Source: Meandrina meandrites (taxonomy: Eukaryota; Cnidaria; Anthozoa; Scleractinia; Meandrinidae). Taken from it: a stretch of 64,000 bases of DNA. A program made the position numbers and the translations under genes. Location: contig OY855903.1 of the NCBI GenBank assembly GCA_963693305.1, forward strand, positions 51,483,150 to 51,547,149, written 5' to 3'. Within the stretch, counting starts at the first letter, position 1. Every line of letters starts with the position of its first letter. The notes below the pieces were generated by a model. The model was not told the DNA's origin, did not search any database, and saw only the letters and a list, made by a program, of their open reading frames with translations. Shown piece by piece: positions 1 through 64,000 of this stretch.

Positions 1-578
1 AGTCCCAGAATCTAGGACTGGAAATAATTCATTTCTTGTGCCAATGCCGTGCCGACTAAGAGAAGCAAAACAACAACAACAACTTTATTACCAAAAAAAG
101 ACTTCATACAATGCTTCAAAAAAAAAAAATTAAAACAGGATATTTGGTAACAACACTCAGAAAAACTAAAAGGGCTATAGGGATGAGGTTGTCCCCTCTA
201 GTGAAATTATGTAATGAATTTTACTTTGAAACCACAAAGAAGCCGTGATACATCCCTTCATGAAAAAAAAAACGTAAAACCTCTCCAATTGCTTAAGGTT
301 TTTCCAAAGCACTTATCATTTTCAAGAACGCTTAAGTGCAAGAAGCTAAATAAGTGCAAGAATTTTATTTTCTCATACTTCCCTAGTGTTCTTAAAAATC
401 CCAGTCTGCTTGTTTAACATAACAACCAAAGATAAATGACAATAAGTGATAAATACTATTTTCAGAGTGCTTTAACCCTTGGTTACACAGGCAAATTCAT
501 ACCCCCACCATGGTACAAGGGGGTTGGTGGACCCCCCCCCCCCCCCCCCCTTTAGGTTTTTGTTCTATTAATCACGGA
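1..578. other. Intergenic DNA, no gene seen
   Basis: AT-rich sequence without a credible coding region. A 67-codon frame from 214 has no recognisable motif. A run of 19 cytosines lies at 532-550, just before the repeat region starts. Confidence 0.5.
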
Positions 579-694
579 AATTATTAACCGCGCGGCCATG
601 GGCCGAGCGCGGTTCTTGTTTTACACGGGATTTATTATTAACCGCGCGGCCATGGGCCGAGCGCGGTTCTTGCTCTGCACGGGATTTTTTCGTT
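579..694. repeat. Two tandem copies of a GC-rich ~55-bp unit
   Basis: The unit contains CGCGCGGCCATGGGCCGAGC and a following CGGTTCTTG, and occurs twice in direct orientation with a few differences in the tail. Minus-strand frames through it are repetitive artefacts and not genes. Confidence 0.75.
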
Positions 695-3480
695 TTTTTG
701 TCGGTGACCAGACCCAAACCTCCCCTCGGCCAAATCACGATCGGGACTGAATCACGCAACCTGGGATGCTTATTCGCCAAAAGCTGTTGGAACAATGATG
801 TACGGGAAATGTTACGGATAATGTTTTCTTTGTTGTGAATAATATATATTTTTCTTTGGATTTTTTCGAAGCGTTGGATTCAGAGGGAATATTGAATTCA
901 CTAAAAAAAGGTATGACATCAGCCACTGAATGCGCTGACGTTGCAACTTTCACTTTCGCTACGTGACAAGTAAGGTTGTGCTTTTGCAAGTTTATTTCGC
1001 CAGAAGCGACGGTCATTAATTTATTTGCAATTTTGCAAGTGTTTCTTGTGGGTTTAGGCAATTGAAGTGGATCCTTTGGCTGTTTCATCGAAGCGAGTCA
1101 GAGATTTGAAGGAAAATTAAATATTTGCAAAGGTAAACAATCGAGCGTGCCTGAACGCGCTGGGGTTACGTCATTTTTGGGGAAAAAACCACCAAGCTAA
1201 AGATAGCCGGGGATAGCTTAAACCTTGGAGTGTGTGACTCGCGTGACTACTTTGCTAGTCCTTCACTCATAGAACAAACAAGTTGAAACACGCGTACGAA
1301 TGTAAGGAAAATGTTGCGGATATATTTTTTTTATTGTGTGTAATATATATTTTCTTTTGATTTTATCGAAGCATTGGATTCGAAGCGAATATTGAATACA
1401 CTAAAAAAACGGTATTACCTCAGCAACAGAATGCGCTGTCGTTGCAGCTTTCACTTTCGTGACGTGACAAAAAATATGCTGCTTATTTTGCAAGCTTATT
1501 TCGCCAGAAGCGATGGTCATTAATAAGTTGGAAATTTTGCAAGTATTGCTCGTGGGTTAAGGCAATTGAAGTGAATTCTTTGACTGTTTGATCGAAGCGA
1601 GTTCAGAGATCTGAAGGAAAGAAATTGTGCCTAGGTAAGCACTTGCAAGGATTACATCATTGGTAGGGAAATTACCGCCGTACACTGCCGTACTAAAGAT
1701 AGCCGTGAACAATGCAAAGCCTGAAATGTGAGACTCGCGTGACTACCTTCTTACGGCCTAACTCACGGTATAAACCAATTATATTTAATCGTGACTTTAA
1801 CGTAAAGAAACTAGCTGTAATTAATAGCGTTCAAATAGCGGAATGTTTAATACATGCCCATACATGTCCCAAGCGAAGTTCCAGATAAAGACCATTACGT
1901 CATCATAAATTTCACAACGGCCATGGGCGATGGTGCAACATGTTGGATTGTGTGACTCGCGTGACTATTTTGCTGGTCCTTTACTCTTAGTACAAATTAA
2001 CCGTGACTTTTCTGAGTAAGAAACCTGTTAATTAGCAAAAATGGAGTTAATTTAAAAAGCGCGGTTTTAAGATGCTTGTATCTTCTTGTTATTTTTTTTT
2101 TTGTCGGTGACTAGACGCAAACCTCCACTCGGCCAAATCGTGATCGGGACTGAATCACGCAACCTGGGATGTTTATTCGCCAAAAGCTGTTGAAACATGA
2201 ATGTACGGAAAATGTTGCAGATATTGTTTTCTTTATTGTGTATACAGTATATTTTCTTTTGGTTTTATTGAAGCGTTCGATTCAAAGCGAATGTTGAACA
2301 TACTGAAAAAGGTATTACGTCAGCGATGGAATGCGCTGATGTTGCAGGTTTCACTTTCGTTACGTGACAAATAACATTGTGTTTCATTTGCATGTTTATG
2401 TCGGCAGAAGCGACGGTCATTAATTTAATTTGTTTCCTCTTCTGCGAGTATTTCTTGTGGGTTTAGGCAATCAAAGTGAATTCTTTGGCTATTTCCTTGA
2501 AGTGAGTTCAAATATTTGAAAGGAAATGAAATATTTGCTTAAGTAAACAATCGAGCGTGCCCGAAGATGCAGGGGCTACGTCATTAGAAGGGAAAAATCC
2601 CCAAGCTAAAGATAGCCGGGCAAAACGTAAACTTCGGATTGTGTGACTAACGTGACTACTTTGCTAGTCCTTTATTCATAATACAAACGGATTAAATTTA
2701 ACCGTGACTTTTGAGAAAGAAAGCTGTTAATTAGCCAAAAATATAAGCGCAATTTTAAGTTGCAATAGCAACTTCTTTTTTTTTTTTTGTCGGTGACTAG
2801 ACACAAACCTCCACTCGGCCAAATCGTGATCGGGACTGAATCACGCAACCTGTGATGTTTATTCGCCAAAAGCTGTTGAAACATGAATGTACGGAAAATG
2901 TTGCGGATATTGTTTTCTTTATTGTGTATACAGTATATTTTCTTTTGGTTTTATTGAAGCGTTCGATTCAATGCGAATGTTGAATACACTGAAAAAGGTA
3001 TTACGTCAGCGATGGAATGCGCTGATGTTGCAGGTTTCACTTTCGTTACGTGACAAATAACATTGTGTTTCATTTGCATGTTTATGTCTGCAGAAGCGAC
3101 GGCCATTAATTTAATTTGTTTCCTCTTCTGCGAGTATTTCTTGTGGGTTTAGGCAATCGAAGTGAATTCTTTGGCTATTTCATCGAAGTGAGTTCAAAGA
3201 TTTGAAAGGAAATGAAATATTTGCTTAAGTAAACAATTGAGCGAGTCCGAACGTGCAGGGGTTACGTCATTAGAAGGGAAAACCCCCAAGGTAAGCACTT
3301 GCGAGGATTACATCATTGGTAGGGAAATTACCGCCGTACACCGTCCTTCTAAATATAGCCGTGAACATTAAATTTCGCCCTGACTTTTGAGGAAGAAAGC
3401 TGTGCATTAGCAAAAAAATATAAGCGCGGTTTTAAGTTGCTATAGCAACTTCTTGTTTCGTATTGAGTAGTCACGCGACA
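690..3480. repeat. Diverged satellite-like array, ~690-bp unit
   Basis: Several blocks recur in the same order: a head starting TCGGTGAC (701, 2105, about 2791), a block with GAATGCGCTG (about 928, 1429, 2329, 3015), and a tail ending in GTGTGACTCGCGTGACTAC-like sequence. The last two units, from about 2100 and 2787, are about 686 bp apart and nearly identical. The earlier units are more diverged, and the second lacks its head. No coding content was seen. The gradient suggests an old tandem array with a recent duplication at its right end. Confidence 0.75.
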
Positions 3481-4184
3481 AGATGATATAACTTTTGTCG
3501 GTTGTGACGTCATTAGAGCCGCCATCTTGGATTTCACCATTTTGTCAGAAAGTAAAAACTTAACGGAAGTTGAAACAAAATCAAGCCGCATCTGCTAAAG
3601 CGAACTAAATACATGCGAATCGTACAAATGCGTAGAGAGAACCGGAAAAAAAAAAGAATTATGTCAAAAATTGCGTTTTTTGGCTACACCTAACCATTTT
3701 AAAATTGCAAACTCCCACACCTCCCCTTGTAAGTCAGAGGGTTAAATACTGTAAAAACCAAAACAACGTTTGGGGGATGACAAACTGTCAGATTTCTGAC
3801 AGTTTGCCAAAAATATTGCAAAAAATTTCTGGTCACTTGGGACTCATTTTAACGTCATTAGATGGAACAGTTTCTGAAATTTTCGCAGACTTACGAATTT
3901 CTTCAACCGTTTCGAGAAATTAATATACATCTAATGTCTCCCAGCAAACATTTATGATAATTTCCTTTGGGTTGATTTGACTTCTGAACAATATGGAGAT
4001 CGGAGAATACCTCGGCTTTCCAGAACCCCGGCCTCACTGCCCCGCGCAGTCCCTCTGTTGAAGCTTGTCTGATTGGTTCCGCAAAGTCCCGCGGGTTATC
4101 CCGCATCTCGTGAATACACCAGAACAAGAAACCGGAAAACTGGGTCAGAGTGATATAGTTGTTGTTAGCGAAAAATTATTGAAC
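3481..4184. other. Upstream region of the PPP1R2-like gene
   Basis: Non-coding sequence between the satellite array and the first PPP1R2-like codon, expected to hold its promoter and 5' UTR. The frame that opens upstream of 4185 has no ATG before 4185. No TATA box stands out. A short perfect hairpin lies at 3781-3806. Confidence 0.4.
3781..3806. repeat. Perfect 12-bp inverted repeat with 2-nt loop
   Basis: The arms CAAACTGTCAGA and TCTGACAGTTTG are exact complements around a TT spacer. It lies about 380 bp upstream of the PPP1R2-like start. It could be a cruciform or a dimeric protein site; nothing in the sequence decides this. Confidence 0.7.
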
Positions 4185-7100
4185 ATGGAGGAAGAATCTA
4201 ACAAGCCTAAAAGAGGCATTTTGAGGAACAAGTCGGAAGATAAACACCAGTAAGTATCCAGAGAATTTAAGTTATTACTTCGTGATAGGTTTGGAGAGTC
4301 ATGTATCTTGCTTTCACATTGTACAGGAATCTCTCACGTTTTCAAGCGTTCCTGACCGAATGCACGCGCGCTTCGAAAACCGCGTTTTGTCCTGCGTTTT
4401 GTTTCTTTTCCTCTTTCCTAGCTTGTTACTTTCCTAATTTCGTAGAATAATTGTTATTCTCAATGAAATACATAAGCTTTGAGTTGCATATTATTTTACG
4501 GTTTGGTTTACTGAGTGTACTGAGGTGATGAAACCTCAATTATCGATCATGGAAAAGAATCTCGTTTGTTCGATATAAACGGCGACCTTTGTGACACATG
4601 TTTGTTCTTCAGACACAAAGAATCTTTCAATTTCCTTCCATTGTTTAAGTCAGTTGTACAAAATAAGACTTTCCGAATCAAGTTGATAAGAGTACTTTCT
4701 TTAGAACTAAATATTGTACATCGACCGAGTGAGATCTTTTGGCTGCACGTCCATCAAGGTCCCATAGAAAATCCCCCGCACAATTCAGTTATTTAGACTT
4801 TTGTCACCAGGCAGCAAATTTGGTGGCAATGACACAAGTGTAGGTGAGAAATTCATATACATCAAATATTTTGGGTTGAATTTTAGTGGTTTCGAAACTG
4901 TATTCCATATGTCTAGTACACAACCTATTAAAGATTTTGTCTGGGCGGATGTAAAAAATTATTTGTAAAACATGTATTTGAAATGTGTAGAGTTTGAATT
5001 GAATAATATTATATTTTTCATTTGGTCATGTGTTAAATTCTTAATATTTTAGAAGTGTGAATTGATAATTTTCAATTGGAATATTTGGGTTCTTTCTTTG
5101 AAGCATTTGAAATATTAGATACCATAATTTATATTCATAGATCAGCCATAGATATAACAATTTGGTCTTTGCATAAAAAAAAATCAACCACAGAGTTAAT
5201 GGGTGAGATAAGCATTATACGTCATGTAGGGGCGTCGTATAATGTTGTGGTATAAATTAGGTTCGGTTCTGTGAGTCTATTTTGGTTAGATTTTCCTTTG
5301 ACAGGAAAACATTCATTTCACCCATTCTGCAAGTAGCGTTGTGTATTAGCACCACAGGAAATTTTTTTTCATTCAGCAAAGTGATGAATTTTTTATATTG
5401 CTCAATTTGGCTTAGCTGATGTGTGGCTTGAAGCCATATAAACATCTTAATTGTATCGCGTTAGGTGTGATCTTAAGGAAAATATATCTTTTTTTGTGGA
5501 AAATAATTGTTACTGGAAAAGTGTCATTTGGGTGGATCACTAGTCACAATTATAATTTTTTAATTTTTATTTTATGTTCAATTACAATCCAGCTTTTTAT
5601 TCTGTTCAGGTAGTTATCATGCTAATATTTTTTTTTTGTTTATACAGCACTAGTTAGTAATTTCTATGCTGAGATCTGTACCCAAAAGAGAAGTACGGCA
5701 TTTTTTTTGTAATTTCCTTTAAAGAAAATTCTCAGTGGTAGCAATTTCTGATTCCAGGATGCATATAACTTGATTGTTGCTTAATATTTGATCTGCAGAC
5801 TTTCTTTGTGGACATCCTGTTATTATAAATACTATTGCGTGTTGCAAATTAACTTTGATGGAGTCAAGCAAAGGTTTCACACGAGAAACATCTGCCATTT
5901 CTATAGTCAGGAATCAGAAAACTATTTTTCAAAATATTATAAAAAAAACTGTTCTAGATAGGATAACAAAAAATGCCTGGAAGGTAATGAAACAAACAAG
6001 ACTGAACCTGCATTGTGGCATGAAACAAGAATCAAATATTATTTTGATATTGGAATTCTCACAAGATGCCAGCCACTATAAAGAGCGAAATATAATTGAC
6101 GTTAAAATTTGATTTTTTTCTGCGACACAATTGTCTTTTGTGTGTATGAGTTTTTGGCACATGTCAAAATTATAATCTTTTTGGAGATATTGACAACAAA
6201 AGAAGGAAATATATCACAGACATTTCCTGAAGAGCGAGATTGTTTGTGGATATTTTTAAATATTTTTATATATATTTTTATAAAATTAATGCAGTAATAT
6301 AGTAGCTTTGCATATATATTGGTTTAAAAAGCAATGAAAACTCCTAATTCCTAGTCTTTTGAAAAACAATTGACTTTATCACCGTAGAATGTAGGTCTTT
6401 GTAGGTTGAGTTTTCTGGGAGGTTTCTGTTGCTACATTGTATTCAGGACTCCTGATTTAAGTGTCAAAGTTATAAATCCCTCTATCAAGATTATTGCATT
6501 TTATTGTGACCTTGGGCAAGACACTTTTAGTGCTGAATTCATCACCCAAGAATACAATAAACAAATACTGGGGATACTCTGTGACTGATAACATGTAGTA
6601 TCACATCCACAGAAGGGGAGGGGGGGGAGGGAAATCAATACACTTATGCAAGACCAGTGCTAGGGCTACTACTAGTTTGAGCCCCAGCTACTATGAAACA
6701 AAACCACTGGAAAGTGAAAAATACATCAAACAGCAAAATTTTGTCCTCAGCTTCTTTTTTACTTTCCCCACCTACTTGAAAAATCAGTGACAACCCTGGC
6801 CATCTGGCTCATCAGAACAGACAGTGAGCTTTTCCCTTGTCTAAATCAAGCTAAGAACTTGAAGTTTAAATCAACTCTAAATAATACCTTTATATTTCAG
6901 TTCCGGCATTCAGTGGGATGAAATGAACATTTTGATGACACACCATCCCCCCGATAAAGACTATGGACACATTAAGATCAATGAGCCCCCAACGCCGTAC
7001 AACAAATGGAAAGATCCTGATGACGAGGAAGGTGAAGGGACTGTGGAGCCATTCTCTGATGACGAGGCTGATCCTGAAAAGTTAGATCCTGAAAACTTGC

Positions 7101-9994
7101 ATGAGAGGTAATTTAAAAGCTACTGCATGTTGTATGGTTTTCTTGGTTTTGGCAATCCACTACCAGTGAGTTGAAAGGCTTTTGTTTTCCTAAGTATTTT
7201 CTTACAACTTGTCATTTTTAACATTGAAATGTCCCAAAGAAAGAGAGCATCTTCCTCAAGTACTCATGGTACTGAAAAAAATTAATTGAAAATTTTGATT
7301 TAAAACTGTGGCAAATGCAAAATCTTTCACTAATGAAGGGGTTGCTCCCAGAATGCGTAGAAAAACGTTCATCTTGACACGCATATAATAATATTTTTTG
7401 CCTCTCAATCATAACACGGCAGTGTAAAAGCGGTGATGATAAAATGTATCATTGTATTATAACATGTGATGCTGTCTAGCTGAAAAAACTGCAATTACCA
7501 TTTACATCATTCAATGCTTTAAACTTCCAGGATTAAAGATGCCCCTAAAAGACGTTCGTGGGAAGAAAGTGCAAGTAATGACGATGATGATGATGAGTTA
7601 TCTGAAAGTCAGAAAGGTAAATAGTGTTCGACACTAACTTACCTGCTAATTTGCTCTTTGGGCAACCATGTCTCTAGTTTTAGTAGCCCATGTGACCACT
7701 TTGATTGCCTGCCAGCTTGTAAGCATCCCAGTTGCATCCATTGCCCAATAACTCATAAGAACCTTGCAAAACATGTTCAATGTCTATTTTGTTAGCTCAG
7801 TCAGGTTTTAATATACATTTGCGAGGTCTTGTGATTGCTCTTAGCATCACTTGTGCCAATAGAGTGAGCTTCTTACATCAGCAAGAGCTGAAAAACTACA
7901 GCAGACTTTACATCCCATCTTGTTTTCCTTCTTCTCCAATTTGAGCCATGGGAAATCTTTCTCCCATGAGGTTTAAAATCTTTGTCACTTGCTTTTGCAT
8001 TTTCCTGGCTTTTCCATTTACACTTCCTGCAATCTTTTCTCTTTACCTAGTGGACCTGCTTCAGCATTTTCTATAACATTTTCCTTTCTTGTTTTCCATG
8101 ACAACCCAAATTGAAACAGACTCATTTTCAGAACAAACGCCGCATTTGTTTGTGATGCAAAGACGAAGCATATTTTGGCCATGTGTGGATAATGAGTCTG
8201 ACTAGAAATTTGCCTATCCTTCCTTGTGCCCACTGAAGTATGGAGGCAACAAAGACGATGATAGAGGGTGTCATTTTATCATATTCGAAATAACCCCTTT
8301 CAACCTTTTGCAGCTGTAAAAATGCTCCAAGAGATTGTATCCTTATTAACAAGTAAATACTATTTACAACAAAGACTTTTCAGTTTGCTTTAATTGAGTT
8401 TTAAAATTCTTGCCAGCAGTCTTACTTCCTACTTCTGAATGTTATAGATTCTTGATTCTGGTGTACATTATTCCTTTATCATTGTTGCTTTTTTCTTTGC
8501 TCTAGCATTAAATAAAGAGTTTAAAGATAAAAGAAAGAAACATTACAACGAGTATTCCAAAGTTAAACTTGCAAGGAAACTTATAGAGCAAGAGCTGAAA
8601 GATCTAGAGGATGACAATGACACAGTAACAGACACCACAAAACAAGGACCAAGCTCCTCGGAAACTGCCGCTGATACACAGGTAACAAAAAGCATCGGTT
8701 TTAATTTATTTTATTAGCTGCATTGTCAGGGCTCAAGAAAAAAAGTTGTATTCCAGTTTCCCTTTGGACAAACAACTGCCAAATGTCACTTGCACTGGGC
8801 AAATCTTATACCCCATTCACACCACCAAAACAAGTTTATTTAAACTAGGTTCAACAAAATGAAAACATCGACAGAAACTAAAAGACTACATTTTGCGTAG
8901 TAAGCGCTATACTGCTGGGGTAAACCCTGCGATGGACTAGCATCTCATCCAGGGGGGAGTAGAAATACTCCTAGTCACTTCGTGCTACAAAAACTAGGGA
9001 TAAGCTGTGGCCTGATGGGCCACTAGGCTCATATGCAGACTTTACCTTGTCAATCAGTCAGTCAGTCAGTCAGTCAATCAATCAGTCAAACTTTATCTAG
9101 AGACTGTGACATCTACCAGTCAAAATTATTAATTCTAAGTGGCTGTGATTCTTTAATTCCAATTTTTTAGCAGTTATAGCAAATCCTCTTTTGGGAAGAT
9201 TGTAAATTAATAATTATGGTACTTTGCCACTAGGGATGGGTGTTTTAATCAATATCTAGAGTATATAATTGAAGTAAAACAGACCTTGATTTGCTTTCAG
9301 TTGTTTTCAATTTTAGTTGTCTTTGATGTCATCAGTCTGTTTATGTAAAAGATCACTTTTTATTGTTCCCAGTTGTTGTTTTGATTGGTCAATTTTCTTC
9401 CAAGTGGCCTTCTTCAAGAAGTCACACTGCAACAGTGTTAGACAGGGTTGGAAACTAAAATTTCAGGGCACTCGCCATTTGGGCGAGTGACCTTCAAGCT
9501 GCACTCGCACAGATAATTTTTCACTTGCCCAGTCTCCTAGCATCAGTCAAGCGCACCCTCACACAGGGTTAACCTCATTGCACCTTTCACCCTTGGACAG
9601 AGTTGTCCAAGAAAAATTGGTATGATTGTGACTATGATTTCCAAGCAAACCTATTTTGTATGTTGCAACAAAGCGCCATGTTTGTGGGAGATTTCAAAAT
9701 GGTAAACACTGTGAAGATCATCAAAAAGTTAGTACGCTTATTTTGAATAATATATTCTGGAGCTGAAAATCGTACTCGCCAAACCGGGCGAGTGATCGGT
9801 GATTTGTACTCGCCCAACAGCTTTGACACACACCTGGGCGAGTGGGCGAGCTCTAATGTCCAACCCTGGTTAGAGCTTCCGGTTGGCTGTATTTTTACTA
9901 TCTAAAATTGTAACAATATGACACCAGATCGCCAATGTCGTTTATAAGTATTTTTGCCATTATTTTTTTTCCTTTTCAGATGGATGAAACATAA
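4185..9994 (+). CDS. PPP1R2: Protein phosphatase inhibitor 2 (PPP1R2-like), 5 exons, complete
   Basis: Inhibitor-2 binds and regulates the catalytic subunit of protein phosphatase 1 in nucleus and cytosol. Coding exons are 4185-4249, 6901-7107, 7531-7616, 8506-8681 and 9980-9994. All junctions are GT-AG, the phases agree, and the product is 182 residues (human protein about 205). The three family PP1-contact regions are visible: RGILRNK at residues 10-16, a QWDEMNIL block at 26-33, and [17 protein letters not shown] from 130. The P-T-P site phosphorylated by GSK3 in the mammalian protein is present at Thr53 (EPPTPY). Acidic, serine-rich linkers lie between, as expected for this intrinsically disordered family. 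The start at 4185 is the first in-frame ATG and sits just before the first motif. Intron 4 carries a SINE fragment and a palindromic element. The last exon encodes only four residues. Confidence 0.95.
8911..9090 (+). mobile_element. 3' fragment of a tRNA-derived SINE in PPP1R2 intron 4
   Basis: It matches the 3' half of the full SINE at 16193-16492 (ACTGCTGGGG, GCGATGGACTAGCAT, CTGATGGGCCACTAGGC, ATGCAGACTTTACCTT). It ends in a (CAGT)n-like tail at about 9055-9087. The 5' tRNA-like head is absent, as in 5'-truncated retrotransposed copies. Confidence 0.8.
9443..9868. mobile_element. Non-autonomous DNA element, hAT-like ends, in PPP1R2 intron 4
   Basis: The left end CAGGGTTGGA and right end TCCAACCCTG are exact complements. 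Both flanks carry GTTAGA, a probable target duplication. The interior repeats GGGCGAGTG / CACTCGCC motifs in inverted orientation near both ends. The CAGGG terminus resembles hAT elements, but the duplication is shorter than the usual 8 bp, so the superfamily is uncertain. No transposase was seen. Confidence 0.7.
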
Positions 9995-11804
9995 GAAAGG
10001 CTTACATTAGAAAAGACATTTTTTATTATATTTCCAAAATAATGTAGGTGTTTTGTTATCATGTACACTGGAGAAAAAATTGTAAGCAAATGTATATAAA
10101 AATATGGAGTAAGACTACAGATTATGTCAAAAGACATTTGATGATTCTAACAAATAGCTTATAGCTAAAATTACAGTACAATGACAGATGCAATGCTAGT
10201 CAAAACTACTTTGTAACAACTAACCTTGAAACAGCTATTGGTAAACTAACGGCAATAATTTATTGGATGAGTATGATGTGAAGAATTATGCCGATCGAGG
10301 ATGGTGGATAAATTACTCTCCGAGATCTGCGTAATTCTCCATATCAAACGAAAGCCGAATTCAATACTACAGGTGTAGTAGTTTTATTATTCATTCAAAA
10401 TATTTCCAGTGCTCTAAAAACACAAAGTGCATTTAACAAAACTGTAGCCAATTCCTCTGCTGTTGCTGGATTTTGGATGTTTCTCTCCTGAAGATAAGCT
10501 TTAAAAATCAAGTGACTAATCCCTTAGTAGCTTTCTTTTTTTTTTGTTTGCTTTCTTTATCATCTAATAATTTGGAAATCTTTTCGTCATAATGTTCAAA
10601 CCTATCAGCCATTTTCGCACTTTCTACTCTGCAGTATCAAAACCATTGTTGCATGATGTCAATTGTCCAAATATATTTTTTCTATTATTGGAAGGTTGAC
10701 ATCAGTCGTCCACTAATTATTACGTAAAGTGTCCAATAAGAGAAACTTCTTCCAGATTTAATCAGTGATAGCTGATTAGCTGGAGGCTTTAAGCCAATCA
10801 GAAACAGAGAAATACTTCATGAATGAATAATAATGAACTGTGTCATAATTCTTCTTCCGGATATTCACTTCCAACAATTGCTGCTGATTTGTAGCGTGTT
10901 GCAAATAATAGCATGATGATGATTATACTTCTAGTAAATTGTTTTGTTTAAAAAGCAGATTATTAATAAAAATAATAAAATCTCAGTTTCACACCTCAGA
11001 CATCTATCAGGTGTGGTTCTCTTCTGTTCAAGGGAGGGGTTTAAAGGGGCTATGTCACCAGGTTTCCGCAGATTTTTGGTCTAAACTGTTCTGAAATTAG
11101 TGGTAGGCAATTAAGCCCATGAAAAACATTATCTTTGAACATCTAAAAGAAGATATATCCTTAATTTGCAGATAGAAATCAAACTAAAGCTATAAATATA
11201 ATTTTTTGACCACGCTCAGAGACAACTTGTAAAGTTTAGCCTTAATTTTTCAAGTTGCAATCCATTTCCATCCAAGCCATCTGCAGCCAAAGATGCTTGT
11301 TAACAGTTTCAGGGCTCTAATATAGCAATTGTTAACAAAAATGGCCCATTATTTTTTGCATATGTTACAAAGTGGAATATCCCTGGAAAGAAAAGAGATA
11401 TTTGAAAACAGTAAACTAGACTACTTGTAGTCGGTCTTTTTTCAAAAGGGTCGGAGGAGTGGTTTTATATCGGGACAGTATAGACGGGAGGGGCATGGGG
11501 CGAGACAAGAAAAAACCGCTTTGTGAGCCCCGGTTTATTTTTCCTCGCGCGCTCTTTTCGCGGCTCAATCCCCTCCACACCCCCCCCCCCCCCCCCCCCT
11601 AAACGCGTCTTCAACCCTAGTTTGCAGCATTCCTCTGAATTTCGAGAGAAAACAGACTGCAACCAAGATGTGAATTTCATCATTGGTCACGGACCACGCG
11701 TGGAACAACGGGTAGAGCGCGCGACAACGCGACTTTCTGATTTCCGCCTCAGCCACACCCATTGAGTTTATTGCAGCACGGCAAGCGCCGTTGCTGGCAA
11801 TTAT
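9995..11804. other. Intergenic DNA between PPP1R2 and the first receptor gene
   Basis: It contains the PPP1R2 3' UTR and, near its right end, the presumed promoter and 5' UTR of the receptor gene. A cytosine run lies at about 11580-11600. Frames overlapping that run give proline/glycine strings and are not genes. No RNA gene was recognised. Confidence 0.4.
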
Positions 11805-14800
11805 ATGGAGGGTGTAAAGGAGTATTTATTGTCAAAGTATTTCAGTTCGTTTGGCTACATTGTAGCTGTTCTTCACCTTCCAGCTTTAGTAATATTTCTG
11901 GGGTTCACAGTACAACTGAGAACCAGCGAACGTCGAACATTTCGCTGTCCGTCTTCTCCCGATTTTCGTGACGACTGTTTGGCGCAGTATGACGAGCAGT
12001 ACAACTCTCCTTTTCCACTCTATGGATTTGTTCTGTTGTGTTTTGGTCCTCAATTGGCTGTGTGCATCGCTTACTCCTGGTGCTTTGTTAAATCACGAGT
12101 TGACGAGCTAGAAACTGCCTTGAAGGCAGATCCAGAAAACCCTCGCCGCAGGCCAAGAGTCACAACTCGCCGAGTGTTTTACTCGTACCTTCTTCATCTC
12201 CTTGTGCGACTTTTACTGGGGATTTTGTTTATAGTGTTACAGAACTTTGAGTTTTATCCAAATAGCTTTCCAACGAAATTCGTCTGCGTTTCTGCAACCG
12301 TAAAGCCCATCGTAAATTCCACGAATTTCAATACGACAAAAGATTCAGTCCATTCAGCCATTGACTGTGACAATTCTGTTGGATCTGACAACGCAACCTG
12401 GGGGAAGGGAATTTGGATAGTGAACATTCTGTTTGCATTGCTCGTGTTCGGCGAGTTGTGCTATATTTTAGCGCGAGGAGTACCGTGCAACGAGTTCACC
12501 TTCGACTCCGAATTTTGTCAAAGACACCTTTTCAACAAGAGTAGTACTCCAGTCACGCTGCATGAGACCACATTGCGCATGAAAAGACGAATACGCGAAG
12601 ACACCGAAGTTCTAGAACCTTTGATTGCTCAACCCGAACTCGAAAACAACAGACTTTTGGATGACGTTTTTGTTGATCTTGTCATTTACACGGGAAGAGC
12701 GGAACACGAGTTTACAGACTTGTTAAGAAGACACGAAATATTTGACATCTATTTGAAGCCCCAACATGGATCAGTACCCATAAAGAAACTTGAAGAGTTA
12801 TTTCTTCCCAATGAAGATACCCAAAATCCTCGCAGAATTCTTGTAGTTGGACGCCCAGGGATCGGAAAGTCTTTGCTATGTACGAAACTGTCGCGTGACT
12901 GGAGCAATAATGATCTGTTGCGTGACGGTAACAAAAGATTTGAACATTTGTTCCTGTTCAAATTCAGATGGTTCAATACTGCAGCAACAACGAACATTTC
13001 TCTCAAGCAGTTATTGAGTCGTGTATATTCAGAAGGAAATATAGACAGCAAAGTTTTCCAGGAGGTCTTAGATAACCCTGAGAAAGTACTTTTTATATTT
13101 GATGGCCTTGATGAATTTAAGCACCATGAGAGCTGTTTGGAGGAAGAGCAAGCACAAGGTGGAAATAGTCCAACAGAGGAAATGCCATTCTCTGCACTGT
13201 ACATCAAATTAGTGAAAGGAAAACAGCTTTCTGGAGCCACAGTTCTGACAACTTGCAGACCCAATGTGGTGCAGAGTATTTCAGGGCAGAAATTTGACAG
13301 GAGGGTTGAGATAATGGGATTTACACCAGAGAAAGTTCAGGAATATGTACACAAATTTTGTGGGCATGATGCAGAGACAGTGAACAAAATATGGGGGCAT
13401 ATCAGCAGCAATTTAGAGTTGTTGTCTCTGTGTTACATTCCTGTGAACAGCTTCATTGTTTGCTCCCTTTTGGAAAAGTTGATTACACTCCAAGACCAGA
13501 ATTCAGGAAGTACTTTGCCAACAACTTCAACTGAAGTTTATGAAGCAGCTCTCAGATTGTTTATTTTCAAGCATCATCCAGAATTTAAGGGTAAACTGTT
13601 AACAAAGAATTACCTTATGGGAAATGTTGCCTTCTCAGATACTATAGAAGAAACCTTATCCCAAGTGGGATCATTGGCAAAAGCAGGAATAAAAGAAAGG
13701 CGACTGGTGTTTGATTCAACAGAAGTACAGGGAATTGAAAACTGTGGCTTGTTTAACCGTATGCCAGACAGTGAAATTTCACTTTGTAGATTTAGTTCTC
13801 ACTTCTGTTTCATTCATCTGACACTCCAAGAGCTACTTGCTGCCAGAGAAATTGCAAAGATAGAGCCCAGTGACCTAAGTGCATTCATCTTCTCAAATGT
13901 CTCAGATCCAAAGTGGCATCTTGTCATTCAGTTTGTGGCGGGTCTTCTCCGTGGCCAGGAAAATGAAGCAGTTAACAGCTTTGTGAGCATTCTTCATGAG
14001 TCTTTGACCGAGGAGCCTCCATTGTCAGATGAAACAAAACAGAAGGCTATATTAATGATGAAGTGTTTGTATGAGTACAATAATGAAACAACTGTGGAGA
14101 AGGCAGCTTCTGAACTACAGAAGAGCAGTAAGTTTAGAAACAAAATAGATTTGTCTCATTGTCAGGTAACACCTGCTGACTGCACAGCAATTGTGTATTT
14201 TATAAAGCATGTGCATGAACTCACCGAGTTGGACCTTTCTGGTAACAAAGTAACAGGTCAAGGTGTAGCACATCTTTGTGATGCATTAAAAGATGTAAAT
14301 TGTAAACTCACTGAGCTGGACCTTAGTTTTAACAATATAACAGACCAAGGTTTATCACACCTGTGTGATGCACTAAGAGATGTAAGTTGTAAACTCACCA
14401 AGTTGAACCTTGGTCATAACAATCTAGAAGACCAAGGTGTATTACACCTGTGTGATGCACTAAAAGATGTAAATTGTAAACTCACCGAGTTGAACCTCTA
14501 TCATAACAATATAACGGACCAAGGTGTTTCATGCCTGTGTTATGCACTAAAAGATGAAAATTGTAAACTCACTAAGCTGAACCTCCGTGGAAACAGTGTA
14601 ACAGAACAAGGTGTATCACACCTGTCTAATGCACTAAAAGATGTACGGGTTCATTGGAAGCTCACTGTGTTGAACCTTACTGAGAACAAAATAGGAGACC
14701 AGGGAGTATCACACTTGAGAGATGCACTAAAGAATGTAAATTGCAGTTTCACTGATTTGAATATTCGTTATAACAATATAACAGACCAAGGTGTGTCATG

Positions 14801-15668
14801 GCTGAGTGATGCATTGAAAGATGCAAATTGTAAACTCACTAAGTTGAATCTTAGAGGGAACTGTTTAACAGACCAAGGTGTCTCGTGCCTGTGTAATGCA
14901 CTAAAAGATGAAAATTGTAAACTCACTAAGCTGAACTTTAATGGTAACCAAATAACTAACCAAGGCGTTTCATTCCTGTGTGATGTGCTAAAAGATGTAG
15001 ATTGTAAACTTGATAAGTTGGACCTTAGTGATAACAAGATTGAGAGTCTTGGTGCGTCACATCTGTGCGATGCACTAAAAGATGTGAATTGCAAACTCAC
15101 TAAGTTGGACCTTGGTTGTAACAGTCTAACAGACCAGGGTTTAACATACCTGTGTGATGCACTAAAAGATGTTAATTGTAAACTGACCAAGTTGCACCTT
15201 AATTCAAACAAAATAACAGAGCAAGGTGCATCAGACCTTTGCGGTGCACTAAAAGATGTAAATTGTAAACTGACTAGCTTGGACCTTCATTTTAACTGTA
15301 TAAGAGATCAAGGTGTATCACACCTGTGTGATGCCCTAAAAGATGTAAATTGTAAACTCACTAAGTTGGACCTTGGTCATAACAATATAACTGACCAAGG
15401 TGTATCATACCTCTGTGATGCATTAAAACATGTTAATTGTAAACTCACTAAGTTGTACCTTACTTTTAATTTTGTAACAGTCCAAGGTTTATCACACCTG
15501 TGTGCTACACTAAAAGATGAACATTGTAACCCCACTAAGTTGGACTTAAGGTTTAACAATATAACACCTAAAAGTGAAGCACACTTGCATTGTGCACTAA
15601 AAGATGATTTAAAAGAAAATGATTGTGAACTAATTATGGGAGGGCAGAACCTGTGGGAAATGATGTAA
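11805..15668 (+). CDS. Four-helix membrane NACHT-LRR receptor (1287 aa), intact
   Basis: A single uninterrupted exon. Residues 1-225 hold four hydrophobic helices (about 17-38, 71-93, 124-146, 203-223). The loop between helices 1 and 2 has Cys48 and Cys58; the loop between 3 and 4 has Cys161, Cys188 and N-glycosylation sequons near 171 and 196. A basic intracellular loop lies at about 95-123. A linker with the VFVDLVIYTGRAE motif leads into a NACHT ATPase: Walker A GRPGIGKS at about 349-356, Walker B FIFDGLDE at about 430-437, then the sensor-like LTTCRP stretch. From about 805 to 1285 follow about 16 leucine-rich repeats of 29 residues (consensus LTKLDLxxNxITDQGVSHLCDALKDVNCK). The NACHT-LRR part is that of innate immune NLR proteins. 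The helical module resembles connexin/pannexin/LRRC8-type channels in layout; this assignment is inference. The ATG at 11805 places about 16 residues before helix 1. A polyadenylation motif AATAAA lies at 15924. Confidence 0.93.
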   Translation: MEGVKEYLLSKYFSSFGYIVAVLHLPALVIFLGFTVQLRTSERRTFRCPSSPDFRDDCLAQYDEQYNSPFPLYGFVLLCFGPQLAVCIAYSWCFVKSRVDELETALKADPENPRRRPRVTTRRVFYSYLLHLLVRLLLGILFIVLQNFEFYPNSFPTKFVCVSATVKPIVNSTNFNTTKDSVHSAIDCDNSVGSDNATWGKGIWIVNILFALLVFGELCYILARGVPCNEFTFDSEFCQRHLFNKSSTPVTLHETTLRMKRRIREDTEVLEPLIAQPELENNRLLDDVFVDLVIYTGRAEHEFTDLLRRHEIFDIYLKPQHGSVPIKKLEELFLPNEDTQNPRRILVVGRPGIGKSLLCTKLSRDWSNNDLLRDGNKRFEHLFLFKFRWFNTAATTNISLKQLLSRVYSEGNIDSKVFQEVLDNPEKVLFIFDGLDEFKHHESCLEEEQAQGGNSPTEEMPFSALYIKLVKGKQLSGATVLTTCRPNVVQSISGQKFDRRVEIMGFTPEKVQEYVHKFCGHDAETVNKIWGHISSNLELLSLCYIPVNSFIVCSLLEKLITLQDQNSGSTLPTTSTEVYEAALRLFIFKHHPEFKGKLLTKNYLMGNVAFSDTIEETLSQVGSLAKAGIKERRLVFDSTEVQGIENCGLFNRMPDSEISLCRFSSHFCFIHLTLQELLAAREIAKIEPSDLSAFIFSNVSDPKWHLVIQFVAGLLRGQENEAVNSFVSILHESLTEEPPLSDETKQKAILMMKCLYEYNNETTVEKAASELQKSSKFRNKIDLSHCQVTPADCTAIVYFIKHVHELTELDLSGNKVTGQGVAHLCDALKDVNCKLTELDLSFNNITDQGLSHLCDALRDVSCKLTKLNLGHNNLEDQGVLHLCDALKDVNCKLTELNLYHNNITDQGVSCLCYALKDENCKLTKLNLRGNSVTEQGVSHLSNALKDVRVHWKLTVLNLTENKIGDQGVSHLRDALKNVNCSFTDLNIRYNNITDQGVSWLSDALKDANCKLTKLNLRGNCLTDQGVSCLCNALKDENCKLTKLNFNGNQITNQGVSFLCDVLKDVDCKLDKLDLSDNKIESLGASHLCDALKDVNCKLTKLDLGCNSLTDQGLTYLCDALKDVNCKLTKLHLNSNKITEQGASDLCGALKDVNCKLTSLDLHFNCIRDQGVSHLCDALKDVNCKLTKLDLGHNNITDQGVSYLCDALKHVNCKLTKLYLTFNFVTVQGLSHLCATLKDEHCNPTKLDLRFNNITPKSEAHLHCALKDDLKENDCELIMGGQNLWEMM
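14220..15640 (+). repeat. 87-bp tandem repeats encoding receptor LRRs
   Basis: About 16 coding units of mostly 87 bp, each carrying a version of GATGCACTAAAAGATGTAAA and TGTAAACTCAC. Units are moderately diverged, and two of them (near 14640 and the last) are longer. The frame is preserved throughout. Minus-strand open frames across this stretch are mirror artefacts of the repeat. Confidence 0.95.
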
Positions 15669-16192
15669 TGTAGCTCAGGTTATTTATTTTGTTATTTTTT
15701 TAAATGAACTATGTAAGGATAACTGAAGAGAAAAACCCTCTAGCTAGATAGCCGTATTGAACAGTTCTTTGGCTGACCAATTGTTTATTAAACAACCATT
15801 TCTTAACCTGTTATCTTGAGCAACTGATCTTTATATAATATGATCTAATACACTGGAAAATTTTGTGCACTTGATCATGGCACATGTTCACACTTAAATT
15901 TATGATTGTTATAATTCCATAATAATAAATTGTTCAGTATTATGTTTGATAGATTTAATTCATAGTTAATAGAGGGAAATGGTTTGCAAGCCCGGCAAAC
16001 ATCAAAAGAGCAAACAAAGAGGCCAAGATTTAGGTTGGAAGGTTCATGACCATGCACATCTTTTGTTTTGCGCTCATACACTATGCATGAATTACATAAT
16101 CACAATGTACCAAGACGGTGTGCCATAAACTGACTCACAGATAAGCCACATCTTTACCAAAATTGCCATTCAAAATTGGGTGTGCGACTTAG
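15669..16192. other. 3' flank of the first receptor gene
   Basis: AT-rich sequence with polyadenylation-like motifs ATTAAA at 15787 and AATAAA at 15924. No further gene is visible before the SINE. Confidence 0.5.
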
Positions 16193-16492
16193 GAGGCGCG
16201 GTGGCCTAATGGTTAGTGCGCTGGACTCCGGATCGGGCGGTCCAGGTTCGAACCCTGGCCGGGGCACTGCGTTGTGTTCTTGGGCAAGATACTTTACTCT
16301 CATAGTGCCTCTCTCCACCCATGTGTATAAATGGGTACCGGCGAATTTACTGCTGGGGGTGACTCTGCGATGGACTAGCATCCCATCCAGGGGGGGGAGT
16401 AGCAATACTCCTAGTCACTTCATGCTATAGAAACCGGGGATAAGCTCCGGCCTGATGGGCCACTAGGCGCGTATGCAGACTTTACCTTACTT
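16193..16492 (+). mobile_element. Full-length tRNA-derived SINE
   Basis: The head looks like a tRNA with RNA polymerase III boxes: A box TGGCCTAATGG at 16202-16212 and B box GGTTCGAACCC at 16245-16255. The body follows with GTTGTGTTCTTGGGCAAGA, CATAGTGCCTCTCTCC, GCGATGGACTAGCATCCCAT and a 3' end at ATGCAGACTTTACCTTA. Partial relatives lie at 8911-9090, 57820-58612 and as remnants near 60300-60540. It is non-autonomous and would depend on a LINE for movement. Confidence 0.9.
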
Positions 16493-16618
16493 ATTGGAAA
16501 AGATGCTGTAAATTTCCAGTGTTCACATTATCGTACCTTGAATCTTCACTCCTTACTGTACATCCTTGACAAAATGAGCAACTCTCAAAAGTTGCCATGC
16601 AGGATAGACTTTGATTTA

Positions 16619-17097
16619 CAGTCGAACCTCTATTAAGCGGCCACCCATTAAGCTGCCACCCCCTAATAAGCGGCCAGTTACTAAAGTCCTGAAACTATTG
16701 TCAGTATACCGGTAATACTGTAAATAAAATCCTTTTTAAGCGGCCACCTCTATTAAGTGGCTGCGGCCATCTTTCTGCCGGCCCGATGAACTTTCTTCTA
16801 TTGATTTTACCCCTATTTAGCAGCTAGTGAATGTAATGTACCATGTTTGACGATGTTTGGATTTATTTTCAACAAGCTCGGACAGTGACGGCTGATAAAA
16901 TCATTCAAACACAGGTTATGGTCGTATTCATGTGATTCCATTATTCCCTTTCACGTTATTTTGTATTGAAATAATGTAACCTTTTCAAATGGCCTTATGC
17001 CAATTTCTAATGAACCCCTATTAAGGGGCCAACCTCTATTAAGCGGGCAGTTGCTATTCTGCAGAGGGTGATCACTTAATAGGGGCTCTAAGTACTG
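16619..17097. mobile_element. TA-flanked MITE, Tc1/mariner-like
   Basis: TA dinucleotides flank both ends (16617-16618 and 17098-17099). The left end begins CAGTCGAACCTCTATTAAGC and the right end is a diverged complement (…CACTTAATAGGGGCTCTAAGTACTG). Copies of TATTAAGCGGCCAC recur inside. The CAGT terminus and TA target suggest mariner; no transposase was seen. Confidence 0.65.
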
Positions 17098-17771
17098 TAG
17101 TTTTACAAACCATTGAAATGGCTGCATGGTCAGCACCAAGAATGCGGACTCTTGCCAAGCTTTATAAGTCCAATGAGAAAGTGTGCGATTCATGGACTTC
17201 CGGTCATTTATGCTTAAATATGATTGGCTGAAAATTTGGAAGTGAGAACTCTGTGCATCCCTAAAAAATCAGACCTGGCCAGAGGTTTCGAAAGCTATAG
17301 ACATGTGCAATTCAACCAGAAGTCTGATATTTTCGGACTTCAAATCATTCTCAACGCCAGAGCCTTAAGTATTTTTGGCCTTCGTTTTTTTCACCATCAG
17401 TCATGCGCAAAAGACAACTCTGGGGTTGAGAGAATGACTTCAAATCAGATCTTTCCAGTCTGCCAAGATAACTTGATGGCTCTGAAGCTGAGAATGGATC
17501 TTTCCAGGGTCGCTTGTTTCCCAAATGCTCAGTGGTCAAGGGAATAGAGGACTCTGGGTACAAAGGTGTGGTGTCAAGTTTTCCATTGTCCAATCTAAGT
17601 AATGCCGTGTTATTAAGCTCTGGGTGTTCTGTAGAATGTGCCTGTAATGTGGCATGTGCATGGAATGTGTGAGTTGGAAGTATCTCTTTTTCACTTTGAA
17701 AAGCTCTTTCTAGTGCTGTGGAAAGCCACAAGTATAATTTTGTTTCAACAGTCTATCACAATGTTAATAGG

Positions 17772-17990
17772 TTTTGTGTGTGATCAGGACCATGACTCAG
17801 TGTACCCTTATGGGAGGTCTCCAATTGCTGTAGGTTACAAATGTAGTGTTTGTGTGTGGCCAGGACCATGGCTCAGTGTTTCCTTATGGGAGGTGTCAAA
17901 TTGCTGTAGGTTAAAAATGTAGTGTTTGTGTGTGGCCAGGACCAAGACTCAGTGTTCCCTTATGGGAGGTGCTGTAGGATAAAAATGTCG
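17772..17990. repeat. Three tandem copies of a 76-bp unit
   Basis: CAGGAC recurs at 17785, 17861 and 17937, exactly 76 bp apart. The first two units agree closely; the third has a short deletion before GCTGTAGG. Confidence 0.85.
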
Positions 17991-18086
17991 TGTTGTGTTT
18001 GACCATGTCAAGTGAACGTAAGATGTCCTTAGTCATAAAAAAAACAAGCTGCTTTCGAATCCGAAATAAGAAAGACTCTCCGTGCA

Positions 18087-18360
18087 ACAACTACATAAGG
18101 AAAGGCCCTATTTACATGGAAAGTGGATGATCCTAGCACTAAGACCCATCACTAGGAAAGGCCCTATTTACATGGAAAGTGGATGATCCTAGCACTAAGA
18201 TAGTACACTTTCCGTGTAAAATAGGATGAACCTAGTGCCAGGATCATCCGAGCGCGATATGTTTTCAGCTTTCAGTTTACATGCGAAATGTTTCATTTGA
18301 TCCTCAGATAGATTGATCCTAGCGCTAGGATGATCCTAGTGCTAGGATCATCATCTTTCC
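18087..18360. repeat. Cluster of direct and inverted copies of a GATCCTAG-rich repeat
   Basis: The block GGAAAGGCCCTATTTACATG with its following GATGATCCTAGCACTAAGA occurs twice in direct orientation (about 18100 and 18156). An inverted version follows (TTTCCGTGTAAAATAGGATGA). Palindromes of type GATCCTAGCGCTAGGATC close the cluster. It is probably a fold-back element or several nested ones. Confidence 0.6.
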
Positions 18361-18744
18361 ATGTTATTCATATCAATTCCCGCTCTTATATATATTTTGA
18401 CTGTGTTTTAATAATCCTTATATTTTTATGCATAAGGCACCCCTTACCTATCTTAAATTTGGAGGAAGAATTGATTCCGCGTTTTGCAGACCTAAAAGAA
18501 TGTTAGAAAGTGGCCACAATGGATCACAACGGATCTGAAAGAACTGGCCCTCTAACGGACCACAAAACACCTAGTACGTAATATTACTCTCGGTGCGCAA
18601 ATCAAAATATTAAGCAAGAATAGGTCCAAATAGGATAAGTCGGTCTTTTTTTTTGTAGCGGTTGTTCCACTGAAAAACTTTTGTGTTGTTATTAGTGTAA
18701 CAACTGAAAATAATACTCGACTGAAACTCTGAAAAAGTTTGAAT

Positions 18745-18819
18745 GGCCGTTTTTATACTAGAGACGCGTTACCCGTCTGGACGAGCATCGGCAAACATTT
18801 TGTAATTCGTCCGGTTATC

Positions 18820-18850
<31 letters not shown>

Positions 18851-18930
18851 GTTACCCGTCTAGATGAGCTACTTTTCGAAATTCGTCGTTCAAGACGGGT
18901 TTCGAAAAGTAGCTCGTCTAGACGGATAAC

Positions 18931-18961
<31 letters not shown>

Positions 18962-19036
18962 GATAACCGGACGAATTACAAAATGTTTGCCGAAGCTCGT
19001 CCAGACGGGTAACGCGTCTCTAGTATAAAAACGGCC
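18745..19036. mobile_element. 292-bp palindromic MITE, copy 1
   Basis: The element is almost a complete inverted repeat running from GGCCGTTTTTATACTAGAGA to its complement. AAT target duplications lie at 18742-18744 and 19037-19039. The length equals the copies at 19084 and 39764. A 3-bp duplication recalls PIF/Harbinger transposons, but the target is AAT/ATT and not the usual TWA. There is no transposase; frames inside it are spurious. Confidence 0.9.
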
Positions 19037-19083
19037 AATGAGGATCATGTACCTTTCATTAGCTGTTTTAGTTGCAGGAGATT

Positions 19084-19158
19084 GGCCGTTTTTATACTAG
19101 AGACGCGTTACCCGTCTGGACGAGCTTCGGCAAACATTTTGCAAATCGTCGGGTTATC

Positions 19159-19189
<31 letters not shown>

Positions 19190-19375
19190 GTTACCTGTCT
19201 AGACGAGCTACTTTTCGAAACGCGTCTTGAACGACGGATTTCGAAAAGTAGCTCATCCAGACGGGTAACGCGTCTTTTGCCCGTCTTTATACTAGAGACG
19301 GATAACCGGACGAATTACAAAATATTTGCCGAAGCTCGTCCAGACGGGTAACGCGTCTCTAGTATAAAAACGGCC
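19084..19375. mobile_element. 292-bp palindromic MITE, copy 2
   Basis: The same termini and length as copy 1, flanked by ATT at 19081-19083 and 19376-19378. It sits only 47 bp from copy 1, each with its own target duplication, so these are two independent insertions and not a tandem duplication. Confidence 0.9.
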
Positions 19376-19604
19376 ATTGTTACTGTCGTTGCAGGACAGT
19401 ATTCCGTGCATGCGCAGTAAGTCGGAAAAGGTTTGAATTGATGCGAGACCGAAATAGAGAATTGTTCACCTATCGGTCCCCACGTTCCGCAACGGCAAAG
19501 GTCGCCATTTTAGAGTGGCCCTACCGCGGTGTCCGGTTTAATGGTTTAAATTCCCCACGTATGAGCTTTCAAACACGTGGGGATGCCACACCGAATTGCG
19601 GTCG

Positions 19605-19735
19605 TTTCGCCCGATGGTGCCTTCGCCCGAAGACGTTTCGCCCGATCTCAGAGTGGATTTGCCCGAAGAAAAAGTCGATTCGCCCGGACCAAGAGTCGAT
19701 TCGCCCGGACTAAGAGTCGATTCGCCCGGACTAAT
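19605..19735 (+). repeat. CGCCCGGA-rich repeat, inverted partner at 27128
   Basis: It contains GTTTCGCCCGATGG followed by three 22-bp units of type GAGTCGATTCGCCCGGACTA. A nearly identical copy lies in reverse orientation at 27128-27255. Frames through it give arginine-rich repeats and are not considered real. Confidence 0.8.
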
Positions 19736-19778
19736 AAAAGTGTGTTTTGTTTGCTTAACTTAATCAAACATATAGCAT

Positions 19779-20095
19779 TGAAACGAACAAGTTATAACTT
19801 TCACTGTTGAAACGAACAAGTTATAACTTTCACTGTTGAAACGAATAAGTTATCACTTTCACTGACAATGGAGCAGGGATTAGTAAGGTTAAGCGAGGTC
19901 CGTGTTCAAAGCGTCGTGCGGTTCGAATGTTCATAAGTTTGAATATAAAGTTAAGCGAGGACAGCGACGCTTTCATGTTCAAAGCATCTATTCACGTATT
20001 CACAAGTTTGAATAAAAAGTTAAACACGGTTTTATGTTCAAAGCGTCTGCTCGCATTTTCACAAGTTTGAATGAAATGTTAAGCGAGGTCTTCCG
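19779..20095. repeat. Two short tandem arrays (29-bp and ~70-bp units)
   Basis: First come three copies of a 29-bp unit containing AACAAGTTATAACTTTCACT (about 19779-19866). Then about three diverged copies of a longer unit containing GTTCAAAGCG, CACAAGTTTGAAT and GTTAAGCGAGG (about 19890-20095). Confidence 0.75.
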
Positions 20096-20171
20096 TTCCT
20101 GCCAGACAAAGAGATTCCAGCTGCATTTATCCAACTTCGGGGAACAGCCACTACCGACTCCTTAAAGAAGC

Positions 20172-20402
20172 TGGGGCCCGTTTCTCGAAAGCCCCGGAAA
20201 CTTTTCGGGCCCGTAAAAACATTTTTTGTTATTTGTATCTTAAAAACAGAGAAGCATATAGGCCCGAAACTTTGTATGAAGAGAACCTCTGTTCATATTA
20301 AAAATATCATGGCATTAAACAGCTCTGTAGTCACAAGGTTTGAGATTTTGCTATGGCTTTCCGGGTGCGAAAACTTTTCGGGACTTTCGAGAATCGGGCC
20401 CC
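20172..20402. mobile_element. Short inverted-repeat element with GGGGCCCGTTTCTCGAAAG ends
   Basis: The left terminus GGGGCCCGTTTCTCGAAAG and the right terminus CTTTCGAGAATCGGGCCCC are complementary with small differences. Inner copies of AACTTTTCGGG lie near both ends. The size, about 230 bp, fits a MITE. No coding content. Confidence 0.7.
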
Positions 20403-20411
20403 TGGTCCGTA

Positions 20412-20912
20412 CGGTGGCCCATATAGGACATGAGCAATTTTTTTTTCGATTGAAATTTTAACTCAAATTTCAGTTACAAAAATTCGTATTGTGTAATTGT
20501 CTAAACGTACAACTCGGATTTATACTAAAAAATCTTAGTTGTAAACATCATTCAATGTACAACTCGGATTTTTACCGCAAAAATCCGAGTTGTTGTGGTA
20601 AAAATCCGAGTTGTGTTTTTGAAAATTTAACAACTCGGATTTTTGTGTTAAAAATCCGAGTTGTGTTTTTGGAAATTTAACAACTCGGATTTTTGCAGTA
20701 AAAATCCGAGTTGTGTTTTTGGAAATTTAACAACTCGGATTTTTGCGGTAAAAATCCGAGTTGTAAATTGAACGATGTTTACAACTAAGATTTTTTAGTA
20801 TAAATCCGAGTTGTACGCTTAGACAATTACACAATACGGATTTTTGTAACTGAAATTTGAGTTAAAATTTCAATCGAAAAAAAAAATTGCTCATGTCCTA
20901 TATGGGCCACCG
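20412..20912. mobile_element. 501-bp TA-flanked fold-back element with internal hairpin array
   Basis: TA flanks lie at 20410-20411 and 20913-20914. The ends CGGTGGCCCATATAGGACAT / ATGTCCTATATGGGCCACCG are perfect complements, and complementarity continues for about 90 bp with few differences. The centre holds about four ~50-bp units, each with CAACTCGGATTTTTG and its complement, so each unit is itself a hairpin. No coding content. Confidence 0.85.
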
Positions 20913-21158
20913 TAGGTCCGCTACTTAAAGTCCACGTGGATTGAAAGCTCGATCTTCCCCCCTAAGGCCTGGAGCGTATATGGACAGGCTGTCCGGACGA
21001 ATAACGACCTCGAAGGGTGGCACCACGGTCTAAATCGACGCGCCGGGGGCAAGGTGCACATCCCGTTTTACATCCTAGTACAGCATTTGCACAAAGAAGC
21101 AAAGTTGCTCAGAGCATGCAGTAAACTTTACGGACCAGTTAATGTTCGGTCATCTTAA

Positions 21159-22615
21159 AGTGCCTATAACCCCAAAAAAAATTTTTCAAGGAAAAGAATA
21201 TTTACATTTCTCTGAGCAGAATGCCGAAAAAATTTTTGATTTTGGTTGAAACCTCGATTTTCTGTGAATAGTCAAAGTCGAAAAAAATCGCAATAATCAG
21301 AAACACGACCGAGGCGAAGATCCGGTCAAAAGGGTCTGGGTCCAATAAAATTCGTGACGTCAACCCAGTACATCAGTCGAACGTGATATCGCTCGCGATA
21401 TGATCTGCGTTGCATGTAGGTCGTGACTCGGGTCGGAGCTCCAAAATGCGAAAAAAACCGGGAGACCATCAAGTTCTCGGCAATGTAATCGAAGCACATC
21501 AGAGTTTAAGATTTCTTAGTCACCTATCTTGGTTTGATCGGCGAGTGCTAGCAGCGAAAATGAAAATCAGACTTTCGATCTTCGCACACAAACTTCAATT
21601 TTCTGCGTATGGACTCCACAGTTTTCGTAGAATTCAAGGTACATGTAATTATCTTCTATTCCCGATCCAAAATATTACCACTATTTATTTGAAGCATTAA
21701 GCGATTCTAGTGAGCGCTGCTGATTTTATTCAGACTTATTCGCTCCCCTGCATGTACGCACGATGCAAATTAACAATCGACTCATTCCGCGACACTTTGT
21801 TTACATTACTAGCAGCGAAGGAAAACAAGTTCTTCACTGATTCTTACCGCAAAGATGCGGCGTCTTCGGGCTTTACTTTAGTTAGCACAAGTGTTAAGCT
21901 TAAGGGTTTAAAAGCAGGACAAGATATTTTCAGTTGAATCCTAACCTCGAGCAGAAAATTTAAGAAGATTATCGATCGTATGAATGTGATGAATAGCGAA
22001 TAAAGTCGGCGTACCGGCCGCTCCCGCAAACGAATAGTTGACTGCAAATTATTCATACGCAAGTACAGACTTTCGTTGTAGAATTTACAGTAAATACTGA
22101 TAAGTCAATAAATCTTATACCTTTTTAAAACTCGGAGGCAATTCAATTTATTTAACTAAACTGTGCATGCTGTGCGAAGGTCAACAATTCATGTTGTGTT
22201 GTTGTTGTTGTTTGATGAACCCTCGACTTCTAAGTCGTACTCGACCTCTACCTCTGCGGCCTCAGAGTCCGAGCTAGAGTCATAGCTAGAATCGCTGGAC
22301 GACATTATAAGTGCGTTTGAATATTCGAACTTTTGTTGAGTCAAATAAAAGTTCTTTTGACGAAAAACTAACCCTCAGTACTCTATCCCACACACAAAAC
22401 AACGTGAGAGTTACTGGAGCGACGCTGGCAATGGCCTGGAATGACGTCACTAGTCCCATTCTCCCGAATGCTCGGTCGTGCTGTTAACAGCGCCAACTTT
22501 AAAAATTCGTAAAAAATTCGGGTTTTAACCGAATTCAAAAATTTTTGCGACATTTTTCCCAATTCCATACAGAGATTTGATTAGGCGAAAAAAATTTTTT
22601 GGGGTTATAGGCACT
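21159..22615. mobile_element. 1457-bp TTAA-flanked element with inverted ends
   Basis: TTAA lies at 21155-21158 and 22616-22619. The terminal inverted repeats begin AGTGCCTATAACCCCAAAAA and their complement closes the element. TTAA targets are typical of piggyBac and Kolobok transposons. No transposase domain was recognised. A 38-codon acidic minus-strand frame lies at 22189-22305. It is probably a non-autonomous or decayed element. Confidence 0.8.
22189..22305 (-). CDS. Short acidic Ser/Asp/Glu-rich frame (38 aa) inside the TTAA element
   Basis: It starts MSSSDSSYDSSSDSEAAEVE, continues acidic and ends in Asn/Thr. It could be the first exon of the element's former protein or chance low complexity. 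No family was assigned, and expression is doubtful. Confidence 0.3.
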   Translation of the reverse strand: MSSSDSSYDSSSDSEAAEVEVEYDLEVEGSSNNNNNTT

Positions 22616-22624
22616 TTAAGTTAG

Positions 22625-22745
22625 AATCTTTCTTAAAAAAGATGTTCGTGTATAAGGTCTTTTTGATTTAGGCTTGACGTAAATATTTATTCGCTGTTTA
22701 TACATCATTGTCAATAGGGCTCGTATAGGTTCATATAGCATTTTA
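22625..22745. repeat. Duplicated block R, copy 1 (partner about 26655-26815)
   Basis: It shares AAGATGTTCGTGTATA, TTGACGTAAATATTTATTCGCTG-like sequence, CATTGTCAATAGGG and ATAGGTTCATATAG with the second block, in the same orientation and order. The second copy carries an extra ~35 bp insertion. Confidence 0.7.
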
Positions 22746-22997
22746 TTTTTTTCTGAAACATCTCAGTGGTCCGGAATCCTAAATCCTCGAATCTGATTGG
22801 CTAATTCCGCGCGCTCCAGCGGTCCGGATTTTCCCATCCGGACCCCGCGTACGGACCGCTCCGAGTTTTCCAGGACTGTTTTTCATTTCGTAGCGAGACG
22901 AACGAAGAACCCATGAAAGTTTTGCTCTCCAAATCAGCAAAATTAATGTAGATGCTCACCATCCGTTGTAAATGTGAAAGGAAAAATTAGCAGTGGA

Positions 22998-23160
22998 ATT
23001 AAAGGCCTTGAAGTTCTCCAAAAGGCGAGTACTCATTCTCTTTATTGACAAAATCAAATTGTTCTGACTAGTTTTATGGCGGTAGTTTGTCGATCGTTGT
23101 TTGTGCATTCGCACTGATTTTCACGCCATTTATACACTTAACTGCAAGTCGCCGGCTTAC
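22998..23160. repeat. Duplicated block F, copy 1 (partner about 25880-26020)
   Basis: Shared landmarks are GGAATTAAAGGCCTTGAAG, TAGTTTGTCGATCGTTGTTT, GTGCATTCGCACTGATTTTC and ACTGCAAGTCGC. Both copies are on the plus strand. Each adjoins a 15-bp minisatellite array, but the two arrays are in opposite orientation. Confidence 0.75.
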
Positions 23161-23170
23161 ATACCCGATG

Positions 23171-23405
23171 GCATATTGTAAAACATGGACTGGAGTGGAG
23201 TGGAGTGGATTTGTAAAACACGGACTGGATTTGTAAAACACTGATTTGTAAAAGATGGATTTGTAAAACACTGATTTGTAAAACACTGATTTGTAAAAGG
23301 TGGATTTGTAAAAGGTGGATTTGTAAAACACTGATTTGTAAAAGGTGGATTTGTAAAACACTGATTTGTAAAAGGTGGATTTGTAAAACACTGATTTGTA
23401 AAAGT
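23171..23405. repeat. 15-bp minisatellite, copy 1 (GATTTGTAAAA orientation)
   Basis: About 13 units of 15 bp alternate between GGATTTGTAAAAGGT and GATTTGTAAAACACT. The array is preceded by GGCATATTGTAAAACATGGA and three GGAGT repeats. Long repetitive frames (FYKS- or FTN-type) through it are artefacts of a period divisible by three. Confidence 0.9.
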
Positions 23406-24045
23406 TATACAATAACAAGACTTCTGTGTGTACTGAGGTAAAGCGTTCAACGGCGTTCAACTGCCATTCATGGATTTCCCATAGCGGCTACAAACTACTC
23501 AAGCATCGGACAAACACTTAAAGCTTTCGATAATTTTTCAAATCAGTCACTGTCTACTTCAAGCTTGTTTACCATCACGCGCGCGAGTCACAACACGCAG
23601 TGACGTCATCTGTGTGTCTGTACACTAATAGATGACAGGCATCAACCAATCACAACGTGTACAGTAACTCGGTTAATAATATAGACTATGACGAACTTAT
23701 CAACAGGCAAAATAAATGTTCCAGAAGTGTTTCGAAATGCGTTTTGACAAATAATGAATAATGAGCAACAGAGTGCAATGTTTCGTGAGAGAAGTTCATG
23801 GTGTCCGCTTTATCGAGAGTCAAAACAATAAAATTGCTCTTTTGGTTCCGCGAAAGTGTCCGAAATTCCGTAATAGCGAGAGTCCGTAATAGCTGGCGTT
23901 ATTTCCAGTCAAACCTCTGTAGCTTTCGCCAGAGATCTGAATTTTGTCCGTAATAGCGAGTGTCCGTAATAGCGGGGTGTCCGCAAGGCGAGAGTTGACT
24001 GTATTGACAGCTTGGTACTGCAAACTGTCAATACATATGGTCATA
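23406..24045. other. Repeat-rich non-coding stretch
   Basis: No gene seen. From about 23850 to 23997, TCCGTAATAGCGAG motifs recur and the stretch ends in GAGAGTTGACTG followed by TA. This looks like the right end of a mariner-like MITE whose left end could not be placed. Confidence 0.4.
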
Positions 24046-24837
24046 CAGTCGACTCCCGATAACTCGAACCTTCAAGGGAAATTGAAAATGGTTCGAGTTA
24101 TTGGGAGTTCGAGTTATCGAGAGTTGAGAACAAATGACCGAAAATATGTAAACATGTTCACGGTATTTGATTCATACGATGTACATTTTAACCAAAGTTA
24201 ATTGTACAGAAGTCGAGTGAAAATGGAACAAGATTACTGTATAAATCAGATCGTAGCGTAACGTGAAACAAAACAAAGCAAAGCAGCAGAAGAAGTACAG
24301 GTAATGGGAACTTTGCAGGTTTCAAAGAGAACAATGTTGTGCTATTGCTACCGAGTTCATGTGATTTACTTTTTCGAGAAATACAGTGTAGTCATAATAC
24401 GCCCTGACGCTTCTCAACTAATCTGTTACTATCGCCGATTATCCTTGAAAGTTATCTAACATTGGATTTGAAAGAATCGGTATTAACCTAAACCAAAAGT
24501 AGACTGAACACGTTTTGTGGCAAAAAAGGGACAAAGAATTGATACACGGCTGCTTCAAAATAAATTCAATATTTTGGTCTACAGTACACTGTTTGCTTTG
24601 ACTTGTCACGTATTGACAAACATGGTTCGAGTTATCGAGGGTAAAATTATATGGAAAATGAACTGAAGGGAAACGAAAATTGGTTCGAGTTAGCGCGAGG
24701 TTCGAGTTATCGAGGGTTCGAGTTACCGAGGGTAAAATTACAGTAAATGTATGACGGAAATCCAGGGGAAATCGATTTTGGTTCGAGTTAGCGCGAGGTT
24801 CGAGTTAGCGAGGGTTCGAGTTATCGGGAGTCGACTG
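24046..24837. mobile_element. 792-bp TA-flanked MITE, Tc1/mariner-like
   Basis: TA flanks lie at 24044-24045 and 24838-24839. The ends CAGTCGACTCCCGATAACTC / GAGTTATCGGGAGTCGACTG are perfect complements. GGTTCGAGTTA motifs recur inside near both ends. No transposase. A related element lies at 29718-30622. Confidence 0.85.
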
Positions 24838-24973
24838 TATATATATTAACAGGAATGACCCTTGACCAATTTAATCTTGCATAATTTATTTTTGGGCGCG
24901 AAAGTTTTCACCGCGCGCTCGAGATTGAGAGCTTCCCTCTCTTCCTCTAAAAAAGCGAAGACGTCAGTTAACT

Positions 24974-25565
24974 TTGCCGGAGTTCACGTGGAATGCCATA
25001 AGCATTAAGGAGGAAATAGGTAGCGGAGCGTTTGGAACAGTTTATTTGGCTGACTGCAAGGACGAGGCGGGATGTGTGGTGATAAAGAAACATAAAGGGG
25101 AAGCGGCAGAATCGAAAAGACGCTTCAAGAAGGAAGCTGACATTTTATATTATACAGCGTGAAAGGCCACAGAAACATCTCCTGTTTTTTAAAATTTTGT
25201 GAAGAGCCTCACGCGATAATGATGAAATATTCATGCTTCGACTTCGGTCCACTTGGTGTGGAGAAGAAAGTGTCAACGCTGGAAGACTTCGTCCATTTTG
25301 TTGACGCCGAATTCGACTTTTCAGCATTCGGCGATCTGTTATTGGTGTGTGCAAGAGACTTGGTAACTGGGCTAGCATTTCTACACAGTAACGGTATTCA
25401 CCGAGACTTGAAGCCAGGCAACACTTTAGTTTGCAACCAACACTACGACAAAGATGATCTTCAGGGATCATATGCCAAATGCCCCATTGTGTGCAAACTC
25501 GCAGACTTTGGCCTCAGCAGATCACTAGACATTCAGACCTGCTCGTTTCTGGAAACAAGAACGGA
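24974..25565 (+). pseudogene. Protein kinase fragment, frameshifted and truncated
   Basis: The N-lobe has the glycine loop GSGAFGTVYLA and a probable VAIK-type lysine (VIKKHKG). The C-lobe begins HRNISCFLKF and keeps the catalytic loop HRDLKPGN and the DFG motif (LADFGLSRS). A one-base shift near 25150-25160 separates the two halves: the first frame stops, the next continues in register with the family. The activation segment is cut at about 25565 by the 15-bp minisatellite, and no C-terminal half of the kinase follows. No ATG in frame lies just upstream of the glycine loop. The residues indicate a formerly active serine/threonine or tyrosine kinase, now broken twice. The subfamily was not assigned. 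Confidence 0.8.
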
Positions 25566-25840
25566 ATCTACCTTTTACAAATCCATGTTTTACAAATCCA
25601 CCTTTTACAAATCTACCTTTTACAAATCAGTGTTTTACAAATCCACCTTTTACAAATCAGTGTTTTACAAATCCACCTTTTACAAATCAGTGTTTTACAA
25701 ATCCATGTTTTACAAATCCACCTTTTACAAATCAGTGTTTTACAAATCCACCTTTTACAAATCAGTCTTTTACAAATCCAGTCCGAGTCCGTGTTTTACA
25801 AATCCACTCCACTCCACTCCAGTCCATGTTTTACAATATG
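25566..25840. repeat. 15-bp minisatellite, copy 2 (TTTTACAAATC orientation)
   Basis: The reverse complement of the array at 23171-23405, with about 15 units alternating TTTTACAAATCCACC and TTTTACAAATCAGTG. It ends in CCACTCCACTCCACTCCAGT and TTTTACAATATGCCATACCC, the mirror of the other array's edge. It directly interrupts the kinase fragment. Confidence 0.9.
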
Positions 25841-25879
25841 CCATACCCGATTGATTCTTCCAAAAGCTAAATTAGTAAC

Positions 25880-26020
25880 GGAATTAAAGGCCTTGAAGTT
25901 CTCCAATAGGCGGGTATTCTTTGTATTTATTGACATTTAATAGCCGTAGTTTGTCGATCGTTGTTTGTGCATTTGCACTGGTTTTCACGCCGTAATGCGT
26001 TTTACTGCAAGTCGCTGGTT
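25880..26020. repeat. Duplicated block F, copy 2
   Basis: Direct partner of 22998-23160, with the same landmarks. It lies on the other side of its minisatellite compared with copy 1. Confidence 0.75.
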
Positions 26021-26485
26021 TACAGACTCGATTTATCCTTTCAAACGCTTTGCCTTTCTGCTACTTTTCCCTAAAACCGAATACTGCTTATCACCATTCA
26101 AGAAAATGAGATGTTTTGATAAAAAACAGTCAATTCTCGCAAAATTGTGCAGTGTGCAGGCGACCAAACTACACACTCAGTTCAGTCAGTTCAGCTTCAT
26201 TCAATTTCACTTTCGTGACTCGCGATTTTTACATGCTCTCTTTTGCTGCTTCAATGTGCTTTTTTATTATAAAGTTACTTTTCTCTTTTTTTTTTCTGAT
26301 GACCTTTTCCGTGACTACTGTTCACTTGAGCGAATTTATTTTGTTTAGCGGTACACAAATCATTCTTCACTTTCGCCGTAGCTTAGCGATCGATTCAACA
26401 TGGGATGCGCGCGTATAATACAAACACATTTTGCAAGATAATCTTTTTAGTTTTTTTTTTACCAAGTAGGAAAAAAATAAATAAG

Positions 26486-26626
26486 TTATTTACCGGCTTT
26501 GGGTCGGTCCGTATCGTGAAAAACTGTGACCTCGGCCTTGAAAATGCTGCCCTCGGCCTGCGGCCTCGGGCAGCATTTTCAAGACCTCGGTCACAGTTTT
26601 TCACGACACGGACCTCCCAGCCGGCA
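26486..26626. mobile_element. Short fold-back element (~140 bp)
   Basis: The left arm contains CGTGAAAAACTGTGACCTCG and CTTGAAAATGCTGCCC. The right arm carries their complements in reverse order around a GGCCTGCGGCC centre. Frames on both strands are products of the palindrome. Confidence 0.75.
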
Positions 26627-26654
26627 AATAACATATATGTATAGGTAAAGATAA

Positions 26655-26815
26655 TATCTTAATAAGATGTTCGTGTATATAAGCTCGGATAAGGGTATCA
26701 AACGGAATTACATAGATTTCGTTTTGCTATAGGTTTGACGGAAATATTTAATCGCTGTATATTAATATATCATTGTCAATAGGGTTCACATAGGTTCATA
26801 TAGGTAAGGATAATA
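26655..26815. repeat. Duplicated block R, copy 2
   Basis: Direct partner of 22625-22745. The order left of the kinase is R, F, array; right of it the order is array, F, R. Confidence 0.7.
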
Positions 26816-27127
26816 TCATGTAAATAGGATTTTTAATCATATTCAATAAAAGATGGCGTTACTACAATTATAGCGTGGTTTCTTGCATTTTTAGTAGAAA
26901 TTTGCATATCAAGTCGGGTTGACAGCGTAAACGCCATACGTAAAATGTGATCGTGACTAAAACGATTATATGTGCTACAAACACCAAAAAGGGAATACGA
27001 ATAACGGATGTATCTATGGACAGAGTTTGTACGCAAGAAACGCGTGATAAATCGAAGTGTCCATACGCGGCGTGATTCATAGATGTTTGTTTACAATAAC
27101 AATAAGAACATACTTGATCAACCAGTA

Positions 27128-27255
27128 TTTTATTAGTCCGGGCGAAACGACTCTTAGTCCGGGCGAATCGACTCTTGGTCCGGGCGAATCGACTTTTTCT
27201 TCGGGCAGATCGGGCGAAACGTCTTCGGGCGAAAGCACCATCGGGCGAAACGACC
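27128..27255 (-). repeat. CGCCCGGA-rich repeat, inverted copy
   Basis: Reverse complement of 19605-19735 with very few differences, including the three 22-bp units. The two copies bracket 7.4 kb of repeat-rich DNA. Confidence 0.8.
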
Positions 27256-27642
27256 TGATACCGCCACACCCATGGAACCCCACAAATGTTTTGAACTAGA
27301 CCTTTACTGAAAATAACGTTCAGGGCTCCAGCGTTGTTCCAATACTTAAACCAGGTTAATATTAATGCTCTTTTCAAATTTAGAAAAAAAAAAAATATCT
27401 ACTTTGTACAGTCAGCCAGGCGTTTTTATCGAAACAATGTTGATTTATTCTATACAGACAATTTTAGTTTACTACACTGTATCAAGTTCCGTACTTTGAA
27501 CTTACTTGTCCCCCGAATCACGCGTTGCCAAAGTTCAAAGTACGTTGCCAAAGTTCAAAGTACGGAACTTGATACAGTGTACGGGTTATTGGGCAATTTA
27601 TTTGCGTTGGCTCTCCGAGCTGGCGTCATTTAGATTCTCTAC

Positions 27643-27687
27643 ACCGCACTGAAGAGTCCTAATAAGGACGAAACAGCTGTCTGCGGT
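27643..27687 (+). ncRNA. Type I hammerhead ribozyme (HHR-1)
   Basis: Stem I is ACCGCA paired with TGCGGT. The core CTGAAGA (27649-27655) fits CUGANGA. Stem II is GTCC-TAATAA-GGAC, then GAA, then a minimal stem III inside ACAGCTGT, then C17 at 27681, the predicted cleavage position. All invariant core bases are present. The self-complementary ACAGCUGU is typical of retroelement hammerheads that act best as dimers. Confidence 0.9.
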
Positions 27688-28155
27688 TGCAATCCTGCTG
27701 TATCGGTTCTAGTCGTGGTGTTGTCTCGCAAAGTCTACTTTTCACGTAGTATGATCAGCCTTGCTTGCATTGTTATTTCATTTCATTTTATTGCTGATCA
27801 GATCTCTCAGTAGATCCTACGAATAGCAGCATTATCGTTCGCGGTCCCGTGCAGTTTTAGTCTTACTTTTACGTATTTTTGGACCGTAGATCTTTTCAGA
27901 TCCGATATGCTGTGCTTTTATTTAGCATGGTTTTGTCCATGCGCTTAAATGTTCGGAATGGCTGTGCCTACCACCGTTATTTTACTTTGCGAGACTCACC
28001 GTGACACTGAGTTTCTTGTCCCCCGAAACACGTGATGTGGCAACGCGTGATTCGGGGACAAGTAAGTTCAAAGTACGGAACTTGATACAGTGTACGGGTT
28101 ATTGGGCAATTTATTTGCGTTGGCTCTCCGAGCTGGCGTCATTTAGATTCGCTAC

Positions 28156-28200
28156 ACCGCACTGAAGAGTCCCAATAAGGACGAAACAGCTGTCTGCGGT
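28156..28200 (+). ncRNA. Type I hammerhead ribozyme (HHR-2)
   Basis: As HHR-1, with a stem II loop CAATAA. Cleavage is predicted after 28194. Stem I ACCGCA/TGCGGT is perfect and the core is intact. Its spacing from HHR-1 sets the 513-nt unit. Confidence 0.9.
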
Positions 28201-29717
28201 TGCAATCCTGCTGTATCGGTTCTAGTCGTGGTGTTGTCTCGCAAAGTCTACTTTTCACGTAGTATGATCAGCCTTGCTCGCAGTTTATTGCTAAAAATAA
28301 ACACTGTCAACGAAATGCAAAACAAGAATACAGAAATGTTCTTGTATGATAGATGAAAAAGATCGAAGGGCAGGGTTATATGTGATAACAAGAGGAACGC
28401 GACTGGTTTGGTTGGATTTGGTCGACTGGGTTTGAGTATTTCGTTGCGTGTTTGAGGAAAGAGAGATTGTAGAGAGATTGCTGTCTCGATGCTGTCTTCA
28501 TTTTGACTATCGATAACCAGTAGACAGACCCAGCCCTTTCGCCAGACCTACTTCAGTTTCAGACCATTTTCTTCCCGTCTATACCTGGCTATAGTCAGGT
28601 GGCTTAAAGGTCAAATGAACCAAAATTTCGAATTTTCTCTTTTTATGCCAACTTGTTGATTAAGAACCTAATAATACACATGCAAAAATTTCAGCACGCT
28701 CATTGGCTGAGAGCACGTCAATTAATCCCAAACAGTGCAGAAAGTTGAAGTAAAATTGAGTGCAAAAAGATGAAATATTGAGTGCAGAAAGTTGAAATTT
28801 TAAAAATTGATTGACAGGAAAGTCGCTAAAGCGCGCCAAACAAAATGGCGGCCGCTGTCGGAGGGTTTGGAGAGAACAAAAACAGCAATTAATGCAAAGT
28901 TTGACCGATTTAACGAAAATTATCAGTATATAAACCAATGTACTAGCAACTGGACGTTTGTGCAGCACAAAAGAGGCTCCACGAAACTACTGAAAGCTAC
29001 CAATCGAGGATTTTCTTTCGCGACAGCTCGTAAAGAAGGAAGATTACAAGCCTGAATTGAAGTCGCACATTTCAGCTCATTCCCATGTAACTGAATGAGG
29101 ATAAAAGCACCTGATAATGCATGAAAGGGAGCTTTAAAATTCCGTGGCAATATCTGGATTTACAAAGCCTGGCAACTCCGTAATGTTTTAACAACGATTC
29201 GGAAAGGTAAGCGACCGAACACGTCTTGTCTGTCATCCAGTTGCAGAGAAATTTTTGTTTGTGTATTATTAACAAGTAATCACATGATTTTTCTCGTGCA
29301 ATTTGGGATAAATCAGCACTCGTAAATTTTTCAAAGACTACAAATTGTACTCGCCCTACGGGCTCGTGCAATTTGGTTATGCATCAGTCAATTGAAACCC
29401 CGGCCCCCCGACCCCCGGGACTTGGCGGGGATTTAACGCGTCCAAAGCCGGGATTTAACGCACTTTTAACGGCGCTTTGGCCCCGATGGGCGGTGGATTT
29501 AACAAATTGTCAGTAGACCGGGGCCGTGGAGCGGTGATTTAACAGAACTTTAACATCAAAATAAAGGTGGACTTCTGCATCTAATAAAAGTAAAATCGGC
29601 ATATTGAAGGCCATCTTTCGCTGCACATGGAAATTGCAGCTTAAGAGGCTGGGGCTTTTAATGATAGAACGGAAAACAGGTGAATTTCAAATAGACCAAC
29701 GATATCGATTTAAGTTA

Positions 29718-30622
29718 CAGTCGACTTCCGATAACTCGAACCTCGCGCTAACTCGAACCAAAATCGATTTCCCCTGGATTTCCGTCATACATTTTCTGTA
29801 ATTTTACCCTCGGCAACTCAAACCTCGCGCTAACTCGAACCAATTTTCGTTTGCCTTCAGGTCATTTTCTATATAATTTTACCCTCGATAACTCGAACCA
29901 TGTCTGTCAATACGTGCCAAGTCAAAACAAGCAGTGTACTGTAGTCCAAAACATTGATTTTATCTTGAAATAAAAACGAGTCACGAGTCAAACCGGCCTC
30001 CGAAGCGCCACTCAAAATATGAACTATGCCCCTGGGACTGTGCCACGCTGTTGACGTGCTGCTGACGTTCAGTTTGTTTGTGGAGGTTGATAACGATTCT
30101 TTCAAAGGGCGTACTTATCCTGCTGCTCTGCTTTGTTTCACGTTACGTTACGTTGCAATATAAGCGGCTAATTTTAAAAATACATTGTTCCATTTTCACT
30201 CGACCTCTTTATACTATAATCAAATTTTATTAACTGAAAATACAGACTGTATGAATAGTAAAACACCAGTTTCTCGTTATTTTTTTATTGCTCAGTCTCA
30301 ACTCCCGATAACTCGAACCGTTTTCATTTTCCCTCAGTTGAAGGTTGGAGTTATCGGGAGCACGGCAAACACGTAAAACAGTATATATTAGATATTAGAT
30401 ATGTTTATCATTTTTTACTGATGTTTTATAATAATAAAGTTTGTCATTCATTCATTCGTTCGTTCGTTCATTCATTCATTCATTCATTCATTCATTCATT
30501 CATTCATTCATTCATTCATTCATTCATTCATTCATTCATTCATTCATTCATTCATTCATTCATTCATTCATTCATTCATTCATTCATTCATTCATTCATT
30601 CATTCATTCATTCAGTCGACTG
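29718..30622. mobile_element. TA-flanked mariner-like MITE interrupted by a microsatellite
   Basis: TA lies at 29716-29717 and 30623-30624. The left end CAGTCGACTTCCGATAACTC is shared with the element at 24046. The right end keeps only CAGTCGACTG after the microsatellite. Internal GATAACTCGAACC motifs confirm the family. Confidence 0.65.
30446..30614. repeat. (ATTC)n microsatellite, ~170 bp
   Basis: About 42 near-perfect units with a few CGTT variants at the left. Open frames giving long FIHS repeats are artefacts. Confidence 0.95.
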
Positions 30623-31072
30623 TATTTCTCCATTTGGTTCGGATGGCCCCGCTATGCGGGGCTTTTAACAGACGTCTTGGCCCTGGGGGCGGGGAAATAA
30701 GCCGTTTTTTAACACTTGGTAAGTGTTAAATTCCCCGCTAAGTCCCGGGGGTCGGGGGGCCGGAGTTTCAATTGACTGATGCATTAGCCTTTGAAAAATT
30801 TACTCGTGCTGATTTATCCCAAATTGCACTCGAAATCATGTGATTACCTATACAAATAAACATATTCCGAAATTTCAAAGTAATTGGACTGTGCAAAACA
30901 GAGAAATTTCAAGTTGAAAAATGCTTATTTTAGGCCTTCATAATCGTAGAGCGCTCGGGAAAATTGTCGAAAAATTTTCGGAGCTTAAAACTGTGACGTC
31001 ATTATTGGTGTGCTCTGAAATTGCGGGAAATTCAAAGTCTTTCAGTGATGAAGCTCACAAGAATGGGATATC

Positions 31073-31430
31073 ATGGTGTTTTGTGCACCACCAAACTGCT
31101 TAAATAATTCTAAGTCGAAAGTAAATACGTTTAAGTTTCCAGCAAATTCAAAGCTCAGGAAACAATGGCTTTTGAAAATGAAAAGAAAAGAATTTAAGCC
31201 AGACAAGAACTCTCGCTTTTGTGCGGTTCATTTTACCAAAGACTGCTTCAGAGAAAATCTGGCGATACGTAGGTTTCTGGTTCTGATTTCAAGCCGCTCA
31301 GACTCCACCTCAAAGAGGATGCTATGCCGACTAGTTTTTTTGTTCGGAAACGAAATCACGGGCAAGAATGCCTCCCGAAGCACAAAGTCCCGCTGTCCGT
31401 TCGGCTTTTGCTAAACGAAGGAAGTTAGAG
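31073..31430 (+). pseudogene. Degenerate THAP zinc-finger exon
   Basis: The frame from the ATG at 31073 has the THAP pattern: MVFCAPPNCLNN (zinc Cys pair), then a TFKFPANSKLRKQW block with the invariant Trp, then RFCAVHFTKDCF (Cys-x2-His). After about residue 65 the family-like continuation (LKEDAMPTSFF) is in another frame. The tail (AFAKRRKLE) is in a third frame and runs into a consensus donor at 31431. So at least two small indels have broken the exon. It lies inside the TTAA-flanked element and is most simply its former transposase N-terminus. Confidence 0.75.
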
Positions 31431-33084
31431 GTATGCATTTTGCACCTTTCTTATTCTACCTAGAGCTAGATAGAGTATTTGTTATGATTATTAGCACTTT
31501 TACTTTGTTGGTTTGGCTGGTCATGATCAAGTATTAGAATTTGAATTCGCCAATATAAAATTATGCTTCAAAGGTTGTATTTATGTTGGGTTTACAACCG
31601 TTAATTTCGAGCACTAAATAACGGGCACCGGCTAAATAAATACGGACCAAAAACAGCTAATACAAACAGAACTCACAGTGTCCACGGGGACAGTGTGTAA
31701 ACGCTCTGTATTTATTTCAACATTGAATTTTCCTTCAGTTGAAAGATAAAACGACACGAATTTATTCATTAAAAGTTTTACCCTGCATGATGCTTTTGCG
31801 GTCTCAAATTTGCATTGAGAAATATCCTTACATTCAAGTTAAATATTTGAGTACAAATTTATTTTTGTGTTTTGTGTGACTCTCGAGTACGGAAAAGAGA
31901 GAGTGAATTCAATCTTGGATGTGGCTTTTGGCCACATTCTATTCAAGCCGCACACGCGCGTCCTGATAAGAATTACGTGCAAATCCAAAAAACTGCATTT
32001 CGCTTGGGGTATATAACAAAATTAATTGTTCTATACCAAGCTGAGCAGACTGATGATTTTTATACGCCATCCAGTGTTTGAAAACCTCCTATATCGTACA
32101 ATGCTTACAATTTTACTCAGTGCTTTGGTAATTATTAATCTTTGAAACTGGATTCCAATGTAGTAAAAAATATAACAACAATGTTTAAAAAAAGCTTAGA
32201 TCCTTTCAGAATTATTTGAATTACTCAGACTGACTGAAACTCTCAAACTTTACATTATTTGTTTTTTAAACGACGATCGTCTCTTCGATCGCAAAGCCGT
32301 GAAATAAAACTATTACGTCACAAAATTCAAAGCTCGATCCATTCCTTCCATTTCAGTGCGCGGTCATTTTGGAAACGTTTTCATGAGGTCTTCGGAAATC
32401 TTCGTAGTTCTTGCTATAGTTCGCGCTTAAAGGCTCAGAAAGCAAAATTTCGCCTTAAGTTTACTTAATAATGAATTCTTTTAGCGTTTGGTTGCTTTAA
32501 AATCGCTAAAGAAACAATGTCGAAATTTTGGTTCATTTGACCTTTAAGGATAAAATATTTACAGACTGGAAGAAAGCACCAAATTTGGTACACATGATCT
32601 TTTTAGTATACCAAACAAATTCAGAAGGGGTGCCACGTGATCCGATCATCCGTGGGGGAATGACACGCAATTCAATTTCTGGATATCTCTATCAGCATGA
32701 AAACGAGGCTGGGAAGTCAAAATGACCCTTATCTGTGTTTCCTATTGGCAACTTGATTCAAAATAGATAAAAACATCACTTATTAGGTAGTCTCGTCAGT
32801 TTGCAAAGGTCAAGGATGTTTACAATATAGTCACGTGACAATCCCATGAGTCTTTGTATGAGAATGAAGTCAAACGTTCCTCTTCATGTTTCTTATTGGT
32901 GACAAATGAAAGCAAGGGACCGCGGACGAAAATGCTGCTGGTGTACGTAGGAGCTACTGACAGCTCTAATCAGCCAAAAATAAAATACAAAGACAATAAA
33001 CTGCAAGGCTGACACTACGTAGAAATGAAAAGCCTTAACGGGACAACGACATGATAGAGTCCAAACTGAAAGCCAAAAATGCAA

Positions 33085-33129
33085 ACTCTGGACAGCTGTT
33101 TCGACCTGATTGGGTCTCGTCAGCAGAGT
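33085..33129 (-). ncRNA. Type I hammerhead ribozyme (HHR-3)
   Basis: Read on the minus strand: stem I ACTCTG/CAGAGT, core CTGACGA, stem II GACC-CAATCA-GGTC, GAA, then ACAGCTGT with C17. All invariant bases are present. Confidence 0.9.
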
Positions 33130-33932
33130 GTATGCCACACAGAATAGAACAACTAGCGTGAAGACAGTTGTCTATAAAGTGCTCGCTGGTAATGGCAATC
33201 CGAGAGGGCTCAAATTCGAAAGCCCGCCCATTGACAACAGCCGCGTGACTATTACTCAATAGGTCAAGAATTCGAAATATCATGTCGTTGTCGCGATAAG
33301 GGAAGTGAGGATAGCCAGAACTATCCGTACACTGAAAACATGGACAAAGCCATGTGAAAACAACACTGCAAACATGGACAAAACCATGTGAAAACAGTGA
33401 AAATGTACAGCATATCGGATCTGAAAAGATCTACGGTCCAAATAAAACTGAAAATGACAAATGAAAGCAAGGGACCGCGGACGAAAATGCTGCTGGTGTA
33501 CGTAGGAGCTACGTAGATTAGAGCTGGTGTACGTAGATTAGAGCTGTCAGTAGCTCCTACGTACACCAGCAGCATTTTCGTCCGCGGTCCCTTGCTTTCA
33601 TTTGTCATTTTCAGTTTTATTTGGACCGTAGATCTTTTCAGATCCGATATGCTGTACATTTTCACTGTTTTCACATGGTTTTGTCCATGTTTGCAGTGTT
33701 GTTTTCACATGGCTTTGTCCATGTTTTCAGTGTACGGATAGTTCTGGCTATCCTCACTTCCCTTATCGCGACAACGACATGATATTTCGAATTCTTGACC
33801 TATTGAGTAATAGTCACGCGGCTGTTGTCAATGGGCGGGCTTTCGAATTTGAGCCCTCTCGGATTGCCATTACCAGCGAGCACTTTATAGACAACTGTCT
33901 TCACGCTAGTTGTTCTATTCTGTGTGGCATAC

Positions 33933-33977
33933 ACTCTGCTGACGAGACCCAATCAGGTCGAAACAGCTGTCCAGAGT
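33933..33977 (+). ncRNA. Type I hammerhead ribozyme (HHR-4)
   Basis: Identical to HHR-3 but on the plus strand. The core CTGACGA is at 33939-33945, and cleavage is predicted after C33971. It forms the opposite arm of the palindrome. Confidence 0.9.
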
Positions 33978-34083
33978 TTGCATTTTTGGCTTTCAGTTTG
34001 GACTCTATCATGTCGTTGTCCCGTTAAGGCTTTTCATTTCTACGTAGTGTCAGCCTTGCAGTTTATTGTCTTCTTATTGGTGA

Positions 34084-36478
34084 ATTGAGTCACAACGCAC
34101 TAGAACATCACTCAATAGATAGTCTGTTTTTTTTAGAAGTGCTAAAAGTGTTTACAATAATTATAGTCACGTGAGAGTCCCATAAGTCTTTGCATTCTCG
34201 CACATGACGAGTACCATCTGCAGAACATGATTGTGGGGTTCACAGAGGAGTTGCAATAAATATAACCGTTTCATTTCCCACACATTCCAAAAGCACGAAT
34301 AAATTCGAATCAGGATTTCTGCAAGCATTGTAACGAGGCCAACACATTAAAATGAGTCTTACTCTTGCACGATTCAAAAGAGGTCCTCGTTTCCTTGCTC
34401 ATCATATAATTAACTAAAACGCCCTAAACCTCCCTTGACGAGTGTGCGCCTTTCCCTTTGTTCCACTTTGACATCACCTTTAGCCAAAAATGCATTACTT
34501 ACGCTCAAACTCTGCAGGGGGAAAAGATGTTTCCAGTGATACCCGAAGCAGAGTGATTGGGTTAATTGAACTTGAAATACGTACAAAACGCTTAGAAAGT
34601 CAGAGGAAACTTTCCCTCTTCTATCCTTGGCTACTCCGTGGTACGGATTTTCTGTCTCGTTGACGTTTCCTCGGAAAGTCTTGAACTCAAAGTGAGACCA
34701 ACAACTGTGGCAAAAAGCGTTTCGAAAGGACTTGAAAGCAGAAAAAAAATTAAACGGGAACTCAAGAGGTAATCACTTTTTTATTTGTGTGCAGCCGAGC
34801 TAAAATGTCATAAAATGCGTTGCTACTGGTCTACTGGCAAGCGAGGGTTGTTTTTGTATTTAAATGAGTTTTGAGTAGCTTGGATCTAGTTTGGTTCGTA
34901 ACTGACCAAATGTTAAAAACCCCAGGCGTCAATGGGTTAAATAACACCTTCAAATTTGAGAGTTTTTCAGAGGTCTGAAAACAACAAGCAATGGTTGCAC
35001 ATGCCTGTTCAGTCGCAGTTTTATAACGACACAAAAAAGGCAACATCTCAGCGTTATACAGACGTTGCTTTCAGGTTTACTATGTGCTAAAAATTGTAAA
35101 TAGTTGAATGGGATAAATGTTGACAGTTCGAAATTTATAGACCTAGTTACAGGTGTTAATGATAAATTATTGTAAAGAGAGCTTCAAACAAAGACTTTCT
35201 CTCAGACAGGGTCTGATTGCGTGTTGAAATCTGATTCTCGTTCATAAAGGAAAAACATCTCGTTATACGTTACCAGACAATCCGGTTGTTCTTGGCACTT
35301 CTTTTAATATTGCCCGACTTGCTAATAAGATCAAAAGTCCTCTTTTCAAGATGTTTACCATTAGCAGAGGATTTGTGCTCTTTAGTGTGTTTCTAGGGAT
35401 GGCGGCTTTAATTGTGAAGATAGGCTTTATTCTCTATCAGTCGAGATTAAAACTATAAGCAACTCACGGTAGGTTTTGGGTGGATTTGCTTCACAGACTT
35501 TGAATACCAACGGCTGGTTTGATGCGACACAACTACATTCGTTCTTCAACTGATTTGTGAACAGTCAGATCAGAAATTGGTAAGGGCACCAAATAAGAGC
35601 TCTGACATGCATGACTAGAGCTCTCCCTTGACGTAAGCTGCCGACACACGAGGACCGGATCACGTTGCAGGGACAAACTCGTGTACTATTCACTTGAAAG
35701 GTAGCAGGTACCCACGTGAAAAGTATAACGGGAATATGTCCCAGAGGCATGTTGCTGTTATAGACCTACCCCGTTTGAATTTAATCTGTGTTTGGCACAT
35801 CACCTTCAACGAGTTTTCTTTAGAAAACAACCAGAATACTTACGGGAGCGACGGCAATGGAAACAATGCATACAAAATGTTTAATTAGGCACTGAGCAGC
35901 CGTAGCTATACTCTGCAAAACAGCAACATGAAGCAAACCTTCTGTGTGCTTTGGAGATGACTAATGCAGGATAGCCAATTTTTCGGTATTTTTTATACTT
36001 GTATTTGCGATGTTCTGTTTACATGTTCAGTTAAAGTCGGATATAGTTGAACTTCTTAAACCGATAGACAAAAAGAATCAGCTTATTTTGCCTAGTTATT
36101 TTTTAACTAAGCGTTGTCTCACTGTCTTTAATTAAGCTCCCTGATATATTCCTCTATAGGGACATATTGTACAGCCATTTACATGAAGGATCACTGCAAA
36201 CTTTCGTCCTCATAACCAGCACAGACGAGGGGACGTGTCGCTACACTGGGACTTGTTCCCGCTACTTTTCTGTCGCTATTACATCTCCTCGTATGTGTCG
36301 CCACCTTTACTGTAGATGTTCCGGCGTTAGTTAACTTGAACTTTCTTTAAATAATTAATTTTGAAAGGAAATGGACATAAACTAAACATGACAAAAAGAA
36401 ACCTCTGAATTGCCAATCCCACGGCATACTTTGAAGATATAATTCAACCTGCACAAAATAGCGAACACTCATGCATGG
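34084..36478. other. Intergenic DNA, no gene seen
   Basis: No recognisable coding region, RNA gene or clear terminal repeats. Short frames at 34831-35046 and 35565-35888 have no family signature. Confidence 0.4.
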
Positions 36479-36490
36479 TATAATTTCTCG

Positions 36491-37180
36491 GACAATAAAC
36501 TGCAAGGCTGACACTACGTAGAAATGAAAAGCCTTAACGGGACAACGACATGATAGAGCCCAAACTGAAAGCCAAAAATGCAAACTCTGGACAGCTGTTT
36601 CGACCTGATTGGGTCTCGTCAGCAGAGTGTATGCCGCACAGAATAGAACAACTAGCGTGAAGACAGTTGTCTATAAAGTGCTCGCTGGTAATGGCAATCC
36701 GAGAGGGCTCAAATTCGAAAGCCCGCCCATTGACAACAGCCGCGTGACTATTACTCAATAGGTCAAGAATTCGAAATATCATGTCGTTGTCGCGATAAGG
36801 GAAGTGAGGATAGCCAGAACTATCCGTACACTGAAAACATGGACAAAACCATGTGAAAACAACACTGCAAACATGGACAAAACCATGTGAAAACAGTGAA
36901 AATGTACAGCATATCGGATCTGAAAAGATCTACGGTCCAAATAAAACTGAAAATGACAAATGAAAGCAAGGGACCGCGGACGAAAATGCTGCTGGTGTAC
37001 GTAGGAGCTCAGTTTGGGCTCTATCATGTCGTTGTCCCGTTAAGGCTTTTCATTTCTACGTAGTGTCAGCCTTGCAGTTTATTGTCTTTGTATTTTATTT
37101 TTGGCTGATCAGAGCTGTCATTAGCTCCTACGTACACCAGCAGCATTTTCGTCCGCGGTCCCTTGCTTTCATTTGTCATT
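36491..37180. mobile_element. Hammerhead retroelement, subfamily 2, rearranged copy
   Basis: Flanked by a 12-bp direct repeat TATAATTTCTCG (36479-36490 and 37181-37192). A minus-oriented unit with a hammerhead (36491 to about 37010) is joined to a plus-oriented segment carrying the unit's 3' portion and its 5' edge. The joint near 37010 differs from that in the other palindrome, so the inversion arose independently. Confidence 0.8.
36584..36628 (-). ncRNA. Type I hammerhead ribozyme (HHR-5)
   Basis: Same sequence as HHR-3 on the minus strand: stem I ACTCTG/CAGAGT, CTGACGA, GACC-CAATCA-GGTC, GAA, ACAGCTGT, C17. Confidence 0.9.
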
Positions 37181-37192
37181 TATAATTTCTCG

Positions 37193-38453
37193 TCCGCGTT
37201 TCAAGTAATCCAGAAACTGTATGCTCATTTCACAAACCTATGTTTAGCGGTGTTTTGTAAATTTTTTGGTAATTTTTGGGCATGTTTGGGATGAGATAGT
37301 TTTTCTCAAAGGATTAGTAAAATTTGGAGAAATAAGAAATATTCAAGATTTAATGCGAGTTTTAAAATTAGAATTTGAAGTTAAAGATTGGGTGGGGTGC
37401 TCTTGCGTGGGGGTCAACTGTCTGGTGGTGTTTCAAAAATAATTTTCTTTCTTCTATCCCTTCCTAAAACCTCTTAAAATTTCACTCAAAATCGGGTGTA
37501 CCCGCCACCTGACTACTAAGGGACTTACATTATTTTGCCATATGCCAGACAAATCGACTGAAATGAGGCTATAGCTAATAATTGGGCGTTCTTTTCTTTT
37601 TTTTAGGTGTTAGTAGGGAGGGAGGGCATAATCTCAGGTTAGGTTAGAGCCGACAATAACGACTTCCCCCGGGGGGGGGGAACTCCCATATGGAAGGGAC
37701 GGGGATGCTCGTCGGAAATTTTGAATTTAACCCCTAAAAGAGACCAATCTGGGCGTGGCGGAAGTTAATGCAGACCCCTAGAAGAAACCATATAACGAAT
37801 CAAAATTCTTTCTTTTTAGTTATTTCTTCGTGTGCAACCCTAAACGAGACCTTGACGGCTAAAAATAATGACATTTTGCCAAGAACACCCGAAGCGAGAC
37901 CAAAATCTGAAATTTACACCCCTATCCCGTCCCTTTCAAATGGGAGTCCCCCCCGGGAAGACTTTTCTCGACGCATGCTTTTACTGGAGTATTTCCACAA
38001 CTTTCCTTCCCAGACTGACTTCGACCCGTTCCACATCAAAAGCACATGGACACCCCTTCCACACAGAGACAAAGCTTTAGAGACTTTCACAAGTGCAGTC
38101 GAGCATGACATTCTTATCTTCATCCTAAACTCGTTCGTGACAACCTTAATACAACACGCGAACGTCACGTTCTCAAACAACTTTATAGCAGTGGTAAAAG
38201 CGTCCTAAGTATGTGACTAGTTATTATTAAACAAAGAAGTAAAGGTCAAGAAAAACTATTGTTTACATTTTCGCCTATTTATGATGTGGTTTTGTCACTA
38301 AGAATGGTATTTAGGTATGGCCGGGATCTAACAAAATAAGGGCTGGGATCTTGTGTCCCTCGGATTGATTGGCTCTGATCGGTAGCTTACACACCCACCG
38401 ATCGAGAAGTGTCTCGTTGCCTTTGGCTTGCCCCTTGGTTGAACGCGGCCCCA
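37193..38453. other. Upstream region of the second receptor gene
   Basis: No gene recognised. It contains an inverted-repeat element at 37666-37957. The last few hundred bases should hold the promoter of the second receptor. A 146-codon frame from 37768 overlaps the element and has no family motif. Confidence 0.4.
37666..37957. mobile_element. ~290-bp element with CCCATATGGAAGGGACGGGG end, copy 1
   Basis: It shares ACTCCCATATGGAAGGGA, GGGGATGCTCGTCGGA, TTTGAATTTAACCCCTAAAA, AACGAATCAAAATTCTTTCT and ATTTACACCCCTA with the copy at 59977-60297. The right end is a partial complement of the left. C/G runs sit at both edges. Here the right inverted repeat is partly lost. Confidence 0.75.
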
Positions 38454-39763
38454 ATGGTTCTCGACAAATTGAAGGAGCTTCTTACTCCAAGTTACTTCAG
38501 TGTGTTTGGCTATACCGTAGCAGTTCTCTATCTTTTTACTGGAGTAACGCTGTTGGGAATCACAGCAACCTTTGAAACCCGTGAAAGTCGAAACTTTGTT
38601 TGTGATGTCCGCGACACGCTGTCTGACAAGAATTTTGTTCGCGGGCAGTGCTATGAACAGTACAAACAGCAGTACAACTCTCCTTTTCCACTTTATGGCT
38701 TTGTCCTTTTGAGTTTTGGTACTGTGACAGGTGTGTGCGTCGCCTACTCCTGGTGCTTTGCGAAATCACGAGTTGATGAAATTGAAAACGCCTTCAAACC
38801 AGATCCAGAAAACCCTCACCGTCGGCTGAGAGTGGAAACTCGCCGAGTGTTTCATTCCTACTTCCTTCATCTGCTTGTGCGACTTGTATTGGGGATTTTG
38901 TTCACTGTGCTGCAGAATTTCATTTTTTACCCTTTTGGCTTTCCAACGGAATTTCCCTGTGTTTTGCCAACAGTGACAGCAACAGTTCAGATGGTGACAA
39001 ATTCTGCAGTTTATTTGAACGTCACAAGCGAAGCGCCTTCCTCTCTTTCCTTTCAGGAATCTGTTAGTTGTCACAATTCGGTCGGATTTGAAATTTCTTC
39101 CAGCGCCACAGCTACCTGGATAGTGAACACTCTTGCTGCATTGCTTGTGTTCGGGGAAACGTGCTACCTTGTTGTACGAGCGCTGCAAAGGAAAGAATTG
39201 ACCTTCGACTCCGAATTTTGTCGAAAGTATCTTTATAACAAGACCTTGAGTACTTGTGAAGCCAAGCTGCGTCAGTGCAGAACGCTCATGAAAACACGAA
39301 TTCTTCAGGACACAGAGAACATTGAACCATTAATTGCAGCTGATATCAAAGACAGAAGAGCGGTAGACGATGTTTTCGTAGATCTTGTCATTCACGGCGG
39401 AAGAGCGAAATACGACGCTCTTGATGATCACGACTCGGGTTTAATAGAAACTTTTAGGCACAAAATATACCGAAGAAATGTCGATGAATTTAATTTTTTG
39501 CTGTCAGGCCGTAAAGGTAAAACATCGGTAGCCATACAGAACCTCGAAGAGTTATTTCTTCCCAACGAAGAAGATGCGCTGGAAAATGCTCAAGATCCTC
39601 GCAAAATTCTTATCATTGGTCGCCCAGGGATGGGAAAGTCGCTTCTTTGCACGAAATTGTCGCGTGATTGGACCAAATCTAACAGGGACGATGAACTGTT
39701 AAACAGTAAATTTACATATTTCTTTTTGTTCCAGTTTAGACAGTTCAATTCAACAGACACAAT

Positions 39764-39838
39764 GGCCGTTTTTATACTAGAGACGCGTTACCCGTCTGGA
39801 CGAGCTTCGGCAAAAATTTTGTAATTCGTCCGGTTATC

Positions 39839-39869
<31 letters not shown>

Positions 39870-39949
39870 GTTACCCGTCCAGATGAGCTACTTTTCGAAA
39901 TCCGTCGTTCAAGACGCGTTTCGAAAAGTAGCTCGTCTAGACGGGTAAC

Positions 39950-39980
<31 letters not shown>

Positions 39981-40055
39981 GATAACCGGACGAATTACAA
40001 AATGTTTGCCGAAGCTCGTCCAGACGGGTAACGCGTCTCTAGTATAAAAACGGCC
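39764..40055. mobile_element. 292-bp palindromic MITE, copy 3, inside the receptor NACHT
   Basis: Same termini and length as the copies at 18745 and 19084. Target duplication AAT at 39761-39763 and 40056-40058. The 295-bp net insertion shifts the frame by one base and lies between Walker A and Walker B. Confidence 0.95.
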
Positions 40056-41689
40056 AATATCTCTAAAGAATCTTCTTTGTTCACAAGAAATAATTGACAT
40101 TGATGTACTCCAGGACATATTAGATAACCCTGAGAAAGTACTTCTTGTATTCGATGGCTTCGATGAATTTAAGCACTACGAAAGTTGCAATGGAGAGGAT
40201 GAGCAGGCACACGGAAATGGTGCAACAGAGGAAATGCCATTGTCTACACTGTACGTGAAATTGATGAAAGGAAAACAACTTTCTGGAGCCACAATTTTAA
40301 CAACTTGTAGACCTGATGTAGTGCAGAGTATTCCAGATCTGACTGATTGTAGGATTGTGGAGATAATGGGATTTACACCAGAAAAAGTTCATGAATACAT
40401 AAACAAGTGTACTTTCTGTGAAGGTACAGATGCTGATGAAAGTGACCAACTGGCCAACACAATATGGGAACTTGTCCGTACTAATGTCAACTTGTTGTCT
40501 CTGTGTTATATTCCTGTGATTTGCCGCATAATTTGTTATCTTATGAAAGACCTGGTCACCAAACATTCACAGACCTTACCCAGAAAACTTACTCAAGTGT
40601 ATGAAGGCGCTCTGAGAGTGTTCATCTTTAAGCATCATCCAGATTACAAGGGTAAAGAATTTCGAGGAACTGAAGAGTTCTCTGATTCACTTGAAGAAGC
40701 TCTAAGCAGGCTTGGATCATTAGCAAAATCAGGAATAGAAGTAACACAGCTGATATTTGGACCATCAATGGTGCAGCCTGAAATGGAAAACTGTGGCTTG
40801 CTTAATCGCATGCCAGATAGGAAAATATCAACATTCAAGTGTGAACCAAACTTTTGTTTTATTCATTTGACTTTTCAGGAGTTTCTTGCTGCAAGAGAAA
40901 TTGCAAAGATGAATCCCAGTGACATCAAAGATTTTTTTACCTCCTGTGCTTCAGATCCAAAGTGGCATATGGTGATTCAGTTTGTGGCGGGCCTACTTGC
41001 CACTGGAGACACACAGGAAAATGAAGCAGCTTACAGTTTAATCAGCCTTCTGCAGGAATCTTTGGCAGATTTAGAGGTTTCAAAAGAAAACACTCAGAAG
41101 GCCTTACTCATGATGAAGTGTTTGAATGAGTATGGCAATGATGCTGTTATGGAAAAAGCATTGTCTGCACTGCAGAAGAACAGTAAGTTTAGTAACATAC
41201 TGAAATTCTCTTCCTGTCAAGTCACACCTGTTGACTGCACAGCAATTGTACCTTTTGTAAAATGTCTTGAATGTACTGCGTTGGAACTTGCATTCAATCA
41301 TGTCACTAACCATGGAATATCACTCCTGTGTGATGCACTTAAAGATGTAAATTGCAAACTCACCAAGTTGAATCTCAAGTGCAACGATATAACAGAGCAA
41401 GGTGTATCACACTTGTGTGATACACTTAAAGATGCAAATTGTAAACTCACCGAGTTAGACCTTGGGTGTAATTATATTACAACTCAGGGTGCAGCACAAA
41501 ATGAGGGTCATCATGGAGCCTTAGACTTTTTTTTTTCACACACATTTAACTCTGTCCTTAACTTAGCTGACCAAAAAATATCGTATCAAGGTTTATCCCA
41601 CCTGTGCGAGTCACTAAAAGATGTAAATTGTAAACTCACTAAATTGGACCTTTCTTTTGCCAAGATAGCAGACCAAGGTGTATCCCACC

Positions 41690-42170
41690 TGTGCAATGCA
41701 CTAAAAGATGTAAATTGTAAACTCACTAAGTTGAACCTTAGCGGTAACAAGATAACAGACCAAGGTGTATCCAACCTGTGTGATGCACTAAAAGATGTAA
41801 ATTGTAAACTCACTAAGTTGGAACTTAGCGGTAACAAGATAACAGACCAAGGTGTATCCAACCTGTGTGATGCACTAAAAGATGTAAATTGTAAACTCAC
41901 TAAGTTGAACCTTAGCGGTAACAAGATAACAGACCAAGGTGTATCCAACCTGTGTGATGCACTAAAAGATGTAAATTGTAAACTCACTAAGTTGGAACTT
42001 AGATGTAACAACATAATGGACCAAGGCTTATCCCATCTGTGCAATGCACTAAAAGATGTAAATTGTAAACTCACTAAGTTGGACCTTAGTGGTAACAAGA
42101 TAACAGACCAAGGTGTATCCAACCTGTGTGATGCACTAAAAGATGTAAATTGTAAACTTACTCAGTTGAG
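41690..42170 (+). repeat. Near-identical 87-bp LRR units
   Basis: Four units carry the same GGTAACAAGATAACAGACCA and GATGCACTAAAAGATGTAAA with almost no differences, in contrast to the diverged units of the first receptor. This implies recent unit duplication or gene conversion. Confidence 0.9.
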
Positions 42171-42447
42171 CCTTTGTCGTAGCGATATAACAGACCAAGG
42201 TGTATCACACCTGTGCAATGCACTAAAAGATACAAATTGTAAACTCACTAAGTTGGACCTTCAGTTAAACAAGATAACAGACCAGGGTGTACCCCACATG
42301 TGTGATGCACTAAAAGATATAAATTGTAAACTCACCAAGTTGAACCTTTTTGGTAATGATATAACATACGAAGGTGCATCACACCTGTGTAATGCACTAA
42401 AAGATGAAAATTGTCAAGTCATCACTCAGTTGGACCTTCAGTTATAA

Positions 42448-42620
42448 CGAATAACAATATAACAGACCAATTGCAAAGTGAATCACACTTGTGTGATGCG
42501 CTAAAAGATGTAAATTGTAAACTCTGAAGTTGAACCTTATTAATAACAATACTTAATGTAAATTGTAAACTCACTCAGTTGAACCTTTGTTATACATTGT
42601 AACAACATAACAAACCAAGG
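42448..42620 (+). pseudogene. Degenerate LRR units after the second receptor's stop
   Basis: Sequence after the stop still resembles LRR units (CTAAAAGATGTAAATTGTAA, CTCACTCAGTTGAACCTTTG, ACAAACCAAGG) but with indels and stops. The ancestral repeat array was longer at its 3' end. Confidence 0.8.
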
Positions 42621-45600
42621 TAAAGTAAAGCTAAAAAAAAAGAAAAAAATAGATGTTGAATTATAGTGGGAATTACTCATTGTAAATACTGTACATCAAG
42701 GATAAAGCAAGTCAACTCCAACATTGATGTAACATATTAAAGTAAAGGGTAAGTCAGACACTCGGGTAATTATAAACGTAAAAGGAAACAACTAAAGATA
42801 ATTTGACTTGGAGCCTGAATTTTAGCTCCGTCATTTCAAAAGGAGGATGACTTTGATGCCAGTCACCTTAGGATGTATTTACAAAAGATAGGAATTTTAT
42901 TTCTTACAAATCCAAGAATTTGAGTGTCAGTCAACAAGGAACATTCATTTTATTGACATGACCAAACAGATACTGAAAGATGCAAAAAAAAAATTGTCCA
43001 TTAAGAATGTAATCGTAATCAGAGGGTTTGTTTTTTGTAAAGGTGCATGAATGTCAACAAGTGTTAGTTACTTGCATGTTTGCCAGTAGTATCTTTTATC
43101 AACTGAACCTGTAAAAAAGAGTTGAGGACTTTGCAGTAATAAATATCTTGAAAATAATATCTGATGAGTGATTTGGTTAGTTCAATAATAATTTATTATT
43201 GTTGGAAACAGAAGAAGCCTGTTAATTCAGTCACTTTTCATCAGCTATCTACTATTCAAAGTACCGGAAATAATAAATGAATATTATCATAACAATAGAT
43301 ATCCCACAATCCTCTGCGCTGTATATATTACCGTGATTCCTTCCTTTGTGCACATTTCTCCTACGACATCACTCATTGTGTATGCGAACCCACCCACCCA
43401 CCCCCAGCATGACGCGGTAACAGACCTTCATGCACATGAATATACCGCTGTCCACACTCGTGGACAGCACCCATTTTCACCCCTCCATATCTCATTGTCC
43501 TATATATTCATGTGTATTGTAGGTGCTTTGAATATACTACTCTCTTAACACAGGTATGGAGAGGCAGCTACATTCAAACTGACAATCCATAATCACACAG
43601 GCCTAGAAATTAAAGCTTTAAAAATTTGCCAGGTCCTTGAAAATGAAACAATTACAATTTCCCCTTAAAAAGTCCTTGAATTTTTACCAGCAGTCCTTTA
43701 TATTTTTTTGAGATGTCCTTGGATGCTCGGAAAAGCAATGTTTTGACACTGTATGAGCTAGGACCTGCCTGGGGAGATGGAATCCATGCTGCTTGTATGA
43801 ATTTAAAAATGTCCCATGTCAGTGTTTTATCGAACCTTATGTAACTTGACTTTGCTGTCAAAATTTTGGCAAGAAGGTTTTCTTTACTCACAATTTCATT
43901 CTGTGTGCTGGGCTACTTTTCAAGCCATGTCGCTTGTCACAATTTACCTTGACAGGGCCTCTGGCATGCATAGACACGCCAAGAACAAGGTCTCAGGCTC
44001 AAAAAATTAGCCATTGATGATATTTTGTGTTGTCCCCCATTGTCATCCCAAAATAAAGCTGCGAAGAATACTTCCACCTCCCCCCAGCCTTTACGAATTT
44101 CATGTGATCCTGAGGAAAACTGATCCCTATAAATGTTGCCAAATTGTCAATGAATATACTTGGTGAAAAAAAGGTCTGACCTCTGTACCAACCATGTACA
44201 TATTATCCCCTGGTCCATGGGTAGTGTTCCAGTACAGACCTAAGTGTGATTTTTATTACCGATGTATTTTGAAGCACTGGTCAGACTGAAAGTGGGGCAA
44301 AATCTTCTCATAAAAGTAAAACACATCAGATCGGAATATGGTAGATACTAGTGTATTAATATGATTAATAAGTAAGGGTGTTCATTGCTTAGAAACATCA
44401 CACAACACCTTGAAAAAAACATTATTTTTAAAACATATTTTAATATTATTGATATGCATACCAGTGTGTTAGTGCAATAATGCCCGAAGCATGCACTTTA
44501 AGTGCTTCTTGGCACTACCCATGTTTCTGTTGAATAGCATTACAGACTGCGCCAAAAATATTTTTCTGACCCGATTTTCTTACGTGATTACTTATCCTCC
44601 TATAGTATACAGACACTCTTTTCCCTTGTCACATTGGCAGGAACATGTGACAAGCGCAAAGAATGACTGCATTGGAGGCATGGTTACTCAGGACAGTGCA
44701 AGGATGACTCCCATAGCCTGTTACCATATCAACACTACTAACAACCCCTGTTCTCTGCAGAGGGCTCTTTTTTCATGCAGGCTGGGAAATTGGGAGAGGT
44801 GAAAAGTAAGTGCACGGAGCCTGGGGGAAAGGGAGGCCTATTTTTCATGTTTTTTTCGCCCTTCCCCTTGCTGCCCCCCACTGAAGGAGCCTCTCCAGAG
44901 GAGAGAGACTGAACAAGTGTTAAAGTTTTAAATTAAATAGGCTTAATGATCATGAATAACATCTCTTGCTTCAAAAAAGAGTAGCACTACTACACTTGCC
45001 AATTAACTTCTTCTGAGTCAAAGATTTCCGCCAACATCTTGAAGATTGCCGAAGAATCTTGGAACATTTCCCAGTCTCTGAGTCCCAAGTACTTTTTCCT
45101 TCTAATCATTCAAAAATCTGAGAGTTCAGGATAAATACTGTCATTTTCATGTACTTTTCTTGCATTGCATTGTTTCATTAGTTTACGTACTATTAGAGAA
45201 TGTGACAGATCAGGCTGTAAGAGCTCAAAGTTTTCAACGAGGCATGACTAGGCACCAGAAATTTGTCTGTTGGCATGTGATTGGATTTTCAGGCCTGATA
45301 GTGTAAGACTTGCACCTTAGGCGTAAGATTGACAAGTATTAATACAATCATTGTGAACAAAATGTTGGCATTTTATGTCACCAAATCAGTTAAAATTTAA
45401 TACCTCATTTAGCCTGCAGTGCATGCATTTTGCGCGTCAGAACACTCAATAATAATCTGATTGATCGATTGTGTTTAGTCGCCATCTTTTATGCTTGATG
45501 GGTTGAGGCCAAGATGGCGGTCGATCGCAAAAAGTAGTCAGCGATCACGCCCTTATCAGATAAATCATCCTACACAGAAAAGTGGTACCTAATTATACAA

Positions 45601-45910
45601 TATTGTATGTGGTCCCCAAGGGGGGAGGGGTACAGTTCTTGATGAAAAAAAAATTTATGGATGAACTTGTGTTTCAACACCTCAAAGAATAACTACAAGT
45701 AGAGAGGAGATTAACATTAACCCTGAAAACAGTGCAACTTATGCAAACAAAGATCAAATATATTATTATGTTCAAGGTTAATTATAACTTACACACATAT
45801 TGTGCCTTTCAATAACAAACCAACTCTGATGTTCAAAACCGAATTGACGATTGTTTTCATTTCAAACAGACTGAAATGTAACAATCACAATAACTGCGGT
45901 TGACCAATCA

Positions 45911-45955
45911 GGAAACACAAGCTCACTTTAACCGGTTAAAGTGAGCTGTGTTTCC
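45911..45955. repeat. 45-bp near-perfect palindrome
   Basis: GGAAACACAAGCTCACTTTA and its complement meet at ACCGGT with one unpaired base. The flanks GACC…/…GGTC extend the symmetry loosely. It may be a fold-back element remnant or a cruciform. Confidence 0.75.
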
Positions 45956-46756
45956 TCACAGGTCCACCCAAATTATTGACGGTAGTTAAAAATGTAACTG
46001 TTGATTGAGCAGAGTTTGTGTGTTATTTAAGTGTTCAGTAATCCCCTCCCAGACATATAATGTGTGACAAATGCGGACGGCAGACTGGCACTCGGATTAG
46101 TCTGGATAGCATAAATTTCTGGTTAGCCTGAATAACGTTCTGCTTAGCCTGAATAGCACTTTAGCCTGTATGTCTACATTCAGCTTTCAATAATAATGGT
46201 AGCACAATATATACTAAGAAGTCCGCTGGTCCGCAGTCCGCATTTGTTGTACATGTACCACCAGACGTACCTATATATAAGTTACGCAAATAGTGGGAAA
46301 TTTTGAATTTCCTTTTTTTTTTCTGAAAACCCTAAAAACTGTATAATCATCAATTTCATACCCTCCCTTGATGGTTTATATTAACAATCAAAATCTACAC
46401 AGTTAATTATGCAGAGTGTGTGACAGGCATAGATTGCAGGGTGAGAAGGGTGGGGAGAAACCACCTATAAATATCACCTATATTTATCAGAAGATTAATA
46501 TAATTTCTGAAAATAATTCTTTTTTCATGTACGGTAATGACACTGGACAAGACTGGTTCAGTGTCAATTATGCTCTTTTCCAGAACATATTCATACTTCC
46601 CCCATGGAATTTTTTTTTTGTTTGAGCCCAACCTCTACCCCCTCTCAAAATTTCTTTTAAAACTTTTTGTGCGAGAGACCCCCCACCCCATTGGAATTTC
46701 AAAATTATAGCCTTCCATGAGGAGGGTATGGACGTTTTCTGGAACCACAAAATAAT

Positions 46757-46762
46757 TTTATT
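46757..46762 (-). terminator. Possible polyadenylation signal of GCAT
   Basis: AATAAA on the minus strand, about 110 bp past the GCAT stop codon. Confidence 0.4.
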
Positions 46763-46870
46763 TTAGATGTGTTATTAATTAAATTTGCTTTGACATGCAA
46801 TGCAAAGAATTGTTTTATGACCCTCTCATTAATGAAAATTGATGAAATTATTACATTCGGATTGAGTAAT

Positions 46871-49800
46871 TTAAATAACTCCCTTCTTTTTTCCTACATC
46901 AATAAAAGCCTCAACACAACGTTCAATCTCCTCTGTGCTGTGGGCGGCAGAGATCTGGACACGAATCCTAGCTTTGCCTGAACATAAGAGAGATAAATAA
47001 AAATTATTTATTTATTTAATACCTTTCTATTCAGAGTTTACCGTATTTAAAAACATGTGATTTGTTGAATTGCAGCTTGATCTGTCCTCAAGGGGCAGGA
47101 GGCAATTAGTGGGCATAATGGGAAAGTCAAAGAACAAACTGCAACTTTGTTTTGGCTAAATCTTCATGTGGAAACAATCTACAACTAATTTTCATTTCAT
47201 TTTTTTTTCAATAATTTCTTATGTGAATACTGTACATCCCAGTACACCTGGCTACAGATATGGCTTCATTATAAAAGATTAAAGACTGACAGAAGAAACA
47301 GTCTTTCCTCATAATTTCTTTACTGAGGGGTCACCTTTTCGCTATTTTTGGCTGAATGTCAGCTGGTGGGAGCTTATTCGACTGGAGGGACTGGGCACTG
47401 GGCATTTATATTTCAAGGTATGAACAAAAACCTTCAAGAGCTTAATTTCATAATAAATATCAGCTAATGTTTATTGAGAAAACTGGGAGATTTCAAGCCT
47501 TCGTCAGGAGACCGGGAGAAGTGACAAAAAACCGGGAGTCTCCCGGTGAAACTGGGAGGGTTGGCAGGTCTGGAACTAAGCGCACATGTCAAATAAATTA
47601 AGCAAAGCGCAGGCATATAACATGAGAGTTATAATAAATTGAATGTCTTTTGAGTTAATATACACATTGTATCCTGTAGGGGCACTAGTGATACTTGTAT
47701 TCTTTTGATAATTTGAAAGCTGATTAACTTGTTGGGTTTATTGGCATTTTAGGCTGTGATTGTCTTAAGGTGACACAGGAATGTGAATGGTATTTTTGTT
47801 TTCTTTTTTTCTCCAATGTCTACATGCATGCAGCCATTAGAAAACTGCTCTGTAAGTAACATACATCAAACATGTCAGACAGTGTTTCACCAGGATATCC
47901 AAACACTGAGAAGAGAGTTGAAAATACGATAGGCAGGAGGGTATTTTTGACGAAATTCAAGGCGTTTGGGAAGCTGATGAAACACTGTCTCATTAAGTGT
48001 TTGATGTATCTACTCAATGAAACAAAAACTATGGAGTAAAGAGAGAAATAAAATCATAAAAATCTATGCTCCTTCACAGTTATGACTTTCTTTGTTTTAA
48101 CTTGATGCAATATTATTATTAATGAGTTTGAGAATACAACATCAAAATGACAAAACTTACCCTTGGGAACAACAGGAAATGTAAAACCTATCACATAGAT
48201 TCCACGCTCTACAAATCAGAAAGAAAGAGAAAACAAATCAAATCTTTACAAAACAACTCAGTTCATTCAATAAGCAAAAATTAAATCATTTCAATCAGTT
48301 AACAACTTACGCTATATAGACAATCAGTCGATGATTGATAAGCTTTGTGAATATGATGGAAGTAATTAACATAACAACATATATTTTAATTTTTGTTTTT
48401 ATTTTTCTTGTATGATTAAATCTCCGACTAATCAATACATTTGGTCAGGATGAAAGACCCACCTAACATTTCATCAGCAAACTCCACAGCAAGCCGTGCT
48501 TCTCCTAACATGATTGGTGTTATTGGGTGACCTTCACCCTGTAATACCGATAAATAATACAAAAAATATTATTGAAATGTAAATAGCCATGGTCTATCAA
48601 TAATTTGGGATTAATTTACGATCTGTATTTTCTCAACTAATGGCCCTGCCACCACAATTTTTTCTACCTGCAGTTTATTCAAGTTCAGTATTTATACCTT
48701 ATTGTTGTAGCCACATTATGTGATAAATAATACTAAAACAATTTCCACCTCGAATAAATGCTCAAGTAACTTATTTATAACATTGCACCAGTTGGAGGCC
48801 TGGTGCATGTTTATATTCAGAGCCCAGCATTAATTGAGTCTTATAAATGTGAGGCTGAGCGAGGCATGCAAGGCAAGGCAGCGAGGCACGAGAGGCATGC
48901 AAGGCAGAAATCTTTAACCCCAATAAAAAGGCTAACTGCAAGCTATCTAAGCTAACCAAACTGCTACTTAGGCTTACCAGAGTACCTTGTAGGCTAACTG
49001 AAGTACTATGTAGGCTAACCAGAATGGTTTGCACGCCTCGCTGTCTCGCATTTTGTAACAACCCCATTTATCAAGAAAATGCAGTATGCAGAAGGTAAAA
49101 CTTATGGTTAATGGAACATTTGAGTACTTATTTTTCATACTTTGAGATAAGTTACTTACAATGATGTTAAACCCTGCTGCTGTCATTTTGGTTCTAAATA
49201 ACTTGGTGTTATCAGCGACTTTTTTGATCAGGTCCGAGCCATTCATTAACAGATCAAACACCTGAGGAATTGTAAAAAAAGGTATGTTTAACAAGAACAA
49301 GACATCTAGCAGGGGATTAAACATGAAGCAAATTCACAAATATACCATTTTACAGTTGTCTGCTCAGAGTCCTGGCCCTTGAATGGTAGAGAGGCTGGAG
49401 GTGACGGGCGTTAACAAAACCAGGATCGGACCGGATTGACAAAACCCGGACCGGATGTGATCCGACTGACAAAACCTGGGTCGGATTCGAAAAAGTCACA
49501 CAAGTTCTTCAGTCTCAGACCATCGGCAACTGTTTTTCACCACCTGCTAGTTTATGGCACCAAGGCTACCCAACTTGAAGCAGAGGTAAAAAAGTTTTAC
49601 AAATAATCAATAAAAAAAGCGGGATGTAGATCTAAGGTAACCGCACCTCGTAATCAGACCGTGTTGGTATTATTCCAAAAGTGAATATCTAAGTTCAAAA
49701 AGATTACGAACTAAAACAAAATTCAGGTTTTTTTAGTGCTTTGAGGGCTGTACATGAGGATGTGAGACAACTGGCAATCATATTTTTAATTTAGAACTAG

Positions 49801-52800
49801 AAGAGATAATTACAATAATCATTATACGAGACATTCTGAGAGTTTGAAGATCCATGCAAATCAGTTATAGCTGATAAGACCCTCTACAGTGAGAGGATCC
49901 GGTACTAATTCTATTTCGCCACAGTGGTCCTTGCAAATTTGTGTTCGTTTTTACTGCTAATGCAATTTTCCTGTTCGTATCTTGCCCTTCCTTCTTGATC
50001 TTTCCCTCTAGGAAAGAAAATCATAAGCAGGGTCACTGAATAACAAAACTTGTTTCCAAGATAATACTGACGAAAAAGAAACACACAGCAAACGTCTCCT
50101 TACCTCTTTCTGTGTCATATTCGATTAGAGATATCACGTGACTATTTTGGTGGGAATTTATGGATTTTTTGGGATCTGATCCGGGTTTTGTCAGTCGGAT
50201 CACATCCCGTCCAGGTTTTGTCAATCCCGTCCAATCCGGTCCAGGTTTTGTCAATCCGGTCCGATCCGGGTTTTGTTAACACCCGGAGGTGACCTTGTTT
50301 TGATTCAGACCTCACTGCTTTTGTTTTGTGAATTAAGTTGTTCTAAATGCTAACTAGTCTCTATTCACATGATAAAGCAGAAAGGTTTGTATTAATGCAA
50401 GGTCACCTCAAACCTTGCTACCATTCAAAGGCCACGTCACTGAGCAGACAACTGTAAAATGGCCTATTTTACAACGTCCAAGAGTCAACATGTCAAAAAG
50501 CTTGTCAGTGGCAGAGACTATGGAACAACCAAATGAGTCTTTCTGATACAACAGATGAATAATTTTGCCTAGCTGTCCTGGGCTGAGCTGGGCTGTGTGA
50601 AAGCTCATTAACACTTATCTGGGATTAAAAGTTAATAAAGGATTCAATGTGTTTTTAGTTTTTATGTGTTGTGGAGTTAGAGATAAAATGACGTTGAACC
50701 TGGAGGACAGAAAATATAAACAAAAACCTCACTGTAAAGGAAAAAAAAACTGAAAATAAAGAAATCACATTAATCCTGGATTAGCTTAACCATGCTTCGA
50801 AGCACCTAAGCCACTGGTCATCGATGCAGCTGCTTACCTTACTGGCCCCGCCCACCACAGGAGGAGGTAGCGTGTTGGAGAACAGATAAGGACGGGACTT
50901 CTGACGTAGCAACTGGATCAGCTGTTTGGGTCCTGTTGTGTAACCACCTAATATAAAAAGCACAATAAAATGATTAACAAAAGAGGTTCTCCTTATAGCG
51001 TCAAGCAGAAAACAACACAGCTGCATCTGTATGCCTGCCCAGCAATATATTTGTTGGTATAGGCAACAGGATTTAAAAAAAAAAAACTTGTTATGTTGGC
51101 AATCTGCCAGTGAATGGATTGTCATATATAATTGAGGAAAGTATCTACTAAAAATATATTAGACAGAGAAACATTTGAGTTATTATTACATTGCTTCACA
51201 TAGGTGAAGGAGTGCTTGATGCAAAAAATACATGCAGAGCAAAATACAAGTTTTGGGACAAAAATTGAAGATTGTATCTGAATCTTACTTGAGTTTCACG
51301 TAGCTCTGAGGAACGCTTTGTGTCTGTAACATGAATGACCGCATGAATAACATGGAATAAAATGCATGTGATACCTGCTCCACCACCCAAAGCTTTTCCA
51401 AGAGTAGAGTTGATGATATCTACACGGCCCTTGCACTTCAAATAGTCCTCTGTTCCCCTAGAAAATAAACAGTAAAATTAAAGGTGACATGCCTGTGGTT
51501 TCTGGGAATATCCATATATGCCCACCCCAAGAAAGATCACTGCAAAGGATTTTGAAGGAGGGGTGTTCAAATAAAAAAAAAACTTTCATGGGATCTGGAG
51601 GGTTTATGGATATTTCCTGGAACAACACGCTAATCAGAATTTGTTACTGTGGACAATGGTTTTACTGGCTCCTACATTTAAACCTACTTAACAAGGACAA
51701 CTCATTTACACCGACATTCTCAGTCGACCCTACTGTGCCTGTGTGTTTGATTAAACTAGTTAGACAGGGTTTGGAATTATAGATGACACAAGATCTGCGA
51801 TCACCGAATGTGTGAGCCCTTAAAGGGGGGTCTGGAACATGTCCCTCAGAATATTTTGACACCTAGAAGCTCTCAGAATGCTTATTTTCAGCATTTTTCA
51901 GAAGGAATTTTTTTTTCAAAAAAATCAAGAATCTTGTTCAACTGAGAACTGTTTTCCAAACTAAACATATTTCTGGGTTAAAATTTAAATGATCAAGGCA
52001 CGTGCCTGCATGGTCTTGCTTCTTGCTAGCTTCAGGCCTCTACTAAATTTATTGACAAAATTAAGGAAGTCATTGTGGTCAGGGGCTTTTTTATATCAGT
52101 TGCCTGATTTTATTGAGATCGAGGTACGAGACAAATGAACAAAGTCACATTGTCAGGTCCAATCTTCCAATAATATAGTACGATGTTTTAAATAAACCAA
52201 TCAACTTGCACTTCAAATGAAATTAGGCCAGGATTATATCATTAAGCATTTTTCCTTTACTGCAATCATTTAAGTGCATAATGGTAAAAATAAATCAGAT
52301 GGTAATTAAACATAAACATATACAAACCCCCCTAATTTGCTTAACTGCTGGCATATCAGTGGTTATAAATGTCTTTGTCCGAAAGACTGTACTCAAAATT
52401 TCACAGTTGCCCTAGGCTTGAAACTTTTCTTCCTCGCCAATAAAAAAAAAAAACAGCGCGCTGCAGCCTTGATAACGAATGACGAAACTACATCTTTATC
52501 GTGTATTAAAATTCGTCCGCTGTTAGCTTGTTCACGCACCAAGATGATGCGCCAGTTGTGGATTTGAGGTAAGCTTAGTCCAGGTTAATATTATTCATCC
52601 GTTCGCGTTGTCACTGAAAAACTTTGGGTTTCGACGGCGTTTTCGTACAAATGTTAGCAATGTGAACGGATCCGTGGGTTTCAACGGAATCCTGCCGTGA
52701 ATTACGCCTGGTAAACGCCATTTTCAGTATTTTTAAATCCTAAACAAGCAAGGTTGCTCTTGATTTGATTTGCATATGCATGTTTTCGCTGGCAAAAAAA

Positions 52801-55800
52801 GAAAAAAAATATATGGGAAAAAATTTGGGAATGAAGCGACTCTGAAGAGAAAAAAAAGTTACCGGGCAATGTTTTACTACTAAATAGAAAAGTACCCTAA
52901 AAGTCACTTACGTTAGTCTTATGGTGTCGAACAAAAGGGAACGAAAAAAAAGCTCACGACAGGATTCGATCCTAGACACTACTGACTGTGCACGCGCTTC
53001 GTAGTCACTCGCGCTATCCATTGTGCTACGGAATCACCGCGGGATTACTTGGGAGAAATTTGTAAACAAATAATGACGCGACATTACGTGTTGTGTCACA
53101 TGCCGGGTGTTGTTGCATGCATACAGGAAAACTAACTAACGAATGTCGAAGCAAAATCTTTTAAATTCGCCCGCTGTCTGCTTTTTCATATCAAGGTTAT
53201 GTGCCAGTTGTTCAAATGAGCATTTGAGGTAAGATTAGCCAATATTAACTAATTCATTCGCGGTGGCACTGATTAAACCGTTCAAAACTTTGGTTTCGAC
53301 GGTGTTTTCATATAAATGTTAGCAATGTCAACGGCTCCGTGGTTTTCATGTAATCCTGCCGTGATTTACGCCTGGTAAACGCTGTTTCAGTATTTTTAAG
53401 GGCAAAATATAAACCCAAAACAAGCAAGGTTGCTCTTGATTTGATTTGCATATGCATGTTTTCGCTGGTCATTGTTCGTAGAAACAAAAGGGTTCTTTTG
53501 TTTCGGCTTCGCGAAATGCATAACAAAGAAGGCCGCTACGAAATTCGACGTTTTTTGCATACGTTATTTCTCAGAAACTAAACCCAAACCAGCGAAAAAA
53601 ACTTCAGAACAATGTCTCTCGAGTAACAACAAGGTCACATGCCAAAATTCAGCTATTTTTGAGCACTTTTCAAAATGACCGAAAAACCAGGGGGACGTTT
53701 TCTTTTGCGGCCCTTCAATTGTTCATTTTTGGACATCATCTGCATCAGAGTAATTCATTTAGTAATTCATATTCCCCATGCAGTTTAATTTGGCTGCATC
53801 ACATGCTAAAAGTATTTATAATATACCTTCCTGTTTCACCAAAGAATCCTGTGGCATGGCATTCGTCAATAAAAGTCAGTGCACCATACTTCTCTGCCAA
53901 GTCACACATCTCACTGTTAAAGAAACCATCACATGCACATGTAATAACAGGCTTGTACCAGGCTTTTAGCCAGGTGGGAGTCCAGGAGTCCTATGGATGG
54001 CCACGTCATAATTTTCAGAGAAATTTAATATGAATAAATGTGTACAGGAGTTGACTAATTTTGAGAGCTAGCTTGTGATTGTTCATCAAAGGTTTACGCG
54101 CAGTGACAAACAAAGAACTAGTTTTGTCAGTGACTTACTTAAGGGGAGCAACATTTCCATCCATGCTAAAAACACCATCTGTAGCTATCAACTTCATCCG
54201 TGCACCCTCGGCTTCTTTCAGCTTCTCCTCAAGGTCTGATAAAGAGTTTGAAACCACTGAGTCAAGTGACTTACATTTTCTTCAAGAAATTCCTTCACTG
54301 ATTATTGAGAACATATACCTTGTCCTACCAGTAAGGTCAGCAACATCATACCTGCCATGTCTTTATTTTTGTACTTGAATTTCTTGGCCTTGCATAGCCG
54401 CACTCCATCAATAATAGAGGCATGATTTAATTCGTCACTTAAGATAGCATCATCTGGACCCAAAAGAGCCTCAAAAAAACCAGTGTTTGCATCAAAACAG
54501 CATGGATATAGAATTGCATCTTCACGCTCATGAAACCTTGCTATCTTTTCCTCCAGCTCCTTGTGAAGATCCTGTGGATTAACAGATAAGTAAACAAATA
54601 TAGATTAAAGGGGTTTTCCATGAGTGCCAAACATAATATTTCACAATAAATATTGCTTTGGTTTGCTTTGGTTTGTGATTGATTAAAAGATAGTCACACA
54701 ACTTCCAGAAATCAGAAATAGACTAAAACCTATTGTGATTCAATGACTGTTTTTCCATGCTTCAAAATCTTACTTTGAACCAAATCAGCTTAGAAAAAGT
54801 GAATATTATTAATAGTCACTATGGATTTTTTAATGTTTTAAACAATTCTAATAAGTAAATCTGATGGATGAAAAAAGTGTGAAGTTGCCTTGCTGTCTTG
54901 TTCACAAACTAAATGTAATCTAGGGAGCAGGGATGGGTGGGTGGGGGCTCAAAATAGAGCTCATGTTATAGTTGATTCAATAAAATTTCTTTATTAATAA
55001 ATATTTGTTAGATGAGTTTACCTGCGTACCGCATATAAACCTGACTGAGCTTAGGCCATTACCATACTTGTCTAAAGCATCTCTTGCTGCTTGAATAACT
55101 TCAGGGTGCGACTGAGAAAAATACAAAAGTAGATCGTAAATTTAGTAAAGTTAATTACATGTAATAATAAATTCAAGATGAAGTCTGAAAATGACTCACT
55201 GAAAGTCCCAGATAGTTGTTAGCACAAAAATTAAGCAGCTTATCACTTCTCCCTTGTACTGCAATCTCTGACGCTTGCTTGGTTGTTATAATTCTTTCAT
55301 CTTTCCATGTTCCAGCTTGTTTAATATCACTAATTTGCGAATCTAAGATATTACGAAGAGCAGCTTGTGCTGCGCTTGCATTACGGACAGAAATTCGCAC
55401 TCCTGAGCAGCCAGTGACATGGAATGCCTTTACAGCTGAGGAAAATAAAATAGTACATGGTAATTTGTGTGGTTCCAGAAGACATCCATACTCCACTCTC
55501 TCGGAAAATCAATGTAAATTATGAGAACACTGATAACACAGGCCCAGTAACTAAAATCGACCATTCACGGCACTCCATTTGCCGATATATACTTTCTACA
55601 TAATGGAAGGTATCAACTTGCTACAGCTTGTTTTGAATTGTAAAGCCTGATGCAATAAAAATCAATCTATTATCACTGCAGAATATCACCCCTTGGTCTT
55701 TTCTATAAGGACCTGACTGCGTGCAGCTTGATCTATAATATTAAGACCTTGGGTCTCTCAGTATTGGGCCTTCATCCCAGCTTATATATTATTTAGATGA

Positions 55801-57032
55801 TTGTATGTCCTTAACCATAGTTATGTTTAGTGTGCTCTTATGCCATGAAGCAGATCAGGACGACAAGGCTCACTGGTTCCAGGTTGGAACATAGATCTAT
55901 GCCAACTCTCTCGGATAATCCAGAAGTTTTCCTTATACAAACTGATTCTTCTGGTCGGAGTTTGCTGCATGCTGGCTAATGGGTCACTAAATCTCCCTAA
56001 TCGAAAGGCAAATGTTGAAATTGTGTTTTTCGCACTTATTTTGTCTGATTTTGAGTAACATTTGAATATTTTTGTAGTTGAACTGGCAGAGATCTGTTTT
56101 TCTATTTTACTCCATTTTCTGGGGATGCAAGAAAACAAATTTGGCGATCTCCCGGATCACAGTTTCTTTAGGTTGGCATCCCTGTGTTTTAGTCGCATGA
56201 ATCCAAGTGGCTATGTAACCCTCTCTGGATTGGATGCAACTAACTTGCAGGTTAATTAAGTGCAATGTACCTCCCCTACCTTATAAGTTGCATTTTGCCA
56301 GGTTTAGCAATGAAATTTTGACTATTTTACACTGAAACGAACTCAACCGGGGCCACCCAACGTTTTTTTTAGCCAATCACAAGACAAACTCAGAACAAAA
56401 GAATTGGAGTTCGTTCATCAGTGGACCAATCACAATAAGGAACAAATTTAACTGCTCATGAAGGAAGTCCAATTCCTTTGTTCTGAACTTGTCTCGTGAT
56501 TGGCTAAAAAACGTTGGGTGGCCCCGGTTGAGTGCGTTTCATTGTAATAGTGTCACTTTCAGACAATTGTCTTTCCGAGTGCTAGCTTTCTCATTAATTT
56601 AGTACCCCTGGATGCCTCATCGAATCATTACAACAGGCAGCCAATCGGAGCACATAAATTACTTAATGAAATGTACAACGTTCACATTGCAGCATCGCCC
56701 CCCGCCGCCGCCGCCTCCGCCCCCCACACACCCCCGGAAGGTCTTGTGTTTCGGAAAGGATGTCTCATAGAGAAAATAAACTAATAATAAACACCAAAAT
56801 TTCAAACGACTCAGGTACAGTCAGTCAACACGCTAACTAATAAGATCGAGTAGCCGAAATAAAACTTACAACTGATTTTTCCTCGTGACAAAATAAGTTA
56901 CTAGCAGACAACATGAAACAAACGTAACGCTAGCCCAGATAATTTCCCAATATTGAGAGGCTCGATGAAACATGTTTTTGATTTCATACCTGATGGGGAT
57001 ATACAACGCAGCGATGTCCTCAATGCAGCCAT
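46871..57032 (-). CDS. GCAT: Glycine C-acetyltransferase (2-amino-3-ketobutyrate CoA ligase), 12 exons, complete
   Basis: A mitochondrial PLP enzyme of threonine breakdown: 2-amino-3-ketobutyrate plus CoA gives glycine and acetyl-CoA. Exons in transcript order are 57032-56990, 55435-55200, 55111-55022, 54571-54352, 54235-54139, 53913-53827, 51457-51375, 50947-50838, 49261-49160, 48538-48463, 48208-48161 and 46977-46871. All junctions are GT-AG, the phases agree, and the product is 432 residues (human 419). Exon 1 encodes [14 protein letters not shown], a short basic start that fits a mitochondrial presequence. Family blocks are [42 protein letters not shown] (about 169-179), [10 protein letters not shown] (PLP-contacting Asp about 245) and [10 protein letters not shown] with the Schiff-base lysine at about 279. 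Introns hold several MITEs. BET1 starts 223 bp away in the opposite direction. Confidence 0.97.
47860..48010. mobile_element. ~150-bp inverted-repeat element in the last GCAT intron
   Basis: The left arm CATACATCAAACATGTCAGA and the following CAGTGTTTCACCAGG are mirrored by the right arm (complement of CCTGGTGAAACACTG-like and of ATACATCAAACACTTAATGA). The arms are imperfect. No coding content. Confidence 0.6.
48850..49045. repeat. GGCTAAC and GAGGCA short tandem repeats in a GCAT intron
   Basis: AGGCAAGGCAGCGAGGCA-type units are followed by about four units of ~29 bp containing TAGGCTAACC and AGTAC. The right edge repeats GCACGCCTCG. Confidence 0.6.
49347..50464. mobile_element. Inverted-repeat MITE split by a second element, in a GCAT intron
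   Basis: The outer ends CCATTTTACAGTTGTCTGCT (49347) and the complement at 50464 are perfect over the first ~23 bp. Complementarity continues through TGAATGGTAG. The inner 49406-50284 is a different element flanked by 9-bp duplications, so the outer element is older. Confidence 0.75.
49406..50284. mobile_element. 879-bp inverted-repeat element with 9-bp target duplication
   Basis: GGAGGTGAC lies at 49397-49405 and 50285-50293. The termini are GGGCGTTAACAAAACC and a complement ending GGTTTTGTTAACACCC. Repeated GGATCGGACCGGATTGACAA motifs lie inside each end. A 9-bp duplication fits Mutator-like elements. No transposase recognised. Confidence 0.75.
52465..53475. repeat. ~660-bp unit duplicated in tandem (second copy partial), GCAT intron
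   Basis: Shared blocks run from AACGAATG…CGAA through TCGCGGT/GTTCGCGTTG, TTAGCAATGT, TCCTGCCGTGA, ACGCCTGGTAAACGC and CAAGCAAGGTTGCTCTTGAT to ATATGCATGTTTTCGCTGG. The two copies are about 662 bp apart and both are diverged. Confidence 0.75.
52953..53037 (-). ncRNA. tRNA-like sequence (possible tRNA-Arg-derived pseudogene)
   Basis: On the minus strand there is a perfect A box TAGCACAATGG (53028-53018) and a near-consensus B box GGATCGAATCC (52972-52962). The region between contains GTGACTACGAAGC, like the anticodon arm of tRNA-Arg(ACG). The acceptor ends do not pair, and the anticodon stem is poor. So it is a degenerate tRNA or the head of a SINE, not a working tRNA. Confidence 0.5.
56330..56545. 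mobile_element. ~215-bp palindromic MITE in GCAT intron 1
   Basis: The ends TTACACTGAAACGAACTCAA and a complement ending GTTTCATTGTAA are mirrored. The inner arms GGGGCCACCCAACG, AGCCAATCACAAGACAA and TCAGAACAAA are also mirrored on both sides. Confidence 0.8.
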
Positions 57033-57255
57033 ATTATATTTCTACAGTGTAAACGACACAGTAATTTGTAACCCAATTTATAAAATATTTCAGGCGCTCT
57101 TTTTTGGCGGAGCCTCGCTGTCGTGTATTACGTGGATTACTTTGGCCAGCGGTATACCGCAGAAGCTTTAAAATTTTCGTAGAAAGTGACACGTCTCTCA
57201 CAAACACATCAGAAAATTTCGCCTTTCATAACACCAAATCTACTGTTTTATCGCT
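57033..57255. promoter_or_regulatory. Compact bidirectional promoter of GCAT and BET1
   Basis: Only 223 bp separate the two divergent start codons, so both 5' UTRs and core promoters must fit here or overlap the first exons. No TATA box is obvious. Shared regulation is inferred from spacing only. Confidence 0.75.
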
Positions 57256-60200
57256 ATGAGACGAGCTCATGGTATTTCAGTAATTGTTTGATAGATCCTC
57301 TGTCTTAACTGCAATTTTCTTCGACATTTAGGTGGGAAATATTAAATGTTTCAATTGTATTTTCAGCTCCGAGCGAAAACCACGGAAATATGGCTCAACG
57401 AACTGATCATCACATGTTGGAAGAAGAGAATGATAAAATGGTCGATCATCTTTCAAGTAAAGTTCAAGCACTGAAATCGGTAGTGTATTATTCTTTATGT
57501 AATGTATGTAACCGGCTAATGTGGAGTAATAAACGAAGGTAATATAACGTAACATGTTTTGTCAACTGTATATAAAAGCTGTTGCTTGTAGAAATAACAC
57601 GACAGAGGCATGATAACTTTGGTAAAATTAGTTAATTATCAATAAAATTAAAATGTTATTTTCTATGGCTGAGAGAACAAAAGAATTATCTGTATGATTA
57701 CCAATGGCAACAACTTTCAGAGAAATCCATTACTCTTCTTATGTATGAAAGGAGAAAATATATTGGCTGCTGGCCCGCACCGTGGAGAGATGCAGTGGCA
57801 CAAAATTTGAGCCCTGTGCCCTGAGTCATTGTGTTGTGTTCTTGGGCAAAAGACTTTACTCTCATAGTGCCTCTCTCCCCTTAGATGTATAATTTACTGC
57901 TGGGGGTAACCCTGCAATGGACTAGCATCCCATCCAGGGGGTGTGGAAATATTCCTGGTCGCCTCAATTCAGGGTGAGACGAAAATCAAAAAATCAGCTT
58001 GCCCTTCGGGCAAGCTGTTATTCCATTGTGCTAGCCCGAAGCTCTGAGGTGGTAGCCCGAAATTAATTTATTCAATAAAGACAATAAAATTTATTTACAT
58101 CGCAAACCACATCATAATTAATAATGTGGAGCATGGATCAACTAATACACAACTGATACAGTACTTATATAGAAACACTCGATTTAACAAAATTATTGCT
58201 TGTTGCAGTAACAACAGACTTTGTATCAAAATTTGAACATAAACGAGAATATCCAAAACTGAAAGGCCATAATACAGCTGATAATATACTTCCATGTTCG
58301 GTAAAGCCATTGTCATTGTCATTGCTGCATTGCATTGCTCATTTCAACTTAGAAAAAAATTTGTACTGTTTCACTTTCCCTCATGAACTGTTTGCTCCAC
58401 ACTTATTTCTCAATTTGCCATAAAAAAAAATTGCTTGCCATCCGGCTTGCCCGTCGGGCAACCTGTGATCTAAAGACGCTAGCCCGGAGAATCATTCCAC
58501 TAGCCCCGGGCTATCGGACAGCACTTTTGTCGCGCCCTGCCTCATGCTACTAAAACTTGAATAGCTCTGGCCAGATGGGTCACTAGGCTTGAACACAGAC
58601 TTTATCTTTACCTTTAATGGTTACTGGCCAGGTCCTGTGTTGTTGGCTAGACACTACACTACACTACTCTAACAGTGGTTCTCTCCACCAAGCAATTTTA
58701 ATAATTTTGGAGTGTTTTCATGTGATGTCAAGGCAGCCATATTGGCGTTCCAAAACAAAGGTATGGTGGCCATATTGGTGTACCAAGTCATTCCTCTATT
58801 TTTATGCAAAAATTGTCCTTTGTTGTAGTAAACCAATATGGCCGCTGGTCATGTGAGTGAAAATGCTCTGTTGTTGCTGAAAGGAACTACGTCACGGACA
58901 ACACATCTCGAAAAAACCTGCCAGTTTTTTCAAGTTAGTTGATTGTAATCGGTCTTAATCTTCGTCAAGTTTACCCATCCTTGGATATTTTCGCATTTTT
59001 ATTAAGGGAGGGAGGGAAGGGAAGGGAAGGGGGGAGGAGAAACACTCCCGCTTGCTTTATGCTACTGAAATGGTCATTAAATTTTGGCCTCATCTGTCTA
59101 CTATGATCCTAATGGTAACCATCTCAGAGTGTTTTGGCTTGCTTTTCCATTATTGTCTGGCTTCCTGAAAATAAATTGTGAAATCCATGATCATGGTGGA
59201 TCAAGATGGGTAGAACCAACAAAAATAGTTCAGGACCACACACATGTCCAGAAAATGTCTATACCCAGCCTTCTATAGAACGTTTGAACCACTGGAGGCC
59301 CCCTACCCCCACTCCACTCGAAATTATAGTTCAGCATCATATTTTCCTTTAAAAACTTTGGCTTTTGAGAACCCTCATCCCCTTGGAATCTCCAATGGCC
59401 TCACTTGCAGTGGGTGTGGATATGTTTTGGAACTGTATAATTTCGTTTTAATGAACCTGTTTTTTCATTTTAATACTCCAGTTTTGTTTCTTGCAGCTTA
59501 CAATAGACATAGGGAATGAAGTGAAATATCAGAATAAAATGCTAAATGAAATGGTAGGTTTTGTGGTATTACCTAGTTATACTAAAATTACTCGTACTGT
59601 TAGTCAACTCTACATTGTGAAATACTTGTAAATGAAGCACAAAGCGAGGGCAAATATTCCTCAAGATTTGTACTCATGATCACACAAGACTAGTTTTACA
59701 GGTTCTGCGTATTTCCTGCCTCCTAATTGCATGAAAGATCCAAATAGAGCAGGAAGTCTAGATTTTGAAAAAAAGAAAACTTTGGATAATAAATCTCTTC
59801 TATTAACCACTGTCTAATCACCTGGCACAACCATTTGCTTTTTATCATATTCCTGTCACCCTGGACCATTAGATGCATTTACCCTTGTGCTGTTACATTC
59901 ATCCCACAACTAAACCATTCCTCCTGTTAGTAACCCAGGTGTATAAATTGATACTGGTAAATGTCAAAGCTGAGGGCCCGGGAGGGGGACTCCCATATGG
60001 AAGGGATGGGGATGCTCGTCGGAGATTTTGAATTTAACCCCTAAAAGAGACCAATCTGGGTTTGGCCGAACGTTATGCAGACCCCTAAAAGAGTAAACAT
60101 AACGAATCAAAATTCTTTCTTTTTTGTCATTTCTTCGTGGCAACCCTAAACGAGACCCTGACAGCTAAAAATAACGACATTTTGCCCAGAACACCCTAAA

Positions 60201-60877
60201 CGAGACCAAAATCCGAAATTTACACCCCTAAGCGAGACGACGAGCATCCCCGTCCATTTCATATGGGAGGCCCCCCCCCCCCCCCCCCCCCCCCGGGGCT
60301 GAGGGTAATCCTGTGATGGGCTAGCAAGTGACAGATCCAGATCCAGATCCAGGAAGGGGCCCTTTTTTGTGTGTGTATGTCCAAAAAAAATTTAGTGAGA
60401 GAGTAGTTAAAAAATGTCATTTGCCAAAAAAGGAGGGGGGCCTAGGGGACCCAGGCCCCTCCCCCTAGATCCACCACTGCAAGAATTGCAGTAGAAATAC
60501 TTTTAGATTCTTAATGCTATTGAAACCAGGATGAAAGCTCATTTATAATGCTCCAAAATAAGTCTTGTTTGTCAATATGTGGCCATGATTTTGACACTGA
60601 AAGAGTTTCTTTGCCAATTTGTAGTTTAGAACTCGTAACAAACTGACTCCTAGCCCATTAAGCAACAGATAAGTCAAGTCAAAGTTTACTAACAATATTA
60701 TAAAATGTGTTGCTCTTTTAGGACACAGATTTTGACTCAGGAGGGTCTCTGTTGTCATCAACAATGGGCCGATTGACAGCGTTGACGAAAAAAGGTCACC
60801 ACAAAGTCATGCTCTACCTGATAGTGTTCTGTCTCTTTGTTTTCTTTGTCGCCTGGTACATTATCAAGAGAAAATGA
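57256..60877 (+). CDS. BET1: BET1 ER-Golgi SNARE, 4 exons, complete
   Basis: A Qc-SNARE for vesicle fusion between ER and Golgi. Exons are 57256-57271, 57367-57479, 59497-59553 and 60722-60877. All junctions are GT-AG, the phases agree, and the product is 113 residues (human 118). The first exon encodes MRRAH, matching the start of vertebrate BET1. The internal ATG at 57390 would lose the N-terminus and is less likely. The SNARE motif runs from about LSSKVQALKS through IGNEVKYQNKMLNEMD, with the zero-layer Gln at about 55, to MGRLTAL. A single C-terminal membrane anchor covers about 91-110 and ends in KRK, a tail-anchored topology. A polyadenylation motif AATAAA lies near 60924. Intron 2 contains a SINE interrupted by another element. 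Confidence 0.96.
57820..58612 (+). mobile_element. SINE copy interrupted by a DNA element, BET1 intron 2
   Basis: SINE body sequences (GTTGTGTTCTTGGGCAA, CATAGTGCCTCTCTCC, ATGGACTAGCATCCCATCCA) stop at about 57969 and resume at 58540 with CTCATGCTACTAAAAC through CACTAGGC and CAGACTTTATCTTTACC. The gap is an independent insertion. Confidence 0.8.
57970..58539. mobile_element. 570-bp hAT-like non-autonomous element inside the SINE
   Basis: The ends CAGGGTGAGACGAAAA and TTTTGTCGCGCCCTG are imperfect complements. The flanks share CCTCA, the start of a possible 8-bp duplication. The interior has GCTTGCCC(T/G)TCGGGCAA near both ends in opposite senses. Confidence 0.65.
59977..60297. mobile_element. 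~320-bp element with CCCATATGGAAGGGA end, copy 2, BET1 intron 3
   Basis: A more complete copy of the element at 37666. The right end GACGAGCATCCCCGTCCATT and TCATATGGGAG complements the left end. A long cytosine run (about 60272-60294) follows. It sits within a decayed SINE remnant. Confidence 0.75.
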
Positions 60878-62217
60878 AAGTAATCCAAAAAAATTAATGT
60901 ATATTAATTATGTTCAAATTGTAAATAAAATCTATTTTACATTTATTTGTGCATGTAGTTTCTTAGGACAAATAGCCTTCAATGTTTACCAGGCTTAGTG
61001 TGACATGGAGTTTTTTGAACAATTCAGATTTTAAAGAAGGGCATACAACAATGAATTGTTTCAACAACTGTTAAGGGGGGGGGGGGGGGGGGTACTTCCA
61101 GACCTGCCAACCCCAAAGATTGAAAAAACTGGAGGTGGACCAACAAAACCCTGGAGATAGAGCAAAACACTGGGATATTCAGTAACGGTAGCATTCCATT
61201 TTTATATATAAAAGTAAACTCCATACGCAAAATTATAAAGGAGCTATGTTATATCTCATTCTTTTAAAAAAAATTGGAAAACTTCTTTCTTCCCTCCTAG
61301 TTTTAGAAATTTAAATTCTAAAAGCAAGGTTTGGGTCTGGCACAAGTTAGGCGTGAGCACTTCAGGTGTTTTTCCTCCTCCCCCAGAAATTTACCATTTA
61401 GCGTTACAAAACGGTCCAAAATGGCTTGCCACTAAAAATCGTCCTCAGCAATTCCTCTAGAACTGTAGTTAAGAAGGACCCCGCTTAAACCCAAAATGAA
61501 TTCTTAGATAAACATTCCTAGCCTATTCCTTGGAAAAGCCAAGAATGAATTTCAAATGCTCCAATTAAATCTGATTTGAAGGCTCAATCCAAAATTTCCC
61601 TGAAATGTAAGTAATTCACCTCAGTTTTTCCAACAGCGAAACAATGTATCTCAGTTTACCTCTTAATAAAGCCTAAAACATATTTCAGCCATCTCCCGCT
61701 TGCTAGGCCGCTTCTAATTCGCGGCCAAAAGCTCGCAAGTAGCAAGTCTACCATCTCCTCCGGTAACTTTATACACATAATAATTGCTCCGTCTTTGAAG
61801 TTTGTTATGGCCACCACCAGAAGCCCTTTACAGCTTATTTGGGTCGTACACTTTCCTTTTGAATACGAATGTGTGGACAAGGGAGATTCCAAGAACTTCC
61901 CCAAGACTCTGCAAGACTACAATGCATGCAGACAAGGTTGAAGATGTCTTTGTTTAAGAACATACAGAGTATACAGTGAGGTTGCTGTTGTTCAATTTTA
62001 TGTAATTCTCCTAAGAAAACAAAACAGAACATAACTACCTTCTGTTCCTACCGTTTCAATCTATGCACGTCCATTTATGATCCATGAAACGTGCCAATAA
62101 CCTTCCGTTCCATTCCATTTTACCTGGAAGTCGAAGACGTTACGTAATCACTCACTTGGCGGGAAAAAGAAACGCGGACAGGGCGCGCGCGTGCGAGAAA
62201 GCGCGCGAACTAACAAG
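60878..62217. other. Intergenic DNA between BET1 and the last gene
   Basis: It holds the BET1 3' end (AATAAA near 60924), a guanine run at about 61075-61091, and no recognisable gene. A minus-strand frame at 61656-61904 has no family signature. GC-rich sequence with GCGCGC runs near 62180 suggests a promoter for the next gene. Confidence 0.4.
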
Positions 62218-62337
62218 ATGGCCGCGGCAGCCTTTTTATGTTTTTTTTTGTGCTACGTTTTTCTTCAAATCTCCTTTGAAAATTGTGAAAAGAGCGCCCG
62301 GATTTTAGGTGCCTATGCACTTAAATATCATTTATAA
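62218..62337 (+). CDS. Short 39-aa frame with signal-like N-terminus
   Basis: ATG in an AAGATGGCC context. It encodes MAAAAFLCFFLCYVFLQISF and a short hydrophilic tail, then stops. A possible donor (TTTTAG|GTGCCT) lies inside. It may be an upstream frame in the 5' leader of the next gene or an alternative first exon. No family recognised. Confidence 0.25.
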   Translation: MAAAAFLCFFLCYVFLQISFENCEKSARILGAYALKYHL

Positions 62338-62396
62338 ATAATAATGGAACTTTTTTCCCATGGAAGACCACACACTATCCAAAATTGTTCGTCAAG

Positions 62397-63868
62397 ATGC
62401 GTATGAAACGTCGACATGGTAAGCTTTTTTTCTTAGCGAAATGTAAACTCAGTTTAGTCGAATCTTATAGTTTGTTTTGACGGAGTCCAGAGCGCTAATC
62501 TTAACTTTGTCAGTTTTGCTTGAAATATTGCTTGCCATATTTATAACTTATTTAAGATTATTTATTACACTATGCTGCTTTTTAGACACCATATTTTACG
62601 ACGAAGTCTTAATTACTAGAAAAGTTAAGGTTTAGAACATTTTATGCTGAATGCCGCTTTTTTACGCCACTATTGGTTTTACTATGTCTCTTAACTGATT
62701 CACATTTTGTTTCTATTATCGGTGCAGACAAAGGTGAAATATTTCGGAAGTCACTCTCCTGCGTTCAGTGTCAGTCTGATAGCGAAGACTGTGATGGAGT
62801 AGGAAGTGACGCTGACAATCATAAGGTGACTACAAAACCAAAGAAAACTGAAGAAAAGACTGTTAAAGAATCCACGGAAAGAAGGAATAAAAAAGAATCA
62901 CATAGAAAGGTACTTAAGTTGTGGATAAAAATGAAATAATATTACATGTAATCTGAACTGTGGTACTCTTGGGCTCGCCCCCTCCCTCGGGACCCTCGCT
63001 GGCTTACGGGCAACATGATCATGGGATTGTCACTCTGTATTCATTTTCCTTGAGTTTGCCGCGTCCTATTCTCTCCAAATTCACACTCATATTTTTCTCT
63101 TCACTGAAATCTCCCTGCCCCCAATAAATTTTTCCATCATCAGTTACATTCTCTCTAGTCTATCTCTAAGAGTTGCTTGTGAAGGATATTCATTTTTAGA
63201 ATCTGTTGGGAAAAGCACTTCATACTTTGTTTGGACGCCACACAACACTGTAGAATAAGTGCATTTTAGAATTTTTTAACCCTGTGAGCACTGATCATGA
63301 ATATTTACACTTTTTTTATAAAATGTTGTCATAGTAACTATAAAATTGTAAATAAAATTTACTAAAAAGAAAACAACGTTACCCTTATATCATTGTTGGT
63401 AACGCATTCAATTTCTTGGTGATAATTTTAGTTTAGTCCTTTATTACTTTTTTTTTTGTTTAACATATTCAATACTAATATATATCTTTATCTTAGAAGT
63501 AGCTATATTTGTCAGGTTAATATTTGTTTGTGTTTTATCGCAATCAGCAGATGACAAGTGCACATGATACAAAAAAACACTCAGCTTCAAAAGCGAGCAC
63601 AAGTTCCAGTAAATGTAAACACTCCAGATCTAAACAAGATGAACACAGTAGAGTGGTAGGTGCAAAAAAAATGTCCAATACTCTGAAAAATATTCATTTC
63701 ATGGAGGGTATTAGAATTAACATTGATTGTGTAACCAATTTGATTTTCCTGTTTCTTTTGGATTCTGCTATATATAACGAAATTGTTTAAATACCCTAGG
63801 ATTCCAGTGGCAGAAAACAGCAGCAAAATGACTCCAACATTGCGATAATTTCAAAGAACAGAATAACA
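62397..63868 (+). CDS. Unrecognised Lys/Ser-rich gene, first four exons (partial)
   Basis: Exons are inferred from GT-AG sites and matching phases: 62397-62418, 62728-62909, 63551-63655 and 63800-63868, continuing past the window. The predicted start is MRMKRRHDKGEIFRKSLSCV, then a cysteine-containing acidic patch (VQCQSDSEDCDGVGSD), a Lys/Glu-rich stretch, a Ser/Lys/His-rich stretch and a less biased end (SNIAIISKNRIT). It looks disordered and possibly nuclear. An upstream ATG at 62360 would reach a stop at the first junction and is rejected. No known family could be named. Confidence 0.55.
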
Positions 63869-64000
63869 GTGAGTTAAATTAATGTTCTTTCTATAGGAAC
63901 TAACAAGATATATTAAGGTGTTAACCCTATACACCAGGCTCCAGTTGAACAAAAGCATGGATATAAACACTATCAACCCAATAAATCATCAAAGGGTGTA

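Follow-up and report, generated by a model that had tools for sequence, protein, structure and literature searches.

At positions 11805-15668 (+ strand) of the window, the 64,000-nucleotide stretch of Meandrina meandrites contig OY855903.1 analyzed here, a single-exon gene (P0001) encodes a predicted protein of 1287 aa that joins a connexin-like membrane module, a NACHT, and LRRs. We consider it probable that this protein is a NOD-like receptor with a four-helix module of the connexin superfamily as its N-terminal effector, and that the NACHT would drive this module to work as a hemichannel in one membrane. The analysis suggests that coral immune sensors carry their own membrane channel.

The P0001 frame runs from ATG to stop, with the closest in-frame stop upstream at 11763. 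The sequence-only reading had placed four helices, a NACHT, and LRRs in one frame, and the 1287-aa ORF, the hydropathy profile, and Pfam all agree with it. Indeed, hydropathy (19-residue window) gives four segments within residues 1-230 (12-39, 70-95, 124-151, and 197-228). On the + strand, the module can be laid out as membrane helix 1 (residues 12-39, 11838-11921; hydropathy, with the alignment to connexin 26 starting at position 20 of the profile), outer loop 1 (residues 40-69, 11922-12011; Cys48, Cys58, and the motif E42-x3-F46-x-C48, matching loop 1 of connexins in the alignments), membrane helix 2 (residues 70-95, 12012-12089; hydropathy), a basic inner loop (residues 96-123, 12090-12173), membrane helix 3 (residues 124-151, 12174-12257; hydropathy), outer loop 2 (residues 152-199, 12258-12401; Cys161, Cys188, and N-glycosylation motifs), and membrane helix 4 (residues 200-224, 12402-12476; hydropathy), in which Glu217 is invariant in both alignments (14 and 41 sequences). 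A conserved and presumably cytosolic linker (residues 225-342, 12477-12830, +) leads to the NACHT (residues 343-519, 12831-13361, +; Pfam E 1.5e-27), with the Walker A GRPGIGKS, a pattern present in 231/238 relatives of at least 500 aa. An extra, marginal hydrophobic segment (residues 537-557, maximum 1.68) lies directly C-terminal of the NACHT match. HD2 and winged-helix matches are weak in P0001 (0.21 and 0.025) and stronger in relatives. The LRR region (about residues 831-1248, 14295-15548, +) matches NLR and ribonuclease-inhibitor LRRs; Pfam finds 14 LRR_6 stretches in P0001, and the matches to NLRP3 and ribonuclease inhibitor assign them to the ribonuclease-inhibitor type.

Judging from the predicted reading frames, the fusion of helices, NACHT, and LRRs is real and widespread. 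The genome holds 46 matching places, 41 of them in frames of at least 800 aa, a count obtained with one query that standalone connexin-like genes of other subfamilies could escape. Among 20 regions chosen from these places, 18 carry helices, NACHT, and LRRs in one uninterrupted ORF; the other two are L034, whose parts fall into three ORFs, and L040, whose LRRs lie on a separate ORF. Full-length relatives are on record for Oculina, Desmophyllum, Pocillopora, and Stylophora. All database relatives with a species name come from stony corals, most database proteins being unnamed. Several short relatives (e.g., P0147 and P0161) are without NACHT and are either partial gene models or standalone genes. 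The dN/dS of the module ranges from 0.23 to 0.60 and is below 1 in 15/15 chosen pairs, while that of the LRR part exceeds 1 in 5/7 pairs of the C11-type group. As predicted genes, connexin-module NLRs form a large family in stony corals, this genome included.

The window had also been described as holding two paralogues of one design. This held in part: the module recurs in a second copy, whose NACHT, however, is interrupted. Its first part (38454-39824, +) comprises the connexin-like module and the start of the NACHT, after which the frame is lost; the second part (40234-42447, +) carries the rest of the NACHT together with the LRRs in a single frame that is open from 40048 and has its first ATG at 40234. 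A palindromic repeat in the NACHT region (39748-40071, +), with arms of 159 nt each (39748-39906 and 39913-40071) that are 93% complementary, splits the NACHT of this copy (38454-42447) and leaves it with a broken frame in the present assembly. Since 18/20 other genomic regions are intact, the design does not depend on the broken copy.

The helices had been likened to a large-pore channel, and the resemblance proved specific to connexins, in both Pfam and PDB profiles. Pfam Connexin (PF00029) was found in 19/19 modules of this genome at E ≤0.05 and in 11/19 at E ≤0.001, with a best value of 1.4e-6. When a profile of the genomic modules was compared to 177,635 PDB sequences, GJC3/Cx31.3 was matched at E 6.9e-7 (best domain 4.4e-5), and connexins filled rows 1-19 of 31 in this 19-module search. 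With a 14-sequence module profile (E up to 10), all 10 PDB rows were connexins, at weak best-domain E values (0.17-0.2); another module search gave a connexin match with a weak best-domain E of 0.014. Scanned singly against Pfam with a limit of E 10, 10/14 members matched Connexin, the best of them at 0.0011. A rescan confirmed 18/18 relatives, chosen for their existing database Connexin flag, at E 1.8e-7 to 7.9e-5. The relative P0261 exceeds the Pfam gathering score for Connexin (31.6 vs 31.3 bits) and has a NACHT, also above its cut-off, and LRRs in the same protein. P0001 alone reaches E 0.0063 with its module (16.7 of 31.3 bits, below the curated cut-off) and 0.076 as a whole protein, its single-protein match covering residues 116-163, i.e., helix 3 and the start of outer loop 2. 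No connexin was found in a single-sequence PDB search with the P0001 module at E up to 10; the same module gave weak, unrelated matches to Rab7 (0.36 to 1.2) and thymidylate synthase (1.3 to 1.4). The connexin alignments run in order over TM1-TM4, or from loop 1 to TM4, and the two coral cysteines per loop align with connexin cysteines 1 and 3. Taken together, these sequence matches indicate that the module is homologous to connexins over TM1-TM4.

The arrangement of the module is connexin-like, with four helices, a short cytosolic N-terminus, two outer loops, and one inner loop, in an orientation predicted from hydropathy, charge, and the pattern of glycosylation motifs. Cys48, Cys58, Cys161, and Cys188 occur in 267/267 relatives, as do N-glycosylation sequons in outer loop 2. 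No sequon lies in the inner loop (residues 94-122) of 120/120 homologues and 19/19 genomic modules, and a few sequences also have one C-terminal of TM4 (3/19 modules and 5/120 homologues). Canonical connexins have three cysteines in each outer loop, six in total; P0001 has two in each. Among the 267 relatives, a middle cysteine is lacking from both loops in 249, present in both in 17, in loop 2 alone in 1, and in loop 1 alone in 0: the third pair is nearly always gained or lost jointly, and the 17 sequences with it may be one clade. The loop-cysteine pattern and the sequons of outer loop 2 argue for a hemichannel over a gap junction. The hydrophobic moment of the N-terminus was better than that of shuffled sequences at 0.05 in 0/19 modules (lowest fraction 0.09); a pore-lining N-terminal helix is thus unsupported, as is an amphipathic one of the connexin kind.

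Single scores near 0.001 are unsafe, since 7tm_1, an unrelated family, turns up in reversed sequences at E values as low as 0.0017. The modules are also touched by UPF0542 (0.00046), Adeno_E3_14_5 (0.00063, and in 6/19 modules at E up to 0.05), CD20 (0.0028), and 7tm_1 (0.0041), as well as by weak unrelated membrane families at E up to 10 (25 of 45 families listed); in the relative P0192, a TMEM51 match clears the cut-off of that family and ranks over Connexin. Such matches, together with the often weak individual connexin scores, would fit helices of a generic LRRC8/pannexin/innexin/CALHM type, or an unrelated module, with a merely compositional connexin match. We regard this as quite improbable, as connexins vanish on reversal. 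Indeed, Pfam Connexin was found in 0/10 reversed modules at E up to 1, its signal was lost at E up to 10 (among 25 of 26 families listed), and the 2 PDB rows obtained with a reversed-module profile held no connexin. A compositional artefact was rejected on this ground, though unrelated families appear down to 0.0017. The order of the matches and the aligned loop cysteines also speak against a generic module. Innexin, LRRC8/pannexin-like, and CALHM families are absent from the Pfam lists (14 members at E up to 10; 19 members at E up to 0.05), and innexin, LRRC8, pannexin, and CALHM from both PDB profile lists (E up to 10); neither the LRRC8 membrane domain PF12534 nor the Innexin profile PF00876 occurs in these lists. 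An origin of any of these four types was rejected on the basis of these lists.

A reading that we hold to be unlikely, though far from negligible, is that the module is a membrane anchor or oligomerization platform whose pore was lost or never present, with the NACHT signaling via partners. It would suit an anchor that the N-terminus is short and shows no amphipathic signal, that most members have two disulfide pairs rather than three, and that P0001 scores below the Connexin cut-off; four loop cysteines in every relative and a conserved loop sequence exceed what an anchor needs, and the module dN/dS below 1 in all chosen pairs also counts against it. Homology to gap-junction proteins could instead mean that the protein builds cell-cell channels or controls them, i.e., a gap junction gated by an NLR. 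This is hardly probable given the sequons present in outer loop 2 of all 267 relatives, since glycans of this kind are said to prevent docking in pannexins, according to the part of PMC8769644 considered here. That the assembly or gene prediction joined two genes is close to negligible: the broken second copy and the two split regions are all that favor it, and the 18 single-ORF regions and the full-length relatives from four other corals bear out the earlier claim that the design is no assembly artefact.

That the coral protein forms a pore, is gated by its NACHT, and acts in immunity is inferred. The NACHT-driven hemichannel could work as follows. The protein would sit in the plasma membrane or in an endosome/symbiosome membrane, with NACHT and LRRs in the cytosol. 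Ligand binding on the LRRs would cause nucleotide exchange in the NACHT and ring assembly, and the ring would gather (or open) at least six connexin-like modules to give a hemichannel, through which a flux of ions, Ca2+, or ATP could signal alarm or death. Docking with a neighbor cell would be stopped by sugar on outer loop 2, hence a one-membrane channel and no gap junction.

Plant resistosomes act directly as membrane channels; whether animal NLRs do so becomes testable, as does the origin of connexins. Corals depend on innate immunity and host intracellular algae, which makes a large, fast-evolving membrane-NLR family a candidate for handling symbionts and pathogens. No report of connexin-module NLRs in corals was found in the open-licence PMC literature, among the matches listed. 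A BLAST survey, in the part of PMC8769644 considered, found no connexin-like protein outside chordates, bar one unconfirmed sea-urchin transcript. It is possible, if somewhat doubtful, that connexins are no chordate invention and that an older connexin-superfamily module of early animals survives as the built-in channel effector of coral NOD-like receptors. If so, the coral proteins would be ligand-gated hemichannels with a NACHT ring as their gate; animals would then have an immune receptor that leads directly from sensor to pore, and the connexins of gap junctions may be of common descent with an immune effector.

Among known systems, LRRC8 volume-regulated anion channels have four N-terminal helices and cytosolic C-terminal LRRs, without NACHT. 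The coral protein shares the position of helices and LRRs, an analogy of working only, whereas it has a NACHT and its helices have no LRRC8 family match in the Pfam and PDB lists. With connexins it has in common four helices, two outer loops that bear cysteines, and an inner loop of basic character, and profile matches over TM1-TM4 are significant for its family, P0001 alone staying below the cut-off; unlike them, it is fused to NACHT and LRRs, usually has 2+2 rather than 3+3 loop cysteines, and bears sequons in outer loop 2. Connexins are restricted to tunicates and vertebrates in the parts of PMC8769644 and PMC6391747 considered, and the coral modules fall outside this range. The sea cucumber AjNLRC4 and AjNLR-new are likewise animal NACHT proteins placed in the cell membrane, with Ig domains and TM segments; nothing connexin- or channel-like is described for them in the part of PMC13133943 considered. 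Animal NLRs such as NLRC/NLRP and NOD1/2 have in common with the coral protein a NACHT with Walker A, and the coral LRRs match NLRP and ribonuclease-inhibitor LRRs, but where these receptors have a CARD, PYD, or death-fold effector, the coral protein has a membrane module. In plant CNL resistosomes and fungal HeLo NLRs, the N-terminal part of the oligomer acts on the membrane, soluble helices being inserted upon activation. The coral protein, in contrast, carries a complete, predicted integral membrane module from the start.

In the window (C1:51483150-51547149, within a genome whose 56 contigs total 551 Mb), the gene at 11805-15668 consists of one open frame of 1287 aa, and the nearest in-frame stop upstream starts 42 bases 5' of its ATG. 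Four hydrophobic segments lie within residues 1-228 of the protein, followed by a NACHT domain at residues 343-519 (E 1.5e-27) and, C-terminal to it, by 14 LRR_6 stretches; the PDB matches of the NACHT and LRRs were NLRP1, NLRP3, NLRP14, and ribonuclease inhibitor. The sequence-only reading had proposed that membrane helices, NACHT, and LRRs are fused in a single frame, and this is borne out both by the 1287-aa ORF and by 18 of the 20 genomic regions picked, in which the four-helix module, NACHT, and LRRs likewise share one ORF. Its argument from two paralogues in the window is weakened: the second copy (38454-42447) is broken where a palindromic repeat (39748-40071), each arm 159 nt long, interrupts its NACHT, and genome-wide evidence takes the place of that argument.

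One query found at least 46 matching places in this genome, among which L005 and L010 are one split copy and another is the broken second copy of the window. Stop-to-stop frames of at least 800 aa surround 41 of the 46 places, and 34/46, which are divergent, form one megabase-scale cluster within 25.80-27.23 Mb of contig C11. In region L034 (C3:3911000-3917000), the gene copy extends over three ORFs and is probably decayed or provided with introns.

Other elements were found in the window. A translated stretch at 19013-19351 resembles the repeat family of the palindromic element. A protein-kinase-like ORF (25141-25854; Pkinase E 6.2e-10) runs on into a short tandem repeat, read as FYKS, and a similar tandem repeat lies at 23074-23487 on the opposite strand. 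A THAP-domain ORF is present at 31052-31414 (E 2.4e-11); THAP domains often derive from transposons. Three near-identical 131-aa ORFs (33035-33430, 33632-34027, and 36534-36929, with both strands represented) are probably a repeated element; the one scanned against Pfam had no match.

The four helices had also been described as channel-like, and the large-pore family that they appear to match is that of the connexins. Against Pfam Connexin, the whole window protein scored E 0.076 and its module alone E 0.0063, both under the curated cut-off (second copy: E 0.0068), and a PDB search with the module alone found no connexin; therefore, we built profiles. The first, with 14 modules (two from the window and 12 relatives chosen among the 120 matches listed), retrieved, within an E limit of 10, ten sequences from the PDB, all of them connexins, with a top whole-sequence E of 0.0018 and a best-domain E of about 0.17-0.2 in the alignments shown. 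A 27-sequence profile matched GJC3 at 9e-4 (best domain 0.014), and the PDB rows at E up to 1 were connexins in 20/23 cases and rhodopsin in 3/23. With 19 modules of this genome only (the window gene and all fetched regions except L032 and L034, hence 18 of 20), GJC3 reached 6.9e-7 (best domain 4.4e-5). Within an E limit of 10, this profile gave 31 rows, of which the top 19 were connexins and five were not (rhodopsin, galanin receptor twice, and TOK1 twice). Scanned one by one against Pfam, these modules matched Connexin in 19/19 cases at E up to 0.05 and in 11/19 when E was limited to 0.001, the best value being 1.4e-6; an earlier set of 14 gave ten matches within an E of 10, with 0.0011 as the best. 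The alignments between coral module profiles and connexins start at TM1 or outer loop 1 and end at TM4; the two coral cysteines per loop align with the first and third connexin loop cysteines, and in loop 2 the coral C-x5-SEK falls on the connexin C-x5-SEK.

Competing families were also scored on the 19 modules. All of them matched more weakly than Connexin: at E up to 0.001, UPF0542 matched one module (E 0.00046) and Adeno_E3_14_5 one (0.00063; 6/19 at E up to 0.05), and single modules matched CD20 (0.0028) and 7tm_1 (0.0041). As a control, ten of the 19 modules were reversed: Connexin was matched by 0/10 at E up to 1 and was absent among the best 25 of 26 families at E up to 10, and the reversed-module profile found in PDB only two unrelated chains and no connexin. 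The reversed modules did match 7tm_1 (down to E 0.0017) and a DUF (0.0027); thus, with membrane segments of this kind, little can be read from a lone score of about 0.001. Judged from sequence, the helices are connexin-like, with the weight placed on the profile match, the agreement across members, and those scores that lie between 1e-5 and 1e-7.

The named-species relatives of the window protein were all stony corals (Oculina patagonica, Desmophyllum pertusum, Pocillopora verrucosa, Stylophora pistillata, and Orbicella faveolata); a taxonomy check placed Oculina, Orbicella, and Pocillopora in Scleractinia, suborder Vacatina. The module-profile search found 65 proteins, 15 of which carried a precomputed Connexin annotation (manual count). 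In ten of these 15, selected for that flag and rescanned, Connexin was the top family across the module in every case (E 5.5e-7 to 7.9e-5, all under the cut-off). With P0186, one of this genome's divergent copies, as query, 408 proteins were found, and 26 of the best 120 were annotated with both Connexin and NACHT (manual count). Eight of these were rescanned, and all presented Connexin (E 1.8e-7 to 6.7e-5) and then NACHT, with LRR_6 too in five; in one of them, P0192, TMEM51 outranked Connexin over part of the module, above its own cut-off (E 1.1e-5). In P0261 (982 aa), which has NACHT and LRRs, Connexin exceeded the curated cut-off (31.6 vs 31.3 bits). Among the 120 closest relatives listed for the window gene, none had the precomputed flag; therefore, the hint of connexin in public annotation is limited to divergent members and does not extend to the window's own subfamily. 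Three short connexin-like proteins without NACHT (P0161, P0147, and P0155) are either incomplete gene models or genuine connexin-like genes that stand alone.

Cysteines and motifs were counted in the 267/307 proteins with a BLAST alignment across the full module. Cys48, Cys58, Cys161, and Cys188 were present in 267/267, and E-x3-F-x-C opened loop 1 in 162/267. A middle cysteine occurred in loop 1 in 17 and in loop 2 in 18 (both loops 17, loop 2 alone 1, neither 249); this pairing fits a third loop-to-loop disulfide as in connexins, and the 17 sequences may be one clade. Outer loop 2 had N-glycosylation motifs in 267/267. The inner loop, with a positive net charge, had none in 120 relatives and 19 genomic modules; motifs occurred C-terminal to TM4 in 5/120 and 3/19, and in loop 1 in 1/120. 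This pattern of motifs and charge places loop 2 outside and the NACHT inside, as a prediction.

The most likely working order for the coral protein is that the LRRs would act as the sensor, the NACHT would swap nucleotide and build a ring beneath the membrane, and the connexin-like modules would then assemble or open as a hemichannel. LRRs, NACHT, and module in one protein with this predicted topology are what the sequence shows, and we infer everything further. The main rival is that the module serves as an anchor only, a role favoured by the N-terminal stretch, for which none of 19 modules had significant amphipathicity. Nei-Gojobori dN/dS in 15 chosen gene pairs was 0.23-0.60 for the module and 0.16-0.78 for the NACHT part. 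For the LRR part, it was 0.29-0.60 in the eight pairs drawn from window-type genes and those at C11:8.3 Mb. In the seven C11-type pairs (a group including one member on C3), it was 0.54-2.25 and exceeded 1 in 5/7, values based on only 92-94 codons and not tested for significance. The pattern fits an effector under constraint combined with a sensor that varies, and is only a hint.

Among the open-licence literature matches listed, none reported a connexin module within an NLR. In the passages of the sources cited here, connexins occur in vertebrates and tunicates and are missing from lancelets (PMC6391747), and the only connexin-like protein outside chordates in a BLAST survey is one unconfirmed sea-urchin transcript (PMC8769644). 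By analogy with pannexins, as the cited part of that source describes them, the glycosylation motifs argue against docking of the coral modules into gap junctions (PMC8769644). Across 15 cnidarian proteomes, 35 Pfam domains are reported to be fused to NACHT, and the partners named in the part cited are HEPN, CARD, DD, TIR, and others, connexin not being among them (PMC8260672). Membrane NLRs are described, again in the portion cited, from a sea cucumber, where they carry Ig domains (PMC13133943).
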